Origin: Pseudoduganella plicata
GTDB lineage: Bacteria; Pseudomonadota; Gammaproteobacteria; Burkholderiales; Burkholderiaceae_D
Assembly: GCF_004421005.1 (NCBI RefSeq)
Contig: NZ_CP038026.1
Coordinates: 2,294,001 to 2,358,000 of the forward strand
Reading direction: 5' to 3'
DNA: 64,000 nucleotides
The translations under genes were made by a program, and so were the position numbers. The notes beneath the pieces were generated by a model. The model saw only the letters and a program-made list of their open reading frames with translations. It searched no databases and had not been told where the DNA came from. Position 1 is the stretch's first letter, and every line of letters begins with the position of its first letter. This document shows positions 1-64,000 of the stretch, in pieces.

Positions 1-2465
1 GCAATCGCGCACAGCGCGCCCGCCGCCAGGCCGGCCAGCCAGACAACCGGGCTGAACATCCACTCGAACTTGAACTGGTACGTGGCCAGGCCCCAGCCCA
101 TCGCCGCGGCGCCGCTGGCGGCGAGCAGCCCCGACAGGGAACCCACCAGCAGGAACTCAATCAGTTGCGCCTGTGACAGTTGCTTGCGCGTGGCGCCCAG
201 CGCCCGCAGCAGGCCCGCCTCGCGGGTGCGCTCATCCTGGGAGCCCATCAGTGCGGCGTACAGCACCAGCACGCCGGAAGCGAGCGTGAAGGCAAACAGG
301 AATTCGACGGCGCGCACGACCTGGTCGAGCACCGACTGGATCTGGCGCAGCACGCCGCCGACATCGACCACCGTCAGGTTGGGGAAGTCGCGCGACAGTG
401 TATTGGCCAGCGCCGCGGCCCGCTTCGGCAGGTGGAACGCCGTGATCCACGTCTGCGGCGTCTCGGCCATCGCGGCCGGGTTGATGATGACGAAGAAGTT
501 TACCCGCATCGAACCCCACTCCAGCTTGCGCAGGCTCGTGATCTTCGCCTCGACAGGCGAGCCGGCGATATCGAAGCGCATCGAGTCGCCCAGCTTCAGG
601 TTCAGCGTTTTCGCCAGCCCTTCCTCGACGGACGCCTCGGCCACGCCTGCCTTGTCCTCGTACCAGCGGCCGGCCACGATGTCGTTCTGCGGCGGCGTCG
701 CCGTCATCGTCGACAGGTTGAACTCGCGCTCGGCCAGACCACGGGCGCGCTCTTCCGTGTACGTGGCCGACGTGACGGGTTTGCCGTTGACAGCCGTCAG
801 GCGGCCGCGGATCATCGGGTACAGCGGCGCCTCCAGTGCACCGCCGGCCTTCAGCCGGGCGGCAATGTCATCCTTCTGGTCGGGCTGGATATTGATAACG
901 AAATGGTTCGGCGCATCGGGGGGCGTCGCGTTGCGCCACGCGCTCATCAGGTCGCCACGCACGACGGTCAGCAGCAGCAATGCCATCAGTCCCAGCGCCA
1001 GCGACACGACCTGCACGATGGTGGCACCGGGGCGGCGCTGCAGCGACGTGACGGCAAACCGCCACGCCTGGTGATTGACGGCCCCACGCACCCGCTTCAG
1101 CACGACCAGGCCGAGCCAGCCGGCCAGCGCGAACAGGCCGAAGGCAGCCAGGAAACCCAGCGCCGTCATCGCCGCCAGTTTCACGTCGCCGGCCTGCCAC
1201 AGCAGCAGCAGGAGGAAGGCGAGCAGGCCGAGGCCGTACGTCGCCAGCGCCATCGGCTGCGGTGCCGCCGCCTCGCGCCGGATCACGCGGTTGTGCGGCA
1301 CGTTGCGCAACTGCAGGATCGGCGGCAGCGCGAAGCCGGCCAGCAGCAGCATGCCGACGGCCAGGCCCTGCAGCGCCGGCGCGAACGTGGCCGGTGGCAG
1401 CTCGACCGACACGAGCTGCCCCAGCATTTCCAGCAGCACATAATGGCTGGCGAAGCCCACCAGCACGCCCAGCGCGCTGCCGGCCAGGCCCACCAGCAGG
1501 AATTCGATCAGGTAGATCGCCGTCACCTGGTTCTGGGTCAGGCCCAGGCAGCGCAGCATGGCGCAAGCGTCCAGGTGACGCATCATGAAACGCCGCGCCG
1601 CCATAGCGACCGCCACGGCCGCCAGCAGGGCCGACAGCAACCCCACCAGCGACAGGAAGCGGTCGGCCCGCTCCAATGTCGCACGCATTTCCGGCCGGCC
1701 GTCCTGCAGCGAGTCGATCCGCACGCCGCGCGCCGCGCCCGCCTTGATCTGTGCCCGCAGCCAGTCGGCGTAGGCGGTGACGTTGGCGGGTCCGTCCTCG
1801 CCCTCGCCCGCCAGCAGCAGCCGGTAGGTGACGCGCGCACCGGGCTGCACGAGGTTGGTCGACGCCAGCTCGTCGAGCCGCACCATCACGCGCGGTGCGA
1901 AGTTGAGGAAGCCCGTGCCGCGGTCCGGCTCCGAGGCGATCAGCCGGGCAACGCGGAACGTGCGGTCGCCCAGGCGCAGCGGCGCGCCGACCTGCGTCTT
2001 CAGCGCGCCCAGCAGCGCGGCGTCGAGCCACACGGTGCCGGGTGCCGGAATGTCGGCCGCGGGGGTGCCGACGCTGTCATTGGCCTGGTCCACGCTTGTG
2101 GTGACCTTCACTCGGCCCCGCAGCGGATAGCCCGGGCCGACCGCCTTCAGCGACGCCAGCACGGACTGCGCGGCATCGCCCTCGCCCGCCTGGGCCATGC
2201 TGGGGAAGACGACGGTTTCGGCCTGGACCAGCCCGCGGCGACGCGCCTCGTCGCGCCATTGCGGGCGCACGGGCTGGTCGGCGCCAACGACAAGGTCGGC
2301 ACCCAGCAATTGGTGCGCGTCCCGGTTCAGGCCGGCGCGCAGGCGGTCGATGAAAAAGCCCGCGGCAGAGAGCGCCGCGACGGCGACGACAAGGGCAACG
2401 AGAAGGAAGCGAAGCTGGCCGGCCCGCCAGTCGCGGGCGGTCATGCGGAGGGCTTGGAGGAACAT
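1..2465 (-). CDS. FtsX-like ABC transporter permease (YbbP type), partial
   Basis: Inner-membrane permease subunit of an FtsX/LolC/MacB-class ABC transporter, which normally moves lipids or envelope substrates with a separate ATPase. The frame is open from the ATG at 2465 to the left edge, so at least 821 residues are present and the C-terminus is missing. One N-terminal membrane helix (about residues 15-37) is followed by a long periplasmic region. A first FtsX core begins near residue 255 (the cytoplasmic loop reads RHLDACAMLRCLGLTQNQV), then more helices, a second periplasmic region and a second FtsX core from about residue 710 (QDERTREAGLLRALGATRKQ). The two-core layout and size fit YbbP-type permeases better than LolC/E. 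The partner ATPase is not in the window. Substrate is unknown. Confidence 0.88.
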   Translation of the reverse strand, partial: MFLQALRMTARDWRAGQLRFLLVALVVAVAALSAAGFFIDRLRAGLNRDAHQLLGADLVVGADQPVRPQWRDEARRRGLVQAETVVFPSMAQAGEGDAAQSVLASLKAVGPGYPLRGRVKVTTSVDQANDSVGTPAADIPAPGTVWLDAALLGALKTQVGAPLRLGDRTFRVARLIASEPDRGTGFLNFAPRVMVRLDELASTNLVQPGARVTYRLLLAGEGEDGPANVTAYADWLRAQIKAGAARGVRIDSLQDGRPEMRATLERADRFLSLVGLLSALLAAVAVAMAARRFMMRHLDACAMLRCLGLTQNQVTAIYLIEFLLVGLAGSALGVLVGFASHYVLLEMLGQLVSVELPPATFAPALQGLAVGMLLLAGFALPPILQLRNVPHNRVIRREAAAPQPMALATYGLGLLAFLLLLLWQAGDVKLAAMTALGFLAAFGLFALAGWLGLVVLKRVRGAVNHQAWRFAVTSLQRRPGATIVQVVSLALGLMALLLLTVVRGDLMSAWRNATPPDAPNHFVINIQPDQKDDIAARLKAGGALEAPLYPMIRGRLTAVNGKPVTSATYTEERARGLAEREFNLSTMTATPPQNDIVAGRWYEDKAGVAEASVEEGLAKTLNLKLGDSMRFDIAGSPVEAKITSLRKLEWGSMRVNFFVIINPAAMAETPQTWITAFHLPKRAAALANTLSRDFPNLTVVDVGGVLRQIQSVLDQVVRAVEFLFAFTLASGVLVLYAALMGSQDERTREAGLLRALGATRKQLSQAQLIEFLLVGSLSGLLAASGAAAMGWGLATYQFKFEWMFSPVVWLAGLAAGALCAI

Positions 2466-2555
2466 GAGATCTGATTGCTTTCGTTGGCGGACGCTTGCCT
2501 TGCAGCCTGGAAGCGTTGAGATTCGCTTGATGCGCCGGAACACTTGCGAAGGGCC

Positions 2556-2580
2556 GGGTCAGACCCGTTGGGTCTGACCC
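2556..2580. repeat. GGGTCAGACCC inverted repeat
   Basis: Perfect 11 bp inverted repeat GGGTCAGACCC / GGGTCTGACCC with a 3 nt loop (GTT). It lies between the divergent-reading ends of the permease gene start and the deaminase gene end. Together with the adjacent CTCAAGCGC it resembles a stretch near 54200-54236, also just past the stop of a minus-strand gene. It could act as a transcription end signal or a REP-like element. Confidence 0.7.
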
Positions 2581-2607
2581 CGGTACTTCTCAAGCGCCAT
2601 CGATTGC

Positions 2608-4327
<1,720 letters not shown>

Positions 4328-6250
4328 ATGACCATCTTTGACAACTACGCAGCACGGTACGAGCGCACCCGGGAAGAGGAAATGTCCCTCTCCGAATATC
4401 TTCAGCTTTGCAAACGAGACCACCTCACCTACGCGACGGCGGCGGAGCGCATGCTGGCCGCGATCGGCGAGCCGACACTCGTCGACACGCGCAACGACAC
4501 CCGGCTGTCCCGCATCTTTGCCAACAAGGTCATCAAGATTTACCCCGCCTTCCGCGAGTTCTACGGCATGGAGGAAGTGATCGAGCAGGTCGTCTCCTAC
4601 TTCCGCCACGCGGCCCAGGGGCTGGAGGAACGCAAGCAGATCCTGTACCTGCTGGGGCCCGTGGGCGGCGGCAAGTCGTCGATCGCGGAGAAGCTCAAGT
4701 CGCTGATGGAGCAGGTGCCGTTCTATTGCATCAAGGGCTCTCCAGTCAACGAATCGCCGCTGGGCCTGTTCAACGAGCAGGAAGATGGCGTCATCCTGGA
4801 GGAAGACTACGGCATCCCGCGCCGCTACCTGCGCAGCATCCCGAGCCCGTGGGCCGTCAAGCGCCTGCATGAATTCAACGGGGACATCAACCAGTTCCGC
4901 GTCGTCAAGCGCTACCCGTCGATCCTGAAGCAGGTCGCCATCTCCAAAACGGAGCCGGGCGACGAGAACAACCAGGACATCTCCTCCCTCGTCGGCAAGG
5001 TCGACATCCGCAAGCTGGAAGACTACGCGCAGGACGACCCGGATGCGTACAGCTACTCGGGCGGCCTGTGCCTGGCCAACCAGGGCCTGATGGAATTCGT
5101 CGAGATGTTCAAGGCGCCCATCAAGGTGCTGCACCCGCTGCTGACGGCCACGCAGGAGGGCAACTACAAGGGCACCGAAGGCTTCGGCGCGATCCCGTTC
5201 GACGGCATCGTACTGGCCCACTCGAACGAATCGGAGTGGAAGACCTTCCGCAACAACCGCAACAACGAAGCGTTCCTGGACCGGATCTACATCGTCAAGG
5301 TACCGTACTGCCTGCGCGTGTCCGACGAGATCAAGATCTACGAAAAGCTGCTGCGCAATTCGTCGCTGGCCGAGGCGCCCTGCGCACCCGGCACATTGCG
5401 CATGATGTCGCAGTTCGCCATCCTGTCGCGACTGAAGGAGCCGGAGAACTCGTCGATCTTCTCGAAGATGCTGGTCTACGATGGCGAGAACCTGAAGGAC
5501 ACCGATCCGAAGGCCAAGTCCATCCACGAATACGTCGACTACGCCGGCGTGGACGAAGGCATGAACGGCCTGTCGACCCGCTTCGCCTTCAAGATCCTGT
5601 CGAAAGTGTTCAACTTCGATTCGACGGAAGTGGCGGCCAATCCCGTCCACCTGCTGTACGTACTGGAGCAGCAGGTCGAACGCGAGCAGTTCCCGCCGGA
5701 GACGGAACAGAAATACTTCTCCTATATCAAAGAGCACCTGGCGCAGCGCTACGTGGATTTCATCGGCAAGGAAATCCAGACGGCCTACCTGGAAAGCTAT
5801 TCGGAGTATGGCCAGAACATCTTCGACCGCTACGTCACCTTTGCCGACTTCTGGATCCAGGATCAGGAATACCGCGATCCGGACACCGGCGAGAGCTTCG
5901 ACCGCGAGTCGCTGAACGCCGAGCTGGAGAAGATCGAGAAGCCGGCCGGCATCAGCAATCCGAAGGACTTCCGCAACGAGATCGTCAACTTCGGCCTGCG
6001 CGCCCGCGCCAACAACGGCGGCAAGAACCCGGCCTGGACGAGCTACGAGAAGTTCCGCACCGTCATCGAGAAGAAGATGTTCTCGAACACGGAGGAGCTG
6101 CTGCCCGTCATCTCGTTCAATGCCAAGGCCAGCGCCGAGGACGCGAACAAGCACGCCGACTTTGTCGCGCGCATGGTGGAAAAAGGCTACACGGCCAAGC
6201 AGGTCCGCCTGTTGTGCGAGTGGTATCTGCGTGTGCGGAAGTCGTCGTAA
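4328..6250 (+). CDS. prkA: PrkA family AAA+ serine protein kinase / ATPase
   Basis: PrkA/YeaG-family cytoplasmic protein, 640 aa, close to the 644 aa of E. coli YeaG. Family members were described as serine kinases and more recently as AAA+ ATP-dependent proteases; they act in stress, starvation or sporulation. The N-terminal AAA+ module shows the Walker A sequence GPVGGGKSS near residues 110-117; the C-terminal part holds the PrkA kinase-like domain. I chose the ATG at 4328 (MTIFDNY) because AGAGGA at 4315-4320 is correctly spaced from it; the ATG at 4322 is too close, and the upstream in-frame extension has no homology-like sequence. First gene of a three-gene operon with yeaH (100 bp downstream) and spoVR. 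Confidence 0.95.
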   Translation: MTIFDNYAARYERTREEEMSLSEYLQLCKRDHLTYATAAERMLAAIGEPTLVDTRNDTRLSRIFANKVIKIYPAFREFYGMEEVIEQVVSYFRHAAQGLEERKQILYLLGPVGGGKSSIAEKLKSLMEQVPFYCIKGSPVNESPLGLFNEQEDGVILEEDYGIPRRYLRSIPSPWAVKRLHEFNGDINQFRVVKRYPSILKQVAISKTEPGDENNQDISSLVGKVDIRKLEDYAQDDPDAYSYSGGLCLANQGLMEFVEMFKAPIKVLHPLLTATQEGNYKGTEGFGAIPFDGIVLAHSNESEWKTFRNNRNNEAFLDRIYIVKVPYCLRVSDEIKIYEKLLRNSSLAEAPCAPGTLRMMSQFAILSRLKEPENSSIFSKMLVYDGENLKDTDPKAKSIHEYVDYAGVDEGMNGLSTRFAFKILSKVFNFDSTEVAANPVHLLYVLEQQVEREQFPPETEQKYFSYIKEHLAQRYVDFIGKEIQTAYLESYSEYGQNIFDRYVTFADFWIQDQEYRDPDTGESFDRESLNAELEKIEKPAGISNPKDFRNEIVNFGLRARANNGGKNPAWTSYEKFRTVIEKKMFSNTEELLPVISFNAKASAEDANKHADFVARMVEKGYTAKQVRLLCEWYLRVRKSS

Positions 6251-6349
6251 CGCCGGCGGTGCGATAATAAAGGCAGCTTGTAATGCGGCGCGGTCGACAG
6301 GCCGCGCCGGCTGCTCCACCGGACTCATCGCTGCAGTAGGAGGCTCCTT

Positions 6350-7618
6350 TTGACTTATCTCATCGACCGCCGTTTGCAAGGCAAGAACAAGTCCGCGGTC
6401 AACCGCGAGCGCTTCTTGCGACGTTACAAGAGCCAGATCAAGGACGCCGTCGGACGCGCCATCAAGGGCCGCTCCATCACCGACATCGAAAATGGCGAGA
6501 AGGTTTCGATCCCCGTCAAGGACGTGAACGAGCCCAGCTTCGGGCATGCCCATGGCGGCGTGTGGGAAGTGGTCAACCCGGGCAACCAGGAATACCAGAA
6601 AGGCGACCAGATCGCCCGCCCGAAAGGCGGCGGCGGGGCCGGGCGCGGCAAGGCCGGCAACAGCGACCAGACCACCGAGGACGACTTCATCTTCGAGCTG
6701 TCGCGCGAAGAATTCATGAATTACTTCTTTGAAGACCTGGAACTGCCGAACCTCGTCAAGACGCAGCTGACCGCCACCACGGACTTCAAGACCCAGCGCG
6801 CCGGCTATACCGTGTCCGGCACGCCATCGAATATCCACGTGCTGCGCTCCTTGCGCGGCGCCCTCGGCCGGCGCATTGCCGTGGGCGGGCCGTCGCGCCG
6901 CCAGCTGGCCGAAGCCGAACAGGAACTGGAAACGCTGCTGCTGGACGGCGCGCCGCTGGACGACGTCCGCGTCGTCGAACTGAAGAAACAGATCCACCAC
7001 CTGCATACGCGCCTGCTGGCGATTCCGTTCATCGATCCGTTCGACCTGCGCTACAGCAACCGCATCAAGGTGCCGAAGCCGATGACGCAGGCCGTCATGT
7101 TCTGCATCATGGACGTGTCCGGCTCGATGGACGAGCAGCGCAAGGACACGGCCAAGCGCTTCTTCATCCTGCTCTACCTGTTCCTGAAGCGCGTGTACGA
7201 CAAGATCGAGGTCGTCTTCATCCGCCACCACACGGCGGCGGCGGAAGTGGACGAGCACGAGTTCTTTCACTCGCGCGAATCGGGCGGCACCGTCGTGTCG
7301 TCCGCCCTGAATCTGCTGAACAAGATCATCGACGAGCGCTACGGCGCGGGCCAGTGGAACAGCTACGTGGCGCAGGCATCGGACGGCGACAACTGGGACA
7401 ACGACTCCGTGCTGTGCCGCCAGATGCTGACCAATACCATCATGCCGAAGGTGCAGTATTACACCTACGTGGAGATTACGGACGGGCCGCCGCAGAACCT
7501 GTGGGAGCAGTACGCGCAAGTGCCGGACCACCACGCGCACTTCGCAATGCAAAAAATTGTCACGCCGGCCGATATCTATCCGGTGTTCCGCGAACTGTTC
7601 AAGAAGCAGCCAAAATGA
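6350..7618 (+). CDS. yeaH: YeaH/UPF0229 (DUF444) VWA-like protein
   Basis: DUF444 protein of 422 aa, similar in length to E. coli YeaH. The N-terminus (MTYLIDRRLQGKNKS) is diagnostic of the family. A Gly-rich linker lies near residues 88-103. The C-terminal half is von Willebrand A-like: DVSGSMDE at about residues 255-262 is an intact MIDAS DxSxS motif, followed by SGGTVVSSAL and SDGDNWDND as further metal-site segments. The start codon is TTG at 6350, supported by AGGAGG at 6338-6343 with normal spacing. The stop overlaps the spoVR start (ATGA). A VWA protein next to an AAA+ ATPase resembles MoxR/VWA chaperone pairs, so it may present substrates to PrkA. The biochemical role is unknown. Confidence 0.93.
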   Translation: MTYLIDRRLQGKNKSAVNRERFLRRYKSQIKDAVGRAIKGRSITDIENGEKVSIPVKDVNEPSFGHAHGGVWEVVNPGNQEYQKGDQIARPKGGGGAGRGKAGNSDQTTEDDFIFELSREEFMNYFFEDLELPNLVKTQLTATTDFKTQRAGYTVSGTPSNIHVLRSLRGALGRRIAVGGPSRRQLAEAEQELETLLLDGAPLDDVRVVELKKQIHHLHTRLLAIPFIDPFDLRYSNRIKVPKPMTQAVMFCIMDVSGSMDEQRKDTAKRFFILLYLFLKRVYDKIEVVFIRHHTAAAEVDEHEFFHSRESGGTVVSSALNLLNKIIDERYGAGQWNSYVAQASDGDNWDNDSVLCRQMLTNTIMPKVQYYTYVEITDGPPQNLWEQYAQVPDHHAHFAMQKIVTPADIYPVFRELFKKQPK

Positions 7619-9155
7619 ACCAGATGACGAAACGACCGCCCCACCCGCGCGCGCTGCCGGAGCAATCGGAATGGACGTTCGAGCTGATCGAACAGGCGCA
7701 CGAGGAAATCCGACGGGTCGCCACGGGCTTCGGGCTCGACACCTACCCCAACCAGCTGGAAATCATCACGGCCGAGCAGATGATGGATGCCTACACGTCC
7801 GTCGGCATGCCAGTCTCGTATAACCACTGGTCGTTCGGCAAGCATTTTCTGGCGACGGAAAAAGGCTACCGGCGCGGCCAGATGGGCCTCGCGTACGAGA
7901 TTGTCATCAACTCGAACCCGTGCATCGCCTACCTGATGGAGGAAAACAGCCTGACGATGCAGGCGCTCGTGATCGCCCATGCCGCGTACGGCCACAACTC
8001 CTTCTTCAAGGGCAATTACCTGTTCCGCACGTGGACGGACGCCGATGCGATCGTCGACTACATGGTGTTCGCCAAGAACTATATCGCCGAGTGCGAGCAG
8101 CGCCACGGCATCGATGCCGTCGAGCTGCTGCTGGACTCGTGCCATGCGATCCAGAACTATGGCGTGGACCGCTACAAGCGTCCCGCCAAGCTGTCGCTGG
8201 CCCAGGAGCAGCAGCGCCAGTCGGAACGGGAGGCGTATCTGCAGTCGCAGGTGAACGAGCTGTGGCGCACGCTGCCCAAGCGCGACGAGGAGGAAACCGT
8301 CGCGCAGACGCCGCACCGCTTCCCCAGGAGCCTGAAGAGAACCTGCTGTACTTCATCGAGAAGTACGCGCCGCTGCTGGAGCCGTGGCAGCGCGAACTGG
8401 TGCGCATCGTGCGCAAGATCTCCCAGTATTTCTATCCTCAGCGCCAGACGCAGGTGATGAACGAGGGCTGGGCGACGTTCTGGCATTACACGATCCTGAA
8501 CCAGCTGTACGACGAAGGCGTCATCGGCGACGGTTTCATGATGGAGTTCCTGAAGAGCCATACCAACGTCGTCTACCAGCCGCCCGTGCACAGCCCCTAC
8601 TACAACGGCATCAATCCGTATGCACTGGGCTTTGCGATGATGACGGACATCCGCCGCATCTGCGAGAACCCGACGGCCGAGGATCGCGAATGGTTCCCGG
8701 ATATCGCCGGCAGCGACTGGCGCAAGACGCTCGACTTCGCCATGCGTAACTTCAAGGATGAAAGCTTCATCGCCCAGTACCTGTCGCCACGGCTGATCCG
8801 GGAGTTCCACTTCTTTGCCGTGCTGGACGACGACAAGAACGAGAAGCTCAACGTGTCGGCCATCCACGACGAGATGGGCTACCGCTACGTGCGCCAGCAG
8901 CTGGCCGACCAGTACAACCTGGGCAACCGCGAGCCGAACATCCAGGTGTGGTCCGTCAATACCCGTGACGACCGCGCACTGACCTTGCGGCACACCCAGT
9001 TCAACCGCCGGCCGCTGAACCAGCAGGCCCATGAGGTGCTGAAACACGTGGCACGGCTGTGGGGCTTCGACGTGCATCTCGACACCGTCTCGCCGGAAGG
9101 CAAGCTGATCAGCACGCTGGAGTGCAAGCGCGAGAAGCGCGGGCGGATGATCTGA
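7615..9155 (+). CDS. spoVR: SpoVR family protein, one apparent frameshift
   Basis: SpoVR/YcgB family; partner of PrkA and YeaH in stress or sporulation-associated operons, function not established. The ATG at 7615 overlaps the yeaH stop. The reading frame runs to about 8325, then homology continues in another frame (EPEENLLYFIEKYAPLL...) to the stop at 9155. Adding one C to the run CCCC at 8322-8325 restores a single 513 aa frame, close to the 510 aa of E. coli YcgB. Both halves are well conserved, including NEGWATFWHY and HSPYYNGINPY. A sequencing or consensus error is the likeliest cause; a real null mutation is possible. Confidence 0.9.
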
Positions 9156-9986
9156 CGCTCAGACGAGCATCGCTGCGCGCCCGAGCGGCGCGTGGGACCG
9201 AAGCCCGTCGCCAGAAAGATCGCTACTCGACAGGTATGCTGCCGGCAAGCTGCCAACGTTGGCAGTTGCCCGCGCCGGGCCAGGTACCTGGCGGCGCCTC
9301 GCGCTGGCGGAAAACGGGTCGCTGCCTGGCATCGGCCTGGTGGTGCCGGACGGTTTTCGCCTCGCCAAACTCGGATTCATTACTTTTTCCGACCTCCTCA
9401 TTGCCCTCTCTGCACCAATCTGGGGCACCTTGCCTTCAGATATAAGCCCAGCCGCTGCTACTCTGGCATATAGTGGCGGAAGCCGGGTGTGCGGCCTGAC
9501 CAGTCTCTCCTGAAATCGTTTGCCGGTCAGGCCACTAGTGAGCCCCAGTGACGTAGTAGATTTTCAAAATTGATAAAAATATACGCTCGAATCGCCCATG
9601 TGCACGGAATTTGCATATACTGAAACGGCGACTGGAATGACCCGGATGCTTGCATGCGAGAAAGACCGTTGACCAAATTTTATGCAACTTTATGCGGATA
9701 GCTGGGTCTGATTATTCTGTTTTTCGAGCATTACGAAAACTATTCCGCGCCTGCCGTCCGGTTCGCTCGACGGTACCGGCGAGGTGCTTTCAGAGTGCGC
9801 CAGAACGGTGCACGGATGCTTTACACAAGTGCGCTAAAGGCATGAAATTTAACCGGATTTTGGAGATCAAAATTCTATGTAAAATGAAGAATTCGTATGT
9901 ATAATTCGCCGACGTCCCGGGTGCGGCTGTAGCTTTGTGTCGCCATTTTGGGGGTTCAAGTAAGAGTAGGATTGGAGAAAGCAGGC
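9156..9986. other. Intergenic region ahead of tonB
   Basis: About 830 bp without a convincing gene. The first half is high GC; from about 9540 it is AT-rich. TATAAT occurs at 9900-9905 but without a good -35 box. I see no clear Fur box (a GATAATGATAATCATTATC-like palindrome). No rho-independent terminator follows spoVR. Confidence 0.55.
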
Positions 9987-10646
9987 ATGAATTTTAGTGA
10001 TAACGGGAAGGTCAAGAAGAACTATACCGGCATCGTGGTAGTGGTGGCCTTGCACATTGTGGCTGCTTACGGGATCGTGTCAGGCTTGGGCAAACGGATG
10101 ATCACGAAGATGATCGAACCGGTTGAAACCAAGATCATCGAGGAGGTTGCCCCTCCTCCACCTAAAGAGCTGCCGCCGCCACCTCCACCGCCAGAAATGA
10201 AGGCACCACCGCCGCCATTCATTCCGCCGGTTGAAGTGAACGTACAGCAACCACCACCGCAGCAGAACGTGATCGCGAATGCGACCAACGTGAAGCCGGC
10301 AACGAATCAGTTGACCCCGCCAGCTCCGCCGGCTCCGCCAGCACCGCCGGCACCACCGGCACCGGCTGTCCGCACCGCGGCTGTGGTTGACTTCAGCACG
10401 TGCCAGAAACCGGAATGGCCAAAATCTTCTCTGCGTAACGAAGAAACGGGTACGGTAACTCTGCAGTTCCTGATTGGCGTCGACGGCCGGGTCGCCGACT
10501 CCAAGATTCTGAAGTCCAGCGGCTTCCGCGACCTGGACAAGGCCGCGGTAGCAGGTATCAGTAGGTGCAAATTCAAGCCAGCCACGGTTGATGGCAAGCC
10601 GCAAGAGGGCTGGCAGAGTATGCAATACGTCTGGACGCTGGAATAA
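9987..10646 (+). CDS. tonB: TonB family energy transducer
   Basis: TonB-type periplasm-spanning protein, 219 aa, that couples the proton motive force to outer-membrane receptors. It has a short cytoplasmic N-terminus, one membrane helix (about residues 13-32), a long Pro/Glu/Lys-rich periplasmic linker with PPPPP runs (about 50-125), and a C-terminal TonB domain with the YVWTLE end. The C-terminal domain carries two cysteines (in STCQKPEW and ISRCKFKP) that could form a disulfide. I chose ATG 9987 (MNFSDNG) because GGAG at 9974-9977 precedes it and the membrane helix follows directly; the in-frame extension to 9948 is less likely. First gene of tonB-exbB-exbD-exbD. Confidence 0.92.
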   Translation: MNFSDNGKVKKNYTGIVVVVALHIVAAYGIVSGLGKRMITKMIEPVETKIIEEVAPPPPKELPPPPPPPEMKAPPPPFIPPVEVNVQQPPPQQNVIANATNVKPATNQLTPPAPPAPPAPPAPPAPAVRTAAVVDFSTCQKPEWPKSSLRNEETGTVTLQFLIGVDGRVADSKILKSSGFRDLDKAAVAGISRCKFKPATVDGKPQEGWQSMQYVWTLE

Positions 10647-10726
10647 CCAACCGAGACAGAGTCTCAATTAGCAATTTCGTTGGCGTTACGTTCAGCGAAC
10701 TGATCTTTTATCAATTTGGAGGAAGC

Positions 10727-11665
10727 ATGTTTAAGAATACCCGTTTGTCCGCTGTACTGGCCGCTGTGCTGTTCTCGGTGACCGCAGCAACCGCCCTGGT
10801 CAGCGCACCGGCCCTGGCCGACGCGCCAGCCCCGGCAGCCGCTGACGCGCCTGCAGCAGCGCCGGCAGCGGATGCGGCAGCCGCACCAGCAGCAGACGCA
10901 GCACCAGCACCGGCAACCGACGCAGCCGCTCCAGCAGCAGCCGGCGCCCACGGTGCAGGTCAGGAAGAAATCGAAAACCCGTTCGGCATCAAGGCCGTGT
11001 GGCATTCCGGCTGGGTAGCGAAAGGCACGATCGTCATCATGTCGATCATGTCGATCGGCTCGTGGTACATCATCATCACCAAGCTGCTGGACCAGATGAA
11101 AATCATGCGTCAAGCTAAAGACGTGCATGCCAAGTTCTGGAAAGCATCGTCGGTCGCCGCTGGCGCCTCGACGCTGGCAGAAGGCTCGCCATTCCGCTTC
11201 ATCGCTGAAACCGGCATCAAGGCTTCCGGTCACCACGACGGCGCCCTGCTGGAACAAATCGATCTGTCGACCTGGGTGACGATGTCGATCCAGCGCGCTG
11301 TCGACAAAGTCCAGTCGCGTCTGCAAGACGGCCTGTCGTTCCTGGCAACCGTTGGTTCGACCGCACCGTTCATCGGTCTGTTCGGTACGGTCTGGGGTAT
11401 TTACGGTGCACTGACGAACATCGGTATGACCGGTAACGCGTCGATCGACAAGGTGGCAGGTCCGGTCGGTGAAGCACTGATCATGACGGCATTCGGTCTG
11501 GCAGTCGCAGTTCCTGCCGTTCTGGGCTACAACTGGCTGGTACGTCGTAACAAGAGCGCAATGGAAGAAATCCGTTCGTTCTCGGCCGACGTGCACTCCG
11601 TGCTGATCTCCGGCGCCATGTCCACCGCCGACTCCGCTGCTCGCGCAGCCAAAAAAGTAGGCTAA
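10727..11665 (+). CDS. exbB: ExbB / MotA-TolQ-ExbB proton channel protein with Ala/Pro-rich N-terminal extension
   Basis: Proton channel subunit, 312 aa, that works with ExbD and TonB in the inner membrane. A strong RBS (GGAGGAAGC) precedes ATG 10727. The N-terminus is a cleavable-looking signal peptide ending at about residue 31 (SAPALA), followed by an Ala/Pro/Asp low-complexity stretch to about residue 76. Then come the three membrane helices: one near residues 100-125, and two in the region TVGSTAPFIGLFGTVWGIYG and MTAFGLAVAVPAVLGYNW, which carries the conserved pore-lining Thr and Pro/Gly positions. The extension makes it longer than E. coli ExbB (244 aa), a pattern seen in beta- and gammaproteobacterial TonB systems. 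Confidence 0.92.
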   Translation: MFKNTRLSAVLAAVLFSVTAATALVSAPALADAPAPAAADAPAAAPAADAAAAPAADAAPAPATDAAAPAAAGAHGAGQEEIENPFGIKAVWHSGWVAKGTIVIMSIMSIGSWYIIITKLLDQMKIMRQAKDVHAKFWKASSVAAGASTLAEGSPFRFIAETGIKASGHHDGALLEQIDLSTWVTMSIQRAVDKVQSRLQDGLSFLATVGSTAPFIGLFGTVWGIYGALTNIGMTGNASIDKVAGPVGEALIMTAFGLAVAVPAVLGYNWLVRRNKSAMEEIRSFSADVHSVLISGAMSTADSAARAAKKVG

Positions 11666-11669
11666 TACC

Positions 11670-12098
11670 ATGTCGATGTCCGTAGGCTCCGATAGCGGAG
11701 ACGAAGACCAGGTAATGTCAGAAATCAACACGACGCCTCTCGTGGACATCATGTTGGTTCTGCTGATCATCTTCCTGATCACCAGCCCGGTGGTCCTTAA
11801 ACTGCAGAAGATTGCTCTGCCAGAAGAGGTCAACCAGGCGATCCAGACGAAGCCGGAAAATGTCAACATCGTTGTCAACAAGGATGGCGACATCTACTGG
11901 AATCAGAAGAAAATGCGGGACACGAATGAGTTGTTCGATTTTCTGAAGGTCGAGGCAGTGAAGGTACCGCAACCGGAAGTGCACGTACGTGGCGACAAGG
12001 AAGCCAAGTACGAGTCCATCGGCCGCGTGATCTTCACGACCCAGCGCGCTGGCATCCAGAAGGTTGGTTTCATTACCGAACCGCCTGACAAGATGTAA
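11670..12098 (+). CDS. exbD: ExbD/TolR biopolymer transport protein (copy 1)
   Basis: ExbD-type protein, 142 aa, with one N-terminal membrane helix and a periplasmic domain. The segment INTTPLVDIMLVLLIIFLIT carries the conserved proton-accepting Asp just before or in the helix. It begins 4 bp after exbB, indicating tight cotranscription. A second, divergent exbD follows. Confidence 0.92.
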   Translation: MSMSVGSDSGDEDQVMSEINTTPLVDIMLVLLIIFLITSPVVLKLQKIALPEEVNQAIQTKPENVNIVVNKDGDIYWNQKKMRDTNELFDFLKVEAVKVPQPEVHVRGDKEAKYESIGRVIFTTQRAGIQKVGFITEPPDKM

Positions 12099-12158
12099 GG
12101 CCCCTGCCCGGCCATGGCTTGTTCGTGAGCCGGGCAGTCTTCTATAAGGAACACACCC

Positions 12159-12593
12159 ATGAGTATGAATGTCGGTTCGGGCAGCGCAGCACCAAACGCT
12201 GATCCGGAACCAATGATGGAAATGAACATGACACCGCTCATCGACGTGATGCTGGTGCTGATCATTATGCTGATTATTACGATTCCGAAGGCGAACCACT
12301 CGGTTAACCTGAACATGCCGGTGGGTACCCCGCCGCCACCGACCAAAGAGCCGGTGGTTGTTCAGATCGACGTGGACTTCGACGGCACGATCCTGTGGGA
12401 TGGCGCCGTGGTTCCGGATCGTGCGCAACTGGAACAGAAGCTGATGAACGTGGCGGCACAGGGTGATCAGCCGGAAGTGCACCTGCGTCCCAACAAGCTG
12501 GTCAACTACGAGTCCGTGGCAGGCGTGATGGCTGCGGCCCAGCGTCTGGGTGTCACCAAGATCGGTCTGGTCGGCAACGAGCAGTTCCAGTAA
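12159..12593 (+). CDS. exbD: ExbD/TolR biopolymer transport protein (copy 2)
   Basis: Second ExbD paralogue, 144 aa. The helix segment reads MNMTPLIDVMLVLIIMLIIT with the conserved Asp. It is clearly diverged from the first copy, so the two could form a mixed ExbD pair in the ExbB channel, as reported for systems with ExbD1 and ExbD2 (for example Xanthomonas). An RBS-like AAGGA lies at 12146-12150. A rho-independent terminator follows about 160 bp downstream. Confidence 0.92.
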   Translation: MSMNVGSGSAAPNADPEPMMEMNMTPLIDVMLVLIIMLIITIPKANHSVNLNMPVGTPPPPTKEPVVVQIDVDFDGTILWDGAVVPDRAQLEQKLMNVAAQGDQPEVHLRPNKLVNYESVAGVMAAAQRLGVTKIGLVGNEQFQ

Positions 12594-12751
12594 ATGGAAA
12601 GTCGGAAGTTCCCTGCCATCGCGGCAGTGACTCGTTGAAGCGCACGCCGTATGCACTTCGTGCAGCGTGCGCTTCAGCTTCCGTCACAGCCTGGCACGGA
12701 TCGTGCAATCGATGGCAGAGCTTCCTGGAGTGCGTCTCTTTATTTTCCCCG

Positions 12752-12783
12752 ATAGGCAGGTTATCCTGCCTATTCGTTTTTTT
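12752..12783 (+). terminator. Rho-independent terminator or attenuator ahead of the TPR gene
   Basis: Perfect 9 bp stem ATAGGCAGG / CCTGCCTAT with loop TTAT, followed by TCG and seven T (12777-12783). It ends only 19 nt before the TPR gene start at 12803, so it either closes the tonB operon or acts as an attenuator in the leader of the next gene. Confidence 0.85.
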
Positions 12784-12802
12784 GATGAAAGAAATCTCGC
12801 CT

Positions 12803-14023
12803 ATGTCCAAGTTCCGTCTCGCTCATCTCGGCCTTGCAATGGCCGCCCTCGGTTTCTCCGCAGCAGCGCCTATGGTGGGTCTGGTGCCGGCAGCGTACGC
12901 TGCCGACACCGTGCGTGCCGAAGTGGGCAAACCACTGCAGGAAGCGCAGCGCCTGGTGAGTTCAGGCAAGGCCCGCGAAGCGCTGACCAAGCTGCAGGCT
13001 GCCGACGCCGTTAGTGGCAAGAGCGACTTCGAGAAATACCAGATCGAACGCGTACGCGCCGCCGCCGCCGCCAGCGCTGGCGACAACGCGACCGCCATCC
13101 GCGCATTCGAGACCCTGATCAACTCGGGCCGCCTGTCCGCTTCGGAAAAGCCGAAGTTCACGGAAGGCCTGGCCGGCATGTACTACCGCGCCAAGGACTA
13201 CCCGAAAGCCATCACGTGGATCCAGAAGTCGCTGCAGGACAACCCGAACAACGCCACGATGAAGCAGCTGCTGACGCAGACGTACTTCATCAGCGGCCGT
13301 TATGCGGAAGCGGCGAAGGAACTCTCGCAAGGCCGTCAGTCGGAAGAAAACCTGCAGATGCTGGCCAATATCCAGCTCAAGCAGAACGACAAGGCAGGCT
13401 ATGTGCAGACGCTGGAAAAGCTGGCCGGCCAGTATCCGAAAGCGTCGTACTGGGCCGACCTGCTGAACCGCGTGCAGGGCAAGCCTGGCTTCTCGTCCAC
13501 CTTGAACCTGGACGTCATGCGCCTGAAACTGGCACTGGGCCAGTTGTCCAAGCCATCCGAGTTCATGGAAATGGCCCAGCTGGCACTGCAGGCCGGCAAC
13601 GCGCCTGAAGCCATCAAGATCATCGATCAGGGCTACAAGAAGGGTGCACTGGGCACGGGCACGGATGCCGCACGTCACCAGCGCCTGAAGGATCTGGCGA
13701 ACAAGACGCTGGCTGACCAGACGGCCAACCAGGCCACCCAGGAAGCCAACCTGATCAAGGAGAAGGACTCCGACGGCCTGTTCAACATGGGTTATGCACT
13801 GACCTCCGGCGGCAAGGCCGACAAGGGCATTCCGTTGATGGAGCAGGCGATGAAGATCGGTACGCCGCGTCGTCCGGAAGAACAGAAACTGCACTACGGC
13901 ATCGCTCTGTTCAATGCTGGCAAGAAAGCCCCTGCACTGGCCGCACTGAAGAACGTCAAGGGTACTGCCGGCGAAGCCGAACTGGCCCGCTACTGGACGC
14001 TGTACATCAACAACCCGATGTAA
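12803..14023 (+). CDS. Tetratricopeptide repeat protein, exported
   Basis: 406 aa protein with a signal peptide (hydrophobic stretch, likely cleavage after PAAYA near residue 34) and a mature part made of helix-turn-helix TPR-like units, for example AMYYRAKDYPKAITWIQKSLQDNPN style segments. It is probably periplasmic and a scaffold; no catalytic domain is seen. It follows the tonB-exbB-exbD-exbD genes, and similar TPR genes sit beside TonB systems in related bacteria, so a role in TonB-dependent uptake or envelope assembly is an inference. An alternative in-frame ATG lies at 12785, directly after the T-run of the terminator; neither start has a strong RBS. A terminator follows the gene. Confidence 0.8.
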   Translation: MSKFRLAHLGLAMAALGFSAAAPMVGLVPAAYAADTVRAEVGKPLQEAQRLVSSGKAREALTKLQAADAVSGKSDFEKYQIERVRAAAAASAGDNATAIRAFETLINSGRLSASEKPKFTEGLAGMYYRAKDYPKAITWIQKSLQDNPNNATMKQLLTQTYFISGRYAEAAKELSQGRQSEENLQMLANIQLKQNDKAGYVQTLEKLAGQYPKASYWADLLNRVQGKPGFSSTLNLDVMRLKLALGQLSKPSEFMEMAQLALQAGNAPEAIKIIDQGYKKGALGTGTDAARHQRLKDLANKTLADQTANQATQEANLIKEKDSDGLFNMGYALTSGGKADKGIPLMEQAMKIGTPRRPEEQKLHYGIALFNAGKKAPALAALKNVKGTAGEAELARYWTLYINNPM

Positions 14024-14059
14024 TAGCGACAACAACACCGGCCCGGCCGGTTTTGTCAA

Positions 14060-14090
14060 AGCGCCCCTGCCCCGCAGGCGGCGCTTTTTT
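14060..14090 (+). terminator. Rho-independent terminator after the TPR gene
   Basis: Stem AGCGCC (14060-14065) / GGCGCT (14080-14085) with a T-run to 14090, located 37 bp after the TPR stop codon. Confidence 0.75.
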
Positions 14091-14207
14091 CGTTTACGGG
14101 GTCGCAACGGGGCCCCGCTGGTGCGCTGCGGCATTTCCATATGTGAATTGGTCAAACAATCCGTATAATCGCTGGTTCAGGCAACAGGATTCGAGCTCGA
14201 CACCCTC

Positions 14208-15198
14208 ATGAAGGTATTTCGCGGACTACCCAACGCAGCGGCGCGCGCGCCCTGCGCTCTCACCATCGGCAACTTCGACGGTGTCCATCGCGGCCATCAG
14301 GCGCTGCTGGCACGCGTGCGCGCCGCGGCGAAGTCGCTGGGCCTGGAAGCGGCAGTCATGACGTTCGAGCCACACCCCGCGAATTCTTCGCGCACAAGGC
14401 GGGTGACATGTCGAAGGCGCCGCCCCGCATCGCCAACCTGCGCGACAAGCTGGGCTCGCTCGCCACGAACGGCATCGACCGCGTCATCGTCGAACACTTC
14501 AGCGACTCGTTTGCCTCGCTGTCCCCCAGGACTTTACGGAACGCGTCCTGGTGGACGGCCTGCACGTCAAATGGCTGATGGTCGGCGACGACTTCTGCTA
14601 CGGCGCCCGGCGCGCCGGCAATGTCGCCATGCTGATGGAAGCGGGCCGCCGGCACGGCTTCCACGTGGAGGCGCTGCCGACGGTAATGAACGGCGACATC
14701 CGCATCTCGTCCTCCGCCGTGCGTACGGCGCTGTCGCAGGGCGACTTCGGCCAGGCGGAGCAACTGCTGGGCCACCCTTACTCGATTTCCGGCCACGTCA
14801 TCCACGGCGCCAAGCTGGGCCGCACCATCGGCTATCCCACGCTGAACCTGCGCGTGCCGCACCGCCCAGCGCTGGGCGGCATCTTCATCGTCCAGGTGCA
14901 TGGCCTGGCCGACGGGCCGCTGCCGGCCGTTGCCAGCCTGGGCGTTCGTCCCACCGTCGAGGATGCGGGCAGGGTGCTGCTGGAAGTCCATATTTTCGAT
15001 TTCGCCGGCCACTGCTACGGCAAGCAGGTCAAGGTTGAATTCCTGCGCAAGATCCGCGACGAGGAAAAATTCATCGACCTGCCCACCCTGACGGCCGCCA
15101 TCGACCGCGACGCCGCCGAGGCGCGTGCCTTCTTTGCCGCCCGCGGCACCCACGTGGAAGAGCGCAGCGGCGCCATCACGGCCACCGACCGAATTTGA
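14208..15198 (+). CDS. ribF: Bifunctional riboflavin kinase/FAD synthetase, two apparent frameshifts
   Basis: RibF converts riboflavin to FMN and FMN to FAD. The N-terminal nucleotidyltransferase segment ([22 protein letters not shown]) is read from ATG 14208. The frame then breaks after FEPHP, continues in another frame ([20 protein letters not shown]...), and breaks again before [22 protein letters not shown], which runs on through the riboflavin kinase domain ([20 protein letters not shown]) to 15198. Adding one C in the run at 14375-14378 and one in the run at 14523-14527 gives an uninterrupted 330 aa protein, near the usual 310-330 aa. Because ribF is essential in most bacteria, sequence errors are much more likely than a true pseudogene. 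It sits upstream of ileS and lspA, the common arrangement. Confidence 0.9.
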
Positions 15199-15259
15199 GT
15201 GGCGCAAGCCCCCTGCTGCCCCGTCACTCACCAATACACGTACCAGAGAAACTACCGAC

Positions 15260-18118
15260 ATGTCCGACAACAAAGCCAAGAAGGCCGAGAGCAAATATCC
15301 GGTCAATATGACCGAAACGCCATTCCCCATGCGAGGCGACCTCGCCAAGCGCGAACCGGGCTGGGTGAAACAATGGCAGGACAAGAAGATCTACCAGCGC
15401 ATCCGCAAGGCTGCCGCCGGCCGGCCGAAGTTCATCCTGCATGACGGCCCGCCGTATGCCAATGGCGACATCCACCTGGGCCACGCCGTCAACAAGATCC
15501 TGAAGGACATCGTCGTCAAGTCGCGCACGCTGGCCGGCTTCGATGCGCCGTACGTCCCGGGCTGGGACTGCCACGGCATGCCGATCGAGATCCAGATCGA
15601 AAAACTGTACGGCAAGAACCTGCCGACGGCCGACGTGCTGACCAAGGCGCGCGCCTACGCGCTGGAACAGATCGACAAGCAACGTGCCGGCTTCATCCGC
15701 CTGGGCGTGCTGGGCGAGTGGGACAACCCGTACATGACGATGGCCCACGGCAACGAAGCGGACGAGCTGCGCGCGCTGGGCAAGCTGCTGGAAAAAGGCT
15801 ACGTCTACCGCGGCCTGAAACCCGTCAACTGGTGCTTCGACTGCGGTTCCGCGCTGGCCGAGGCGGAAGTGGAATACCAGGACAAGCGCGACCCGGCCAT
15901 CGACGTCGGTTTCCCGTTTGCCGAACATGACAAGCTGGCGGCCGCCTTCGGTCTGGACAAGCTGCCGGGCGAGCGTGGCTTTGTCGTCATCTGGACGACG
16001 ACGCCATGGACGATCCCGTCCAACCAGGCACTGAACGTGCACCCGGAAGTGACGTACGCGCTGGTGCAGACCAACCGCGGCGGCGACATGCTGATCCTGG
16101 CCGCCGACCTGGTCGAAGCCTGCCTGGCACGCTACAAGCTGGAAGGCACGGTCGTTGCCACGACGACAGGCGCCAGGCTGGAAAACATCCGCTTCAAGCA
16201 TCCGCTGCACGCGCGCGACGCCTTCTACGACCGCTACTCGCCCGTCTACCTGGCCGACTACGTGACGACCGACAGCGGTACCGGCATCGTCCACTCGGCG
16301 CCCGCCTACGGCCTGGAAGACTTCATTTCCTGCCGTCAGCATGGCATGAAGGATGACGACATCCTGACGCCGGTGATGGGCGACGGCAAATACGCGTCGA
16401 CCCTGCCGCTGTTCGGCGGCATGACGATCTGGGAAGCATCCAAGCCGATCTGCGAGGCGCTGCGCGAAGCCAATGCACTGTTCGAACTCAAGATGTTCGA
16501 CCACAGCTACATGCACTGCTGGCGCCACAAGACGCCGATCGTCTACCGCGCCACGTCGCAGTGGTTTGCCGGCATGGACCTGCAGCCGATCGACGGCGGC
16601 CCGACCCTGCGCGAAACGGCGCTGGAAGGCATTGCCGCCACCAAATTCTTCCCCGACTGGGGCCAGGCGCGCCTGCACGGCATGATCGCGAACCGTCCGG
16701 ACTGGACCCTGTCGCGCCAGCGCCAGTGGGGCGTCCCGATGGCGTTCTTCGTCCACAAGGAAACGGGCGAGCTGCATCCGCGCACGCCGGAGCTGCTGGA
16801 ACAGGTGGCGAAACGCATCGAAGCCGGCGGCATCGACGCCTGGCTGGCGCTGGACCCGGCCGAGCTGCTGGGCGACGACGCGGCCATGTACATGAAGAAC
16901 AAGGACACGCTGGACGTCTGGTTCGATTCCGGCACGACGCACCAGACGGTGCTGCGCGGCTCGCACAAGGAGCAATCCGCGTTCCCGGCCGACCTGTACC
17001 TGGAAGGCTCGGACCAGCACCGCGGCTGGTTCCACTCGTCGCTGCTGACGTCGTCGATGCTGAACGGCCGTCCACCGTACAAGGCACTCCTGACGCACGG
17101 TTTCACCGTCGATGGCGAAGGCAAGAAGATGTCCAAGTCGCTGGGCAATACGCTGGCACCGGACAAGATCTCCAATTCGCTGGGTGCGGACATCCTGCGC
17201 CTGTGGATCGCGTCGACCGACTACACGGGCGAGCTGTCGATCTCGGAAGAAATCCTGAAGCGCGTGACGGAATCGTACCGCCGCCTGCGCAACACGCTGC
17301 GCTTCCTGCTGGCGAACACGTCGGACTTCGATCCGAACACGAATGCCGTGGCCATCGACGAGCTGCTGGAAAGCGACCGCTACGCGCTGGCCAACCTGGC
17401 CGTGCTGCAGGCGTCCGTCGAGCAGCATTACGAGAACTACGAGTTCCACCCGGTCGTCTCGAAGCTGCAGAACTACTGCTCGGAAGACCTGGGCGGCTTC
17501 TACCTGGACATCCTGAAGGACCGCCTGTACACGACGGCCGTCGATTCAAAGGCGCGCCGCTCGGCGCAGACTGCCTTGTGGCACATCACGCAAAGCCTGC
17601 TGCGCATGCTGGCGCCCGTGCTGACGTTCACGGCCGAGGAAGCCTGGGCGAACTTCGCCGGTGCCGAGGCATATGCCGCGTCCGACGAAACCATCTACAC
17701 GCAGACGTGGTGGCAGCTGCCGGCCATTGCCGACAGCGAAGCGCTGCTGGCCAAGTATGCGGTGATCCTGGCCGTGCGCGCCGACGTGACGAAGCGCCTG
17801 GAAGACCTGCGCGCGTCCGGCGCCATCGGCTCGTCGCTGCAAGCCGAGCTGGAGATCCGCGCATCGGGCGACAAGTACAACCTGCTCGCCAGCCTGGGCG
17901 ACGAGCTCAAGTACGTGTTCATCACGTCGCTGGCGAAAGCCGTCGAAGCGGCCGCCGGTGAAGCCGAGGCGGTCAGCGTGGCAGCGTCGAACGACGCCAA
18001 GTGCGAGCGCTGCTGGCACTACCGCGCGGACGTCGGCAGCCACGCCGACCACCCGACCCTGTGCGGCCGCTGCTACAGCAACCTGTTCGGCGCCGGCGAA
18101 CCCCGCAAGTACGCCTAA
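15260..18118 (+). CDS. ileS: Isoleucyl-tRNA synthetase
   Basis: Class I aminoacyl-tRNA synthetase, 952 aa (E. coli 938), charging tRNA-Ile. The HIGH-type motif appears as GDIHLGHA in [16 protein letters not shown], and the KMSKS motif as KKMSKSLGN. The C-terminal zinc finger has four cysteines (CERCWHY...CGRCY). The ATG at 15260 (MSDNKAKK) was chosen because the family begins there; the frame extends further upstream inside ribF without homology. ribF ends 61 bp upstream, and lspA follows after a hairpin pair. Confidence 0.97.
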
Positions 18119-18137
18119 GCAGCAAATCATTGCCAAG

Positions 18138-18193
18138 AAAACCGGAGCCTGTCACCGGTTTTCAAAAAAACCGGTGACAGGCTCCGGTTTTTT
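18138..18193. repeat. Paired CCGGTGACAGGCTCCGG hairpin repeat
   Basis: Two oppositely oriented units (18138-18162 and about 18167-18191). Each has the 8 bp stem AAAACCGG / CCGGTTTT and loop TGACAGGCT or its complement, and together they can fold into one long hairpin. The pair starts 20 bp after the ileS stop, between ileS and lspA. Similar units occur near 31550-31817, 34300, 38243-38301 and 47897-47953. Confidence 0.85.
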
Positions 18194-18216
18194 CTAAACC
18201 CTTCAACCGACGTCCC

Positions 18217-18723
18217 ATGGCCAAGAGCAAAAAAACATTTTCCAGCAAACCTTCCGGCAGCCTCGTTCCATGGCTGGGCATTGCGGCGTTGATCATTCTG
18301 ATCGACCAGCTGACGAAGATCACGATCACCAAGCTGTTCACCTATGGCGAGGAAAAAGTGATCACGAGCTTCTTTAACCTCGTGCTGGCATACAACAAGG
18401 GCGCCGCGTTCAGCTTCCTGTCGAACGAGTCCGGCTGGCAGCGCTATTTCTTCACGGCCATCGGCATCGGTGCGGCGCTGTACATCGTTCACCTGCTGCG
18501 CAAGCACGCCGGGCAGCGCATGTTCTGCTGGGCACTGGCTTTGATCCTGGGGGGCGCCGTCGGCAACGTCATCGACCGCGTGCTGTACGGCCACGTGATC
18601 GACTTCCTCGACTTCCACTGGCGCGGCGTGGGCCACTTCCCCGCCTTTAACGTGGCCGACAGCGCCATCTGCATCGGCGCCGCGCTGTTCATCCTGGACG
18701 AACTGCGCCGCGTCAACAAATAG
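18217..18723 (+). CDS. lspA: Lipoprotein signal peptidase (signal peptidase II)
   Basis: Integral-membrane aspartic protease that removes signal peptides of prolipoproteins, 168 aa. Four membrane helices are evident. The catalytic Asp residues are in NVIDRV (about D120) and FNVADSAI (about D148). The usual neighbour of ileS; here a hairpin repeat pair separates the two genes. coaBC starts 25 bp downstream. Confidence 0.96.
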
Positions 18724-18748
18724 CGTCATCAAGCCAACCGGAGAGCAA

Positions 18749-19966
18749 ATGGAACTGACGGGTAAAAAGATTGTCCTCGGCCTGTCCGGGGGCGTCGCCT
18801 GCTACAAGGCGGCCGAGCTGTGCCGTGCGCTGACGAAACAGGGCGCCTCGGTCCAGGTCGTGATGACGGATGCGGCGCTGCACTTCATCACCGCCGTGAC
18901 GATGCAGGCGCTGTCCGGCAAGCCCGTGTATTCGAGCCAGTGGGATCCGCGCGTGGGCAACAATATGGCGCACATCGACGTCACCCGCGACGCCGATGCC
19001 ATCGTCATCGCGCCATGCTCTGCCGATTTCATGGTCAAGCTGGCGCACGGCGTCTGCGACGACCTGCTGTCGACGATGTGCCTGGCGCGCCCACGCCACG
19101 TGCCGCTGCTGGTGGCGCCGGCGATGAACGTCGAGATGTGGACCAATCCGGCCACGCAGCGCAACGTCAACCAACTGCGCGAGGACGGCATCTGCCTCGT
19201 CGGCCCCGCCGCCGGCGAGCAGGCATGCGGCGAAACCGGCATGGGCCGCATGCTGGAACCGGAACAACTGCTGGCCGAGATCGTTGCCGCGTTCCAGCCC
19301 AAGATCATGGCCGGCAAACGCATCCTGATCACGGCCGGCCCCACCTTCGAGCCCATCGATCCGGTGCGCGGTATTACCAATCTGTCGTCCGGCAAGATGG
19401 GCTACGCCGTAGCGCGCGCCGCCCGTGAGGCCGGTGCCGAAGTCACGCTCATTTCCGGCCCGACGGCCCTTGCCACGCCGTTCGGCGTCACCCGCATCGA
19501 CGTGCAAAGCGCGCAGCAGATGATGGACGCGGTCAACCGCAGCATCGACGGCCAGCACGTTTTCATTGCCGTGGCGGCCGTGGCGGACTGGCGCGTCGCC
19601 AATCCCAGCACGCAGAAGGTCAAGAAGACCGAATCGGGCGTGCCCGTGCTGCAGTTCGAGGAAAACCCGGACATCCTGGCGACGATCGCCGCGCGCACGA
19701 CGCTGGCCGGCCATCCGTACTGCGTCGGCTTCGCCGCCGAATCGGAAAATCTGGTCGAGTTCGGCGCCGCCAAGCGCGAACGCAAGGGCATCCCGCTGCT
19801 GGTTGGCAATATCGGTCACCAGACATTCGGCGCGGACGACAACACGATCATCCTGTTCGACGAGCACGGCCATACGATCCTGCCGCGCGCGGACAAGCTG
19901 AGCCTGGCACGTCAGCTGATCTCCGAAATCTCCAAACGCATCAACAAACACTCGCTGTTCCAATAA
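18749..19966 (+). CDS. coaBC: Bifunctional phosphopantothenoylcysteine decarboxylase/phosphopantothenate-cysteine ligase
   Basis: CoaBC (Dfp) makes 4'-phosphopantetheine precursor for coenzyme A, 405 aa. The N-terminal flavoprotein decarboxylase domain shows [13 protein letters not shown], the catalytic His segment [21 protein letters not shown] and the CGETGMGRM loop with the catalytic Cys. The ligase domain starts near residue 190 ([25 protein letters not shown]). Its stop overlaps the dut start (TAATG). Confidence 0.97.
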
Positions 19967-20415
19967 TGAAATCCATCGACGTCAAGATCCTCGACCCGCG
20001 CATGAAAGACCAGCTGCCGGCCTACGCAACCCCTGGAAGCGCCGGCCTCGACCTGCGGGCCTGCCTGGACGCGCCCATCACCATCGAGCCGGGCCAGACA
20101 GTGCTGGTGCCCACGGGGCTGGCAATCCACATTGGCGACCCCGGCTATGCGGCAATGATCCTGCCACGCAGCGGCATGGGGCACAAGAACGGCATTGTTC
20201 TTGGGAATCTGGTAGGCTTGATCGATTCCGACTACCAGGGTCAGCTGATGGTGTCGACGTGGAACCGGGGTCAGCAGAGCTTTACGCTGAACCCGATGGA
20301 ACGTCTGGCCCAACTGATCGTCGTGCCCGTCCTGCAGGTGGGCTTCAACGTGGTGGAGGAGTTTGGAGACAGCGCACGAGGCGAAGGCGGCTTCGGCAGC
20401 ACCGGCAAACACTAA
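19966..20415 (+). CDS. dut: Deoxyuridine 5'-triphosphate nucleotidohydrolase
   Basis: Trimeric dUTPase, 149 aa, hydrolysing dUTP to dUMP. Conserved motifs are in order: [41 protein letters not shown] and the C-terminal arm [10 protein letters not shown]. It overlaps coaBC by one base, the usual coaBC-dut arrangement. Confidence 0.97.
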
Positions 20416-20437
20416 AAACAATATGAAGGAAGGATAC

Positions 20438-21538
20438 ATGGCAGGAGCCGTCATCCCACGCATCACATCAACCACGCGGTCTGGTCTGGCCGCATTGACG
20501 GTGGCCCTGCTGCTTTCGGCCTGCGCTACAACGGCCCCTCCTTCCCTGCCGCCCGTCGTCGATACGGGCCCGGCCGAACCGCCCGCCCCGCTGGTCACGC
20601 CGCGCATGATGGCCGCACGCGACGCCGTACGGTCGATGGTGACGTTGCAGGACCGCCTGTATCGCGTGGCGGCGCCGCTGCTGATCAACAATGCCGAGCT
20701 GTGCCGCACTCAGGCGCGCAGCCTGCTGGGCTTTACCGCGAAAAACAAGTGGTCGTACCCGGGCGAATACGCCGATGCCGCCGAGGCGGTGCTGGGCTAT
20801 GGCGATACGCTCCAGGTGTCCGGCGTGCTGGCGGGCAGCGGCGCCGCCCGCGCCGGCCTGCGCAAGGGCGACGAACTGATCGCCGCCGACGGCAAACCGC
20901 TGCCCACGGGGCGCGGCGCCGAAACCCAGGCTGCCACCGTGTTCGGCCCGCTCGTCTCGAAGCGGGCACAACTTTCCATGACGATCACCCGCGGGGGGAC
21001 CAACCAGGTACTGAAGGTGCCCGTCACGCGCGCCTGTGCCATCCGCGTCGACCTGGGCAATGCCGACAACGTCAATTCCTATGCGGACGGCACGCGCGTG
21101 GCCGTCACGCGCGGCATGATCGACTTCGCCCAGAACGACGAAGCCATTGCCTACGTGCTGGCCAAGGACATCGCCCACAATGTGCTGGGCCACCCGGGCA
21201 AGCTGCGCAGCACGGCAACGATCGGCAGCATGATCGACAACCTGACGTCCGTGCGGCCGGATCTGTCGCTGCTGATCGGCACGTCCGGTATCCGGCCGGT
21301 CCCGGCGCATATGGAAGTGGCGGCCGATACGCTGGCGCTGTACATGCTGGCGCGTGCCGGCTTTCCGATCGAGCGCTACAAGACGTTCTGGTTGCGCCTG
21401 GCCGCCCAGTATCCGTCAACCGTACTGAACGGCTACATGGCCATCCATCCCAATATCGCGCAGCGCACAACGGCCATCGACAAGACGATCGCCGCCATCC
21501 GCAGCAAGCAGTCCGCGCGCAAGCCGCTGGTGCCGTGA
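20438..21538 (+). CDS. Lipoprotein with PDZ and degenerate M48 peptidase domains
   Basis: 366 aa. ATG 20438 has the RBS AAGGAAGGA; the N-terminus is a lipoprotein signal with a lipobox ending LLLSAC (Cys near residue 28). A PDZ-like segment (VSGVLAGSGAARAGLRKGDELIAADG) lies near residues 125-180. The C-terminal third matches M48 (BepA/Oma1-like) architecture: NDEAIAYVLAKDIAHNVLGH, MEVAADTLALYMLARAGF and HPNIAQRTTAI. The HExxH zinc motif is replaced by KDIAH at residues 243-247, so the first His and the catalytic Glu are missing, and it may be an inactive pseudo-protease. Its stop overlaps the next gene (GTGA). Probably anchored in the periplasm or outer membrane. Confidence 0.82.
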   Translation: MAGAVIPRITSTTRSGLAALTVALLLSACATTAPPSLPPVVDTGPAEPPAPLVTPRMMAARDAVRSMVTLQDRLYRVAAPLLINNAELCRTQARSLLGFTAKNKWSYPGEYADAAEAVLGYGDTLQVSGVLAGSGAARAGLRKGDELIAADGKPLPTGRGAETQAATVFGPLVSKRAQLSMTITRGGTNQVLKVPVTRACAIRVDLGNADNVNSYADGTRVAVTRGMIDFAQNDEAIAYVLAKDIAHNVLGHPGKLRSTATIGSMIDNLTSVRPDLSLLIGTSGIRPVPAHMEVAADTLALYMLARAGFPIERYKTFWLRLAAQYPSTVLNGYMAIHPNIAQRTTAIDKTIAAIRSKQSARKPLVP

Positions 21539-21939
21539 ACGTCCGTTCCGCCCTCCCTGCCCTGTTGCTGTGCAGCCTGACGCTGCCGGCGCAGGCCGCC
21601 CCGTGGACAAAAGTACGCACGGACAAGGACGGAACGCTGTACGTCGACAAGGCGTCGATCAGCAAGGTCGACGGCGGGCGCAAGGTGTGGACGCTGGAAT
21701 CGTTCCGCAAGCCGCAGTCGGCGCCTGACGGCAAGCTGTACCTTTCCGTGCGGGCGCACCAGCTGTACGACTGCGAGGCCCGGACGGTCACCCTGCAGGC
21801 GCAGCTGTTCTATCCGGAGGCGATGGCAAAGGGCGAGATCGTGGGCAGCTACAAGTTCGAGGCATTCGACGCGGAAAACGTCGAACCCGGCAGCCGCTAC
21901 GACGGCGCCTTCAAGCTCATCTGCGGACGCCGCAAGTAG
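21535..21939 (+). CDS. Surface-adhesin protein E-like periplasmic protein
   Basis: 134 aa if started at GTG 21535, which overlaps the previous stop codon (GTGA) and gives a signal peptide (SALPALLLCSLTLPAQA, cleavage near residue 21). The mature part has the pattern of adhesin-E-like domains: TLYVDKASI, a central DCEARTVTL and a terminal LICGR, with two cysteines that probably pair. Function is unknown; likely cotranscribed with the M48-like lipoprotein. Confidence 0.72.
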   Translation: MNVRSALPALLLCSLTLPAQAAPWTKVRTDKDGTLYVDKASISKVDGGRKVWTLESFRKPQSAPDGKLYLSVRAHQLYDCEARTVTLQAQLFYPEAMAKGEIVGSYKFEAFDAENVEPGSRYDGAFKLICGRRK

Positions 21940-21991
21940 CGCCGCCGGCGTGTGCCGACGTGTTCCCGGGCGCCATAGTATAGTCTGGTCC

Positions 21992-23011
21992 ATGGACAGC
22001 ATCGACCTCGAAGTTCTCAAAACCAGCGCAACATGGATCGCGGCGGGACACCGCTGCGAACTCGTTACCGTCATCAAGACCTGGGGCTCGAGCCCCCGCC
22101 CGATCGGCGCCACACTGGCCATCTGCGACGACGGCCGCGTCGTCGGCTCCGTCTCCGGCGGCTGCATCGAAGACGACCTGATCGAACGCGTGCGCAACGA
22201 AGGCATCACGCGCACGCTGCCGGAAATCGTCAGCTACGGCATCACGGCCGACGAGGCACACCGCTTCGGCCTGCCTTGCGGCGGCACCATCGAGCTGGCT
22301 ATCGAACCGCTCGGGCCCGGCAGCCGCATCGGCGAACTTCTCGCAAGACTGGAACAGCACCAGCTGGTCGAGCGCCGCGTCGACCTGCGCACGGGCGCCG
22401 TCACGCTGGACAAGGCCGCGGCCGGCAGCGTGCTGACGTTGAGCGACGACGCACTCGTCACGCAGCACGGCCCGCGCTGGCGCCTGCTCATCATTGGTGC
22501 GGGACAGCTGTCGCGCTTTGTCGCGCAGATTGCCAGCGCCATGGATTATCACGTGACCGTCTGCGATCCGCGCGAGCAATACCGCAGCGGCTGGACGTTG
22601 CCGGACGTGCGGCTGGTCCATGCAATGCCGGACGATCTGGTACAGGAAATGCGGCTGGACACGCGCAGCGCCGTCGTCGCGCTGACGCACGACCCGAAGC
22701 TGGACGACCTGGCACTGATGGAAGCGCTGAAGTCGGACGCGTTCTACGTGGGCGCCATCGGCTCGCGCGCCAACAACGCCAAGCGGCGAGAGCGGCTGCT
22801 GCAGTTCGACCTGACGCCATCCCAGCTGGACCGCCTGCACGGGCCGATCGGGCTGTACATCGGCAGCAAGACGCCGTCCGAAATCGCCATCTCCATCCTG
22901 GCCGAAATGACGGCAGTGAAAAACGGCGTCCCGCGCGAACTGCAGGTCAACCACGCCGCGGCGCTGGAAGCCCCCGGCACGGCCGCCTGCGCCATCACGA
23001 TGCAGACTTAA
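21992..23011 (+). CDS. XdhC family protein
   Basis: 339 aa. N-terminal XdhC/CoxI domain (KTWGSSPRPIGATLAI, GSVSGGCIEDDLI) and C-terminal XdhC Rossmann domain (LLIIGAGQLSRFVAQIA, ALTHDPKLDDLALMEAL, YVGAIGSRANN). Family proteins insert or protect molybdenum cofactor, for example for xanthine dehydrogenase. No molybdoenzyme subunit genes are in the window, so its client is elsewhere or different. ATG 21992 gives MDSIDLEVL; the upstream in-frame ATG at 21950 has no support. Confidence 0.88.
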   Translation: MDSIDLEVLKTSATWIAAGHRCELVTVIKTWGSSPRPIGATLAICDDGRVVGSVSGGCIEDDLIERVRNEGITRTLPEIVSYGITADEAHRFGLPCGGTIELAIEPLGPGSRIGELLARLEQHQLVERRVDLRTGAVTLDKAAAGSVLTLSDDALVTQHGPRWRLLIIGAGQLSRFVAQIASAMDYHVTVCDPREQYRSGWTLPDVRLVHAMPDDLVQEMRLDTRSAVVALTHDPKLDDLALMEALKSDAFYVGAIGSRANNAKRRERLLQFDLTPSQLDRLHGPIGLYIGSKTPSEIAISILAEMTAVKNGVPRELQVNHAAALEAPGTAACAITMQT

Positions 23012-23073
23012 TTCAGAAGCAAGAACCGGCTGGCGCCACCCCAACATTCGGGTGACAATACTGCACTGCCCGT

Positions 23074-23243
23074 GACAACATCGGGGTCAGGCACGAAAAC
23101 TGTCACGGCCTCGACAGAATGCCAAACCTGGCAGAATTCGCAGAGTTTGCGCCCCGCCGGCAGGTGGGCCGTCGGCTACACAGTCTGCCCCAGCCACCAA
23201 GGCCGAGCTTGTGACAACATCTGTGCCTGACCCCGATGTTGTC
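23074..23243. repeat. 170 bp element with perfect 21 bp terminal inverted repeats
   Basis: The first 21 bases (23074-23094, beginning GACAACATCGGGGTCAGG) are exactly the reverse complement of the last 21 (23223-23243). The 128 bp between are GC-rich and noncoding. It lies between the XdhC gene and the EamA gene and ends 27 bp before the EamA start codon. It could be a MITE-like element or two inverted copies of a short dispersed repeat. No obvious flanking direct repeat. Confidence 0.8.
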
Positions 23244-23270
23244 AACAAGCTCGACAATTACAACGATCCT

Positions 23271-24158
23271 ATGTCCACAGCTAACTTGCTCCGCCTGTTC
23301 CTGCTTGCCGCCATCTGGGGTGGCTCCTTCCTGTTCATGCGCATTGCCGCGCCGGTGCTGGGGCCGGGCTGGCTGATCGAACTGCGGGTGGTGTTTGCCG
23401 CGCTGTTCCTGGCCGCGATCGCGCTGATGCTGAAGAAGTCGCTCGATTTGCGCCGCTACTGGAAGCACTACGCCATCCTCGGGCTGTTCAATGCCGCGAT
23501 TCCGTTCGTGCTGTTTGCGTATGCGGCAAAGACGCTGTCGGCCTCGCTGCTGTCCGTGCTGAACGCCACGGCGCCGATGTGGGCCGCGCTGATCGCCGCC
23601 GTGTGGCAGCGCCAGATGGTGACGCCGCGCGTGCTGCTCGGGCTGGTGCTGGGGACGGCCGGTGTCGCCTTGCTGGTCGGCACCGACCGGCTCAGCACCC
23701 AGGACGGCGCCCTGCTCGCCATCGGCGCGGCGCTGCTGGCGCCGTTCAACTACGGCATCGCGACCGTCTACGCGAAGTCCGCCCCGGCCGTGGAGCCGTT
23801 CTCGAACGCCCATGGCAGCATGTGGGCGGGCGCCGTGCTGACGTTACCTGCGCTGTTCATGTTCCCCCAGCCGGCGATGCCGTCCACCGGCATCCTTGGC
23901 GCGGCCATCGCCCTGGGCGTACTGTGCAGCGGCGTCGCCTACCTGCTGTATTACGGCCTCGTGCGCGACGTCGGCCCTACCTCCGCACTGACGGTGACGT
24001 TCCTCGCGCCGCTGTTCGGCATCCTGTGGGGCACGGTGTTCCTGCAGGAAGCGGTCGGCTGGACGACATTGGCTGGCGCCGGCATCGTGATCGCGGGCAC
24101 GATCCTGGTCACGGGCTACCGCCCTGCCTGGAGCCGCGCCGCCAAAGCCGCCGCATGA
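23271..24158 (+). CDS. EamA/DMT family transporter
   Basis: Inner-membrane drug/metabolite transporter, 295 aa, with about ten membrane helices in two EamA repeats. The N-terminal AAIWGGSFLFMRIA and the second-repeat start are typical. ATG 23271 (MSTANLLRL) was chosen because the extension to 23211 reads through the inverted-repeat element. Its stop overlaps the start of the glycosylase gene (ATGA). Substrate unknown. Confidence 0.88.
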   Translation: MSTANLLRLFLLAAIWGGSFLFMRIAAPVLGPGWLIELRVVFAALFLAAIALMLKKSLDLRRYWKHYAILGLFNAAIPFVLFAYAAKTLSASLLSVLNATAPMWAALIAAVWQRQMVTPRVLLGLVLGTAGVALLVGTDRLSTQDGALLAIGAALLAPFNYGIATVYAKSAPAVEPFSNAHGSMWAGAVLTLPALFMFPQPAMPSTGILGAAIALGVLCSGVAYLLYYGLVRDVGPTSALTVTFLAPLFGILWGTVFLQEAVGWTTLAGAGIVIAGTILVTGYRPAWSRAAKAAA

Positions 24159-25051
24159 CGGCATCGTTCGACATCGTCCTGCCGCCCGGCTACCGGGCCG
24201 GAGACGTGCTGCGCTTCCACAGCCGCGATACGGAAAACGTTGCCGAGGAAGTCACGCCGGCATTGCTCCGCAAAGGCGTGATGCTGGACGGCGTTCCCGT
24301 CGTGCTGACGGCGCCGTTGTGCGACGGCCCCGGCCCCATCGTCTGCCAGGGGCACGCCGACGGCGAGTTGACGCCAACATTGCGCCAGCACATCCACGAC
24401 GCTCTGCTGAACATCCTTGGCCTGCGCATCGATCCCGGGCCGTTCCTCGATGCGGTCCGCGCCGATCCGCTGATGGGTCCGCTGGCGCGGCGCCGGCCCG
24501 GCCTGCGCATCGTGCAGTCCGCCACCGTGTTCGAAGCGCTGACGTGGGCCATCATCGGCCAGCAGATCAACCTGTCCTTTGCCATCGCCCTGCGCCGCAC
24601 GTTCATCCTGCAGGCCGGCCGACAGCACAGCAGTGGCCTGTGGTGCTACCCGGAAGCGTCCGACGCGGCCCGCCTGACGTCCGATGCTCTCACCAGCCGG
24701 AAGTTTTCGCGCGCGAAAGCGGACACCCTGCTGCGGTTCGCCGGTCTCGTCGCCAGCGGCGCGCTGGACCTGGCACCCGGCCCTGACAACACCATCGAAC
24801 ATATCGGCCAGCGCCTGCTGGCGATCAAGGGGATCGGCCCGTGGACGGTCAACTACGGGCTGCTGCGCGGCTACGGCCATGCCGACTGCTCGCTGCATGG
24901 CGACGTGGCCGTCCGTGCCGCGCTGCAGCGCATGCTGGGCGGCGACGCCCGGCCGGACGTCGCCCGCGCCGAACAATTATTGCAACGGTATCAACCGCAT
25001 CGTACGATGGCGGCGGCTCATCTGTGGGCCAGCCTCGCGCCTGAAGAATAG
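24155..25051 (+). CDS. DNA-3-methyladenine glycosylase 2 (AlkA type)
   Basis: 298 aa base-excision repair glycosylase of the HhH-GPD superfamily. The helix-hairpin-helix segment with the GPD-like loop reads LLAIKGIGPWTVNYGLLRGYGHADCSLHGDVAV, in which the catalytic Asp follows the loop. The segment ALTWAIIGQQINLSFA is the conserved substrate pocket region. It overlaps the EamA gene by 4 bp. No Ada domains are fused and no ada gene is near. Confidence 0.88.
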   Translation: MTASFDIVLPPGYRAGDVLRFHSRDTENVAEEVTPALLRKGVMLDGVPVVLTAPLCDGPGPIVCQGHADGELTPTLRQHIHDALLNILGLRIDPGPFLDAVRADPLMGPLARRRPGLRIVQSATVFEALTWAIIGQQINLSFAIALRRTFILQAGRQHSSGLWCYPEASDAARLTSDALTSRKFSRAKADTLLRFAGLVASGALDLAPGPDNTIEHIGQRLLAIKGIGPWTVNYGLLRGYGHADCSLHGDVAVRAALQRMLGGDARPDVARAEQLLQRYQPHRTMAAAHLWASLAPEE

Positions 25052-25052
25052 C

Positions 25053-25078
25053 TTGACCCTGACGCAACGTCAGGCTTC
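25053..25078 (+). promoter_or_regulatory. Candidate MerR/TipA-type operator-promoter
   Basis: TTGACC (25053-25058) overlaps a 7 bp inverted repeat CCTGACG / CGTCAGG with a CAA centre (25058-25074), just upstream of the MerR-type gene. MerR regulators bind such a palindrome in the spacer of a stretched promoter, and this sequence resembles TipA-class sites. A clear -10 box is not visible. Confidence 0.6.
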
Positions 25079-25105
25079 AGGATGGCACCAGATGACGGAG
25101 CGACC

Positions 25106-26116
25106 ATGCTGAAGATAGGACAACTTGCACGACACGCGGGCCTGACGGTCCGCACCCTGCACCACTACGACAGCATCGGCCTGCTTTCGCCATCCGCCCG
25201 TTCCGACAGCGGCTACCGCCTGTACAGCCGCGACGACGTCGCCCGCCTGCATCAGATCCAGGCGCTGCGCTCGTTCGGCATCACCTTGGCCGATATCGGA
25301 ACCTTGCTGGCTGGGGCCGGCGTTTCCTCCCTTTCCATCGTCGACCGCCAGCTGGCCGCCCTCGACCGGCAGATCAGCGAAGCGGCGCGGATGCGCGAGC
25401 AGCTAAAGCGTATGCAAAAGCAACTCGCTACGGGAGAAACACCGGATCTGGCTTCCTGGCTGACCACACTGGAGCATATGACCATGTACGAGAAATATTT
25501 TACGCAGGACGAGCTGGCGAATCTGGCGCTGTATCACGACGTTAATGTGAAAGCGGAATGGCGCACACTGGTGGACGAAGTGGCCGCGTTATCAGCCGCC
25601 GGTATTGCGCCCGATAACGCGGCGGCAAAATCGGCCGGGATGCGCTGGATCGAGATGCTCGAGCGTGATACCAACGGCAGTCCGTCCTTAATGGCAAGGC
25701 TCAATATCATGCATGACAGCGAACCGGCATTGCAACAGAGCACGGGTATTACACCAGCGATAAGGGACTTTATCGGCCGCGTCATGGGCGAAATTAAGTT
25801 GGAAGCCTGGTCGCGTCACCTGCTTCCGGACGAGCTGGAGCAAATGCGCCGTCATCAGGCCACCCGTGCAAAAGAGTGGCCGCCGTTGATCGAATCGGTC
25901 AGTCGCCAGATGCAAGCCGATCCGTCCGCGGCGTCCGTCGATGCCGCAATACTGGGCGGGCAGTGGATGTCCTTATTCCACGATATGGTCGGCAACCGCC
26001 CGGAGACCATCGCCCGGTTCCGAACCGCGATTGAAACCGAACCGATGCTGCGCATCGGCCGCGGGATGACGGATGAGATGCTCGCCTGGCTGCGTCAAGC
26101 CTTGCACCGGGACTGA
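25106..26116 (+). CDS. MerR family regulator with TipAS effector domain
   Basis: 336 aa. N-terminal MerR winged helix (MLKIGQLARHAGLTVRTLHHYDSIGL) and dimer coiled coil (about residues 75-120), followed by a C-terminal region starting MTMYEKYFTQDELANLALY that resembles the TipAS antibiotic-binding domain, here apparently duplicated or extended. ATG 25106 follows a GGAG RBS; the upstream ATG at 25082 is less likely. A palindromic operator lies at 25058-25074, suggesting autoregulation. Its 3' end overlaps the opposing gene at 25973-26755. Confidence 0.85.
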   Translation: MLKIGQLARHAGLTVRTLHHYDSIGLLSPSARSDSGYRLYSRDDVARLHQIQALRSFGITLADIGTLLAGAGVSSLSIVDRQLAALDRQISEAARMREQLKRMQKQLATGETPDLASWLTTLEHMTMYEKYFTQDELANLALYHDVNVKAEWRTLVDEVAALSAAGIAPDNAAAKSAGMRWIEMLERDTNGSPSLMARLNIMHDSEPALQQSTGITPAIRDFIGRVMGEIKLEAWSRHLLPDELEQMRRHQATRAKEWPPLIESVSRQMQADPSAASVDAAILGGQWMSLFHDMVGNRPETIARFRTAIETEPMLRIGRGMTDEMLAWLRQALHRD

Positions 26117-26755
26117 GACAGGCAAACAGGGCCGTATCCACCCGGAGCCCGAAGCAGCCGATGGTTTGTTCTTGTCAGGGTAGAACAGGCAATACGTGCC
26201 GATAGCCGTTTTGACCTGGTAGATCTGCGCCGGATCGTTGGGGGCACTGAACAATTCAACCCGGGCGGCTTCGTACCATTTCAGGGGTACGGCCAGATGG
26301 GCGGCGAGAAATGCGTCGTCCAGCTTCTTTCGCAGCGATTTTCCCTCTGCGCCCGATAACAGGTTTTCGCCAGGAGGTCGCATATCCCGGTCGATTTTCC
26401 CCGCCATTCCGATCAGCGCAGCCGTATCGATGACGGCCGCCTCTGTTTTAGTCTCGACCGTATCCGGCCCTGGTGGTTCCATCATGACAGCGGCCGGCAC
26501 AGGGGCCTTGCGCGGTTTATCCGCCACCCTATGCGCCGGCCTGGCGATAACATTGCCTGGAACCGGGGGAAGAGGAACCGTCTGCTCCGCTCTTGCAACC
26601 GGCGCAATAAAGACGATATCGATGCGGCCCGCGCTGCTGCCCCGATCCCGCAGTATGCGTTGGCCCAACATTACCAGCGCTAATAGCAGATGGAAAAGAA
26701 TGATCAGTGCCAGCGCCAGGGCCCGTGCGCGGGCACCTGAGTAAACAGCGGTCAT
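25973..26755 (-). CDS. Hypothetical TonB-like membrane-anchored protein
   Basis: 260 aa, not assigned to a named family. A single membrane helix near residues 10-30 (ALALALIILFHLLLALVML) is followed by a Pro/Ala/Lys-rich linker and a C-terminal domain containing KWYEAARVELFSAP and TYCLFYPDKNKP. The layout recalls energy-transducer-like or periplasmic anchor proteins. ATG 26755 is preceded by AAGGGA. The last 144 bp overlap the 3' end of the MerR gene on the other strand, so the true C-terminus could be subject to a missed frameshift or the overlap is genuine. Base composition is lower in GC than the neighbours. Confidence 0.6.
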   Translation of the reverse strand: MTAVYSGARARALALALIILFHLLLALVMLGQRILRDRGSSAGRIDIVFIAPVARAEQTVPLPPVPGNVIARPAHRVADKPRKAPVPAAVMMEPPGPDTVETKTEAAVIDTAALIGMAGKIDRDMRPPGENLLSGAEGKSLRKKLDDAFLAAHLAVPLKWYEAARVELFSAPNDPAQIYQVKTAIGTYCLFYPDKNKPSAASGSGWIRPCLPVSVPVQGLTQPGEHLIRHPAADAQHRFGFNRGSEPGDGLRAVADHIVE

Positions 26756-26863
26756 CGTTGTCCCTTTATGGTTTTATTACCGGATAACTGAGAGCAGTTT
26801 AACCGGCCAAACCATAAAACAGCTGTTGGTAAAAAAATATTACAAACAAATAATGCGGAGGAC

Positions 26864-26901
26864 GAAAAAAAGCCGTCATCGCTTGCGCAGATGACGGCTT
26901 T
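26864..26901 (-). terminator. Terminator of the tRNA-fMet gene
   Basis: Stem AAAGCCGTCATC / GATGACGGCTTT (12 bp) with an A-run on the plus strand, that is a T-run on the minus strand after the stem, directly downstream of the minus-strand tRNA gene. Confidence 0.8.
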
Positions 26902-26909
26902 CTAAAATT

Positions 26910-26986
26910 TGGTTGCGGGGACAGGATTTGAACCTGTGACCTTCGGGTTATGAGCCCGACGAGCTGCCAGACTGCTCCACCCCGCG
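26910..26986 (-). tRNA. Initiator tRNA-Met (CAU)
   Basis: Reverse complement gives a 77 nt cloverleaf starting CGCGGGG and ending CCCCGCA-ACCA with encoded CCA. The anticodon loop CTCATAA is CAU. The unpaired C1-A72 and the three G-C pairs GGG/CCC in the anticodon stem are the hallmarks of initiator fMet-tRNA. It has its own promoter and terminator. Confidence 0.95.
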
Positions 26987-26998
26987 TCTGATGAACGT

Positions 26999-27027
26999 AT
27001 TATAGGACACGCCGGGCGATTAGGCAA
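26999..27027 (-). promoter_or_regulatory. Promoter of tRNA-fMet
   Basis: On the minus strand TTGCCT (27022-27027) and TATAAT (26999-27004) are separated by exactly 17 bp, and the tRNA begins 12 bp after the -10 box. Confidence 0.75.
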
Positions 27028-27220
27028 TATCAATCCGCACTTCCCGTACGATAGGACCGGTTTATCCGTCAGCAGGCACCTTGCGCACCGATGCGCCAGT
27101 ACGCGACGGACGCCAATCAGTGTAAAGTAAGCATCAGACAACCGGGCCTCGCCAGCGCCCGGGGCCGCGCCATCCGCCGGCCCCGGGCGCTGACGGGGCC
27201 CACCCAACTTCACGAATGTT

Positions 27221-27808
27221 ATGAAATTCTGTTCCGAATGTGCTCACCCGGTCGAGCTGATGGTGCCGCCCGGCGATAACCGTCCCCGTTATGTGTGTCC
27301 CCAGTGCGCCACGATCCACTACCAGAACCCGAAGATGGTGCTCGGCACGGTTCCCGTCTGGGAACGCGACGGCGAACCGCAGGTCCTGCTGTGCCGGCGC
27401 GCCATCGAACCGCGCTACGGCTACTGGACGCTGCCGGCAGGCTTTATGGAGAACAGCGAAACGACTGCCGCCGCCGCCCAGCGCGAGACCGAGGAGGAAG
27501 CCGGCGCCAATATCGAACTGGGTCCGCTGTTCGCGCTGATCAATGTGGCGCACGTCCATCAGGTACATATGTTCTATCTGGCGACGTTGCGCGACCTGGA
27601 CTTCGCGCCGGGCGAGGAAAGCCTGGAAGTGCGCATGTTCACGGAAAGCGAAATCCCGTGGGACGACCTGGCGTTCCCGACGATCCACGAGACGCTGGCG
27701 TTGTTCTTTGCCGACCGGGCCCGGATGCGCGCGCGCGGCAGCGACCATGGATACGGCTTTCACACCCAGGACATCACGCGCCCGATGCGCGCCGCCGGCG
27801 AACCATGA
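27221..27808 (+). CDS. NUDIX hydrolase with zinc ribbon
   Basis: 195 aa. N-terminal zinc ribbon with Cys 4, 7, 26 and 29, followed by a Nudix domain whose box reads [20 protein letters not shown] then AG, matching GX5EX7REUXEEXG. The layout is NudC-like but shorter, and substrates may be NADH, ADP-ribose or another nucleoside diphosphate derivative. Its stop overlaps the aat start (ATGA). Confidence 0.9.
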
Positions 27809-28533
27809 TTCCCTGGCTCGGCGCTCACACCCCGTTCCCGGACGTCTCCGAGGCACTGACCACCGAGGCGCCGGGGCTGCTGGCCGCAGGCGCCGACCTG
27901 TCGCCGCAGCGGCTGCTGATGGCGTACCGCAACGGCATCTTCCCGTGGTTTTCGGAGGGCCAGCCCATCCTCTGGTGGAGTACCGATCCGCGCATGGTCC
28001 TGATGACGGCCGATTTCAGGGTGTCCGACAGTCTGAAAAAGACGCTGAAGAAGGTCGAACGGAGCAGCCGTACCGACGGGCGCTGGCAGGTGCGGTTCGA
28101 CAGCGCGTTCGAGCCGGTCATGCGCGCCTGCGCGGCACCCCGCCGCGATGGTCCGGGCACGTGGATTTCCGAGGAGATCGTCGAGGGATACACCGGCCTG
28201 CACGCGCTGGGCTTTGCCCACTCGTCCGAAGTGTGGCTCGATGGCGAGCTGGTGGGCGGCGCCTACGGCGTGTCGATCGGCCGCATGTTCTATGGCGAAT
28301 CGATGTTCGCGCGTGTGACGGACGCGTCCAAGGTAGCGCTGGCCTACCTGGTCCACTTCCTCAGGCTGCAAGGCGTGGCCATGGTCGACTGCCAGCAGGA
28401 GACGGCGCACCTGGCATCGCTGGGCGCGGCGCCGATTCCCCGCAGCGAGTTCCTGGCCCATCTGCGCGAAGCCATCGCGAAGCCGCGCATCCGCAACTGG
28501 CAACCCGTGCCGCCGTTCGTCGCCGCCACCTGA
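27805..28533 (+). CDS. aat: Leucyl/phenylalanyl-tRNA-protein transferase
   Basis: 242 aa. Transfers Leu or Phe from tRNA to proteins with N-terminal Arg or Lys, creating N-degrons for ClpAP/ClpS. Family segments [43 protein letters not shown] and [10 protein letters not shown] are present. Starts inside the Nudix stop codon; bpt follows 128 bp downstream. Confidence 0.96.
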
Positions 28534-28661
28534 CGCTCCTTTGGCAGCCGCGCACATGGCTGCAACGGAACGCGTTATGATATGTTTCACAGGCACCGCG
28601 CACCGCGCCGGTACCGACGTTTTGACAACGCACCCCAACGCACGCTGATCACAGGTTCTGC

Positions 28662-29390
28662 ATGACGCAGCTAAACGACCTTCCCTTCGCGGCCCTCCAG
28701 TTCTACACGACGGCGCCCTACCCTTGCAGTTACCTGGACTCGCGGCAAGCCCGGTCCCAGGTGGCGACACCGTCGCACCTGATCAACGCGGACGTCTACT
28801 CCGAACTGGTGCGCAATGGCTTCCGGCGCAGCGGCATTTTCACCTATCGGCCGTACTGCGACGGCTGCCAGGCCTGCATTCCCGTGCGCGTCGTCGCCGA
28901 CGCATTCGCCCCCTCGCGCGGCCAGCGCCGGGCCTGGGCGCGGCACGAGCACCTGCAGACGGGTGTGGCCACACTGTCGTTCTCGGACGAGCACTATGCG
29001 CTGTACCTGCGCTATCAGAGCACGCGCCATGCCGGTGGCGGCATGGACCAGGACAGCCGCGACCAGTATGCCCAGTTCCTGCTGCAAAGCCGCGTCAACA
29101 CGCGCCTCGTCGAGTTCCGCGAGCCGGACGGCACGCTGCGCATGGTCAGCATCATTGACGTGCTGTCGGACGGGCTGTCGTCCGTCTACACGTTCTTCGA
29201 CCCCGACGTGCCGGGCGCGTCGTTCGGCACCTATAACGTCATGTGGCAGATCGCCCAGGCGCGCGAGCTGGGCCTGCCGTACGTCTACCTGGGCTACTGG
29301 ATCGAGGAAAGCCCGAAAATGAGCTACAAGATCCGCTTTCAGCCGCTGGAAGCGCGGCGCAAGGGTGTATGGAGCGTGCTGGAGGCCTGA
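28662..29390 (+). CDS. bpt: Aspartate/glutamate leucyltransferase
   Basis: 242 aa. Bpt (bacterial R-transferase homologue) adds Leu to N-terminal Asp or Glu of proteins. The Cys-rich N-terminal segment [24 protein letters not shown] is diagnostic, and the C-terminal part has [11 protein letters not shown] and [14 protein letters not shown]. With aat immediately upstream, the window encodes both known bacterial N-degron transferases. Confidence 0.95.
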
Positions 29391-29441
29391 ACCCCGCCGG
29401 GTGCAAGGTAAAATGGCGGGAATTCACCTGCAGATCCCGTC

Positions 29442-30485
29442 ATGTCCGATAAATTCCTGTATTCCCTGCTTCGTCCCGCACTGTTCTCGATGGACGCCGA
29501 AAGCGCCCACCACTTCACCCTCAACAACCTCAAACGCCTGTCGAAACTTGGCCTGCTGCGCGCTGTCGTGCAGCCGCCGAAGCCGGACCCGCGCACGGTC
29601 ATGGGCCTGCTGTTCAGGAATCCCGTCGGCCTTGCCGCGGGCCTGGACAAGGACGGCGCCTATATCGACGCGCTGGCCGACCTGGGCTTCGGCTCGATCG
29701 AAGTGGGCACCGTCACGCCGCGTGCGCAGCCCGGCAATCCCCTGCCGCGCATGTTCCGCCTGCCCGCCGCGCACGGCATCATCAACCGCATGGGCTTCAA
29801 TAACGGCGGCGTCGACGCGTTTGTCGCCAACGTCCAGTCGTCGCGCTTCTACCAGAGCAAGGCCGGCGTGCTGGGCCTGAACATCGGCAAGAACGCCGAT
29901 ACGCCGATCGAGCGCGCGGCCGACGACTATCTGCACTGCCTGGAAAAGGTCTACCCATACGCCAGCTATGTGACGGTGAACATCTCGTCGCCGAACACGA
30001 AGAATCTGCGCCAGCTGCAGGGCGGTTCGGAGCTCGACGGCCTGCTGGCGCAGCTGAAGGACGCACAGGGGCGCCTGGCCGACCGGCACAAGCGCTACGT
30101 GCCGCTGGCCCTGAAGATCGCGCCCGACATGGACGGCGAGCAGGTGAAAAACATCGCGGATGCGCTGGTGCGCCACCGCATCGACGGCGTCATCGCCACC
30201 AATACGACGTTGTCGCGCACGGCCGTGGAAGGCATGCAGCATGGCGCCGAGACTGGCGGCCTGTCCGGCGCGCCCGTGTTCGAGCTGTCGAACGGCATCA
30301 TCCGCCTGCTCAAGGCGGAACTGGGCGACGCGCTGCCGATCCTCGGCGTGGGCGGCATCATGCGCGGCGTCGATGCGCAGGCCAAGATCGCCGCCGGTGC
30401 CCAGCTCGTGCAACTGTACAGCGGCCTGATTTACGCCGGCCCCGCCCTGGTGCGCGACTGCGCCGACGCCCTGCGCAAATCATAG
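29442..30485 (+). CDS. pyrD: Dihydroorotate dehydrogenase (quinone), class 2
   Basis: 347 aa membrane-associated flavoenzyme of pyrimidine synthesis. FMN-site segments [32 protein letters not shown], and ATNTTLSR and GVGGIM are visible. The amphipathic N-terminus (residues 1-30) is the quinone-binding part typical of class 2. It follows bpt by 51 bp and precedes the aldo/keto reductase gene by 8 bp. Confidence 0.96.
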
Positions 30486-30493
30486 GAGAACCC

Positions 30494-31540
30494 ATGGAAA
30501 AAATCAGACTCGGGCGCACCGACCTGGAAGTCTCGCGCATCTGCCTCGGCACGATGACGTTCGGCGAGCAGAATTCGGAAAGCGACGCGCACAGCCAGCT
30601 GGACCTGGCACTGGCGCGGGGCATCGACTTCATCGACACGGCGGAAATGTATCCCGTCATGCCGAGTGCGGCCACGCAGGGATCGACGGAGCGCTTCATC
30701 GGCACGTGGCTGAAGAAATCCGGCATGCGCGACAAGGTGGTGCTGGCCACGAAGGCGGCCGGCCCCAATCCGAACACGCACTGGATCCGGGGCGGCAAGC
30801 AGAATTTCGACGAGGCGAACCTGCGCGCGGCGGTGGAAACCAGCCTGCAACGGCTGCAGACGGACTACATCGACCTGTACCAGCTGCACTGGCCGAGCCG
30901 CAACGTGCCGATCTTCGGCGCCACCGCGTTCGAGCCGCAGAAGGAGCGCGCCAGCGTCGCCATCGAAGACACGCTGGCCGCGCTGGGCAAGCTGGTCGAT
31001 GAAGGCAAGATCCGCCACATCGGCGTATCGAACGAGTCGTGCTGGGGCGTCTGCGAATTCATCAAGCAGGCCGAGACGAAGGGACTGCCGCGCATCGCGA
31101 CGATCCAGAACCTGTACAACCTGACGGCGCGCCATTTCGAAACCAGCCTGCTGGACGAAACGTGCTTCCGCGAGGACGTCAGCCTGCTGGCCTACAGCCC
31201 CCTCGCCTTCGGGCAGCTGACGGCCAAGTACCACGACAATCCGAAGGCGCACGGCCGCCTGACGATCTTCCCGCCGACGTGGAGCCCGCGCTACCTGCGT
31301 CCTTCGGTGCTGTTGGCGGTGGCGCAATACACGCAACTGGCCCGCGACAACGGCCTGACGCCGACGCAACTGGCGCTGGCCTGGTGCTACTCGCGCCCGT
31401 TCGTCGCCTCGACCATCATCGGCGCCACCACCCTGGCGCAGCTGGAAGAAAACATCGCCGCGTACACCGTCAGGCTGCCGCAGCATGTGCTCGAAGCGGT
31501 GGACGCGATCCACGCCAGTCTGCCGAACCCTGGCCAGTAA
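30494..31540 (+). CDS. Aldo/keto reductase (Tas-like)
   Basis: 348 aa NADPH-dependent oxidoreductase. The segments SRICLGTMTFGEQ, DFIDTAEMYPV, LATKAAG and YIDLYQLHWPSR contain the conserved catalytic Asp and Tyr (DTAEMY), and the C-terminal SRPFVASTIIGATTLAQLEENI binds the cofactor. Cotranscribed with pyrD from its spacing. The 96 bp encoding its last 31 residues plus stop recur as a diverged copy at 31615-31710. Confidence 0.9.
   Translation: MEKIRLGRTDLEVSRICLGTMTFGEQNSESDAHSQLDLALARGIDFIDTAEMYPVMPSAATQGSTERFIGTWLKKSGMRDKVVLATKAAGPNPNTHWIRGGKQNFDEANLRAAVETSLQRLQTDYIDLYQLHWPSRNVPIFGATAFEPQKERASVAIEDTLAALGKLVDEGKIRHIGVSNESCWGVCEFIKQAETKGLPRIATIQNLYNLTARHFETSLLDETCFREDVSLLAYSPLAFGQLTAKYHDNPKAHGRLTIFPPTWSPRYLRPSVLLAVAQYTQLARDNGLTPTQLALAWCYSRPFVASTIIGATTLAQLEENIAAYTVRLPQHVLEAVDAIHASLPNPGQ
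31445..31540 (+). repeat. 3' end of aldo/keto reductase gene, source copy of duplication
   Basis: The last 96 bp of the gene, including the stop codon, are repeated 170 bp downstream (31615-31710) with six substitutions. The similarity continues past the stop into two hairpin repeats. Confidence 0.9.
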
Positions 31541-31546
31541 GCCGCG

Positions 31547-31817
31547 CGAAAACCGGAGCCAGGCTCCGGTTTGATCTACCCGCGCAGAAACCGGTGACAG
31601 GCTCCGGTTTTTCTGAAGAAAACACCGCCGCGTACACGGTCAAGCTGCCGCAGCATGTGCTCGAAGCGGTGGACGCGATCCACGCAAGTCTGCCGAACCC
31701 GGGGCAGTAAGCTGCGCGAAAACCGGTGCCAGGCTCCGGTTTGATCGACGCCGCGCGGAAACCGGTGACAGGCTCCAGTTTTCCGCTCGTGGAAACAGGA
31801 GCCTGTCACCGGTTTTT
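31547..31817. repeat. Cluster of five CCGG hairpin repeats
   Basis: Units at about 31551-31572, 31588-31613, 31718-31742, 31758-31783 and 31791-31817. Two have GCCAGGCT in the loop, three have TGACAGGCT or its complement, and one stem is mutated. They surround the duplicated gene tail; the first two and the next two belong to the 170 bp tandem repeat. Confidence 0.8.
31615..31710 (+). pseudogene. Duplicated 3' fragment of the aldo/keto reductase gene
   Basis: 96 bp fragment encoding EENTAAYTVKLPQHVLEAVD and the rest of the C-terminus, and ending in TAA. It has 6 differences from the gene copy: four at third codon positions, plus Ile to Thr and Arg to Lys. It lacks a start or promoter of its own and lies between intergenic hairpins. 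Confidence 0.85.
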
Positions 31818-31924
31818 CTGGTAACTCATCTATATACGAAATATTCATAAGCAAAGCGCGTAGCAATCGTTCGTGCGCGGGTGGCGGGGCCTTAAGATAG
31901 CGGCATCGATAACCTTTTCCGCTA

Positions 31925-34279
31925 ATGATGAGCACACGCCACAAGAATTCCCTCCTCGTCTTCTCGCTGATCGCCGCCGCCACGGGGCCTGCCGTTGCGC
32001 AGGAAATGCCGGCCGCCGGCGACATGCAGACCGTCGTGGTCACCGGCACCTACGCTAAAAACCGCCGCAGCGCCGATTCCGAGTCGCCCATCGACATCAT
32101 CGGCGCCAAGGAGCTGCAGGCCACCGGATCGGCCGAGCTGGCTTCCGTTCTCGCGCGCGTGCTGCCGTCGATGAACTTCCCGCGCCCGTCCGGCGCCGAT
32201 GCGTCCGATGCCGTGCGTCCCGCGCAGTTGCGCGGCCTGGCGCCGGACCAGGTGCTGGTGCTCGTCAACGGCAAGCGCCGCCACACGTCCGCCGTCATCA
32301 ACGTCAACGGCACGTCCGGCCGCGGTTCCGCGCCGGTCGACCTGAACGCGATTCCGCTGGCCGCCATCGACCATATCGAAGTGCTGCGCGATGGCGCGTC
32401 CGCGCAATACGGGTCAGACGCCATCGCCGGCGTCGTCAACATCATCCTGAAAAAGGGACCGAAGGGTGGTGAAGTCGAAGTGGGTTACGGCGAGTACCAG
32501 GAAGGCGACGGCACACAGAAGACGATCAAGGCATCCGGCGGCTTCGCGCTGGGCGATAAAGGCTGGCTGCGCCTGGCGGCGGAAGCGGCCGACCGCGATC
32601 CGACCAACCGCGCCGGCGCCGATTTCCGCGATCCGAAGGAACCGCTGTACGGCCAGGTCACGCAGCGCTACGGCGACTCGGACACCAAGCCGCGCAACGT
32701 GATGTTCAATGCGCAGTACCAGGTAGGCGAGAACACGGACCTGTACGCGTTCGGCCAGTACGGCAGGCGCGACACGGAGGCGGCGGCCACGTGGCGCACA
32801 TCCACGCGCTCGCCCCTGTTCCCGCAAGGCTTCCTGCCGTTGCAGAACAGCGAATCGACCGATGCGTCGCTGGTGGCGGGCCTGAAGGGTGACTTCGGCG
32901 GCTGGCGCTGGGATGCCAGCGTGGACTACGGCCGCAACAGCTTCTGGCTCGACAGCGACAACACGGCCAACGCGGACCTGCTCGCGCAAAGCCCGACGCA
33001 CTTCCACCTCGGGAAGCTGACCAATACGCAGTCGGTCGCGAACTTCGACCTGGCGCGCGAGATTCCGGTCGCGGTCTTCAGCGGTCCGCTGACGGTGGCG
33101 ACGGGTATCGAAATCCGGCACGAGGAATACGAGATCGGCGCCGGCGACGAGGCGTCGTACTTCGGCGGCGGCGCGCAGGGCTTTGCCGGCTTCCGTCCCG
33201 TCAACGCGGGCAAGAACAGCCGCAGCAACCAGTCGGCCTACGTCAACCTGGAAGCGCAGGTGACGCCGAAGCTTTCCGCCGCCCTGGCAACGCGCTACGA
33301 ACACTACACGGACTTCGGCAGCACGACGTCGGCAAAGGCTTCGGCACGTTACGCCTTCAACGACAAGGTCTCGCTGCGCGGCACGGCCTCCTCCGGCTTC
33401 CGCGCACCGTCGCTGGCGCAGCAGTTCTACACGATCACGACCACCAATTTCTCCGTCATCAACGGTGTCAACACGCCGATCGAGACGGGCACGTTTGCCG
33501 TCAACAGCGCGGCCGCGCGCGCCATCGGCGCGACGCCGCTGAAGGCGGAAAAGGCGCGCAACTACAGCATCGGCCTGCAGCTCTCGCCGACGCGCAACTT
33601 CAACACCAGCGTGGACGTCTACCGCATCTTCGTGGACGACCGCATCGCGCTGTCGGCCAACATGACGCTGCCGCCAACGCTGCGCAACGCACTGGCCGCG
33701 CAGGGCGTGCAGGTTGGCGCGGGCCGCTACTTCACCAACGCCATCGACACGAAGACGACGGGCGTGGACGTCGTCAGCACGTATCGTCTGGACCTCCAGA
33801 ACCGCGACCGCATCGACTTCACGGCCGCGTACAACCACAACAAGAACGAAGTGGAAAACGTGGCCGCCAACCCGGCGCTGCTGACCGCGAACAACCTGCT
33901 GCTGATCGACCGCCAGACAGTGCTGCGTACCACGGTCGGTTCGCCGAAAGACAAGCTCAGTCTCGGCGTGGATTACACCACAAGCGTATGGAACGCCCAC
34001 GCGCAGGCGACGCAGTACGGCAAGTTCACGGTCCCGCAAAACAACCCGGCCTACGACCAGACGTACGGCCGCCAGTGGGTGCTGGACGTTTCGGGCAGCA
34101 TCAAGCTGGCGCAGAACTGGCGCATCACCGCCGGCATCGACAACCTGACGGACAGCTACCCGGACAAGACCACGTCGGCCAACAACCTGAACGTGGCCGG
34201 CATCTACCCCTACAGCATCTGGTCGCCGGCCGGGTTCAATGGACGCTACTACTATGCCAAGGTGGCGTACAGCTGGTAA
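31925..34279 (+). CDS. TonB-dependent outer-membrane receptor
   Basis: 784 aa with a signal peptide (residues 1-26, ending AVAQ). The TonB box-like segment MQTVVVTGTYAKNR is followed by a plug domain (SPIDIIGAKELQATGSAELASVLARVLPS... RGLAPDQVLVLVNGKRR... VLRDGASAQYGSDAIAGVVNI) and a 22-stranded barrel ending YYYAKVAYSW with the terminal aromatic residue. The substrate is unknown; no siderophore or vitamin genes adjoin it. The start has no strong RBS; the second ATG (31928) is possible. Confidence 0.9.
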   Translation: MMSTRHKNSLLVFSLIAAATGPAVAQEMPAAGDMQTVVVTGTYAKNRRSADSESPIDIIGAKELQATGSAELASVLARVLPSMNFPRPSGADASDAVRPAQLRGLAPDQVLVLVNGKRRHTSAVINVNGTSGRGSAPVDLNAIPLAAIDHIEVLRDGASAQYGSDAIAGVVNIILKKGPKGGEVEVGYGEYQEGDGTQKTIKASGGFALGDKGWLRLAAEAADRDPTNRAGADFRDPKEPLYGQVTQRYGDSDTKPRNVMFNAQYQVGENTDLYAFGQYGRRDTEAAATWRTSTRSPLFPQGFLPLQNSESTDASLVAGLKGDFGGWRWDASVDYGRNSFWLDSDNTANADLLAQSPTHFHLGKLTNTQSVANFDLAREIPVAVFSGPLTVATGIEIRHEEYEIGAGDEASYFGGGAQGFAGFRPVNAGKNSRSNQSAYVNLEAQVTPKLSAALATRYEHYTDFGSTTSAKASARYAFNDKVSLRGTASSGFRAPSLAQQFYTITTTNFSVINGVNTPIETGTFAVNSAAARAIGATPLKAEKARNYSIGLQLSPTRNFNTSVDVYRIFVDDRIALSANMTLPPTLRNALAAQGVQVGAGRYFTNAIDTKTTGVDVVSTYRLDLQNRDRIDFTAAYNHNKNEVENVAANPALLTANNLLLIDRQTVLRTTVGSPKDKLSLGVDYTTSVWNAHAQATQYGKFTVPQNNPAYDQTYGRQWVLDVSGSIKLAQNWRITAGIDNLTDSYPDKTTSANNLNVAGIYPYSIWSPAGFNGRYYYAKVAYSW

Positions 34280-34296
34280 GCCTGCAAGAAAAAAGG

Positions 34297-34326
34297 AAAA
34301 AACCGGTGACAGGCACCGGTTTTTTT
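34297..34326. terminator. Bidirectional hairpin terminator between the receptor gene and cysB
   Basis: 12 bp stem AAAAAACCGGTG / CACCGGTTTTTT with loop ACAGG, between two convergent genes. A-run and T-run on both sides make it a terminator in both directions. It is a variant of the CCGGTGACAGGCTCCGG repeat and directly abuts the cysB stop. Confidence 0.8.
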
Positions 34327-35259
34327 CTATGCCGCCTCGGCCCCCAGCAACGCCTGTTCGATATCGCCGCGTTTGAGCTCCGGCGCGAACTGCGCGATGA
34401 ACTCGTACGCATAGGTGCGCAGGTAGGCGCCGCGGCGCACGGCGAGGCGCGTGGTGTTCGACGCGAACAGGTGCGACGCTTCGATCGCGCGCAGGCCCTG
34501 GTCGCGGCCATGGTCGAACGCCATCGAGGCAACCAGGCCCACGCCCAGGCCCAGCGCGACGTACTGCTTGATGACGTCCGAATCCATCGCCGTCAGCACG
34601 ATGTCGGGACGCACGCCCGCCTTGTCGAACGCGTCGTCGATATGGCCACGGCCCGTGAAGCCCACGTCGTACGTAATCAGCGGGAACTCGGCCAGGTCTT
34701 CCAGCCGTACCGGCGTGCGCTGCAGCAGCGGGTGCCCTTCCGGTACGACGATCAGGTGGCTCCAGCGATAGCACGGGAACGATACGAGGTCGGGGAACTG
34801 CGACAGGCCCTCGGTGGCGATGCCGATATCGGCCTTGCCCGACAGGACCCACTCGGCGATGTGTTCCGGCGCGCTTTGCTGCAGGGCGATGCGCACGTCC
34901 GGGAACGCCGTGCGGAAGTGCTGCACGGCGCGCGGCAACGCATAGCGTGCCTGCGTGTGCGTGGCCGCCACCGTCAGCGTGCCGGTGCTTTTTCCCTTGT
35001 ATTCGAGGCTGGCCTGCTGCAGGTTCTCCGCCTCGATCAGCAGCCTGTCGATGATTTTCAGGATGCCCTTGCCGGGCTCCGTCAGGCCCGTCAGGCGCTT
35101 GCCGTTGCGTTCGAAAATGACGACGCCCAGTTCATCTTCCAGTTCGCGGATCTGGCGGCTCACACCGGGCTGCGACGTAAACAGCGCATTGGCCACTTCC
35201 GTCAGGTTGTAGTTGCGGCGCGCGGCCTCGCGGATGGAACGCAGCTGCTGGAAATTCAT
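34327..35259 (-). CDS. cysB: CysB-family LysR transcriptional regulator
   Basis: 310 aa LysR-type activator with an N-terminal winged helix ([38 protein letters not shown]) and the CysB substrate-binding fold ([37 protein letters not shown]). CysB controls sulfate and cysteine genes and senses O-acetylserine or sulfate. It overlaps cysA by 4 bp at the end of the sulfate operon; the position supports CysB rather than the related SsuR or Cbl, but this is not proven. Confidence 0.92.
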
Positions 35260-36332
35260 ATCGCGGCTCCTTCGTCGACAAACACGTGCAGGCGTTTTGG
35301 CCGCACCACCAGCGTCTCGCCCTCCTTCAGATCCAGGTGGCGGAAGCGGTCATTGGAAATGGTCGCTTCGATGATCTGGGCGTTGTCGGCGCGTTCCAGG
35401 TCCAGCTGGGCCAGCGGGCCGATCGCGTGCGCGCGGCGCAGCTTGACGACGATGCCCTCGGCGCCCTGCGCATAGCGGTCGATCTCCAGGTCGTGCGGCC
35501 GCACGTAAGCCGTGCCCTTGCCGTCCTGGACGCCGCGATGCTGGTCTGGCACGTCGAACTGCACGCCTTCGCTGGCCAGCACGCCGTCATGCACGCGGCC
35601 ATGGAAGACGTTGACGTTGCCGAGGAAGCCGTAGACAAACGGCGACGCGGGATGGTTGTACACCTCGTCCGGGGCACCCAGCTGCTCGACACGGCCCTTG
35701 TTCATCAGGACCACCTGGTCGGCCACTTCCAGCGCTTCTTCCTGGTCGTGCGTGACGAAGATCGACGTCACGTGCAGGTCGTCGTGCAGGCGGCGCAGCC
35801 AGCGGCGCAGTTCCTTGCGCACCTTCGCGTCAAGGGCGCCGAACGGCTCGTCGAGCAGCAGCACGCGCGGCTCGACGGCCAGCGCGCGCGCCAGTGCGAT
35901 CCGCTGGCGCTGGCCGCCCGAGAGCTGCGGCGGATGGCGGTCCGCCAGCCAGTCCAGCTGGACCAGTTCCAGCAGGTCTTTCACCTTGCGGCGGATCTGG
36001 TCTTCGGACGGGCGCTCGGCGCGCGGCTTCACGCGCAGGCCGAAGGCGACGTTCTCGAACACCGTCATGTGCTTGAACAGCGCGTAGTGCTGGAACACGA
36101 AGCCCACCTGGCGCTCGCGCACGTGGCGTGCCGACGCGTCCTCGCCATCGAGCAGCACCTGGCCCGAATCCGGGTGCTCCAGGCCGGCGATGCAGCGCAA
36201 GAGCGTCGTCTTGCCGCAGCCCGATGGGCCCAGCAATGCCGTCAGCTCGCCCGCCGGGAAGTCCAGCGATACGTTGTTCAGCGCGGTGAAGTCGCCGAAA
36301 CGCTTGTTGATGTTCTTGACTGCGATCGTCAT
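35256..36332 (-). CDS. cysA: Sulfate/thiosulfate ABC transporter ATP-binding protein
   Basis: 358 aa. Walker [10 protein letters not shown], signature [15 protein letters not shown], Walker [11 protein letters not shown] and the switch His are intact, with a C-terminal regulatory domain from about residue 240. CysA energises CysT/CysW. 12 bp after cysW; overlaps cysB by 4 bp. Confidence 0.96.
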
Positions 36333-36344
36333 GTCTTGCTCCGC

Positions 36345-37220
36345 TCAGTGTTCAGTGCTGTCGTCGGCACGGCTTTCGTGCAGGCGCCATTCGATAAAGG
36401 ACTTCAATGCCAGCGTGACCAGTGCCAGCAGCGCCAGCAGCGAAGCGACGGCAAAGGCGGCCACGAAGTTGTACTCGTTGTAGAGGATCTCGACCTGCAG
36501 CGGCATCGTGTTGGTCTCGCCGCGGATATGGCCCGACACCACCGAGACGGCGCCGAATTCGCCCATGGCGCGGGCGTTACACAGGATCACGCCATACAGC
36601 AGGCCCCATTTGATGTTCGGCAGCGTGACGCGGAAGAACGTCTGCCAGCCCGACGCACCGAGCACCACGGCAGCTTCCTCTTCCTCGCTGCCCTGTGCCT
36701 GCATCAGCGGGATCAGTTCGCGCGCGACGAAGGGGAACGTGATGAAGATCGTGGCCAGCACGATGCCGGGCACGGCGAACAGGATCTTGATGTCGCGCGC
36801 CATCAGCCATTCGCCGAACCAGCCCTGCGCGCCAAACAGCAGCACGTAGATCAGGCCCGAGATCACAGGCGACACGGAGAACGGCAGGTCGATCAATGTC
36901 AGCAGCAGGCTCTTGCCGCGGAATTCGAATTTCGCCACGGCCCACGATGCGGCCACGCCGAACACGAGGTTCAGCGGCACGGCAATGCCGGCCGCGATCA
37001 GTGTCAGCTTGATGGCCGAGATGGCGTCTTCGTCGACGATGGCCTCGACGTACGTCTGCCAGCCCTTGCGCAGCGCTTCGGTGAAGACGGCAACGAGCGG
37101 CACGAACAGGAACAGCGTGAGGAATGCCAGCGCGACGGCCAGCAGCACCCAGCGTACCCACGCGGGTTCGAGGACGTCCGAGACGGTGGGCAATTCGCCG
37201 CGGCGAGAGGATGTGCTCAT
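36345..37220 (-). CDS. cysW: Sulfate/thiosulfate ABC transporter permease
   Basis: 291 aa with six membrane helices and the EAA-like ATPase contact motif ([23 protein letters not shown]). Forms the channel with CysT. Two bases separate it from the cysT stop. Confidence 0.95.
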
Positions 37221-37222
37221 AA

Positions 37223-38104
37223 TTATTTCCCCGACTTGCCGCGCGCCCAGGCCTGCAGCAGGTTAATTGTCAACAGCATGAGGAACGAGACGACCAGCAT
37301 GACGACGGCAATGGCCGTGGCACCCGCGTAGTCGTACTGCTCCAGCTTCGTGATGATGAACAGCGGCGTGATCTCGGAGACCATCGGCATGTTCCCGGCA
37401 ATGAAGATGACGGAGCCGTATTCGCCGGTGGCGCGGGCGAAGGCCAGCGCGAAACCCGTCATCAGCGACGGCATGATGGTCGGGAAAACCACCTTGACGA
37501 ACGTCTGCAGCGACGAGGCGCCCAGCGACGCGGCGGCTTCCTCCAGCTCGCGCTCCGCGTCCTCCAGCACGGGCTGCACGGTGCGCACGACGAACGGCAG
37601 GCCGATAAAGGTCAGCGCCAGCACGACGCCCAGGGGCGTGAACGCGACCTTGATGCCCAGCGTGCCTTCGATGAAGGTGCCGAGCCAGCCGTTGGACGAA
37701 TACAGGGCGGTCAGCGTGATGCCGGCAACAGCCGTCGGCAGCGCGAACGGCAGGTCGACCAGCGCGTCGACGAAGCGCTTGCCGGGAAAGCGGTAACGCA
37801 CCAGCACCCACGCGACGATGCCGCCAAAAATAACGTTGATGAAGGCAGCAATCAGCGAGGCGCCGAACGTCAGCCGGTACGATGCCATCACGCGTTCGGA
37901 CGTGACGGCGCTCCAGAACGCCTCCCACGTCATCGTGAACGTCTTGAGGAAGACGGCGGACAACGGGATCAGGACGATCAGCGTCAGGTAGAAAATCGTG
38001 AAGCCCAGCGAGAGCTTAAAGCCCGGCATGACGCGGTACGGCGCCCTGCTCTTCGTCGCGGCTTGGATCGGCACCGGCTGTGCGGCCGGCAGGACTGCGG
38101 ACAT
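37223..38104 (-). CDS. cysT: Sulfate/thiosulfate ABC transporter permease
   Basis: 293 aa with six membrane helices and the EAA-like loop ([25 protein letters not shown]). First gene of cysTWA-cysB. The region upstream of 38104 is AT-richer and holds hairpin repeats, so this part of the cluster may have its own promoter, separate from sbp. Confidence 0.95.
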
Positions 38105-38242
38105 GGTGGCCCCTCTTATTACATTTTCGGATAATGAGGCCGAATAATCGCAGAGGAGCGTAATAACCCAAACTACGCTTTTGTCATTTGCTTAGATGCC
38201 AGATGGGATATGAAAGCAAAGACCGGGAGCAACCCCGATGAC

Positions 38243-38301
38243 AAAACCGGTGACAGGCTCCTGTTTTCGCATGGCGAAAACAGGAGCCTGTCACCGGTTT
38301 T
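38243..38301. repeat. Large CCGGTGACAGGCTCC inverted repeat
   Basis: Perfect 28 bp inverted repeat: 38243-38270 and 38274-38301 with loop ATG. The core is the unit AAAACCGGTGACAGGCTCC extended by TGTTTTCGC. A degenerate unit follows at about 38304-38330. It lies between the ends of the peroxiredoxin gene and the start of cysT on the minus strand, 44 bp after the peroxiredoxin stop. Confidence 0.85.
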
Positions 38302-38345
38302 TTGAAACAGGGGTCTGTACCGGGTTTTGCCCGGGCGTCAGCCCA

Positions 38346-38984
38346 TTACTTGTTTGGCTGGGGCGTCAGGCGCAGGTACGGTTTCGGGGCCGTGAAGCCT
38401 TTCGGGTACTTCTGCTGGATGACTTCCGGATCCTGTACCGTCAGCGGGATGATGACGTCGTCGCCGTCCTTCCAGTTGCCCGGCGTGGCGACCGTATGCT
38501 TGTCGGTCAGCTGCAGGGCGTCGATGACGCGCAGGATTTCGTCGAAGTTGCGGCCCGTGGTCAAAGGGTAGGTGATCTGCAGGCGGATCTTCCTGGCCGG
38601 GTCGATGACGAACAGCGAGCGCACCGTGGCGGTGGCGGACTGCTCCGGGTGGATCATGTCGTACAGCGTGGCGACCTTGCGGTCCGCGTCGGCGACGATG
38701 GGGAAGCCGACCACCGTCTTCTGGGTTTCCTCGATGTCCTTGATCCACTCGGTGTGCGAGTCGGCAGTGTCGACCGACAGCGCGATCGCCTTGACGTTGC
38801 GCTTGTCGAATTCAGGCTTGAGTTTCGCCGTCAGGCCCAGTTCCGTCGTGCAGACGGGCGTGAAGTCGGCCGGGTGGGAGAACAGCACCACCCAGGAATC
38901 GCCGGCCCACTCATGGAATTTGAGACGGCCGATGCTGGAGTCCTGTTCGAAATCGGGGGCGGTATCGCCAAGGCGTAGCGTCAT
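38346..38984 (-). CDS. Peroxiredoxin (1-Cys, Prx6/AhpC type)
   Basis: 212 aa thiol peroxidase. The active-site segment reads SHPADFTPVCTTELG with the peroxidatic Cys near residue 47 and no matching resolving Cys visible later, which fits the 1-Cys Prx6 group. The C-terminal PKGFTAPKPYLRLTP is typical. ATG 38984 (MTLRLGD) is used; the frame runs farther upstream over the hydrolase gene without homology. Sits between sbp and cysT in the sulfate cluster, so its expression may follow sulfur status. Confidence 0.92.
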   Translation of the reverse strand: MTLRLGDTAPDFEQDSSIGRLKFHEWAGDSWVVLFSHPADFTPVCTTELGLTAKLKPEFDKRNVKAIALSVDTADSHTEWIKDIEETQKTVVGFPIVADADRKVATLYDMIHPEQSATATVRSLFVIDPARKIRLQITYPLTTGRNFDEILRVIDALQLTDKHTVATPGNWKDGDDVIIPLTVQDPEVIQQKYPKGFTAPKPYLRLTPQPNK

Positions 38985-39019
38985 GTAAGTCTCCGGAAAA
39001 AAGTGATCTTGAAAGTTCG

Positions 39020-39574
39020 TCAATAAGCGGACAGTGCATTGTGCGCCCGTTCGGCCAGCGCTTGCAACTGCTGCTGGCCGTACAGCCAGTCGCCCAGGCC
39101 GGATTCGGCATTGATATGGCCCAGCTCTCCGGCCTCGATGAAGGTGCTGCCCCAGCGTTCGGCCCAGCCGCGCGCCCGCTCCAGCGTCATCCACGGGTCG
39201 TTGGCACTGGCGATCATGATCGACGGGCACGGCAGCGCTCCGTGCGGCAGCAGGTCGGCCACGCCGAACTTGTCCGGGTCCGCCGGTGCCACCAGCAGCA
39301 GGCCGGCGACGTGCCCCGGATCGCGCGCCACACTGCGCACGGCAGCCAGGCAGCCGAAGCTGTGCGCGACGATCAAGGTGGGCCGCCGCTCGGCTTGGCG
39401 GGCCGCATCCACGCGGCCGCTCCAGGCAGGCAGATCGGGCTCGCTCCAGTCGCGCTGCTCCACGCGCTGGAACGACGGGTACAGGCGCTGCCAGCGGCTT
39501 TGCCAATGGTCTGGCCCGCTGCCATGCAGTCCGGGCGCCACGAGGACGCGGTATGGCGCAAGCGTCGGCATCAT
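39020..39574 (-). CDS. Alpha/beta hydrolase (RBBP9/YdeN family)
   Basis: 184 aa small serine hydrolase. The nucleophile elbow is AHSFGC, the acid is in IASANDPW, and the base His is in GELGHINAESG. Substrate unknown. It starts 7 bp after the sbp stop, so it is translated from the same transcript. Confidence 0.87.
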   Translation of the reverse strand: MMPTLAPYRVLVAPGLHGSGPDHWQSRWQRLYPSFQRVEQRDWSEPDLPAWSGRVDAARQAERRPTLIVAHSFGCLAAVRSVARDPGHVAGLLLVAPADPDKFGVADLLPHGALPCPSIMIASANDPWMTLERARGWAERWGSTFIEAGELGHINAESGLGDWLYGQQQLQALAERAHNALSAY

Positions 39575-39581
39575 GCGTCCG

Positions 39582-40577
39582 TTATTTCTGGTAGATCTGG
39601 TCGAACACGCCGCCGTCGGCGAAGTGGGTTTTCTGCGCGCGCGCCCAGTCGCCCGCCACGTCGCCCAGCGTGAACAGTTTCACGTTGGGGAACTGCGCCG
39701 CATACTTCTTGGCTTCCTTTTCCACCGTCGGGCGGTAATAGTTCTTCGCGATCAGCTCCTGCGCCGCATCCGTGTACAGGAAGTTCAGGTACGCCTCGGC
39801 CACCTTGCGGGTGCCGCGCCGGTCGACGACCTTGTCGACGACCGACACCGGCGGCTCGGCCAGGATGGAGACGGACGGCGCCACGATCTGCACCTTGTCC
39901 GGGCCCAGTTCCTTGATGGCCAGCAGCGCTTCGTTCTCCCACGCGATCAGCACGTCGCCGATGCCGCGCTCGACAAACGTCGTGGTGGCGCCGCGCGCGC
40001 CGGAATCGAGCACCGGCACGTTCTTGTACAGTTTTTTCAGGTATTCGCGCGCTGCGGCGTCGCTGCCGCCCGGCTGGCGCAGCGCGTAGCCATACGCCGC
40101 CAGATGATTCCAGCGGGCGCCGCCGGACGTTTTCGGATTCGGTGTGATGACCTGGATGCCTGGCTTGACGAGGTCCCCCCAGTCCTTGATGCCCTTCGGG
40201 TTGCCCTTGCGGACGAGGAACACGATCGTCGACGTGTATGGCGCGGCATTCTTGCCCAGGCGCTTCTGCCAGGCCTTGTTGACCAGGCCGCGCTCGGCAA
40301 TGGCGTCGATATCGTAGGCCAGCGCAAGGGTGACGACATCCGCTTCCAGGCCGTCAATGACAGCGCGGCCCTGCTTGCCCGAGCCACCATGGGACTGCTT
40401 GATCTTGACGTTGTCACCCGTCCTGGCTTTCCAGTCCTTGGCAAAGGCTTCGTTGACGTCCTGGTACAGCTCGCGCGTCGGGTCGTACGACACGTTGAGC
40501 AGGCTGATGTCGGCCGCCTGCGCGGTCAGGGACAGCGCGAGCGCGGCGGCAACAGCGGTGATTTTTTTGGACAGCAT
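39582..40577 (-). CDS. sbp: Sulfate-binding periplasmic protein
   Basis: 331 aa substrate-binding protein for sulfate ABC uptake. Signal peptide at residues 1-22 ([10 protein letters not shown]). Ligand-site segments [49 protein letters not shown] and [15 protein letters not shown]-like residues match Sbp/CysP. ATG 40577 (MLSKKI) was chosen; the frame also contains a TTG at 40583. It heads a minus-strand run with a hydrolase and a peroxiredoxin, ahead of cysTWA. Confidence 0.95.
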
Positions 40578-40632
40578 GAGCAACCCCTTTATGTTCGGAC
40601 ATCGCAGCGTACCCGCCGGCCTTATAAAAGAG

Positions 40633-40647
40633 AACTAATGTTTAGTT
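40633..40647 (-). promoter_or_regulatory. AACTAA palindrome upstream of sbp
   Basis: AACTAA-TGT-TTAGTT, a perfect 6 bp inverted repeat in an AT-rich stretch 56-70 bp before the sbp start. It is a plausible site for CysB or another LysR-type regulator, although I have no binding consensus to confirm that. Confidence 0.45.
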
Positions 40648-40688
40648 TCATCCATATACCTCATACTTATATAGATGCACCAAACGAC

Positions 40689-41072
40689 TCAATAAAACCG
40701 ATTGAAGAGCACGACAAGCCAGGTGGCACCAGCCAGCAGGCAACTCAGCAGCACGGCGGCGCTGCCGAAGTCCTTCGCGTTCTTCGACAGCGGATGGCGT
40801 TCCAGCGAAATGCGGTCCACGACCGCCTCGATGGCCGAATTGATGAGCTCGACAATGAGCACGAGGGCCAGCACCCCCATCAATGCCAGCTTCTGGAATG
40901 GCGACACGGGCAGCGCCAGCGCGACGACGGCGCCGGCAACGAACAGCATCAGCTCCTGGCGAAAAGCGTGTTCATGACGCCACGCGGATTTGAGCCCGTC
41001 CACCGAATAGAAAAAAGCCGACAGGATGCGCTTGGCGCCACTCTTGCTCTTGAATTCACTGACAGGTTCCAT
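40689..41072 (-). CDS. dgkA: Diacylglycerol kinase
   Basis: 127 aa integral-membrane DgkA, which recycles diacylglycerol to phosphatidic acid. Three membrane helices; the catalytic Glu is in ELINSAIEAVVDR, and KNAKDFGSAAV is the second conserved segment. Divergent from the IclR gene, separated by 111 bp. Confidence 0.95.
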   Translation of the reverse strand: MEPVSEFKSKSGAKRILSAFFYSVDGLKSAWRHEHAFRQELMLFVAGAVVALALPVSPFQKLALMGVLALVLIVELINSAIEAVVDRISLERHPLSKNAKDFGSAAVLLSCLLAGATWLVVLFNRFY

Positions 41073-41183
41073 GGGGCATCGCTTCGTTAAAGTGCGCCAT
41101 TATAGCGCCCGTCCCCTGGCGCCGAATTCCCATTTTTTTCACATCATGGTATAAAGAGGCCGTCGGATACCGCACTGCACAAT

Positions 41184-41960
41184 ATGAAAATCGAAACCCT
41201 CCCGGAACAGAAGACCACCATTCAGGTCATCGAACGCATGGTCGCCCTGCTCGATGCACTGGCAAAATATCCCGATCCGGTCAGCCTGAAAGAATTGTCG
41301 AAGGTATCGGGCCTGCATCCGTCCACGGCCCACCGTATCCTGAACGACATGGTGCTGACGCGCTTCGTCGACCGTATCGAACCCGGCACCTACCGCCTGG
41401 GCATGCGCCTGCTGGAGCTGGGCAACGTGGTGAAGAGCCGGCTGTCGGTGCGCGAAGCGGCGCTGGAGTTCATGCGCTCGCTGCACAAGAAAACGCAGCA
41501 GACGATCAACCTGTCCGTACGCCAGGGCGACGAGATCGTCTACATCGACCGCGCGTTTTCCGAGCGCTCCGGCATGCAGGTCGTGCGCGCCATTGGCGGG
41601 CGCGGCCCGCTGCACCTGACGTCGACCGGCAAGCTGTTCCTGTCCGTGGACGAGCCGAAGGCCATCCGCGCGTATGCCACCCGCACGGGCCTGGCGGGCC
41701 ACAACAAGAATTCGATTACCGACCTGGCGAAACTGGAACGGGAGCTGTCGCTGGTGCGGTCGCGCGGCTATGCGCGCGACAACGAGGAGCTGGAACTGGG
41801 GGTGCGCTGCATGGCTGCCGGCATCCGCGACGACAGCGGCAAGCTCGTCGCGGGGCTGTCGATCTCGGCGCCGGCCGACCGGCTGCAGGAGGAGTGGCTG
41901 GAGGATCTGGTCAATACCGCCAACCAGATTTCGGCGACGTTGGGTTATCGGGTGGAATAA
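41184..41960 (+). CDS. IclR family transcriptional regulator
   Basis: 258 aa. N-terminal winged helix (LSKVSGLHPSTAHRILNDMVLTRFVDR style segment) and IclR effector domain (DEIVYIDRAF, SGMQVVRAIGGRGPLHLTSTGKLFLS). The target genes are unknown, as it stands alone between dgkA and the endopeptidase gene; the ligand is probably a small carboxylate, by analogy. Confidence 0.92.
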   Translation: MKIETLPEQKTTIQVIERMVALLDALAKYPDPVSLKELSKVSGLHPSTAHRILNDMVLTRFVDRIEPGTYRLGMRLLELGNVVKSRLSVREAALEFMRSLHKKTQQTINLSVRQGDEIVYIDRAFSERSGMQVVRAIGGRGPLHLTSTGKLFLSVDEPKAIRAYATRTGLAGHNKNSITDLAKLERELSLVRSRGYARDNEELELGVRCMAAGIRDDSGKLVAGLSISAPADRLQEEWLEDLVNTANQISATLGYRVE

Positions 41961-42009
41961 GCGCCGGGGTCTGGCGGCCCGCAGGCGGCGCCCCCGGAAG
42001 CTTCCGAGG

Positions 42010-43194
42010 TTACATCCCCGCAGTGGGCCTTGGCGCGGCAATGCTGCTGCCGAAGCCGCCCGAGCCGGCCATCGTCCCCATCGAGCCGCCGGCACCGACA
42101 TCGGAGAAGCCCGGCGGTTTCAGTGCCGTCAGCCATTTGCGCATGCGCATCGCATCGGCCACGCGGGCGGCCGTGCCCTTCGCATCGAGCAGGACCATGA
42201 TCACGGCGCGGCCTTCCACAACGGCCTGCATCATCACGCAGCGCCCCGCTTCGTTGATAAAGCCTGTCTTCTGCAGGCCAATTTCCCAGCCCGAGTTCGG
42301 CGTCACGAGACCGTTCGTCGTACCGAACTGGACCGGACGGCCGTTGCGCTCGATGATCGCCTTCGGATCGGTCGAGTATTCGCGCAGGATCGGGTGCTCA
42401 TAGGCAGCCAGAGCCAGCTTGGCAAGGTCACGTGCACTTGCCACGTTCTGCTTCGACAGGCCGCTGGAATCGACATAACGCGTGTCGTTCATGCCCAGCG
42501 CGCGGGCCTTCGCATTCATTGCCTCCACAAACGCCGGCAGCCCGCCCGGGTAGTTGCGGCCGAGGGCGGACGCGGCCCGGTTTTCCGAGCTCATCAGCGC
42601 GATGTGCAGCATATTGCGGCGCGTCAGGCGGTCGCCCACGTTCAGGCGCGAGCTGGAGAACTTGGCGCGGTCGACGTCGTCTTCCGTCACCGTCAGCACT
42701 TCTTCCATATCCTGGTTGGCTTCGACAACGACGAGACCCGTCATCATCTTCGTGATCGAGGCGATCGGCAACGCGACATTGGCGTTCTTTTCAAACAGCA
42801 CTTCCGAGTTGCTCTGGTCGAGCACCAGCGCCACGTTCGACTTCAGGTCGAGCGGATCGCGCGTCAGGTTCAGGCCGGCCAGGTCGCCCATCGTCGGCCG
42901 CGCCACGGCCGCGCTCACATTGGTCATGCGCTGGTAGACGACCTTGCGCTTGCCGCGCTCGGTGACGACCCGGCGCACGATGCGCTCGCGCGGCTCGGCC
43001 GAGAACGTGGCGGCACGGCGCGCGCCGGCCTTGGCCGCCTTGGCCTTCCTGGCCGTCACTTTCTTGACCGTGGCTTTCTTGACCGTGACTTTCTTGACAC
43101 TGGACTTCTTGGCGCTCTGCGCCGCCTCGACGGTGCCGACCGGCACCGAAAGGAACAGCGCCGAGATCAGCGCGCCCACGACAAGTTTAAGCAT
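42010..43194 (-). CDS. pbpG: D-alanyl-D-alanine endopeptidase (PBP7/PbpG-like)
   Basis: 394 aa periplasmic peptidoglycan endo- or carboxypeptidase of the S11 family. Signal peptide (about 1-24) then a Lys/Val/Thr-rich low-complexity segment (KKVTVKKATVKK) to about residue 60. Penicillin-binding motifs: SITK near residue 145, SSEN near residue 202, KTG near residue 307. The C-terminus ends in a Gly/Ser-rich tail. Convergent with the IclR gene. Confidence 0.92.
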   Translation of the reverse strand: MLKLVVGALISALFLSVPVGTVEAAQSAKKSSVKKVTVKKATVKKVTARKAKAAKAGARRAATFSAEPRERIVRRVVTERGKRKVVYQRMTNVSAAVARPTMGDLAGLNLTRDPLDLKSNVALVLDQSNSEVLFEKNANVALPIASITKMMTGLVVVEANQDMEEVLTVTEDDVDRAKFSSSRLNVGDRLTRRNMLHIALMSSENRAASALGRNYPGGLPAFVEAMNAKARALGMNDTRYVDSSGLSKQNVASARDLAKLALAAYEHPILREYSTDPKAIIERNGRPVQFGTTNGLVTPNSGWEIGLQKTGFINEAGRCVMMQAVVEGRAVIMVLLDAKGTAARVADAMRMRKWLTALKPPGFSDVGAGGSMGTMAGSGGFGSSIAAPRPTAGM

Positions 43195-43513
43195 AATTCA
43201 TCCCCGCGAAACACGGCAGCTGCGGATCCCTCGAAAACCCGGCTGCTTTGATGAGAGTCCGCACGGTCGGCGCTGAGCGCGGCGATGGCGGAACGACCGG
43301 TGCCTTGCGGCCTACCGGGCTGTACGGCGGCGCATGGCGCCAGGCCGCGATTGTCGAGGTCCCAAATATGTGTTGCAGTGTAGCAAAATACGGAGCGTGC
43401 GCAACCTGAATTCACATTGTCGCGTTCAAAGTCTGATCAAGGATAAAACACTTTGCCGATTCCTGATGCAAGCGCGCAACGACGTTCTTCCAAAACGCAA
43501 CACAATGTTAGCG
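43195..43513. other. Intergenic region upstream of pbpG
   Basis: About 320 bp between pbpG (minus) and the end of the nitroreductase gene (minus). No gene or clear terminator seen; it should hold the pbpG promoter. Confidence 0.5.
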
Positions 43514-44206
43514 CTATACAAATGTAACGAAACGGTCCAGGGGCTCGCGCTCCGTCACCAGGCTGTTTTCAATTTTTGTCTCATCGGCAACCCCCAGCGC
43601 CATCCCGCACACCACCATTTCATTGTCCGGCAATGCCAGCTGCTGCGCAATGATGCGATGGAATTGTGTCCATGCCGCCTGGGGACAGGTGTCCAGCCCG
43701 CGGCCGCGCGCTGCGATCATGACATTCTGCAGGAACATGCCGTAATCGAGCCATGACCCCTGCTCCATGACGCGGTCGATCGTGAAAATCAGGCCGACGG
43801 GCGCGTCGAAGAAGCGGAAATTGCGCGCATGTTGCGCGGCCATCCCTTCCTTGTTCTCCCGTTGCAGCCCCAGCAGCGCGTACAGGTCCCAGCCCACCTT
43901 GCGGCGCCGGTCGATGTACGGCGACTTCCACTCGCGCGGGTAATACACATACTCTTCCTTGTGGCGCGCGTTCTCGGCCGGGTCGAGGTAGGCGGCCGTA
44001 ACGGCGTCGCACAACCCTTCCCGTGCGGCGCCCGTCAGCACATAAACCTTCCAGGGTTGCGTGTTCGTACCGGAAGGCGCCCGGCGCGCCACTTCGAGGA
44101 TGGCGGCAATTTCCTCGCGCGGCACCGGCGTGCGCAGGAACGCGCGGATCGAGCGGCGCGACGCGATGGCGGCATCCACCGCCTGCTGTTCGGGTGTCTG
44201 GATCAT
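43514..44206 (-). CDS. Nitroreductase family protein
   Basis: 230 aa FMN-dependent oxidoreductase. FMN-binding segments SRRSIRAFLRTPVP and ARRAPSGTNTQPWKVYVLTG and the C-terminal VVCGMALGVAD are typical. Natural substrate unknown. It follows the EamA gene by 19 bp, probably in one operon. Confidence 0.92.
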   Translation of the reverse strand: MIQTPEQQAVDAAIASRRSIRAFLRTPVPREEIAAILEVARRAPSGTNTQPWKVYVLTGAAREGLCDAVTAAYLDPAENARHKEEYVYYPREWKSPYIDRRRKVGWDLYALLGLQRENKEGMAAQHARNFRFFDAPVGLIFTIDRVMEQGSWLDYGMFLQNVMIAARGRGLDTCPQAAWTQFHRIIAQQLALPDNEMVVCGMALGVADETKIENSLVTEREPLDRFVTFV

Positions 44207-44225
44207 CTGGGCCTTTGTTTAAAAG

Positions 44226-45134
44226 TCATTTCTTCCTGCCGACGACAAAATACACGCCCAGCACGGCCAGCGCCATGCCGGCAATGCCCAGCGCGCTGAA
44301 CGCTTCGCCGAACATCAGCCAGGCCATCACGGCCGTGGTGGGCGGTGTCAGGTACAGCAGGCTCGTCACTTGCGTGGCGTCGCTGCGACGGATCAGCGCG
44401 AACAGCAGGAAGATCGCGCCGATCGACAACGCCAGTATCGACCACAGCAGCGCGCCGATAAAGCTGGGTGTCCAATCCACGGCAGCGAGTTCCGGCGTCA
44501 GCCCTTCGAATGCAATGGCAAAGGGCAACACGACGACACCGGACGCGGCAAACTGGATCACGGTACCGACACGCAGGTCGAACTGCGGACAATAGCGCTT
44601 CTGATACAGCGTGCCGGCGGTAATGGAGCACAGCGCGCCGACGCACAGTGCCAGTGCCGGCCAGCTGAGGCCGACCAGGGTCATCTTCGCCGCGACGACA
44701 AGCGCCACCCCGGCGATGCCGAACATCAGACCCAGCCATTGCCGCGGCCTGACGCGCTCGCCGACCAGCGGTGCCGCCATCGCCGTCAGGATAGGCTGCA
44801 TGCCGACGATCAGCGCCGTCAGCCCGGCAGGCGTGCCCAGTTTGATGGCACACCAGACGCCGGCAAGATAACCCGCATGCAGCAGCACACCGGCCACGGC
44901 AATATGCAGCACCTTGCCGCTCGGCCATGGCGCACGCAATAACACGATCAGTGGAACAAGGATGACGAGCACGCCGGCAAAGCGCAGCAGCAGGAATGTC
45001 AGCGGCGGCGCATAAGGCAGGCCGAATTTGGCGACGATAAAACCCGTGCTCCACAGAAACACAAAGAACAGCGGGACCGGCGACAGGAATGAATGTCCTG
45101 CGGACTGTGGCGCGGCAATGGACGAATGGGTCAT
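44226..45134 (-). CDS. EamA/DMT family transporter
   Basis: 302 aa with about ten membrane helices in two EamA repeats; conserved LWSTGFIVAKFGLPYAPPL and MAWLMFGEAFSALGIAGMAL segments. Substrate unknown. Cotranscribed with the nitroreductase gene and divergent from the phasin gene. Confidence 0.9.
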   Translation of the reverse strand: MTHSSIAAPQSAGHSFLSPVPLFFVFLWSTGFIVAKFGLPYAPPLTFLLLRFAGVLVILVPLIVLLRAPWPSGKVLHIAVAGVLLHAGYLAGVWCAIKLGTPAGLTALIVGMQPILTAMAAPLVGERVRPRQWLGLMFGIAGVALVVAAKMTLVGLSWPALALCVGALCSITAGTLYQKRYCPQFDLRVGTVIQFAASGVVVLPFAIAFEGLTPELAAVDWTPSFIGALLWSILALSIGAIFLLFALIRRSDATQVTSLLYLTPPTTAVMAWLMFGEAFSALGIAGMALAVLGVYFVVGRKK

Positions 45135-45279
45135 CGCGGCAGTCTACCATGGGTAAAACGACACGACCGGACGCCCCTGAAAATGCCGTGACGCAATGCA
45201 GCACAATGCATCGCAGAAATGATTGCGCTCCCTTGGCAGAAACCCTTGTCGATACCCTTGTGCAACGCACAAAATACGC

Positions 45280-45307
45280 TTGACTTAAATTTCGTCACCC
45301 GTAAAAT
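45280..45307 (+). promoter_or_regulatory. Candidate sigma70 promoter of the phasin gene
   Basis: TTGACT (45280-45285) and TAAAAT (45302-45307) with a 16 bp spacer, about 240 bp ahead of the phasin start codon. Confidence 0.5.
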
Positions 45308-45425
45308 GAACGATGTTGCGTTGCACAATAGCTGTTCGGACCAGAAACAATTGCCGCGAATAAAAAGTCGTAATAGCGCTGCATCGCCGCAAGGCGGGTG
45401 GCAAACAGCAAGTAGTCTGAAACGT

Positions 45426-45470
45426 AGCTGCAACTTGGCTGCAAACTTCGTTGCAACTTAGCTGCAATTT
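45426..45470 (+). promoter_or_regulatory. Four helically phased TGCAA repeats, candidate PhaR operator
   Basis: TGCAA occurs at 45429, 45440, 45452 and 45463, so spacings are 11, 12 and 11 bp, each inside a (G/T)C/TTGCAA(A)CTT-like unit. Regular spacing of about one helical turn suggests cooperative protein binding. PhaR regulators in other bacteria recognise TGC-rich sites before phasin genes; the match here is an inference. Confidence 0.5.
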
Positions 45471-45547
45471 CCCACAGGAACCGCTGAGAAGCCCCGGCAA
45501 ATATCGCAAGGGGTCATTCACGTCCACTACTATATTTGGAGAGTCAT

Positions 45548-46117
45548 ATGTTTTCGATCCCTGAGCAATTTTCCAATGCGACCAAGGCCAACCTCGAAAG
45601 CCAGTACGCTATTTTCTCTGCACTGACGAACAAGGCGTTCGAAGGCGTTGAAAAGCTGGTTGAACTGAACCTGTCCGTTGCCAAGCAGTCGCTGGAAGAT
45701 TCTTCGGCCGCCGCAAAGCAGCTGTTGTCCGCCAAGGACCCGCAGGAGTTCTTCTCGCTGACCGCCGCGCGCGTCCAGCCGAACGCCGAGAAAGCCATTT
45801 CCTACAGCCGCAGCCTGGCATCGATCGCCACCGGCACGACGGCCGAGTTCTCCCGCGCCGCCGAATCGCAGATCCTGGAAACGAACCGCAAGGTGATCTC
45901 GCTGGTTGACGAAGTCAGCAAGAACGCACCGGCCGGTACCGAAAACGCCGTGGCCCTGTTCAAGTCCGCCCTGGGCAGCGCGAACGCCGGCTACGAGCAG
46001 TTCACCCGCACGGCCAAGCAGGCCAGCGACGCGATCGAAGCCAACGTCAACGCCGCCGTGAGCCAGTTCACCAGCGCCGTGAAATCGGCACCGGCCGCCA
46101 ACACCGCAGCCGCTTAA
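45548..46117 (+). CDS. Phasin family protein
   Basis: 189 aa PHA granule-associated protein. The Phasin_2-type N-terminus (FSIPEQFSNATKANLESQYAIFSALTNKAFEGVEKLVELN) is followed by a mostly alpha-helical, amphipathic chain rich in Ala and Ser, ending SAPAANTAAA. ATG 45548 has the RBS GGAGAG; the frame extends to 45536 but that start is less likely. Points to polyhydroxyalkanoate storage in this organism. A terminator follows. Confidence 0.93.
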   Translation: MFSIPEQFSNATKANLESQYAIFSALTNKAFEGVEKLVELNLSVAKQSLEDSSAAAKQLLSAKDPQEFFSLTAARVQPNAEKAISYSRSLASIATGTTAEFSRAAESQILETNRKVISLVDEVSKNAPAGTENAVALFKSALGSANAGYEQFTRTAKQASDAIEANVNAAVSQFTSAVKSAPAANTAAA

Positions 46118-46210
46118 GCTTCACGAAGTCATCGCCGGGGGCAGACCCCGGCCATCGCTGTACCAGGTCTCCTCGGCATCCGTGGATCCTCTCAGCGGAT
46201 GTCCTTCAGG

Positions 46211-46237
46211 GCCCCGGACACGTCCGGGGCTTTTTTT
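46211..46237 (+). terminator. Rho-independent terminator after the phasin gene
   Basis: Stem GCCCCGGA / TCCGGGGC with loop CACG and a seven-T run (46231-46237). Confidence 0.85.
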
Positions 46238-46246
46238 GCGCCAAAA

Positions 46247-46282
46247 GTATACAGATTGTCCATTTAGAGATAATCTGTATAC
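46247..46282 (+). promoter_or_regulatory. Operator-like palindrome before the PAS-HTH regulator gene
   Basis: Perfect 11 bp inverted repeat GTATACAGATT / AATCTGTATAC separated by 14 bp, ending 3 bp before the ATG at 46286. Its place over the likely promoter suggests autoregulation of this regulator and the dehydratase gene. Confidence 0.65.
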
Positions 46283-46285
46283 ATC

Positions 46286-46927
46286 ATGACGACACGCACT
46301 GCGGAACAACGACACCTGCTCGAGCAGGTGCAACAGATTGCCGAAGGACTCGGCCGTTCGCTGGCGCCATTCTGCGAGGTCATCGTCAACGACCTGCTCG
46401 ACGCGGACCGGGCCGTGGTGGCGATCCACAATAACCTGTCCGGTCGCGCCGTGGGCGACCCTGCCACGGAGCTGGGTGTGGCACGCATTGCCGACCCCAG
46501 CGTGCCCCAGGTGCTGGCCAACTACCCCAACCGGTTCCCCGACGGGCGCCCGTGCAAGGGCACGTCCATCGGCATCCGCGACAGCCATGGCAATTACGTG
46601 GCGGCGCTGTGCCTGAACATGGACCTGACGCCCGTGCACGCCGCCCAGGCGCTGCTGGCGCAGTTCGGCAGTACGAGCGCCCCGGCGGTGTCCGAATCGC
46701 TGGCCCCGGCCGGTGCCGCGGCGATCCGCCAGCACATCGACGCGTTCGCGGCCCGCCACGGCACGACGGCCCGCGGGCTGAAGGCCGATGCGCGCCGCGC
46801 GCTGCTGCGCGAGCTGAAGGATGCCGGCCTGACCGACCTGCGCCGCGCCATGGAAACCGTGGCCACCCACCTCGGGGTGTCGCGGGCGACCGTCTACAAA
46901 GATTTCAACTTCGGAGGAACAGCATGA
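46286..46927 (+). CDS. YheO/DauR-like PAS-HTH transcriptional regulator
   Basis: 213 aa. N-terminal PAS_6/YheO-type domain (GRSLAPFCEVIVNDLL, NNLSGRAVGDPAT, GTSIGIRDSHGNYVAALCLNMDLT) and C-terminal HTH (METVATHLGVSRATVYK). DauR, a relative, controls D-arginine catabolism. Here the partner gene is a hydroxyaspartate/threonine dehydratase, whose start overlaps this stop (ATGA), suggesting local control by an amino acid ligand. A 36 bp palindromic region lies directly upstream. Confidence 0.9.
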   Translation: MTTRTAEQRHLLEQVQQIAEGLGRSLAPFCEVIVNDLLDADRAVVAIHNNLSGRAVGDPATELGVARIADPSVPQVLANYPNRFPDGRPCKGTSIGIRDSHGNYVAALCLNMDLTPVHAAQALLAQFGSTSAPAVSESLAPAGAAAIRQHIDAFAARHGTTARGLKADARRALLRELKDAGLTDLRRAMETVATHLGVSRATVYKDFNFGGTA

Positions 46928-47892
46928 CCGACCTGACCTTGCCCACCTATGACGACGTCGTCGCAGCGGCCGCCCGCATCGCCGGCATCGCCCATCGCAC
47001 ACCCGTGCTGACGTCGCGCACGATCAACGAGGAATTCCGGGCGCAAGTGTATTTCAAGGCTGAAAACCTGCAGCGCACGGGCGCCTTCAAGTTCCGCGGC
47101 GCCAGCAATGCGCTGTCGCGCCTGTCGCCCGCACAAAAAGCGGCCGGCGTGGTCGCATTCTCGTCCGGCAACCACGCCCAGGGTATGGCGCTGGCGGCGC
47201 GGCTGCTGGGCGTGCCCGCCACGATTGTCATGCCGCATGACGCACCACCGCTGAAGATTGCCGCTACGCGCGGCTATGGCGCCACCGTTGTCTCGTACGA
47301 CCGCTACACGGAAGACCGCGAACAGATCGGCCGCGATCTGGCGCAACGGCACGGGCTGACGCTGATTCCGCCGTACGATCACTTTGACGTCATCTGCGGC
47401 CAGGGCACGGCGGCCAAGGAGCTGTTCGAGGAGGCGTGCGAGCTGGATTACTTCTTTGTCTGCATGGGCGGCGGCGGTCTGTTGTCAGGCTCGGCACTGG
47501 CCACGCGGGCGCTGTCGCCGAAGTGCAAGCTGTACGGCGTGGAGCCGGAAGCAGGCAATGACGGCCAGCAGTCGTTCCGCAAGGGCGAGATCGTCCATAT
47601 CGACACGCCGCAGACCATCGCGGACGGCGCCCAGACGCAGCACCTGGGCCAGCTGACGTTCCCGATCATCCGGCGCGACGTGGACGACATCCTGACGGTC
47701 ACGGACGCACAACTGGTGGAAGAAATGCGCTTCTATGCGGCGCGCATGAAGATCGTCGTCGAACCGACGGGCTGCCTGAGCCTGGCTGCCGCCCGCCAGA
47801 TGAAGGACGAGCTGGCCGGCAAGAAGGTCGGCATCCTGATCAGCGGCGGCAACGTCGACATCGAGCGCTACGCCAAGCTGCTCGCGCAGTAA
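46924..47892 (+). CDS. Threonine dehydratase family protein, probably threo-3-hydroxyaspartate ammonia-lyase
   Basis: 322 aa PLP enzyme. PLP Lys in FKFRGASNAL, the GGGGLLSG phosphate loop, and SSGNHAQGMALAARLLG are visible. The sequence pattern (ATIVMPHDAPPLKIAATRGYGA, YDRYTEDREQIGR, PEAGNDGQQSFRKGEIVHID) follows the L-threo-3-hydroxyaspartate dehydratase subgroup rather than biosynthetic IlvA, which also has an ACT domain that is absent here. The product would be oxaloacetate and ammonia. Coupled to the PAS-HTH regulator. Confidence 0.85.
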   Translation: MTDLTLPTYDDVVAAAARIAGIAHRTPVLTSRTINEEFRAQVYFKAENLQRTGAFKFRGASNALSRLSPAQKAAGVVAFSSGNHAQGMALAARLLGVPATIVMPHDAPPLKIAATRGYGATVVSYDRYTEDREQIGRDLAQRHGLTLIPPYDHFDVICGQGTAAKELFEEACELDYFFVCMGGGGLLSGSALATRALSPKCKLYGVEPEAGNDGQQSFRKGEIVHIDTPQTIADGAQTQHLGQLTFPIIRRDVDDILTVTDAQLVEEMRFYAARMKIVVEPTGCLSLAAARQMKDELAGKKVGILISGGNVDIERYAKLLAQ

Positions 47893-47896
47893 GTAA

Positions 47897-47953
47897 AAAA
47901 AACCGGTGACAGGCTCCGGTTTTCCCGAAAACCGGAGCCTGTCACCGGTTTTT
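47897..47953. repeat. Paired CCGGTGACAGGCTCCGG hairpin repeat (bidirectional terminator)
   Basis: Two inverted units (AAAACCGG-loop-CCGGTTTT from 47899 and from 47928) separated by CCCG, between the convergent stops of the dehydratase gene and livF. A-runs and T-runs flank both stems, so it can end transcription from both sides. Confidence 0.85.
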
Positions 47954-47964
47954 CCGCCGGTTGT

Positions 47965-48696
47965 TTACTCGCCGAGGTAGGCCGCCTTGACGCGCGGGTC
48001 GTGCAGCATGTCGTCGGCGTTGCCCGTCATCGTGATCGCGCCCGAATCCATCACGTAGCCGCGGTGGGCCGCCTGCAGCGCCAGCTTGGCGTTCTGCTCC
48101 ACCAGCAGGATCGTGATGCCTTCTTTCGACACGTTGCGGATGACTTCGAAGATCTTGTCGACCATGATCGGCGACAGCCCCATCGACGGCTCGTCCAGCA
48201 GCAGCAGGTGCGGGTGGCACATCAGCGCGCGCGCCATGGCCAGCATCTGCTGCTCGCCGCCGGACAGCGTGCCGGCCAGCTGGCCGGCACGTTCCTTCAG
48301 GCGCGGGAAGATGTCGAACCATTTGGCGATATCGGCGTCGATGCCAGCCTTGTCGTCCCGCGTGTAGGCGCCCATCATCAGGTTTTCCTGGATGGTCATG
48401 CGGGTAAAGACGCCCCGCCCTTCCGGCACCATCGCCAGCTTGCGCTCGACGAGGTGGAAGCTCTGCGTGCCCTTCAGCGACTGCCCCAGGTACGAGATCG
48501 TTCCCTCGACCTTGCACGCCGGCAGCGTGCCGGTGATCGCCTTCAACGTGGTCGTCTTGCCGGCGCCGTTAGCGCCGATCAGCGTGACCAGTTCGCCCTC
48601 GTTGACCTCCAGGTCGATGCCCTTGACGGCCTTGATGCCGCCATAGGCCACCTTCAGTCCGGAAATCCTGAGGACATTGTTTGCTGCATTGACCAT
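47965..48696 (-). CDS. livF: Branched-chain amino acid ABC transporter ATP-binding protein
   Basis: 243 aa. Walker A GANGAGKTT, signature LSGGEQQMLAMARAL and Walker B LLLDEPSMGL are intact. Last gene of livHMGF on the minus strand; its start overlaps the livG stop. The substrate-binding protein gene (livJ/K) is not in the window. Confidence 0.95.
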   Translation of the reverse strand: MVNAANNVLRISGLKVAYGGIKAVKGIDLEVNEGELVTLIGANGAGKTTTLKAITGTLPACKVEGTISYLGQSLKGTQSFHLVERKLAMVPEGRGVFTRMTIQENLMMGAYTRDDKAGIDADIAKWFDIFPRLKERAGQLAGTLSGGEQQMLAMARALMCHPHLLLLDEPSMGLSPIMVDKIFEVIRNVSKEGITILLVEQNAKLALQAAHRGYVMDSGAITMTGNADDMLHDPRVKAAYLGE

Positions 48697-49463
48697 CAGT
48701 GCGACCCTCCCAGATAGGCGTCGATGACAGCCTGATTGCTTTGTATTTCATGCGGCAGCCCTTCGGCGATCCGCTTGCCGTACTCCAGCACCGTGATGCG
48801 GTCGCACAGGCCCATCATCAGCTTGACGTCGTGCTCGATCAGCAGCACCGTCTTGCCTTCGTTCTTGATCTTCACCAGCAGCTCGCGCAGCGCCAGCTTT
48901 TCGGTGGCGTTCATGCCGGCCGCCGGTTCGTCCAGCGCCAGCAGTTGCGGGTCGGTCGCCAGCGCGCGGGCGATTTCCAGCCGGCGCTGGTCGCCGTACG
49001 ACAGGTATCTGGACGTGCGGCTGGCAAACTGGCCGATGCCGACAAAGTCCAGCAGCTCCTGCGCACGCCGGCGGATCGACGCCTCTTCGTCGCGCGCCGC
49101 CTTGTGGCGGAAGATGGCACCGAACACGCCCTGGTGCGAGCGCACGTGTCGCCCGACCATGACGTTTTCCAGCGCCGTCATCTCGCCGAACAGGCGGATG
49201 TTCTGGAACGTGCGGGCAATGCCCGCCTTGGCTACCGTGTGCGGGGCCGATGGCGAATACGGCTTGCCGGCCAGTTCGAACGTGCCCGTATCGGGCTGGT
49301 ACAAGCCCGTGATGACGTTGAAGAACGTGGTCTTGCCGGCCCCGTTCGGGCCGATCAGGCCGTAGATCTGGCCCCGTTCGATCTTGATGCCGACATCGGT
49401 CAGCGCCTGCAGGCCGCCAAACCGCTTGTTGACGCCCTGGATATTCAGAATGACTTCGTTCAT
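48696..49463 (-). CDS. livG: Branched-chain amino acid ABC transporter ATP-binding protein
   Basis: 255 aa. Walker A GPNGAGKTT, signature LSYGDQRRLEIARAL, Walker B LLALDEPAAGM are present. The frame continues upstream inside livM, but ATG 49463 (MNEVILNIQGVNKRF) is where the family begins. The livM stop lies 8 bp upstream. Confidence 0.95.
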   Translation of the reverse strand: MNEVILNIQGVNKRFGGLQALTDVGIKIERGQIYGLIGPNGAGKTTFFNVITGLYQPDTGTFELAGKPYSPSAPHTVAKAGIARTFQNIRLFGEMTALENVMVGRHVRSHQGVFGAIFRHKAARDEEASIRRRAQELLDFVGIGQFASRTSRYLSYGDQRRLEIARALATDPQLLALDEPAAGMNATEKLALRELLVKIKNEGKTVLLIEHDVKLMMGLCDRITVLEYGKRIAEGLPHEIQSNQAVIDAYLGGSH

Positions 49464-49471
49464 ACGTTTCC

Positions 49472-50689
49472 TCAGGCGGGCACGACGCCGGACGATTGAT
49501 CTTTGGTGTCGGAATCGGCATCGGGCCGGTCCTCGTGCTTCGGCGACGGCCACAGGCCGGCCGGACGCGTCAGCATGATCAGCACCATCGCCAGGCCGTA
49601 CAGCAACTGGCGCAGCACTTCGGCTTCGATCAGGATCTTGCCGAACAGCTGCTGCTGCAGTGGCTCCACCACATGACGCAGCACCTCCGGCAATGCCGCC
49701 AGCAGCGCACCGCCCAGCACGACGCCGGGGATGTGGCCGATACCGCCCAGCACCACCATCGCCAGCACGGCAATCGATTCCGTCAGCGAGAACGATTCCG
49801 GCGAGACGAAGCCCTGGAACGACGCGAACATCGCCCCGGCCACGCCGCCGAACGACGCGCCCATGGAAAACGCCAGCAGCTTGACGTTGCGGGTGTTGAT
49901 GCCCATCGCCTTGGCGGCGATCTCGTCCTCGCGGATCGCCACCCAGGCACGGCCCAGGCGCGAATGCTGCAGGCGCGACGTCATGAAGATCGTGGCGATC
50001 GTCAGCAGCAGGAACAGGAAATAGTAGGCGTTCACGGACGGGATCGAGAACGAGCCCACCTGCACCATCGCGCCCGAGCCGGCGGCGCCGGCCAGGTCGA
50101 CACCGAACACCTTGATCGGATCGATCAGGTTGATGCCCTGCGGGCCGTTGGTGATGTTGATCGGGTCGTTCAGGTTGTTCATGAAGATGCGGATGATCTC
50201 GCCGAAGCCCAGCGTGACGATGGCAAGGTAGTCGCCGCGCAGCTTCAGGGTCGGTGCACCGAGGATCGCGCCGAACATGGCAGCCAGCAGCGCGGCCAAT
50301 GGCACGATGAACCAGACGGACAGGTGAATGCCGTTGGTGCGGATATCCTCGCCCAGCACGGCCGCCAGCGCTTCGCCGGTGCCCGGATGCAGGTTGATCA
50401 GCGACTCCAGCAATGCGGCGAACTGGGGCGAAGCCAGCAGGCCCGTCAGGTAGGCGCCCAGCGCGTAGAAGGCGATGTAGCCCAGGTCCAGCAGGCCGGC
50501 AAAGCCGACCACGACGTTCAGGCCCAGCGCCAGCATGATGTACAGCAGCGCCAGGTCGGCGATGCGGACCCAGGAGTTGCCGTAGTTCTGCGCCAGGAAC
50601 GGGAAGGCGATCATGACGACCAGCAGCAATGCGATGCTGGTCCACGCTTTTTGCGGATTCTTGCTCGTATCGAAATTCAGCAGTGCCAT
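49472..50689 (-). CDS. livM: Branched-chain amino acid ABC transporter permease
   Basis: 405 aa with about ten membrane helices; conserved GLNVVVGFAGLLDLGYIAFYALGAYL segment and a long periplasmic or cytoplasmic insertion near residues 60-130. Partner of LivH. Confidence 0.94.
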   Translation of the reverse strand: MALLNFDTSKNPQKAWTSIALLLVVMIAFPFLAQNYGNSWVRIADLALLYIMLALGLNVVVGFAGLLDLGYIAFYALGAYLTGLLASPQFAALLESLINLHPGTGEALAAVLGEDIRTNGIHLSVWFIVPLAALLAAMFGAILGAPTLKLRGDYLAIVTLGFGEIIRIFMNNLNDPINITNGPQGINLIDPIKVFGVDLAGAAGSGAMVQVGSFSIPSVNAYYFLFLLLTIATIFMTSRLQHSRLGRAWVAIREDEIAAKAMGINTRNVKLLAFSMGASFGGVAGAMFASFQGFVSPESFSLTESIAVLAMVVLGGIGHIPGVVLGGALLAALPEVLRHVVEPLQQQLFGKILIEAEVLRQLLYGLAMVLIMLTRPAGLWPSPKHEDRPDADSDTKDQSSGVVPA

Positions 50690-50699
50690 GGTGTTCCCC

Positions 50700-51629
50700 T
50701 TAAGCGCGGTCGGCCACGCGCTCGCCCATGATGCCGGACGGGCGTACCGTCAGCACCAGGATCAGCACGATGAATGCGAAGATGTCCTGGTAGTGGCTGC
50801 CCAGGAAGCCGTTCGTGAAGTCGCCGATGTAGCCGGCGCCCAGGCTTTCGATGATGCCGAGGACGATGCCGCCGATCATGGCCCCGTAGATATTGCCGAT
50901 GCCGCCCAGGACCGCGGCGCAGAACGCCTTCAGGCCGGGGATCGTGCCCATGGCAAACTGGATCGACGCATAGTTGGCGCCCCACATGACGCCGGCCACG
51001 GCCGCCAGCGCGGCGCCGATGGCGAACGTGTAGACAATGACGCGGTTCGAATCGACGCCCATCAGGCCCGCCACGCGCGGATTTTCCGCGACGGCACGCA
51101 TGGCGCGGCCCATCTTGGTGCGCTCGACCAGCAGCACCAGCCCGCCCATCGACAGCGCGGCAAGCGCCAGCAGCAGGATCTGCGTGATGCTGATGACGGC
51201 GCCGCCGACGGCGATCGGCTCGGTGGACAGCAGCTGCGGGAATGGCAGCGGGTTGCGGCCCCAGATCATCATGGCGAACGTTTGCAGCAGGATCGACATG
51301 CCGATGGCCGTGATCAGCGGCGCCAGCCGGGGCGCATTGCGCAGGCGGCGGTAGGCGATGCGTTCGATCAGCACGTTGACGATCATGCAGCAGGGAATGG
51401 CGCCGACAATGGCGATCAGCAGTTGCAGGCCGCCGGACATTTCAGGGAAATGCGCGCCGAGGATGTTCAGGATCGTCAGGCCGATCATGGCGCCGATCAT
51501 CAGCACGTCGCCGTGGGCGAAGTTGATCAGGTTCAGCACGCCATACACCATCGTGTAGCCCAGTGCGACCAGCGCATACATGCTGCCCAGCACCAGCCCA
51601 TTGATAATTTGTTGGATAAAAGTATCCAT
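50700..51629 (-). CDS. livH: Branched-chain amino acid ABC transporter permease
   Basis: 309 aa with about eight membrane helices; starts MDTFIQQIINGLVLGSMYALVALGYTMVYGVLNLINFAHGD, the LivH pattern. First gene of livHMGF as seen; 10 bp ahead of livM. Likely transports Leu/Ile/Val or another amino acid. Confidence 0.95.
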   Translation of the reverse strand: MDTFIQQIINGLVLGSMYALVALGYTMVYGVLNLINFAHGDVLMIGAMIGLTILNILGAHFPEMSGGLQLLIAIVGAIPCCMIVNVLIERIAYRRLRNAPRLAPLITAIGMSILLQTFAMMIWGRNPLPFPQLLSTEPIAVGGAVISITQILLLALAALSMGGLVLLVERTKMGRAMRAVAENPRVAGLMGVDSNRVIVYTFAIGAALAAVAGVMWGANYASIQFAMGTIPGLKAFCAAVLGGIGNIYGAMIGGIVLGIIESLGAGYIGDFTNGFLGSHYQDIFAFIVLILVLTVRPSGIMGERVADRA

Positions 51630-51958
51630 CGTGAGATTGCCCCTTCAGTGCGCGGCCATGGAGAAATCGTGTTGTCCCATACCCTGCCGCTGCGTAATAA
51701 AAACGGCACCCGGGAGGTGTCCCGCGTGCCGCCGTGTTCCGCCCTGTTCAACAATGCATTGAGCATCGCATCCTGAACGATCCTGGTCCCGCCCGCAGTG
51801 CAGAAAAGCGGTCGGAATGGCAATTTTTCCAAGCGTTCGCAATGATAGCGATTCTTAACGAAAACTAACTGTGGAAAAATCGGGACAATTCTAAATTAAA
51901 TTCTGGCGACAAGTGGCTTTCTCATCAATAGTGATCGGGAAGTGTTGTATGAATGTCG
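51630..51958. other. Intergenic region upstream of livH
   Basis: About 330 bp, AT-rich near 51840-51920. It should hold the livH promoter. No binding-protein gene, tRNA or terminator is recognisable. Confidence 0.5.
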
Positions 51959-52885
51959 TTACGCCAGACCTTTCGGCAGCGGGAACGTGACGTTTTCTTC
52001 CACACCTTCCAGGGGCCGCACGCTCTTGACACCGAGTTCCTTGAGCCGGTTGATCACGGCCTGTACCAGCACTTCCGGTGCCGACGCGCCTGCGGTCACG
52101 CCAACGCGCCGGAAACCGTCCAGCCACGTGGGGTCGATCTGCTCGGCGCGGTCGACCATGTAGGCAGGGGTGCCCATCTTCTGCGCCACTTCGCGCAGAC
52201 GGTTCGAGTTCGAGCTGTTCGGGCTGCCGACGACGATCACCACTTCCACCTGCGGCGCCATGAACTTCACCGCTTCCTGGCGGTTCGTCGTGGCGTAGCA
52301 GATGTCGCCCTTCTTTGGTTCCTGGATATTCGGGAAGCGGGCCTTCAGGGCAGCAATGATCTCCGCCGTGTCGTCCACCGACAGCGTGGTCTGCGACACG
52401 TACGCCAGATGGTCGGGATTGGCCACGTTCAGCGTGGCGACATCCTCGACCGTCTCGACGAGGTGCATGCCCTCTTCCGCCTGGCCCATCGTGCCTTCCA
52501 CTTCCGGGTGGCCGTCGTGGCCGATCATGACGATCTCGTAGCCGGTCTTGCGCATTTTCGCCACTTCTACATGGACCTTCGTCACCAGAGGGCACGTGGC
52601 GTCGAAGATCGACAGGCCGCGCGACTCCGCTTCGGCCCGCACGGCCTTGGAGACGCCGTGCGCGGAAAACACCAGCGTGTTGCCGGCCGGGACGTCGTCT
52701 AGATCCTCGATAAAGATGGCGCCCTTGGCGCGCAGATCGGCGACGACGTAGGCGTTGTGGACGATTTCATGCCGCACATAGATGGGCGCGCCGAATTGCG
52801 TCAGCGCCCGCTCGACGATTTCAATGGCGCGGTCGACGCCGGCGCAAAAGCCGCGCGGCTGGGCCAGCAGGAGTTCTTTGTCCAT
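51959..52885 (-). CDS. ispH: 4-hydroxy-3-methylbut-2-enyl diphosphate reductase
   Basis: 308 aa iron-sulfur enzyme of the MEP isoprenoid pathway. The three cluster Cys lie in [22 protein letters not shown] and ICYATTNRQ; the substrate-site motif is [12 protein letters not shown]. Two bases after the fkpB stop, the common fkpB-ispH pair. Confidence 0.96.
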
Positions 52886-52887
52886 GA

Positions 52888-53331
52888 TTACAACACCGAG
52901 ATGAGGTTTACTTCGAACCGGACCGGCTGGCCGGCCAGCGGGTGGTTAAAGTCGAAAAGGGCGGAATCGTCGTTCAGCTCGCGCAGGATGCCGGCAAAGC
53001 GGCCGCCGCCGGGCGCCGCGAAGTCGACCAGGTCGCCCACCTTGTAGTCGGCACCGGGCACGGAATTCTCGTCCAGCGTGGCGCGCGAGACGGGCCGGAT
53101 CAGCTCGGGATTGCGAGGGCCGAAGGCCACGCCCGGCGCCAGGTCGAACGTCTTGTGGGTGCCTTCAGGCAGGCCGATCAGCAATTCCTCCAGCACCGGC
53201 GCCAGCTGGCCCTGTCCCAGCATCAAGGTGGCCGGGTTGCCGTTGAACGTGGTGACGATGTCGGTGCCCTCCAGGGTGGCCAGACGGTAATGCAGGGTAA
53301 GGTAAGCGGAAGCGGTGACGACGTTGGACAT
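52888..53331 (-). CDS. fkpB: FKBP-type peptidyl-prolyl isomerase (SlpA/FkpB)
   Basis: 147 aa SlpA-like FKBP with the inserted flap domain ([16 protein letters not shown]). Catalytic core segments [19 protein letters not shown] and [14 protein letters not shown] are present. I chose ATG 53331 (MSNVVTAS); the upstream in-frame extension reads into the radC leader. Cotranscribed with ispH. Confidence 0.93.
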
Positions 53332-53497
53332 GGCGATTCTTTGAACGGGCAAAGCGTTATTGTATGCCAGCTTGGGTTCGGGCTGTTCGCCAGGCGCCGC
53401 TGACCGTGGGGCATTTCCGGCCCCGGGTACGGAGCTGTATCAGAACGTCGTGCCGCCGGGCTGCCGATAATGACTCCTCACCGGCTAAGGAGGCACC

Positions 53498-54172
53498 ATG
53501 GCGATCTCGGACTGGCCCGAACAGCAGCGCCCGCGCGAGCGGCTGATCCGCGACGGCGCAGGGGCGCTGTCGGATGCGGAGCTGCTGGCCGTGTTCCTGC
53601 GCGTGGGCGTGCGCGGCAAGAACGCCGTCGAACTGGCCGGCGACATGCTGCGCCACTTCGGTTCGCTGCAGGCGCTGTTTGCCGCCAGCCTGACGGAATT
53701 TACAGCCATTCCGGGCCTGGGCAGCGCCAAGTTCGCGCAGCTGAACGCCGTGCTGGAGCTGGCGCGGCGGGCGATCACGGAACAGTTGCGCGCCGGCGAA
53801 GCGTTCGGCTCACCGCAGGCCGTCAAGGAATACCTGCGCCTGGCACTGGTCGGCCAGCCCTATGAATCGTTTCATGTGTTGTTCCTGGACGTCAGGAACC
53901 GGCTGATCGAGGCGCGCGAGATGTTTCGGGGCACCCTGACGCACACCAGCGTCTACCCGCGCGAAGTCGTGCGCGAGGCGCTGGCCTATAACGCGGCCAG
54001 CGTGATGCTGGCGCACAACCACCCGTCCGGCGTCCCCGATCCCAGCGAATCGGACCTGCTGTTGACGCGCACGCTGGTGCAGGCGCTGGCCCTGGTCGAT
54101 ATCCGCATCCTCGACCATTTCGTCGTTGCCGGGCACCGCGTGCATTCGTTTGCGGAGCATGGGCAGATATGA
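53498..54172 (+). CDS. radC: RadC family JAB/MPN metalloprotein
   Basis: 224 aa. N-terminal HhH-like region ([38 protein letters not shown]) and C-terminal JAMM metal motif [14 protein letters not shown]. Called DNA repair protein historically; the true role is unclear. ATG 53498 follows AAGGAGG. Divergent from fkpB. Confidence 0.93.
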
Positions 54173-54195
54173 TCCAGCAGACTGTTTCGGCGTTC

Positions 54196-54236
54196 TGGGG
54201 CCAGGCCCGGCGGGTCTGACCCCAGCCGTCCTCAAG
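54196..54236. repeat. GGGTCTGACCCC repeat, second copy
   Basis: Contains GGGTCTGACCCC and, six bases on, CTCAAGCGC, as in the element at 2556-2595. It directly follows the stop of the minus-strand LTA-synthase-like gene. The stem is less perfect (GGGGCCAGGCCC on the other arm). Confidence 0.6.
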
Positions 54237-54238
54237 CG

Positions 54239-56260
54239 CTATGGCTTTGTGATGCGATAACGCTGCTCGCGGTACAGCATCGACGGCAACATCACGTGCG
54301 CCATTGCCCGCTCCACCTGCGCCTTGTCCGGCGGCGTGCTCAGGAGCTCAAGGCGGCCACTGGCCGCATCGTACTTGCCCGCCAGCGGTCCGTGATCCGG
54401 CTGCAGGATCGTCGCGCCCGTGTCGTCCAGCCACGTGAAGTTGTTATCGAACTGCAGCAGCGCACGGCCCGGAGTCGTGCTGTCGCGCACGAAGTCGCGG
54501 CCGATCATCGGGTGCTCGCTGGAGACGCCCAGCAGCGACAGGAGCGTCGGCCCCAGGTCGATCTGGCTGGCGATCGGCTTGATGGTTTTTGGTTGGATGT
54601 CCGCGCCCAGGATCAGGCCCGGGATATGGAATTTGTGGATCGGCACCAGACTGTCGCCATAGACGCGGTTGTCGTGGTCGGCCACGATCAGGAATACCGT
54701 GTCCTTCCAGTAGGCCTCCTGCTTGGCCGCGCGGATGAATTTGCCCAGCGCGAAATCGGCATACTTGACGGCGTTATTGACGGTCTGCTTCGGCTGCTCG
54801 TGCAGCGCGATCTTCCCGTCGGGGAACTCGAATGGCTCGTGGTTCGACGAGCTGAAGATCAGCGTGAAGAACGGCTTGTTGCCCGCGTGCAGCGTTTTCA
54901 GGCGCTCCAGCGACTTGTCGAACAGGTCCTCGTCGGACGCGCCCCAGCTGCCTTCGAACTTGGGCTTCATGTCGCTGCGGTCCGTCACCTTCTGGAAGCC
55001 GTTGCCCGTGAAGAACTGGCGCATATTGTCGAAGTGGGCTTCGCCGCCATACACGAACTCGGTGTGATAGCCCTGCTGGCCCAGGCCCAATGCCAGGGTG
55101 TAGAAATTCTGCTGCGCCAGCGACAGTTTGACGACGCTGCGCGCCGGCGTGGGCGCATAGCCGGCAATGACGGCCTCGATGCCCCGCACGGACCGGGTGC
55201 CGGTGGCATACAGCTGCTCGAACCACCAGCCCTCGCCTTTCAGCTTTTCCAGCTCCGGCGTGACGGCCAGGCCGCCCAGCGACTTGACGAACGTCGCGCC
55301 CAGGCTTTCCTCCAGCACGATGACGAGGTTTTTCGGCCGCTCGCGGGCGATGGCGGCCTGCTGGCGGTGCAGTGTCGGCAGCTCCGGCGACCTAAACTGG
55401 TAGTCCTTCAGCCACGGGGCGGCGCGGACCTGTGCCAGCACCTGCTCGCGCGGCATCTCGCCATAGATCTCGGACGAGCGCGCTTCCTTGCGCATCGACG
55501 TCAGCGCGTCCAGCACGGACCAGGGCGAATTGATGATGACGGAATTGACCATGGCATCGCCCGTCAGCGCAAACAGCGCCGGGTTGGCGGGGCGGTGATC
55601 GGTCGTCGAGCGGATCTGGATGGCGACGATTAGCACGGCCAGCGGCCAGGTCAGCAGGATCTTGCGGGTGGACCAGGCCGGCGCGGCCGGGGCGCTTTTC
55701 AGGACGCGCCAGAACGTCACGCCCAGCAGGATCGTCAGCCCAAAGCCCAGCAGGACGGTTGTGCGGTAGCCGTTCCACAACGTTGCCGCCACTTCGCGGG
55801 GATAGACGAGATATTCGATGAACAGCCGGTTCGGCCGCACGTCGTACTGCAGGATGAAGCGTGGCGTGGCCAGCTCCAGGAACACGAGGACGATCAACGC
55901 CAGCGTGGCCCAGAACACGTTGACGCCCCGCCATGCCCGCGCCGCCCCCTGGCCACGGGAAAACGGTGCGAAGAACGGCACCAGCAGCAGCGGGAGAGCG
56001 AGGAAATAGCCCAGCAGGATCAGGTCGGCACGGACGCCCTGCACCAGAATGTCACCCACGATCCCCGTGGCGGCGACGCGCTGCCACTGCCACCCGATCA
56101 GGCCGATGCGCGACAGCGACAGGATCAGCATACCCAGCACCAGCATTTGCAACAGCGTGGCGTAAGGCCCGGCCCACCGTGTCACCTGCGCGAGGCGGGC
56201 CGCGCCACACGTCAAAACCTGTCCTGCTGCCGCTGTTACTGCCTTTGCTGACTTCGTCAT
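54239..56260 (-). CDS. LTA synthase-like sulfatase/phosphoglycerol transferase
   Basis: 673 aa. Five N-terminal membrane helices within the first ~200 residues and a C-terminal periplasmic alkaline-phosphatase-type (sulfatase) domain: KNLVIVLEESLGATFVKSLGG holds the catalytic Thr/Ser region, and LFDKSLERL, FSSSNHEPFEFP, FLIVADHDNRVYG and the metal-binding HD pairs follow. Proteobacterial relatives include phosphoglycerol transferases that modify periplasmic glucans. The start is uncertain: MTKSAKAV at 56260 lacks a good RBS, and the frame continues to 56344. Confidence 0.88.
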   Translation of the reverse strand: MTKSAKAVTAAAGQVLTCGAARLAQVTRWAGPYATLLQMLVLGMLILSLSRIGLIGWQWQRVAATGIVGDILVQGVRADLILLGYFLALPLLLVPFFAPFSRGQGAARAWRGVNVFWATLALIVLVFLELATPRFILQYDVRPNRLFIEYLVYPREVAATLWNGYRTTVLLGFGLTILLGVTFWRVLKSAPAAPAWSTRKILLTWPLAVLIVAIQIRSTTDHRPANPALFALTGDAMVNSVIINSPWSVLDALTSMRKEARSSEIYGEMPREQVLAQVRAAPWLKDYQFRSPELPTLHRQQAAIARERPKNLVIVLEESLGATFVKSLGGLAVTPELEKLKGEGWWFEQLYATGTRSVRGIEAVIAGYAPTPARSVVKLSLAQQNFYTLALGLGQQGYHTEFVYGGEAHFDNMRQFFTGNGFQKVTDRSDMKPKFEGSWGASDEDLFDKSLERLKTLHAGNKPFFTLIFSSSNHEPFEFPDGKIALHEQPKQTVNNAVKYADFALGKFIRAAKQEAYWKDTVFLIVADHDNRVYGDSLVPIHKFHIPGLILGADIQPKTIKPIASQIDLGPTLLSLLGVSSEHPMIGRDFVRDSTTPGRALLQFDNNFTWLDDTGATILQPDHGPLAGKYDAASGRLELLSTPPDKAQVERAMAHVMLPSMLYREQRYRITKP

Positions 56261-56701
56261 GGAGATTTCAAAAGGAAGGAATCGGATGGCTGCCGCCGCA
56301 ACGGCCGATAAAGCCGGATGAGCATGCCGGACGGCTTTATACAACAGGCCGTTGTAACCCGGCGTTAGGTGTGCGTAAAGAATTTGTTAACCGGGGTTAA
56401 GCGGAGGTGACGCGCCGACACTTTTTCGTGGACTCAGTGCAACAGACGCCAGTCCAACCGGGCAGCCACGACCCGGCACGCTGTGCCGCCGGGTTTGGCC
56501 CGTGTCCCCCCGGCGTCAGATGGAACGGTTGCAGCCGACGGTTTTCCGTTAGATATCAAGGACTTCCCGTAACTCAACGGCAAACGTTAAATATTACAAC
56601 GGCGTCGAGACACAATTGTTTTTCGCAAGTGATTGAAAAAGCTGAGTTTTTTGGGTATAGTCTTGTTTTTTCCGATTTCGGAAGTTACTAAGGAGTGCGC
56701 C
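56261..56701. other. Divergent promoter region of the LTA-synthase-like gene and rpmB
   Basis: About 440 bp. The half near rpmB is AT-rich and holds its promoter (56633-56661). No gene is supported. Confidence 0.6.
56633..56661 (+). promoter_or_regulatory. Sigma70 promoter of rpmB-rpmG
   Basis: TTGAAA (56633-56638) and TATAGT (56656-56661) with a 17 bp spacer, about 40 bp ahead of the rpmB start codon at 56702. Confidence 0.8.
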
Positions 56702-56938
56702 ATGGCACGTGTTTGCCAAGTCACTGGGAAGAAGCCGATGGTCGGCAACAATGTTTCCCATGCAAATAACAAAACCAAACGTCGTTTCCTGCCGAACCTG
56801 CAGAACCGCCGTATTTTTGTTGAATCTGAAAACCGCTGGGTCTCCCTGCGTCTGTCCAACGCCGGTCTGCGCGTGATCGACAAGGTCGGCATCGATGCCG
56901 TCCTGGCCGACATGCGCGCTCGTGGCGAAAAAGTCTAA
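56702..56938 (+). CDS. rpmB: 50S ribosomal protein L28
   Basis: 78 aa bL28; starts [23 protein letters not shown] as in the family. RBS AAGGAG at 56690-56695. rpmG follows after 12 bp in the usual pair. Confidence 0.97.
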
Positions 56939-56950
56939 TAGGGAGCTATC

Positions 56951-57118
56951 ATGGCAAAAACTGGCCGCGACAAAATCAAGCTGGAATCGACCGCTGGTAC
57001 CGGTCACTTCTACACGACCACCAAGAACAAGCGCACGATGCCTGGCAAAATGGAGATCATGAAGTTCGATCCTAAAGCCCGCAAGCATGTGGCTTACAAG
57101 GAAACCAAGATCAAGTAA
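56951..57118 (+). CDS. rpmG: 50S ribosomal protein L33
   Basis: 55 aa bL33, a short gene easily missed. Reads [20 protein letters not shown] and ends YKETKIK. No CxxC pairs, so it is the zinc-independent form. Preceded by GGGAG at 56941-56945. Confidence 0.96.
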
Positions 57119-57135
57119 TTGATCGGGTCCCACAG

Positions 57136-57163
57136 AAAAACCGCTCATCGAGCGGTTTTTTTT
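57136..57163 (+). terminator. Rho-independent terminator after rpmG
   Basis: Stem AACCGCTC / GAGCGGTT with loop ATC and an eight-T run, 20 bp after the rpmG stop. Confidence 0.88.
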
Positions 57164-57192
57164 CGCCTGGCGTTGCGAGGACAGGCTTTTTT

Positions 57193-57241
57193 GGGAACTG
57201 GTTCCTGTTTCAAGACTTCATCTGAAACAGGAGCCAGTCCC
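57193..57241. repeat. Inverted repeat GGGAACTGGTTCCTGTTTCA / TGAAACAGGAGCCAGTCCC
   Basis: Two arms of 19-20 bp with two mismatches around an 10-11 nt loop, just downstream of the rpmG terminator. Related in style (AACAGGAGCC core) to the hairpin at 38243-38301. Confidence 0.65.
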
Positions 57242-57451
57242 GACGTGCAGCCTCCCCTGGTCGCCAGCGACGAAGCACCGCGACCAGTATACGCCTGTCG
57301 AGAGTGCATCGGGTAGAACGTCGGGAGCAGGCACCTGGCCCGAGGCTGGCGCCCCGTTACTAGAGCCAGGCCCCGGCGGCATTGGAAACGAGCAGTGCCT
57401 CTCCCGCGATCGGACGGAACGCCGGGGACAACCGCACGTCCCCGTCGGCGC

Positions 57452-57477
57452 AAAAAAAAACGGCCCCGAAGGGCCGT
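57452..57477 (-). terminator. Rho-independent terminator of the desaturase gene
   Basis: On the minus strand stem ACGGCCC / GGGCCGT with loop TTCG-like and a nine-T run (plus-strand A-run 57452-57460), just after the desaturase stop. Confidence 0.85.
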
Positions 57478-57495
57478 TCATCGTTGCTGTCACCG

Positions 57496-58698
57496 TCAGG
57501 CATAGCTGCGCAAGCGCATGGAGAAGTCCTGCAACGCCTTGATGCCGGACGCCTCGGCGCGCTGGCACCAGTCCTGCAGCTTCTGGACCAGCTCGTCGCG
57601 CGTGAAGTGCGAACGTTCCCAGATCACGCCCAGTTCGACGCGCATATTGTGCATCGTCTCCAGCACCTTGCTGTGTTGGAACAGCTCAGACAGCTGCGCC
57701 TGCTGCGGTGCCTCCAGCTTGGCCGGTTCGCGCTGCATCAGCTTGCGGGCCGACTTCAGGAACGTCGACTCCAGCTGGGCCTTGTGCTTCAGGTGCCCCA
57801 CTTCTTCCGCCCAGGCATGCTTGACCGATGCGGCGTACTTTGCCATGACGTCGTAGCGGTTGGCGATCACGGCCTGCAGCGTCTCGACGTCCGCATGCGC
57901 CTTGTTCGTGGCGAACTTCGGCTTCGGCGGCATCTTCTTGACCTTTGCCAGGCCGACCATTTCCATCATGCGGATGTAGCCCCAGCCGATATCGAACTCA
58001 TACCACTTCGACGACAGCTTGGCCGACGTCGCATACGTATGGTGGTTGTTGTGCAGCTCTTCGCCACCGATCAGGATGCCCCAAGGGAGGATGTTGGTGG
58101 CCGCATCGGAGCAGTCGAAGTTGCGGTAGCCCCAGTAGTGGCCGATACCGTTGATGATGCCGGCGGCGGTCACGGGAATCCACAGCATCTGCACGGCCCA
58201 TACCGAAATACCCTTGACGCCGAACAGCATGACATTCAGGATCAGCAGCAGCGCCACGCCCTGCCAGCTGTATTTGGTGTAGAGGTTGCGCTCGATCCAG
58301 TCGTCCGGCGTACCGTGGCCATACTTCGCCAGCGTTTCCTTGTTCTTCGACTCAGCGCGGTACAGCTCGGCGCCTTCCCAGAACACCTTCTTGATGCCGC
58401 GCGTGACGGGGCTGTGCGGATCTTCTTCCGTATCGCACTTCGCATGGTGCTTGCGGTGAATCGCAGCCCACTCCTTGGTCACCTGACCGGTCGTCAACCA
58501 CAGCCAGAAACGGAAGAAGTGCGACGGAATGGCGTGCAGCTCCAAGGCGCGGTGCGCCTGGTGGCGGTGCAGGTAGATGGTGACAGCGGCGATCGTAATA
58601 TGTGTAACGATCAGTGTGTAGATCACGGTTTTCCATGGGGAGAGCCCCGTGACGCCTTCGTTCAAAAACTGCAGGACAGCATTCAAGCTAAATTCCAT
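57496..58698 (-). CDS. Acyl-CoA/fatty acid desaturase
   Basis: 400 aa membrane di-iron desaturase (DesC/stearoyl-CoA type). Three His boxes: HRHQAHR, HRKHHA and HNNHH; several hydrophobic helices between them. A C-terminal helical extension of about 130 residues after the last box (from about residue 270) is longer than in most family members and has no assigned role. The last gene of a minus-strand run with mscS; separated from it by 136 bp. A terminator follows. Confidence 0.92.
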   Translation of the reverse strand: MEFSLNAVLQFLNEGVTGLSPWKTVIYTLIVTHITIAAVTIYLHRHQAHRALELHAIPSHFFRFWLWLTTGQVTKEWAAIHRKHHAKCDTEEDPHSPVTRGIKKVFWEGAELYRAESKNKETLAKYGHGTPDDWIERNLYTKYSWQGVALLLILNVMLFGVKGISVWAVQMLWIPVTAAGIINGIGHYWGYRNFDCSDAATNILPWGILIGGEELHNNHHTYATSAKLSSKWYEFDIGWGYIRMMEMVGLAKVKKMPPKPKFATNKAHADVETLQAVIANRYDVMAKYAASVKHAWAEEVGHLKHKAQLESTFLKSARKLMQREPAKLEAPQQAQLSELFQHSKVLETMHNMRVELGVIWERSHFTRDELVQKLQDWCQRAEASGIKALQDFSMRLRSYA

Positions 58699-58834
58699 TC
58701 AAGCTCCAAGAGTGACTCCCGATTCTGTTGCACCGGTGCGCGGGAATCGGCGCCGCCGGTTGTACGACATATTCTGTCCGTCATTGTACGCCGATTCCGA
58801 AATAACGAGCAGCACGATACCTTCCCGCCACCGC

Positions 58835-60157
58835 TCATTCTGGTCGAACTTCCGGCAGGGCTCCGGCAGTCGATATCGGACCGACAATACGCATTTCGCG
58901 CTGCGGGAACGGCACCGAGATGCCGTGCTCTTTCAGCGCCTTCCAGATGGCCCGGTTGACGTCCGACGTGACACCGCCGCGGCCGTTTTCCGGGTCGGCG
59001 ATCCAGAAGCCCAGCTGCAGTTCCAGGCCATCGGCACCGAAGTTGAGCAAGGTGGCGGACGGCGGCCGCTCGCTCAGCACCCGCGGCACGGCAGCGGCCG
59101 CCTCTTCCAGCAGCTTCAGCACGAAGTCCAGGTCCGTTTCATACGATACCGAGACCTTCGTGCCGATCCAGACGTATTTGCTCGTCAGCGACGAGTTCTG
59201 CACGACACCCGACACCAGCATTTCGTTCGGCACGATGGACTCGATGCCGTCCAGCCCCTGCAGCACGGTGTAGCGCGTGTTGATGCGGGCGACGCGACCG
59301 CTGAACTTGTCGACGGTGATCATGTCGCCAATTGCCAGGCTGCGGTCGAGCAGAATGATAAAACCCGACACGTAATTGCTGGCGATCTTCTGCAAGCCAA
59401 AGCCGAGGCCGACACCCAGCGCACCGCCGAACACGGACAGCACGGTCAGGTCGATCCCCACCATGTTGAGGCTGAACAGCACGGCCACAACGATCAGCAC
59501 GGCCCGGCCGACACGCGCCATGACGACGCGCAGATTCGAGTGCAGCGTCTCGACGTGCATCAGCCGCTCTTCCAGCGCCGCACCGGCCCACATCGCCAGC
59601 ACCAGCGTCACGATGACGGACAGGGCCGCCTGCAGAATATCGGCCAGCGTCATCCTGTTCTTGCCGAGACGGATTTCGATGTGGTCGAGATAACGGTGGA
59701 TGTCGTCCCAATAGCCGAGGACGTACAGCGCAACGGCGATCCAGACTACCAGCTGGAAGATCTTCTCGAACGTCAGCAGCGCCGCACCGACTTCGCCATG
59801 GCGCGAGAACACGCGGCGCAGCAGGTAGAACCCGAAGCGGATCACGGCCAGCGAGCCGAAGATGGGCAGCGCCAGCTTGATGAGGTTGATATGGTGCCAG
59901 CGCGCCAGCACCACCTGCGACAGCGCCAGCAGGCAGACAATCGCCAGCGGACCGACGACGCGGCCGAAGCTCTCCATGCCGAACTGGCGTACGCCCGTGC
60001 GCGAGCCGTCGCCGCGTAACCACTTGTGGATCAGGCGCGACAGCCCCCAACCGGCCAGGATCGACGCGGCAATGGCTCCCAGCTGCCACATGATGCCAGG
60101 GTCTTGCAGATCCCCCAGCAGATCGTTGAAGAGATTGGTCAGGCGCTGCTGGTTCAT
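58835..60157 (-). CDS. Mechanosensitive ion channel (MscS family)
   Basis: 440 aa inner-membrane channel with about five membrane helices before the MscS core. The pore helix region reads VFGGALGVGLGFGLQKIASNYVSGFIILLDRSLAIGD; the beta domain follows. The first ATG overlaps the rsmB stop (TGATG); a GTG at 60160 is also in frame. Similar in length to YnaI/MscS-like proteins with an extended N-terminus. Confidence 0.9.
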   Translation of the reverse strand: MNQQRLTNLFNDLLGDLQDPGIMWQLGAIAASILAGWGLSRLIHKWLRGDGSRTGVRQFGMESFGRVVGPLAIVCLLALSQVVLARWHHINLIKLALPIFGSLAVIRFGFYLLRRVFSRHGEVGAALLTFEKIFQLVVWIAVALYVLGYWDDIHRYLDHIEIRLGKNRMTLADILQAALSVIVTLVLAMWAGAALEERLMHVETLHSNLRVVMARVGRAVLIVVAVLFSLNMVGIDLTVLSVFGGALGVGLGFGLQKIASNYVSGFIILLDRSLAIGDMITVDKFSGRVARINTRYTVLQGLDGIESIVPNEMLVSGVVQNSSLTSKYVWIGTKVSVSYETDLDFVLKLLEEAAAAVPRVLSERPPSATLLNFGADGLELQLGFWIADPENGRGGVTSDVNRAIWKALKEHGISVPFPQREMRIVGPISTAGALPEVRPE

Positions 60158-61476
60158 CACGCCACGTCGCTGCCTTCGGCTTCCTCTTCAGCTTGCTCGA
60201 CTTTCGCGGCTTTCGCGGCCATCGGCTTGCGCTCGAACACGGCGGCAAAGAAGCCGTCCGTCTGGTGGCGGTGCGGCAGCAGCTTCAGGTAGTCGCCCAT
60301 CTCCAGCGCGATCTTCTGCTCGGCCAGCACTTTGCTCATCGGCACCAGCTCGAAGTCCGGGTGCGTGGCGATGAACTGTTCCGCCACCGCATCGTTTTCT
60401 TCGTTCAGCAGGCTGCACGTCGCATAGACCAGGCGGCCACCAGCCTTGACCAGGCGCGCGGCGCCGTCCAGGATAGCGACTTGCTTGTCGTGCATCTCGG
60501 CGATGGCGCTTTCCGGCTGGCGCCATTTGACGTCCGGATTACGGCGCAAGGTGCCCATGCCCGAGCATGGCGCGTCGACCAGCACGCGGTCGATCTTGCC
60601 GGCCAAACGCTTGATTTTCGCGTCTTTTTCGTGGGCGATGGCGACCGGATGCACGTTCGACAGGCCCGACCGGGCCAGCCGCGGCTTCAGCTTCGCCAGG
60701 CGTTTTTCCGACACGTCGAAGGCGTACAGGCGGCCCGTGTTGCGCATCTGCGCACCCAGCGCCAGCGTCTTGCCGCCGGCACCGGCGCAGAAGTCGACGA
60801 CCATCTCGCCGCGCTTGGCACCCAGGATCTGCGCCAGCACCTGGCTGCCTTCATCCTGGACCTCAATCGCGCCTTCCTTGAACAGCGGCAGGTTCTGGAT
60901 CTGCGGCTTTTTCAGCACGCGCAGGCCCAGCGGCGCGAACGGCGTGGGCGTGGCGGCGATCGGCGCTTCGGCCAGTTGCGCCATCACCTTGTCGCGATCG
61001 GCTTTCAGCGCATTGACGCGCAGGTCCAGCGGCGCAGGTGTATTCAATGCATCGGCCAGCGCCAGCGCTTCTTCTTCGCCATATTGCGCCACCAGCTTCT
61101 CGTACAGCCACAGCGGCAGGTTACTGCGCAGCGACTTGTGCAGCAGCTTGCGGTCGATACCCTTCATGCGCTGCAGCCATTCCACCTCTTCCGGCGCCAG
61201 GCCCGGCAGCGCGTCGACACCGACGGCGTCCGCCATGCCCAGCAGCATCAAGCGCCGCATCGTCGAGCCGCCGCCCGCTTCGGAGAAATCGGTAAAGAAA
61301 TTCTTGTTACGCAGCACCGCATAGATGCACTCGGCGATGGCGCCGCGCTCGCGGCCGCCCAGACGGGGGTGGTCCTTGAAGTAGCGCGACAGGGTGGTAT
61401 CGGCCGGCGCCGTAAAGCGCAGAATCTCGCGCAGCACCTCTTCGGCGCTGGCAAGAACAGCTGGTGGCAATCTCAT
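60157..61476 (-). CDS. rsmB: 16S rRNA (cytosine-5) methyltransferase, RsmB-type
   Basis: 439 aa. N-terminal NusB-like region (EILRFTAPADTTLSRYFKDHP), SAM site DFCAGAGGKTLALG and YAFDVSEKRL, and the two catalytic Cys motifs VLVDAPCSGMGTLRRNPDVKW and YATCSLLNEEN. The charged C-terminal tail is Glu/Ala-rich. The gene lies between purN and mscS in one run; the family is often called RsmB or Sun. Confidence 0.9.
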   Translation of the reverse strand: MRLPPAVLASAEEVLREILRFTAPADTTLSRYFKDHPRLGGRERGAIAECIYAVLRNKNFFTDFSEAGGGSTMRRLMLLGMADAVGVDALPGLAPEEVEWLQRMKGIDRKLLHKSLRSNLPLWLYEKLVAQYGEEEALALADALNTPAPLDLRVNALKADRDKVMAQLAEAPIAATPTPFAPLGLRVLKKPQIQNLPLFKEGAIEVQDEGSQVLAQILGAKRGEMVVDFCAGAGGKTLALGAQMRNTGRLYAFDVSEKRLAKLKPRLARSGLSNVHPVAIAHEKDAKIKRLAGKIDRVLVDAPCSGMGTLRRNPDVKWRQPESAIAEMHDKQVAILDGAARLVKAGGRLVYATCSLLNEENDAVAEQFIATHPDFELVPMSKVLAEQKIALEMGDYLKLLPHRHQTDGFFAAVFERKPMAAKAAKVEQAEEEAEGSDVA

Positions 61477-61549
61477 GTGAATCCTGGTGTTGAGTACAGA
61501 TTAAAAAAGGCGAATCCGAAGGGAATCGACAAGGCGATTCCCCGGACAG

Positions 61550-62173
61550 TCAGTGCGCCGGACGAGGGTTGTGCGGGCCGTAGACCTGGCCATCCTCGAC
61601 CGTCAGTGTATCGTCGATAAACCAGCGGATGGCGCGCGGATACAACACGTGTTCCTGCTCCAGCACGCGCGCGGACAGCGTCTGCGCCGTATCGCCCGGC
61701 AGCACGGGAACGGCAACCTGGTCCACGACGGGGCCATGATCGAGCTCGGCCGTGACGAAGTGAACGGTGGCGCCGTGCTGCGCATGCCCGGCGGCCAATG
61801 CGGCCTCGTGCGTGTGCAGGCCGGGGAAATGCGGCAGCAGCGACGGGTGGATGTTCAGCATCCGCCCGGCATAGCGTTCGACAAAGCCCGGCGTCAGGAT
61901 ACGCATGAAGCCGGCGAGCACGACGAGGTCGGGCGCGTAGCCGTCGATGACGTCGGCCAGCGCCGCATCGAACGCTTCGCGCGTGGCGTATTCCTTGTTC
62001 GGGACGACAGCGGTGGCAATGCCGTGGGCGGCGGCAAATTCAAGGCCTTTCGCATCGGCGCGGTTGCTGATCACGGCGGCAATCCGGGCTGGCCAGCGCT
62101 CGGCCTGTGCCGCGCGGACCACCGCTTCCATATTGCTGCCACGTCCGGAAATAAGGATGACGATGTTTTTCAT
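61550..62173 (-). CDS. purN: Phosphoribosylglycinamide formyltransferase
   Basis: 207 aa GAR transformylase of purine synthesis using 10-formyl-THF. Starts MKNIVILISGRGSNMEAV; active-site segments VLAGFMRILTPGFV, NIHPSLLPHFPGLHTHEAAL and ELDHGPVVDQ contain the catalytic His and Asp. ATG 62173 was preferred to upstream in-frame starts. Separated from rsmB by 73 bp. Confidence 0.95.
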   Translation of the reverse strand: MKNIVILISGRGSNMEAVVRAAQAERWPARIAAVISNRADAKGLEFAAAHGIATAVVPNKEYATREAFDAALADVIDGYAPDLVVLAGFMRILTPGFVERYAGRMLNIHPSLLPHFPGLHTHEAALAAGHAQHGATVHFVTAELDHGPVVDQVAVPVLPGDTAQTLSARVLEQEHVLYPRAIRWFIDDTLTVEDGQVYGPHNPRPAH

Positions 62174-62284
62174 GGCCGACATTGTACCTGCTGCTTGTCG
62201 GGCGGGCCAAGAAAGCCAGCCGGTCGGCGACACTTTATGCTGCGGCGCAGCACACGCAAGCCGCGTGCACAGGCAAGGTAAACC

Positions 62285-62683
62285 CTACTCGAAGGAGTAA
62301 AATACCCGGAACGGGACTTTCTTTTCAGTCCAGTAATCGGCGGCATCGCGGAACACGTCCAGCAGCGTTTCGCGCGCTTCGCGGTCGAATTTCTGGGTGT
62401 TCGGCAATTGCTCGAGCACGATGACAAAGCCCGTCTGGGGGCCGGCCTTGAACATCGTCTCCGTCAGCGTTTCACGCAGCGCGTCGAAGTTCTTGCCGCA
62501 GGGTTTGGGAAAGCGGAACGATTCCGCAATGATGCCAAGGACTTGCTGCTTGGTCAGGCCAGCGTTGCAGTGCGCATACAGAAAATGCTGACCCAGGCGG
62601 CCGGCCTCCTCTTGCAGTTCAGTGACCCGGAAGGCCCTGATGGACTGGACGAGGTTGGGCGGCACGGTTAAGAACAAACTCAT
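62285..62683 (-). CDS. Barstar family protein (ribonuclease inhibitor-like)
   Basis: 132 aa. Matches the barstar fold (C-terminal part NFDALRETLTETMF, FVIVLEQLP and DVFRDAADYW are typical). Barstar inhibits barnase-type RNases. No guanyl-specific RNase gene is visible nearby, so it is an orphan. It starts the minus-strand run above purN, 111 bp away. Confidence 0.88.
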   Translation of the reverse strand: MSLFLTVPPNLVQSIRAFRVTELQEEAGRLGQHFLYAHCNAGLTKQQVLGIIAESFRFPKPCGKNFDALRETLTETMFKAGPQTGFVIVLEQLPNTQKFDREARETLLDVFRDAADYWTEKKVPFRVFYSFE

Positions 62684-63167
62684 TTTTCCCTCAAATCGAC
62701 CTGTGGGACGCCCGAAAACGCTTGCGCAGCGGTTGTTCCAGCTTCCCCTTTATTATGTAAGGTAATGTTGTGTTTTTTGCTATAGTGAAGGCACCTATAC
62801 GCGGACACTGACACTTTGACGGACGCAACCTTCTGGACGCGCACGTTTCTCTCCGTCAATTCGATCCCAAGGCTATAAGGGTAACGTGTTGTACAGCATG
62901 AATCAACTTGAATGTGGTTCTGCGCGCAAGATTTGTTAAAAACCGAGCATCTTCCACCCATTTTCAGCTCATTTTAAGCATCGTTGCCGAGAATTTCGTC
63001 CCTGCCTCAAAGCACCGGCACTACCCTGCGTTACAAATTGTTGCCATGCACTTGGGCGCCAGGGCGGCGTCCGCGTTACCATTAACATGCGCGGTTCCTC
63101 CCAAAAATGCAGTGAACCGCCACCGGGCAAATCAAGGTAGTTCACTCTCCAGAACGAGGTATTTCAA
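62684..63167. other. Divergent promoter region between the barstar and glycine-zipper genes
   Basis: About 480 bp with no supported gene. TATAGT at 62781-62786 is a candidate -10 box, without a good -35. Moderate GC. Confidence 0.55.
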
Positions 63168-63677
63168 ATGAAGCTGCAAGCCAAACTGATGTCAGCGGCA
63201 GTGCTGATCGGTAGCCTGTCCGCCGCGCAGGCGGCCGATTTCGAGGATTATGGCCGCGTCGTGCGCGTCACGCCACAAGTCGAGCGCATCAACCAGCCCC
63301 GCGAGGAATGCCGCACGGAGTATCAGCAGGTGCAGGTACAGCCGCAGCGCAGCGCGGGCGGCTCGATCATCGGGGGTATTGCCGGCGCCGTACTGGGCAG
63401 CAACATCGGCAGCGGTAGCGGCCGCACCGCGGCCACGGCCGCAGGCGCCATTGCCGGCGCCATCGCAGGCGACCGCATCGGCAACCAGAATGTCGGCGCG
63501 GGCGGCGTGCAGGAACAGGCCGTGCGCCAGTGCCGCATGGTCGACAGCTGGGAATCGCGTACCAACGGGTATGAAGTCGTGTACGACTATCGCGGCCGCA
63601 ATTACACCAGCATCATGTCGTTCGACCCGGGCGAGCGGGTGCGCCTGCGGGTATCGGTCGAGCCGATGCAGCGCTGA
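63168..63677 (+). CDS. Glycine zipper 2TM domain protein
   Basis: 169 aa exported protein (signal peptide to about residue 22, ending AQA). The glycine zipper reads GGSIIGGIAGAVLGSNIGSG and repeats as AGAIAGAIAGDRIG, as in the Rickettsia 17 kDa antigen family. Two conserved Cys (ECRTEY and QCRMVDS) and a C-terminal segment VVYDYRGRNYTSIM follow. Probably envelope associated; function unknown. Confidence 0.88.
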   Translation: MKLQAKLMSAAVLIGSLSAAQAADFEDYGRVVRVTPQVERINQPREECRTEYQQVQVQPQRSAGGSIIGGIAGAVLGSNIGSGSGRTAATAAGAIAGAIAGDRIGNQNVGAGGVQEQAVRQCRMVDSWESRTNGYEVVYDYRGRNYTSIMSFDPGERVRLRVSVEPMQR

Positions 63678-63808
63678 CCGACGACATTCAGCCCCCGACT
63701 GCCGGCCCTGCGCCGGCAGTTTTGTTTGCAGTGGGCTTGCTAGCGAGCAAGCCCACACGGGATAATGGGGCGCGTTCCGCCCTGCCCTGCCGTGCCACAC
63801 ATTTCCTT

Positions 63809-64000
63809 ATGCTGATCAAACGTAAATCCATCGAAAAAGAAGAATCGTCGCGTCCGGCGTCGAAAGCCCCCGCCAAGGCGGCCCCGCGCAAGCCGCGCTA
63901 CGCTCCTGTCACGTTGTCCGAACAGGATGGGGTGCGCTACCTGCACTTCGGCACGGAATGGGTGCAGGGTGCGATGCGCATCAGGAAGCCCGACTGGCCG
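63809..64000 (+). CDS. Spermidine synthase-like protein, partial
   Basis: First 64 codons, running off the right edge. Basic N-terminus then YLHFGTEWVQGAMRIRKPDW, the start of the spermine/spermidine synthase-like SAM-dependent family. The Lys/Ala/Pro-rich first 30 residues are a variable extension. ATG 63809 is the only good start; RBS not obvious. Confidence 0.7.
   Translation, partial: MLIKRKSIEKEESSRPASKAPAKAAPRKPRYAPVTLSEQDGVRYLHFGTEWVQGAMRIRKPDWP

Follow-up and report, generated by a model that had tools for sequence, protein, structure and literature searches.

The window, a stretch of 64,000 nucleotides of Pseudoduganella plicata (contig NZ_CP038026.1, positions 2,294,001 to 2,358,000), carries an intact aldo/keto reductase gene of 348 aa (30494..31540, plus strand; ORF, Pfam PF00248, E 6e-73), which was matched in 57 of the 60 genomes of the genus sample, its own included (E <= 1e-60). 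Downstream lies an intact TonB-dependent receptor gene (31925..34279, plus strand; ORF, Pfam), and between the two is a cluster of REP-type hairpins, to which no strand is assigned. The last 96 bases of the reductase gene, in frame and including the stop codon, form tail copy 1 (31445..31540, plus strand). Behind it, repeat and folding analyses place the two REP hairpins of unit 1, the first at 31549..31572 (AAAACCGGAGCCAGGCTCCGGTTT) and the second at 31588..31611, directly after which comes the junction to a second tail (CCGGTTTTTCT followed by GAAG). Tail copy 2 (31615..31710, plus strand), delimited by repeat comparison and by the junction, is detached from any gene body, yet 90/96 of its bases are identical to copy 1. 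It is followed by the REP hairpin of unit 2 (31719..31742), which is homologous to 31549-31572, and by an inverted REP pair (31759..31815) that folds as one long hairpin, has many near copies genome-wide and makes up the right end of the cluster. Pattern search found three further REP pairs of this family elsewhere in the window, at 18144..18185, 38247..38297 and 47903..47948, the last about 10 bases past a stop codon; no tail match behind this last pair scored above 46, a value that looks like chance.

The focal structure is a tandem duplication of the reductase tail together with two hairpins. The direct repeat joins 31445-31579 to 31615-31749 at the offset of 170 that the first-pass annotation had described, with 126/135 bases identical, and when a 1-base gap is allowed the homology extends to 31611 and 31782 (168 columns, 93%, blastn E 1e-54). 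That annotation had carried the duplication on to 31817; the observation is confirmed, but this end takes in a third hairpin that is exclusive to the right-hand unit. Its account of the coding part agrees with our codon-position comparison: six of the 96 bases differ (31455, 31468, 31473, 31516, 31531 and 31534), four at third codon positions and two at second, the latter exchanging Ile for Thr and Arg for Lys, and the TAA stop is present in both copies. The hairpins belong to a 32-nt arm repeat present in five copies within 31542-31816, of which the arms 31759-31781 and 31793-31815 pair as a single long stem (-43.8 kcal/mol, z = -7.7).

The age and descent of the duplication were examined among the 74 genomes of the genus in the database, own genome included, with one genome per species. 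Within 450 bases behind the orthologous gene, no second tail copy was found at any of 31 relatives' loci, the best score being 40 versus 162 at the own locus. When both copies were used as blastn queries, the gene's own end was found in 27 of 29 relatives, two (L025 and L032) gave no match, and one (L035) gave an extra 51-base match inside its gene. A tree of 14 tails, the two focal copies and 12 congeneric ones, joins the focal copies as sisters with a support of 89/72, a grouping based on 96 columns and on two changes shared relative to the four nearest relatives. The duplication therefore arose in this lineage, and neither copy is "the orthologue tail"; the question of which copy groups with the orthologue tails is answered by their pairing with each other. 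Of the two origins considered at the outset, duplication of a gene tail mediated by repeats is thus the one that these comparisons support. Once polarised, the six coding differences assign three derived bases to copy 1 and two to copy 2, with one unclear. The divergence had been called old, and the copies do differ by 6%, but this is less than the 10.6% by which the gene body has diverged from the nearest relative, so that the duplication probably postdates the separation of these two species.

The intergenic spot behind the aldo/keto reductase gene is a site of hairpin turnover. The four nearest relatives (94 to 89% protein identity) have different hairpins behind the orthologous gene, among which L133 shows a related GGTGACAGGCACC core. 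Past the hairpins, the sequence CTCATCTATATACGAAATATTCATAAGC is kept in three of these four, with one change in L133. At this spot in L010, L011, L133 and L134, hairpins of the GGGGACAG or GGGGTC types, or of the GGTGACAGGCACC type, were seen.

The arm of the hairpin family has the consensus AAAACCGGTGMCAGGCWCCggTTTT (AAAACCGG...CCggTTTT), derived from 197 arms in sampled genome regions. With at most one mismatch, the arm pattern is matched 245 times (123 + 122) in the 5.89 Mb single-contig genome, versus two matches (1 + 1) for the reversed control pattern. The arms are mostly extragenic, 13/224 lying inside called genes, and within 250 bases of an arm there are 110 gene ends, at a median distance of 22.5, versus 41 gene starts, at a median of 103. 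REPs of the GTAG/CGTC super-families are also predominantly downstream of coding regions, according to passages of PMC3733652 (Di Nocera et al., 2013). Unlike in those clusters, neither tag is in excess around the REPs here: in the 25 bases before the 197 arms GTAG occurs 7 times and CGTC 20 times, where about 17 of each would be expected assuming equal base use. The hairpins therefore fall outside these super-families. The genome has three Y1_Tnp genes, one of which, a 216 aa ORF (E 2e-11), is flanked on either side by focal-family REPs that are oppositely oriented. This arrangement resembles a REPtron, in which, in the parts of PMC2817692 and PMC8266576 seen, a RAYT gene is likewise flanked on both sides by the genome's own REPs; unlike in REPtrons, two further Y1_Tnp genes (L130, L132) have no focal REPs within about 2 kb. 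Judged by sequence, the hairpins form a family of REP type that includes a REPtron-like locus: short high-copy palindromes, extragenic and mostly behind genes, with a linked Y1 / RAYT gene. The L130 and L132 stretches contain one GGGGACAG / CTGTCCCC motif each, possibly from another hairpin family linked to these genes. In a separate region (L185 ~1015-1190, G000 near 4134800), about ten GAAAACCGGCGA units abut a REP pair downstream of a gene's stop codon; this run is an expansion of the REP foot itself.

The first-pass annotation had proposed looking for other gene tails duplicated beside these hairpins, and several were found. The search covered 71 known REP clusters, 64 as new regions and the others inside the window or L131. 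Among these, 51 came from the first 100 places of the arm pattern, all exact matches and reaching 3.32 Mb; the remaining 20, all beyond 3.32 Mb, came from the sequence search with the focal region as query, and are thus a subset of the REP loci there. Four more tandem duplications of tail plus REP are clear (gene names from Pfam): rho (L170), with a tail identity of 77/79, a glyoxalase-like gene (L176; 130/140), a TPMT-like gene (L189; 63/75) and an adenosine-deaminase-like gene (L192; 79/93 aligned). A 5-formyl-THF cyclo-ligase gene (L184) has a 36-base tail copy with a score of 32, seen by eye and kept outside the counts below. In L297, a gene with no Pfam match has an exact 28-base tail copy (score 64, near 19.58-19.72 kb) that adjoins a palindrome different from the focal REP family; this second palindromic element (GTGACAACAAAGGGGTCAGGCAC ... 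GTGCCTGACCCC ... GTTGTCAC) is seen at ~19400-19720 in tandem with the 28-base copy. L198 may hold a decayed tail scrap, which was left unscored, and the REP-adjacent matches at window 46923, L288 and L294, with scores of 45-46, appear to be due to chance.

The orthologues of L176, L189 and L192, each in six relatives, have no tail copy at the cut-off (0/18; best score 49, in L278), and the copies at these loci have bases in common that the relatives shown lack. The glyoxalase-like copies are a supported sister pair (98/98), in which copy 2 has changed more (6 derived bases versus 1, with 3 unclear). In rho and the TPMT-like and deaminase-like genes, copy 2 is without a stop codon. The five clear pairs, when pooled, give 50 coding differences, of which 8, 14 and 28 are at first, second and third codon positions; because the pooled differences mix changes in a constrained copy 1 with those in copy 2, the third-position excess alone is no proof of copy 2 decay, and it can be explained by the constraint on copy 1. 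Tandem units consisting of a flank, a REPIN and a short second flank are present at the focal locus, L170 and L176; at L189 and L192 the REPs are more diverged.

Most junctions lie near the hairpin base. In four of the six focal-family cases, 1-7 bases separate the CCGG of the REP arm from the start of the copy (focal 7, L176 1, L192 4 and L189 5 bases). At L184, the start is 6 bases past an extra CCGG and 15 past the arm's own, and at rho it is about 45 bases past the REP arm. The L297 copy starts directly after the end of its own, other palindrome. The left ends of the copied tails have no common motif and fall 28-140 bases upstream of the stop codon's last base. Microhomology at the junctions, assessed by eye, is 0-3 bases, so re-priming is weakly documented.

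The association of tail copies with REPs was quantified on gene calls made by codon usage in the REP regions, the window, L131, and 11 sampled 20-kb stretches plus 20 further ones; longest-ORF calling was rejected, as in this GC-rich genome it produced shadow ORFs and put the focal gene on the wrong strand. A tail was counted as REP-adjacent with a REP within 250 bases, and as duplicated with a copy within 450 bases at a score of at least 55. A downstream copy was found for 6/109 REP-adjacent tails versus 1/512 tails without a REP (Fisher p = 1.6e-4), where one of the six (L297) belongs to the other palindrome and some REP loci come from the search with the focal region, which may favour loci with several REPs. 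At a stricter score of at least 100 the counts are 5/109 and 0/512 (p = 1.5e-4), both cut-offs having been set after the first cases were known. The sole match without a REP (window 11714-12098, score 58) sits, judged by eye, in the next open frame, which resembles a related gene. Duplicated gene heads were found neither among 40 REP-adjacent heads nor among 544 others, and the difference between tails and heads near REPs (6/109 versus 0/40) is not significant (p = 0.19).

The same REP core occurs in three congeners, and at their sampled REP sites no tail has a copy: 0/110 in G079 (60 of 62 clusters, taken from the first 100 of 265 places), 0/27 in G058 (17 sites, 13 of 30 loci having been dropped as repeats) and 0/26 in G016 (21 sites, with 9 of 30 dropped). 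A G016 match without a REP (L367, score 94; 1/24 no-REP tails) looks by eye like a neighbouring paralogous gene. The own genome differs from the three congeners taken together, with 6/109 versus 0/163 tails (p = 0.004) or, at the stricter score, 5/109 versus 0/163 (p = 0.010). Either REPs alone are therefore insufficient, or the congener REPs are younger. The arms of two-arm clusters are spaced 38-41 bases apart in all 51 G079 clusters among the matches listed, versus 17-94 bases here, and the wider spacing would fit an older and more reworked REP population in this genome. In G079, a tandem array of ~235-base units, 87-90% alike, was seen (L235, G079:C1:1450242-1452963, at ~814-1730), three units having a full REP pair and one a single exact arm; it also contains hairpins of the GGGGTCAGTCCC type, and by eye no gene tail was found in it.

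The comparisons establish that the duplication took place and descended within this lineage, that such events recur at further REP sites of the genome, and that most junctions lie near the hairpin base. The account that we favour, and consider probable as a whole, is a tandem duplication specific to this lineage and anchored on the REP-type hairpins. Its chemistry, which we infer to be slippage or template switching, is the weak step. A hairpin just behind the stop codon, or a break at the hairpin base, would halt or free the growing DNA strand; the freed 3' end would re-prime within the gene tail, about 28-140 bases ahead of the last base of the stop codon; and the tail with its hairpin would then be copied a second time. 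The gene would remain intact since copy 1 is still attached to its body, and because the REPs are so near to stops, a REP-anchored duplication reaching upstream would capture a gene tail. Copy 2 would be a by-product that tends to decay, and we infer that it has no function.

The hairpin might also act through an enzyme. A RAYT-like HUH enzyme could nick beside the REP, and the free 3'-OH could prime copying or join a second nick in the tail. The Y1_Tnp gene bracketed by focal-family REPs would be a candidate for such an enzyme, and according to passages of PMC8266576, TnpAREP enzymes cut between C and T beside REPs, in some cases at a distance, and the resulting 3'-OH might prime replication. 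The focal junction (GGTTTTTC before T) fits such a cut within one base, and copy 1 has its left end between GC and TGG. However, the other junctions do not clearly fit, and the seven have no C/T rule in common, although the left ends at L189 and L192 are also at CT, the focal REPs lack the GTAG tag used by the known enzymes, and the sampled REP sites of the three congeners, counted irrespective of the presence of an enzyme gene, are without tail copies. We regard a transposase nick as unlikely, and favour replication slippage at the hairpin over it. A bolder version, which we hold to be improbable, would make the REPs or the RAYT a directed and recurrent "gene-end copier", cutting at the REP foot and supplying spare 3' ends that could be recombined back into genes; the difference between 6/109 and 0/163 would then reflect enzyme activity and not REP age.

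Replacement, the other origin offered by the first-pass annotation, is very unlikely. It would mean that a homologous end acquired from another strain displaced the gene's own, with copy 2 left over from the latter. Copy 2 is slightly nearer to L010 (7 differences versus 9 for copy 1), copy 1 has one derived base more than copy 2, and, with one genome per species, a donor from the same species would be compatible with the sampling. Against this, the focal copies are sisters among the congeneric tails, their homology continues past the stop through the spacer and the REPs, and a matching architecture recurs at other genes. We also give very little credence to a retained function of unit 2, for example as a back-up terminator, as an RNA element at the 3' end or as a store of exchangeable gene ends. 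The hairpins are stable, both focal units keep the stop and the hairpin, focal copy 2 has changed no more than copy 1, and the third-position share of the pooled differences (28/50) could be read in the same sense. Nevertheless, three of the other copies have lost their stop and the glyoxalase-like copy 2 is the more changed of its pair; a terminator scan on the gene strand found nothing, and Rfam gave no match above the gathering score in 30000-32500. An assembly artefact, to which short tandem repeats are prone and which is judged here from the assembled sequence, can practically be set aside given a single-contig genome, 6% divergence between the copies and similar diverged cases elsewhere in the genome.

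Duplication anchored on REP hairpins has a precedent in Pseudomonas fluorescens SBW25, where REPIN clusters are repeated in tandem "including the flanking sequences" (Bertels and Rainey, 2011; PMC3116915); since such clusters with flanks have already been described, the kind of event is known. In the passages of that paper, the SBW25 unit is likewise composed of a 5' flank, a REPIN and a shorter second flank, and REP clusters lie beside RAYT genes. Here, by contrast, the 5' flank is the 3' end of a gene, the copies have diverged and the REPs are without the GTAG tag. The SBW25-type units are near-identical, which only rho (77/79) approaches, the focal tails being identical at 90/96, and the passages of PMC3116915 make no mention of gene ends in the flank. 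Among the open-licence PMC papers listed, we found no report of the capture of gene tails by REP duplication. What is apparently unreported, in the literature searched, is that the flank is repeatedly a gene end, with the stop lost in some copies.

These cases link a defined short repeat to the small-scale tandem duplication of coding DNA, with several examples at differing divergence in one genome, some of them polarised by relatives. They make breakage by REPs or their transposase, or replication stalling, testable, the predicted junction being the hairpin foot. Gene-end fragments found beside REPs are likely to be by-products, and not small genes. These REPs seem to initiate small duplications at their own sites, from which truncated gene ends remain.
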